Positions 1 to 6,691 of a stretch of DNA of 6,691 nt are shown here, piece by piece. Location of the stretch: positions 1 to 6,691 of the forward strand of contig JAGACE010000086.1 in NCBI GenBank assembly GCA_017614275.1. Reading direction: 5' to 3'. The DNA is from Clostridia bacterium. Lineage in GTDB: Bacteria; Bacillota; Clostridia; Oscillospirales; Acutalibacteraceae. The notes below the pieces were generated by a model. That model was not told where the DNA came from. It did not search any database and was given only the letters and a program-made list of their open reading frames with translations. The translations under genes and the position numbers were made by a program. Each line of letters opens with the position of its first letter. The first letter of the stretch is position 1.

Positions 1-589
1 ATTTCAGCTGGTCCAGCGTCAGCCGGTAGGGCTCCAGGAACTCTGTCAGGAAGAGTTCCGCCGGGGCGAAGTCCAGCGCGTGGACCGCCTGCAGGGTGGC
101 CTCGTAGGCCTTGTCGAACTCCCGGTTGCCTGCCTTCTGCTCCTCGATGCACTTGATGAGCGCGCTCAGCTTGTCCGCCGCTTTTACCGCCAGAACCAGC
201 TGCCGCTCCGCCTCCGTTTCCGCCGCGGGCTGCAGGACCTCCGTATAAGCGGGTTTCAGGTCCTCCGGCAGCATGTCCAGAAGGCGGTCTGTGGCGATGC
301 GCTCCACGTTCTTGTAGGCATCCCGGATCTCCGGACTGTAGTACTTGACCGGGGTGGGCATATCGCCCGTCAAAATCTCCGAACTGTCGTGGTACAGGGC
401 CAGGACGGCCGCGCGGTCCGCGTCCAGAGACATGCCGCAGCGGGTGTTCCCGAGCACGCAGAGCGCGTGGGCCAGGACCGCCACCTCGTAGGAGTGCTGC
501 ATGAGGTTCTCCGCCTCCGTGTTGCGCATGAGCGCCCAGCGGTCGATGTACTTCATGCGGGAGATGATCGCGTAGAATTCGTTGTTCAT
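1..589 (-). CDS. yfbR: YfbR-family HD-domain 5'-deoxynucleotidase (3' end cut by window edge)
   Basis: This enzyme would hydrolyse deoxyribonucleoside 5'-monophosphates to deoxynucleosides and phosphate in the cytoplasm, as part of dNTP pool control. In-window translation gives 196 residues with no stop; E. coli YfbR, recalled as about 199 residues, aligns along its whole length, so only a few residues are missing. Visible HD-superfamily metal ligands are H32 (in MQHSYEVA), H67-D68 (in LYHDSSEIL) and D139 (in KAADKLSA). The segments DRWALMRN near residue 16 and TGDMPTPVKYY near residue 74 match YfbR substrate-site regions. The start is the ATG whose complement is at 587-589, preceded by AGGAAGG at 594-600 on the minus strand. 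It follows a small membrane-protein gene in the same direction, but a hairpin terminator lies between them, so it may have its own weak promoter or rely on read-through. Family assignment is firm; exact substrate range is inferred. Confidence 0.93.
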   Translation of the reverse strand, partial: MNNEFYAIISRMKYIDRWALMRNTEAENLMQHSYEVAVLAHALCVLGNTRCGMSLDADRAAVLALYHDSSEILTGDMPTPVKYYSPEIRDAYKNVERIATDRLLDMLPEDLKPAYTEVLQPAAETEAERQLVLAVKAADKLSALIKCIEEQKAGNREFDKAYEATLQAVHALDFAPAELFLTEFLEPYRLTLDQLK

Positions 590-614
590 GGATGCCTTCC
601 TCTGTCCGAAATAG

Positions 615-650
615 TGAGAAAAAGAGACCCGCCTGGAGTCATCAAGCGGG
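615..650 (-). terminator. Small intrinsic terminator after the 65-residue membrane protein
   Basis: Read on the minus strand, the arms CCCGC (646-650) and GCGGG (628-632) form a short GC-rich stem. A run TCTCTTTTTCT follows directly, at about 617-627. The stem is only 5 bp before a mismatch, so termination may be partial. It lies between the stop of the small membrane-protein gene and the ribosome binding site of the yfbR-type gene. Confidence 0.55.
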
Positions 651-672
651 CCCATTTTGTTGTTTGTGCCTG

Positions 673-870
673 TTACGCGTTGTCCCGGGACTTCTTGGTC
701 TTGACGGGTTTCGGGTCGTTCGCCTTGGACATTTTGATGGCAGCTCTGTCATAGGACTTGCTTCTGCCGGTGTAGTTCAGCACGATGGAGATCAGCGCGA
801 ACATAATGCCCATCATCATGATGACGAGAGCGATGACCATCAGGACAAAAATAATGGTTGCAGAAATCAT
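673..870 (-). CDS. Small single-pass membrane protein, hypothetical
   Basis: The product is 65 residues. Residues 1-32 are almost entirely hydrophobic (many Ile, Met, Val, Leu) and form one membrane helix. Residues 33-65 are a polar, strongly basic tail (KMSKANDPKPVKTKKSRDNA), so the tail should face the cytoplasm. I do not recognise a family. It is probably a real gene: a good ribosome binding site AGAGGGGA lies at 879-886 on the minus strand, 8 nt from the ATG; a convincing promoter lies at 922-950; and a terminator follows the stop. It is transcribed divergently from the FHA-RodA-PBP operon, so a link to the cell envelope is possible but unproven. The first residues do not look like a cleavable signal peptide with a usual basic start. 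An overlapping reading at 749-943 in another frame lacks comparable support. Confidence 0.7.
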   Translation of the reverse strand: MISATIIFVLMVIALVIMMMGIMFALISIVLNYTGRSKSYDRAAIKMSKANDPKPVKTKKSRDNA

Positions 871-900
871 AAAAACTATCCCCTCTTAGTTTGGAATTAC

Positions 901-925
901 AAATCGTTCTGATTACTAACGATTT
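901..925. promoter_or_regulatory. Perfect 8-bp dyad overlapping the leftward -10 box, possible operator
   Basis: AAATCGTT (901-908) and AACGATTT (918-925) are exact reverse complements separated by 9 bp. The right arm overlaps the -10 hexamer of the minus-strand promoter (922-927), and the rest covers the likely transcription start region. A repressor bound here would block the promoter of the small membrane-protein gene. A 5' RNA hairpin is less likely, because one arm lies mostly upstream of the expected start. The binding protein is unknown. Confidence 0.45.
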
Positions 926-950
926 TAGCAAACAAGCCCCCAAAAAGCAA
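922..950 (-). promoter_or_regulatory. Sigma-A-type promoter for the small membrane-protein gene
   Basis: On the minus strand TTGCTT (945-950) is followed after exactly 17 bp by TAAAAT (922-927). Transcription would start near 915, giving a leader of about 45 nt that includes the ribosome binding site at 879-886. Spacing is ideal and both boxes are close to consensus. Confidence 0.65.
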
Positions 951-976
951 GCATTCAGGCAAAAAATGCGCCCTCT

Positions 977-1006
977 ATGGCATTTGTAAACGAAAAAAGG
1001 TATAAT
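977..1006 (+). promoter_or_regulatory. Sigma-A-type promoter of the FHA-RodA-PBP operon
   Basis: A perfect -10 box TATAAT lies at 1001-1006. The best -35 candidate is ATGGCA at 977-982 with an 18-bp spacer, a four of six match to TTGACA. Transcription should start near 1013, leaving a leader of about 35 nt. GTAAAC (986-991) and GTTTAC (1013-1018) form a 6-bp inverted repeat that brackets the -10 box. That spacing could suit a regulator, but arms this short may be chance. The promoter is back to back with the leftward one, about 26 bp apart. Confidence 0.65.
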
Positions 1007-1035
1007 ATCTCTGTTTACGATAACTTATACAGAGC

Positions 1036-1041
1036 GAGGTG
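1036..1041 (+). promoter_or_regulatory. Ribosome binding site that fixes the FHA-gene start
   Basis: GAGGTG stands 6 nt before the ATG at 1048. A GTG at 1039 is in the same frame and could be read as an earlier start, but it lies inside this ribosome binding site and has no good one of its own. The ATG at 1048 is therefore preferred. Confidence 0.75.
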
Positions 1042-1047
1042 AAGCGA

Positions 1048-1860
1048 ATGTCACTGGAACTCATCACCGCGGTCGGCCGCTGGCTGCTGCCGGTCCTGGC
1101 CGCCCTCATCGTGATCAGCTGCGGCGGCGTCCTCCTCCGGGGCAACCGGAAGACGGGCACCATCGGCTATGTGGTGAACGCTGCCAACGGCGACAGCATG
1201 GCCCTGCGCAGCTTCGAGACATCCATCGGGCGCAGCAAGCTGTGCGACATCGTCCTCAACTACAATACCGTGTCCCGCTTCCACGCGGTCATCGCGCGGC
1301 GCGGCGGCAAATGGATCCTGTTCGACACGAACTCCAAGACCGGCACCTACGTCAACAAGGACCGGGTCGTGGAAAAGAAGTTCCTGGAGAACGGGGACAC
1401 CCTGATCTTCGGCAACGCCATGTTCAAGTTCTACGAGGAACTGCCGGAGGTCATCCCCCAGAACTATCAAAACGCCTACGCGAAACCCGAGCAGAACGAG
1501 CACACGTTCCTGTATGACGACCGCCGGACCCCCGGCGACATCGTCATCCCGCAGATGGTCCGGGAAGCCGGCTGCAACCTGGAGAACTGCATCACGGGAG
1601 AACTCATGGAGATCGACGACATGGACGAGATCCTCATCGGGCGCAGCGAGGAGAGCCACATCCGCATCAATCGCCAGAGCGTCTCCAAATATCACGCGCT
1701 GGTCTCCCGCAACGCCTACGGCCACTGGGTCATCGAAGACCTCGACTCCGTGGCGGGCACGCTGCTCAACGGCGTGGAAGTCAACGAACCCACGCCCCTG
1801 CACGACTCCGACATCATCGAAGTCTGCGGCTACACCATCAAATTCAACGACCCCCGTTGA
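1048..1860 (+). CDS. Membrane-anchored protein with two FHA domains
   Basis: FHA domains bind phosphothreonine peptides. Here they probably recruit or sense a phosphorylated partner at the inner face of the membrane next to the wall-synthesis enzymes encoded downstream. The product is 270 residues: one hydrophobic helix at about 8-30, a basic RGNRK junction, then FHA1 at about 58-130 and FHA2 at about 195-267, joined by a polar linker. FHA1 shows G61-R62, S76-x-x-H79 and TGTYVN (98-103). FHA2 shows G198-R199, S213-x-x-H216 and GTLLNG (237-242). The asparagine usual just before the conserved GT is T98 in FHA1 and A236 in FHA2, so phosphopeptide binding may be altered. It is first in an operon with the SEDS and PBP genes; its stop lies 18 nt before the next start. 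It resembles actinobacterial FhaB-type proteins by domain and context, but orthology is not claimed. Domain call firm, partner unknown. Confidence 0.9.
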   Translation: MSLELITAVGRWLLPVLAALIVISCGGVLLRGNRKTGTIGYVVNAANGDSMALRSFETSIGRSKLCDIVLNYNTVSRFHAVIARRGGKWILFDTNSKTGTYVNKDRVVEKKFLENGDTLIFGNAMFKFYEELPEVIPQNYQNAYAKPEQNEHTFLYDDRRTPGDIVIPQMVREAGCNLENCITGELMEIDDMDEILIGRSEESHIRINRQSVSKYHALVSRNAYGHWVIEDLDSVAGTLLNGVEVNEPTPLHDSDIIEVCGYTIKFNDPR

Positions 1861-1878
1861 CGGAAAGGAGATGACCTT

Positions 1879-3096
1879 ATGAGCGGCCCCCGGTGGATCC
1901 CCTCCCTGCTTCTCATAACCGCGTTCCAGCTGATCTCCTTTGCACAGGTCATCTTTGTGGATGACGGGATCAACACCTTCGCGGCGATCATCCTGGGGAT
2001 CTATCTAGTCATCGAATGGGGCTGGGCGATCACCTCGTCCTTCGTCCTTCGAAAATCCAGCCCGGCGCTGGAATTCCTCGCGTTCTTCCTGACGGGCATC
2101 GGCCTCGCGGTCGTCGCCAGCAAGGGCACGTCCTCGCTGTTCACACAGTTTCTGGCGGTGGTCCTCGGCTTTGCCCTCTACGTGTTCATGCTGTGGATGC
2201 TCGCGAACATCGACCGCGTGGAGAAATTCCACATGCCCATGGAGATCCTGGCCATCGGCCTTCTGGCGATCGGCCTCATCTTCGCGTCGAACAAGAACGG
2301 CGCGTACAACTGGGTCCAGATCGGCGGCTTCTCCTTCCAGCCCTCGGAGATCGTGAAGATCGCCTTCATCTTCGTCGGCGCCGCCACGCTGGAAAAGATC
2401 CAGACCACCAAGCACATCACCCGCTACGCCGTGTTCGCGGTCATCTGCATCGGGCTCCTGTTCCTGATGCGGGACCTCGGCACCGCGCTCATTTTCTTCT
2501 TCACGTTCGTCGTCCTGGGCTTCATGCGCTCGGGCGATGTACGGACCATTTTATTCGTCATCCTGGCTGCCGCCATGGCCGCGGTGCTGGTCGTCCTGGT
2601 CAAGCGGAACTACGTCATGAACCGCTTTGCCACGTACCGGCACATCTGGGACACCCCCTACGGCAACGGCATGCAGCAGACCCGCGTGCTCACCTACTCC
2701 TCCTCCGGAGGCCTGCTGGGCATGGGCATCGGGAAGGGCAAACTGCGCAACGTGTTCGCCGCGGTGGAGGACCTGATCTTCGGCGTCGTCGCCGAGGAGT
2801 GGGGCCTGCTCATCGCCTTCATCGTCGCCCTGTCCTATATCTTCATCTTCGTCCACAGCGTCCGGAATGCCGTGGGCTCCCGCAGCGCGTTCTATTCCAT
2901 CGCCAGCTGCGCCGCAGGCTCGCTCCTGCTCTTCCAGGCAGCCCTGAACATCTTCGGCGTCACCGACCTGCTCCCCATGACCGGCGTCACCCTGCCCTTC
3001 GTGTCCCGCGGCGGTTCCAGTACCATTTCCTGCTGGGGCCTGCTGGCGTTCATCAAGGCAGCGGACAACCGGACCTGGGCCGGGAAAAAGACTTAA
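1879..3096 (+). CDS. RodA/FtsW-type SEDS peptidoglycan glycosyltransferase
   Basis: SEDS proteins polymerise lipid II into glycan strands in the membrane, working with a class B PBP. The 405-residue product is highly hydrophobic with about ten membrane helices. Family motifs in order are NWVQIGGFSFQPSE (144-157, with W145 and P155-S156-E157), RDLGTA (198-203), the loop QQTRVLTYSSSGGLLGMGIG (266-285), VEDLIFGVVAEEWG (296-309) and LPMTGVTLPFVSRGGSS (365-381). D298 matches the essential aspartate of the large extracellular loop (E. coli RodA context TDFIFAVLAEE). The usual QPDLGTA reads MRDLGTA here, so the proline is an arginine. AAGGAG lies at 1865-1870, 8 nt before the ATG. It is preceded by the FHA gene (18-nt gap) and followed by the PBP gene (21-nt gap). 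Whether it serves elongation, division or another process cannot be decided from sequence, so no symbol is given. Confidence 0.95.
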   Translation: MSGPRWIPSLLLITAFQLISFAQVIFVDDGINTFAAIILGIYLVIEWGWAITSSFVLRKSSPALEFLAFFLTGIGLAVVASKGTSSLFTQFLAVVLGFALYVFMLWMLANIDRVEKFHMPMEILAIGLLAIGLIFASNKNGAYNWVQIGGFSFQPSEIVKIAFIFVGAATLEKIQTTKHITRYAVFAVICIGLLFLMRDLGTALIFFFTFVVLGFMRSGDVRTILFVILAAAMAAVLVVLVKRNYVMNRFATYRHIWDTPYGNGMQQTRVLTYSSSGGLLGMGIGKGKLRNVFAAVEDLIFGVVAEEWGLLIAFIVALSYIFIFVHSVRNAVGSRSAFYSIASCAAGSLLLFQAALNIFGVTDLLPMTGVTLPFVSRGGSSTISCWGLLAFIKAADNRTWAGKKT

Positions 3097-3117
3097 AGGG
3101 GGCCGGATTTTCATCGT

Positions 3118-4476
3118 ATGAATCGTATTTTCAAACGCACCAAATGGATGTACTTCCTGGCCATCCTCTTCCTCGTCGGCCTGACCATCCTGGCCATCCT
3201 CTTCGGCACGCACGCCCGCAAGTGGGTCATGCAGCCGTATAACAAGCACATCTACTCCAGCTCCGGTCTGGTCGGCGGCTCCACGCTGTACGACCGCAAC
3301 GGCGATGTGCTGGTGGAAACCGTCGACGGCCAGCGGAAGTACAACAAAAACGCCACCGTCCGCAAGGCCACCCTGCACGTGGTGGGCGACGCGGAGGGGT
3401 ACATCTCCACCGGCGCCCAGACGGCCTTCGCCTCGCAGCTGACCGGCTACGACCTGATCAACGGCCTCTACTCCATGAAGCAGAAGCCCCACGACCTGAC
3501 CCTGACCATCGACGGCGGCCTCTCCGCCACCGCGTACCGGGCCATGACGGAGAAGGGCTATGACAAGGGCTGCGTCGGCGTCTACAACTACAAGACCGGC
3601 GAGATCCTGGCCGCCGTCTCCCTGCCGACCTACGACATCGAGAACAAGCCGGCCATCGACACCAGCAAGGACCGCTGGGACGCCGTCTACATGAACCGGT
3701 TCTTCAAGGGCAAGTACACCCCGGGCTCCACCTTCAAGGTCATCACGTCCGCCTGCGCCCTGGAGAACATCGACAACATCATGAACCAGTCCTTCAACTG
3801 CAACGGCGCCTACACCGTGGTCCGCGGCAGCCAGGTCAAGTGTACGGCCTCCCACGGAAGGCTCTCCTTCCGCTCGGCCCTGAACCACTCCTGCAACTCG
3901 GCCTTCGCCGCCATCGCGTCCGCCCAGCTGACCAACGACCAGCTGACTGCCACCGCGGAAGAGTTCGGGTTCAACGATACGATCGACGTCAACGGCATCG
4001 AATGCGCGAAGTCGTACTTCTCCCTGGAAGACGCCTACGCCATCGACCGCGCCTGGTGCGGCATCGGCCAGTACGAGACCCTCGTCTGCCCCTGCCACGA
4101 GATCGCCATCATGGGCGCCATCGCCAACAAGACCGGATCCACGCCGAACCCCACCCTCATCATGAAGACGGTGAACATCGGCACTTTGAGCTACGTGAGT
4201 TCTGACATCGCCACCCAGCTGGACGACCTGCTTCGGTCCAACGTGACGAACTACTACTCCGACTCCAAGTTCCCGAACCTGAAGATGTGCGGCAAGACCG
4301 GTACCGCCCAGGTCTCCGGCAAAGAGCCCCACACCCTGTTCGCGGGCTACTCCCAGAGAGACGACCTGCCCTTAGCCATCGTCGTCGTCCTCGAGAACTC
4401 CGGCGGCTACGGCCTGACCAACTGCATCCCCATCGCCAACGCAGTCATGCAGGATGCACTGGACCGGTATACTTGA
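3118..4476 (+). CDS. Class B penicillin-binding protein (peptidoglycan transpeptidase)
   Basis: This enzyme would crosslink peptide stems outside the membrane and partner the SEDS polymerase encoded just upstream. It has 452 residues, short for a class B PBP and near the size of mycobacterial PbpA (about 490). There is one N-terminal anchor helix (about 11-30), a small N-terminal domain starting at STLYDRNGDVLVE (55-67), then the transpeptidase domain. Catalytic motifs are complete: S204-T-F-K207 (in PGSTFK), S258-C-N260 and K393-T-G395 (in GKTGTAQ). No PASTA repeats follow. The extracellular part contains eleven cysteines, including C228 and C242 in a probable disulfide pair, which is many for an exported protein. 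The ATG has a weak, distant ribosome site (AAAGGGGG, 3095-3102, 15 nt away; GGAT at 3105-3108 is closer) and no alternative in-frame start upstream, so translation may be coupled to the gene before it. A strong terminator follows the stop. Confidence 0.95.
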   Translation: MNRIFKRTKWMYFLAILFLVGLTILAILFGTHARKWVMQPYNKHIYSSSGLVGGSTLYDRNGDVLVETVDGQRKYNKNATVRKATLHVVGDAEGYISTGAQTAFASQLTGYDLINGLYSMKQKPHDLTLTIDGGLSATAYRAMTEKGYDKGCVGVYNYKTGEILAAVSLPTYDIENKPAIDTSKDRWDAVYMNRFFKGKYTPGSTFKVITSACALENIDNIMNQSFNCNGAYTVVRGSQVKCTASHGRLSFRSALNHSCNSAFAAIASAQLTNDQLTATAEEFGFNDTIDVNGIECAKSYFSLEDAYAIDRAWCGIGQYETLVCPCHEIAIMGAIANKTGSTPNPTLIMKTVNIGTLSYVSSDIATQLDDLLRSNVTNYYSDSKFPNLKMCGKTGTAQVSGKEPHTLFAGYSQRDDLPLAIVVVLENSGGYGLTNCIPIANAVMQDALDRYT

Positions 4477-4517
4477 GCGCAACCCAAATAAATTTCGAAG
4501 AAGCTCGAACCAGACGA

Positions 4518-4563
4518 AGAAAAGCCCCAAATCGCTGTCTTTGGCGATTTGAGGCTTTTTTCT
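4518..4563 (+). terminator. Strong intrinsic terminator of the FHA-RodA-PBP operon
   Basis: The left arm 4520-4535 (AAAAGCCCCAAATCGC) pairs with the right arm 4544-4559 (GCGATTTGAGGCTTTT). There is a single C-A mismatch and an 8-nt loop (4536-4543), and the stem runs into a T-rich tail ending near 4561. The complementary strand also shows a T-rich tail after the stem, so it may act weakly on minus-strand transcripts arriving from the right. Confidence 0.92.
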
Positions 4564-4569
4564 TCTGTC

Positions 4570-4604
4570 ATTTCGTGCGTGCCGGCAGCCACAGGCCACG
4601 AAAT
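4570..4604. repeat. Inverted repeat left of the palindrome array
   Basis: ATTTCGTG (4570-4577) and CACGAAAT (4597-4604) are perfect 8-bp arms with a 19-nt GC-rich interior containing the palindrome TGCCGGCA (4580-4587). It lies between the operon terminator and the array. It could be a further transcription-end structure or the left border of the repeat element. Confidence 0.5.
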
Positions 4605-4614
4605 CCTATGAAAA

Positions 4615-4870
4615 GGCCGTCATTTACGTACCAAACAGCAGAAATACCTGATTTGGTACGTAGTTTTTGCCCGGAAGTGGCCATGGTTTACGTACCAAAT
4701 AGAAGAAATACCCGTTTTGGTACGTAGTTTTTGCCCGGAAGTGGCCATTATTTACGTACCAAATTGAAAAAACTGCGGCTTTGGTACGTAGCCGGCCCCC
4801 AAAAGAGGCCGTTATTTACGTACCAAATGGAAGAAACCGCCGTTTTGGTACGTAATCGTTGCCCGCGAAC
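4615..4870. repeat. Tandem array of four 64-bp palindromic units
   Basis: Units start at a conserved GGCC at 4615, 4679, 4743 and 4807, an exact 64-bp period. Each has a left arm TACGTACCAAA at 4625-4635, 4689-4699, 4753-4763 and 4817-4827. The exactly complementary right arm TTTGGTACGTA is at 4652-4662, 4716-4726, 4780-4790 and 4844-4854. Every loop is 16 nt, variable but with a shared purine-rich GAARAAA-like left half. The 26-nt joins after units 1 and 2 are identical at 24 positions (TTTTTGCCCGGAAGTGGCC core), while the join after unit 3 has diverged. The array sits between the 3' ends of convergent genes, typical of REP/BIME-like palindromes. No transposase is adjacent. Open frames through it shift between units because 64 is not a multiple of 3. 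Function is unknown: structured RNA, protein-binding array or mobile palindrome. Confidence 0.93.
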
Positions 4871-4887
4871 CGTCCGTTCAAGGCAAC
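4858..4887. repeat. Compound hairpin at the right end of the array
   Basis: GTTGCC (4858-4863) pairs with GGCAAC (4882-4887). Inside it, GAAC (4867-4870) pairs with GTTC (4876-4879) around a CGTCC loop. No T-run follows on either strand, so it is not a clear terminator. It overlaps the tail of unit 4 and lies about 28 bp beyond the stop of the Rpn-like gene. Confidence 0.4.
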
Positions 4888-4914
4888 CGCAGTCCTGTTT
4901 CGTGAGTGCGGGAA

Positions 4915-5553
4915 TCAACTTCGGGTTTCGAAGGCGGCGTTATAGAGGATGGTGTGGAATTTTTCCAGGACCGGATCCGGCTGGGCGGGATCGACATTTC
5001 TGGCCCGCCATTCCTCGTCGGTCCGTTCCTCCCACTCGTACTCCAGCCGATAGATCTGCTTTCCCTGACGGCCAAGATCGTAATCCGTCAGATAGATGAC
5101 GTAGACGTCGGGGAACTCTTCCGGGTTTTTTCCCTTGTTCCGGCATGTGGTGTGGATGGTGTCGAGGACAGCGGCGCTCTCCGATGCGTTCACGCCCCTG
5201 CGGTCACAATGAAAGAACGCGAAACACCGGCCCCTGTCGTCTTCCGCATACAGCGCCGGCCTTGCCGGGAATCCCGTGATGGGGCTGCACAGAACCAGGT
5301 CTTTTTCCAGACGGGTGACGTGCAGCGGTTTCCCCTGCGTGTCGTAAAAGTCTTCCTCTTTCAGGACGGTCTCCAGCAACAACTCCATGGATTCTGTTGA
5401 TTCTCCATAGACTTCCCGAAACGGGATCTCCGCCAGCAGGATCAGCTTTCGGAATTCCTCCGTCAGGTCGTCCGGGATGTCTTCCGGCTTCTTCGGGTCC
5501 AGCGGGCGGACCCGTTCGAGCCAGTCTAAAAAAGCCTGGTTGTAATCGATCAT
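4915..5553 (-). CDS. Diverged Rpn-family (PD-(D/E)XK nuclease-like) protein, probably catalytically inactive
   Basis: Active Rpn proteins are DNA endonucleases of the PD-(D/E)XK fold linked to recombination and phage defence. This 212-residue product carries the best-known family signature, PDVYVIYLTDYDLGRQGKQIYRLE (148-171), comparable to the family pattern P-x-x-YVIFITxNDxxxxGxPIYxxE. Upstream, residues 54-64 (ESMELLLETVL) and 99-109 (PALYAEDDRGR) align with the usual LDVYAED-x-x-GR stretch that carries the catalytic aspartate and leads to a catalytic ExQ. Here the aspartate position is A100 and the ExQ position reads within FAFFHC (111-116), so the metal-binding residues seem lost. The end is also shorter than usual. 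The start ATG overlaps the stop of the preceding gene (ATGA, 5550-5553), with GGAGG at 5564-5568. It is last in a three-gene minus-strand operon. Family assignment rests on pattern memory; function is unknown. Confidence 0.68.
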   Translation of the reverse strand: MIDYNQAFLDWLERVRPLDPKKPEDIPDDLTEEFRKLILLAEIPFREVYGESTESMELLLETVLKEEDFYDTQGKPLHVTRLEKDLVLCSPITGFPARPALYAEDDRGRCFAFFHCDRRGVNASESAAVLDTIHTTCRNKGKNPEEFPDVYVIYLTDYDLGRQGKQIYRLEYEWEERTDEEWRARNVDPAQPDPVLEKFHTILYNAAFETRS

Positions 5554-6152
5554 GGCTGCGTGGCCTCCGTTTTCTCTGCGGGGTCCTCGCTTTCCCGGGA
5601 CCCTGCTTTGCCGGTATAGTTCATGATGCTTTCGAGGTTGTCGATGATGAACTGCTGGGCGTGTTCATCGTACCCGTTCTTCTGATACTTCCCCTCCGGG
5701 CCGGTCCGCTCCAGGATCCGGATGCCCAGTTCCTCACCCAGCGCCGTGGGGAGCCGTTTCCGTGAACCGTCTTCCTGTTCTCGGATCTCCAGTGCGCCGA
5801 TGTACTCCAGCCAGCGGGAGATGTTCGTATACCCGACCCGCTGCATGTCATAGGGCAGGACCGCCGTGACGCGATTGGCCAGCGTCTTCACGCCGACCGG
5901 CGTCCGGGTGATCTGGATCGCGTCCCGCTGGATCTGTGTGATCCGGAACGGGCGGACCCGGTCGGGGCGGACGCGATTGAACCCTCCGTTATCCAGATAC
6001 CCCTGCAGCACGTCCGCCGCCAGAGAGAGGCTTTCCAGCAGTTCCGGCGCCTCGATCAAAGGGCCGGTCAAAAGTGTGCGCAGATCGCACATCGCGGTAT
6101 AGACGGCGACTTCTTCAAAGACAAACGTTCCGTTTTCCTGAGTTTGATTCAT
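5550..6152 (-). CDS. Hypothetical protein with a probable winged-helix-like module
   Basis: I do not recognise a named family. The 200-residue product has three visible parts. Residues 8-56 are mostly helical and hydrophobic (FEEVAVYTAMCDLRTLLTG onward). Residues 65-177 look like one compact domain, with TPVGVKTLANRVTAVLP, then YTNISRWLEYIGALEI (108-123), RKRLPTALGEELGI (131-144) and YDEHAQQFIIDNLESI (161-176). The pattern of a helix ending in WLxxxGxL followed by a charged turn, then PTxxGExLGI, resembles a winged-helix DNA-binding module also seen in clostridial hypothetical proteins. DNA binding is an inference. Residues 181-200 are a charged, probably disordered tail. The ATG has AAAGGAAG about 10 nt upstream. 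Its stop overlaps the Rpn-like start (ATGA) and its start lies 21 bp after the WG-repeat gene, so the three are likely co-transcribed and the last two translationally coupled. Confidence 0.78.
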   Translation of the reverse strand: MNQTQENGTFVFEEVAVYTAMCDLRTLLTGPLIEAPELLESLSLAADVLQGYLDNGGFNRVRPDRVRPFRITQIQRDAIQITRTPVGVKTLANRVTAVLPYDMQRVGYTNISRWLEYIGALEIREQEDGSRKRLPTALGEELGIRILERTGPEGKYQKNGYDEHAQQFIIDNLESIMNYTGKAGSRESEDPAEKTEATQP

Positions 6153-6173
6153 GGAGTTTCTTCCTTTCTTTTT

Positions 6174-6691
6174 TCAAGTGCGATATCGGCTGAGTGTCAG
6201 AAGACTGTAGCCGGCGTGGTTTTTCACAAATGCAGTCCCGGCCGTCGAAAAGGCCCCGGCATCGTCAAAGGTCGGAGGGATGACAAAGGCCCCCGTCTTG
6301 TCGACATAGCCCCACTTCCCGTCCTGCTTCACGGCGCCGAGCCCTTTGGAAAAGGACTTCGCATCCTCGTACGTCGGCTCTAAAATAACGGTCCCGTCCG
6401 GGTCGACGAATCCCCAGGAGCCGTTTCGGAAGAACGCGATGGGCGCTTCTGACGCCTCCGGCATCCGCAGGTCGTCCGCGGAGAAGTCTCCGACCCGGCT
6501 GCCGTCCGGCAGGAAGAGGCCCCATTGCGGCGATGCGGCCGGTTCTTCCGAAGGAAGCCTCCCTTCAAGGAGCCCGTATTTCTGGGCGTTCCCGTAGACG
6601 TCCTGTTTGACGGCCGTGAAGGTGCAGGCGGTCACTTCCTGCAGAGAGGAGTCCAGGACGAACCAGGTGTCCTCCTTCCGGGCAAGGGCCC
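6174..6691 (-). CDS. WG-repeat (KWG) protein, 3' part only
   Basis: The open frame enters from beyond the right edge with no stop; 171 residues lie in the window. A GTG at 6633-6635 is in frame but is probably internal, because clear repeat-like sequence (EDTWFVLDSSLQEVTACTF) precedes it. The protein shows WG repeats, roughly 35-residue beta-rich units of the form xGxWGyvDxxGxxVIxPxYxdAxxFxxGxAxVk. The best copies are SWGFVDPDGTVILEPTYEDAKSFSKGLGAVK and KWGYVDKTGAFVIPPTFDDAGAFSTAGTAFVK (WG at in-window residues 92-93 and 126-127), with a weaker one at QWGLFLPDG (56-57). The chain ends soon after the last repeat. WG-repeat proteins are often exported or surface bound and probably act in binding, but the N-terminus that would show a signal peptide is outside the window. 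It is the first visible gene of the minus-strand operon. Confidence 0.88.
   Translation of the reverse strand, partial: ALARKEDTWFVLDSSLQEVTACTFTAVKQDVYGNAQKYGLLEGRLPSEEPAASPQWGLFLPDGSRVGDFSADDLRMPEASEAPIAFFRNGSWGFVDPDGTVILEPTYEDAKSFSKGLGAVKQDGKWGYVDKTGAFVIPPTFDDAGAFSTAGTAFVKNHAGYSLLTLSRYRT

Follow-up and report, generated by a model that had tools for sequence, protein, structure and literature searches.

We begin by considering the window, that is, the whole stretch of 6,691 nucleotides analysed here, which forms one entire contig (C64) of its source genome (G000), a 1.28-Mb draft in 249 contigs that is 78% complete. The features around the array are collected in Table 1. Between the 3' ends of two convergent genes, one coding for a penicillin-binding protein (PBP), lie four 38-nt palindromes of the build TACGTACCAAA-N16-TTTGGTACGTA (within 4625-4854), in which all eight arms are identical over 11 nt, the loop is 16 nt in every unit and the units follow each other at 64, 64 and 64 bp, a period not divisible by three. 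The unit coordinates and the gene ends confirm the four-unit array of identical 11-bp-arm palindromes in a convergent gap that the initial annotation had described. In three mononucleotide shuffles of a 16-kb locus, palindromes of this build with all 11 arm pairs formed are absent, and the RNA fold of the array region lies 5.7 standard deviations below shuffles. The gene on the right of the array has 13 database relatives, itself included, none of which carries a Pfam domain. Upstream (1039-4476), the genes for an FHA-domain protein, an FtsW/RodA-type protein and the PBP stand consecutively, as a cell-wall gene cluster.

Table 1. The palindrome array of the window and the features that flank it
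Feature	Position	Strand	Remarks
PBP gene	3118..4476	+	transpeptidase domain PF00905; 3' end points at the array
Terminator-like hairpin and T-run	4528..4551	+	after the PBP gene, upstream of and separate from the array
Entire array	4615..4864	none	joins of 26 nt, related to one another, included; the period of 64 makes about six helical turns
Palindrome unit 1	4625..4662	none	11-nt arms, 16-nt loop
Palindrome unit 2	4689..4726	none	11-nt arms, 16-nt loop
Palindrome unit 3	4753..4790	none	11-nt arms, 16-nt loop
Palindrome unit 4	4817..4854	none	11-nt arms, 16-nt loop
Gene without Pfam match	4915..5553	-	3' end points at the array

It had also been claimed that the loops and the joins vary. The loops do, but the joins turn out to be related to one another (4615-4790 against 4679-4854 gives 82% over 176 bp), so the array of the window grew at least partly by tandem copying. 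A CRISPR array is rejected from the repeat layout, given variable loops within the units and related joins, and an integron attC array because the 26-nt joins contain no gene.

Arrays in the source genome and in the genus

Three more arrays accompany that of the window in the source genome, which makes four. The 11-nt arm of the window has 13 matches in this genome, all 13 inside arrays. The window itself accounts for eight of them; contig C132 has four, at its start (period 64), and C196 a single one. When the pattern is relaxed to permit spacers of 14-30 nt, 12 palindromes are obtained and every one is exactly 38 nt long; the same relaxed pattern gives four matches of differing lengths in the seven other genomes of the genus, in each genome at or below the control count. 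The C196 array has a period of 74 and arms such as TACGGACTAA, and in the C46 array the units are 74, 74, 73, 83 and 95 apart, the last two units having the arms TCCATACATTC and ACCATACATTC. Beside the C196 array we observe short tandem repeats of about 21 nt (by eye), together with a 33-nt repeat beginning GACGCGAGTATCAAAAAG (L020:1-75, L020:401-487). In an alignment of the 18 units of the four arrays, for which the structure was supplied rather than inferred and the orientation of the C196 units was chosen by hand, 87% of the arm cells are paired, compared to 22-35% in slid controls, and 25 cells show changes on both sides of the arms, compared to 8.6 in shuffles.

A covariance model built from these 18 units matches seven of the eight genomes of the genus at E <= 1, and five of the seven besides the source have arrays that are built alike but use other arms (CATGCTAAA, CATACAAA, TTAACTGC, CTAGGACC, GTCGATGG). 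Reading the fetched places assigns CATGCTAAA to G007 and G005, CATACAAA to G004 and G001, and TTAACTGC, CTAGGACC and CATACA types to G006. G003 has two weak matches (E 0.23 and 0.94) that are not confirmed as arrays, and G002 has no match at E <= 1. Separately, an isolated palindrome of comparable size, GCATACCT...AGGTATGC, stands on contig C42 of G003 (L086:3400-3790) and is possibly a single unit of another type.

The half-sites are restricted to species. Counted over whole genomes, TTAACTGC units number 115 in G006 and AGTCGATG units eight in G005, each with none in the seven other genomes of the genus; CATACAAA units number 15 in G001, six in G004 and two in G006, with none in the five others. 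Reversed-pattern controls are zero in all three counts.

A de novo detector, run on stretches picked regardless of arrays, finds 17 clusters in 230,537 b of G006, which we count as 12 arrays and which come from 10 of the 20 stretches, and three in G005 (97,333 b). It finds none in 126,487 b of further contigs of the source genome, in 96,759 b of G002, in 44,706 b of G003, in 323,380 b from outside the genus (20 other genera, represented by a stretch each), or in one shuffle of each sample; looser settings give extra clusters in G002, G003, G005 and G006, which we treat as noise. Within the genus the array family is patchy, and this small sample does not show it elsewhere. Searches with exact patterns outside the genus yield nothing convincing either: 11 of 398 family genomes contain a match and only the source genome more than two; a longer exact pattern matches the source genome alone among 98 relatives; the wider collection of genome contigs gives one match, in Aliidiomarina, with a 19-nt loop; in viral contigs the long pattern has no match and a shorter one has two isolated matches; phages match neither the window nor one G006 array; and plasmids do not match the window. 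With three more arrays in the source genome and arrays in five of seven congeners, the dispersal that had been proposed is borne out, and uniqueness to this locus is ruled out.

Conserved half-sites at a near-fixed distance

In G006, 29 TTAACTGC units and 32 CTAGGACC units (five loci for each type) carry about 2 bits per base over some 8-13 nt on each side and mostly less than 0.8 bit elsewhere; pairing is at chance over the seven positions to each side of the unit centre (283 of 1064), and at 0.88-0.97 in the arm core. In 257,493 b of this genome, a sample that includes four loci picked for their matches, the half-sites of the two types are scarce outside arrays, with 2 of 53 for one type and none of 64 for the other. 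Although other lengths were permitted, the unit measures 39 nt in all 50 listed TTAACTGC units (of the 115), 40 nt in all eight AGTCGATG units, and, for CATACAAA, 33 nt in six of six units of G004 and 34 nt in 14 of 15 of G001. The distance between the half-sites of a unit is therefore nearly fixed within each arm type; in the window type it is 31 bp, about three turns. That the palindrome itself is the conserved part, as had been claimed from the window, holds across these data, the half-sites being kept while the loops and joins drift. Because the half-sites are conserved, the unit length is near-fixed and few half-sites occur outside arrays, the pattern is, judged by sequence, the apparent signature of a pair of sequences recognised at a set distance.

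G006 also has a composite element of about five palindromes with spacings of 50, 63, 74 and 50 (L096:368-640, L102:6080-6352, L104:2756-2975). Its arms vary between the loci in concert (GCTGCAT or ACCGCAT), and its joins look similar by eye.

Helical phasing of the units

The unit-to-unit distances cluster at 63-64, 73-75, 83-84, 95 and 115 bp. Without any cleaning, 32 collapsed spacings give V = 0.72 at 10.5 bp, a value reached by none of 5,000 uniform draws. The hand-cleaned set of 28 distances in 15 genome-and-type sets, some of them dependent by shared descent (e.g., the three-unit elements of G001 and G004), has its best phase-zero period at 10.50 bp with V = 0.84, which none of 100,000 random draws attains; 25 of the 28 deviate from a multiple by no more than 1.5 bp, where 8 are expected. 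With a single value for each type (15 values), V rises to 0.92. Among the listed TTAACTGC units, the neighbour is 63 or 64 away in 30 of 37 cases and 126-128, 188 or 191 away in the remainder. The spacings out of phase are 50 bp in two G006 sets, the main exception, and 65.5 bp in G001.

In the cleaning, near-equal values were merged by hand, and the following were dropped: the 32-bp periods of the source genome, which are half-periods, the motif being nearly self-complementary; short values of 23.5-44.5, which come from mispaired half-sites or degenerate units; one value of 169; and the degenerate CATACA-type clusters of 107 and 113.5 bp (L087, L106). The values of 83 and 95 on C46 were taken from unit positions, those of 50 and 61.5 were kept, and the 65.5 of G001 was included. 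An apparent spacing of 69 bp was discarded, as it resolves into 74 plus 64.

Location, neighbours and turnover

We survey the location of 37 hand-curated arrays with codon-usage gene models. Of the 19 in gaps with both neighbours called, 13 are between convergent genes, 6 between tandem genes and none between divergent genes; among the other gaps longer than 150 bp, 15 of 98 are convergent (Fisher p = 7e-6, an optimistic value, since one gap holds two of the arrays and some are related by descent). Two arrays are overlapped by a reading frame. The remaining 16 are at the end of the DNA examined, in many cases a contig end (L019:8, L020:132, L074, L092, L098, L103:26 and others), and 13 of the 16 face the 3' end of a gene. 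The resemblance to REP/BIME elements in position, noted at first for the window alone, extends in this way to the arrays at large, which lie at gene 3' ends. So many arrays at contig ends suggest that the repeats break short-read assemblies and are hence undercounted. A Pfam scan of 20 neighbouring genes finds no transposase; these neighbours are mostly ordinary and unrelated genes, three without a match and one, beside L094, coding for a WYL-domain protein.

The arrays come and go. Downstream of the PBP orthologues in six genomes of the genus (61-83% identity) no array is found, one of these loci (L172) holding a single two-member cluster; G001 has only distant PBP paralogues. Since six orthologous loci are without it, the copy in the window is not needed at its place. 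In G003 and G006, the PBP gene is followed by a homologue (39% and 35% identity) of the next-but-one gene of the window, at 5550-6152.

In G007, elements of 400-540 bp, made of arrays and G+C-rich flanks, recur at several loci with 80-85% identity. Long G+C-rich modules common to several loci, e.g. GGGGCAAACAACAGGCCAAAGGGG, flank arrays in G001, G004, G005 and G007 (seen at L073, L074, L075, L076, L078, L080, L081, L083 and L084), so that a larger dispersed element may exist, with the array as its core.

One array stands in a coding frame. On contig C15 of G005, four of the eight AGTCGATG units (L166:12514-12808) repeat with a period of 84 bp, that is, 28 codons or eight helical turns, in a frame of 1000 codons (L166:10971-13973) that we take from its sequence to be dnaX; the other four units are intergenic, on C5. 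The dnaX-like gene has relatives in all eight genomes of the genus, and the fetched pieces of these orthologues, several of them broken at contig ends there, contain no such array.

Discussion

The next question is whether the arrays are read as RNA or as double-stranded DNA. Like any palindrome, the array of the window has a good fold both in RNA and in single-stranded DNA. Under selection for pairing in RNA, one would expect more tolerance of G-T pairs than of A-C mismatches. In 1,487 stem cells, 1,329 of them Watson-Crick, we count 39 G-T and 47 A-C, in a test weakened by the arrays not being sorted by transcribed strand; since G-T does not exceed A-C, RNA pairing is not favoured. An Rfam search gives no match in the window or at the arrays of 19 further loci, its only matches over 20 sources being two tRNAs and one SAM riboswitch. 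A terminator scan of 4400-5000 reports the hairpin at 4528-4551 alone (such hairpins average 1.1 per shuffle) and none of the four palindromes, and an intrinsic terminator is rejected. The position at gene 3' ends, the strong predicted fold and the compensatory changes in the arms would all suit transcribed RNA hairpins at mRNA 3' ends, be they terminator, stabiliser or small-RNA array. The near-fixed loop length and the whole-turn spacing do not, and together with the mismatch counts they lead us to regard this reading, the transcribed hairpin array of the initial annotation, as quite unlikely. Double-stranded DNA read by a putative protein is the better account, given the lack of a G-T excess, the near-fixed loop length and the whole-turn spacing.

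Among known systems of short repeated sites, the DNA uptake sequences of Neisseria and Haemophilus are species-specific words of 9-12 nt, often in inverted pairs at gene ends, whereas the half-sites here are scarce outside arrays. Phased arrays of Lrp-like or NrdR-like regulators have sites whole turns apart on one face of the DNA and bind cooperatively, mainly at promoters; the present arrays, in contrast, are dispersed over gene 3' ends, with a half-site that differs from one species to another. A description of such arrays was not found in the open-access literature, where the exact arm letters lead to other subjects.

The comparison with REP/BIME elements goes further. As described in excerpts of PMC3733652 and PMC8266576, these palindromes measure about 20-40 bp and occur in many copies, arrayed, species-specific and of several types per genome; they lie between convergent or tandem genes, downstream of coding regions, and sometimes inside replication and repair genes (the last also in PMC3733652), and the present arrays share all of this. 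They are likewise intergenic, downstream of genes and in high copy number in G006 (115 units), with four arrays only in the source genome. The same excerpts define REPs by a GTAG or CGTC tag, and the GTAG types also by the RAYT transposase (PMC3733652, PMC8266576). Here, a conserved unpaired tag is absent: the flanks vary between units and hold little information in the G006 types, and although GTAG stands at the 3' foot of 8 of the 18 aligned units of the source genome, its GTA is paired arm and its G is not conserved. Unlike REP/BIME elements, the arrays also have loops of 16-23 nt, no G-T excess in the stems and whole-turn spacing. The search for a RAYT-type transposase, a check proposed with the initial annotation, comes back empty for the source genome, as Y1/RAYT (PF01797) is absent from seven of the eight genomes of the genus, including G000 (78% complete) and G006 (99%), and from five of the six that bear arrays; it is found in G007 only. 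Its absence excludes the GTAG types only, since CGTC-type REPs are without a dedicated transposase, according to the excerpt of PMC3733652. As tag and RAYT are both lacking, we do not file the arrays as REP/BIME, though they are REP/BIME-like in place and spread. Rickettsia palindromic elements, found in frame inside genes (cited in the excerpt of PMC3733652), have in-gene palindromes in common with the present family, which consists mostly of intergenic helix-phased arrays with one coding case (G005, L166). PMC12306157 lists a few Bacillota genomes and mentions neither tandem, RAYT nor convergent.

Combining these observations, we lean slightly towards the view that the arrays are a docking platform, on one face of the helix and at gene 3' ends, for a putative sequence-specific DNA-binding protein. 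Among the options first offered for the window, a regulator or nucleoid binding array fits best, as the half-sites are conserved and in helical phase; the binding itself is a prediction. There are points against it: differing arms within one genus, with several types per genome, would need several or fast-changing proteins, the 50- and 65.5-bp spacings are out of phase, and the arrays come and go. The arrays could instead be selfish, non-autonomous REP-like palindromes that have no host role and whose half-sites are recognised only by a copying enzyme. Dispersal, species restriction, the elements that recur at several loci of G007, the one array in a coding frame and the absence of the window array from six orthologous loci all agree with such mobility, which could also hold together with docking. 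However, five of six array bearers lack Y1/RAYT, no transposase is found among the 20 neighbours, and neutral copies are not expected to keep whole-turn spacing; taken as a full explanation, we judge it rather unlikely. The perfect arms could also be a mutational by-product, if template switching at hairpins uses one arm as the model for its partner and for the units next to it, and the near-perfect match of arms within arrays and the concerted arm changes (by eye) at L096, L102 and L104 are of the kind that it would leave. Local switching, though, cannot give identical half-sites at unlinked loci with unrelated loops and leaves the whole-turn spacing unexplained, which makes this origin very improbable.

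In the docking model, each palindrome would bind a dimer through its two half-sites (31 bp or about three turns apart in the window type), and dimers on units in phase would cooperate in binding and would wrap or bridge the DNA. Placed between convergent genes, such a complex may act as a barrier to transcription or supercoiling, by analogy with the roles proposed for REP/BIME elements, for which the excerpt of PMC3733652 lists supercoiling and termination as hypotheses. Since the half-sites are not the same from species to species, the protein would be expected to differ between species too, or to co-evolve. New units probably arise by tandem copying, and whole arrays would also move by some mechanism. 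A bolder proposal, possible in our view but doubtful, is that the genus has a docking system of its own with no known counterpart, in which helix-phased inverted half-sites, fast-changing DNA-binding proteins, nucleoprotein barriers between convergent genes and species-specific half-site dialects belong together.

If the docking model is right, there can be REP-like repeats in genomes that lack a RAYT transposase, kept in order by the spacing that the DNA helix sets, which points to a protein reader, and the role of BIME-like arrays between convergent genes becomes directly testable. The species-specific half-sites would then exemplify how DNA-binding proteins and their scattered sites can co-evolve fast.
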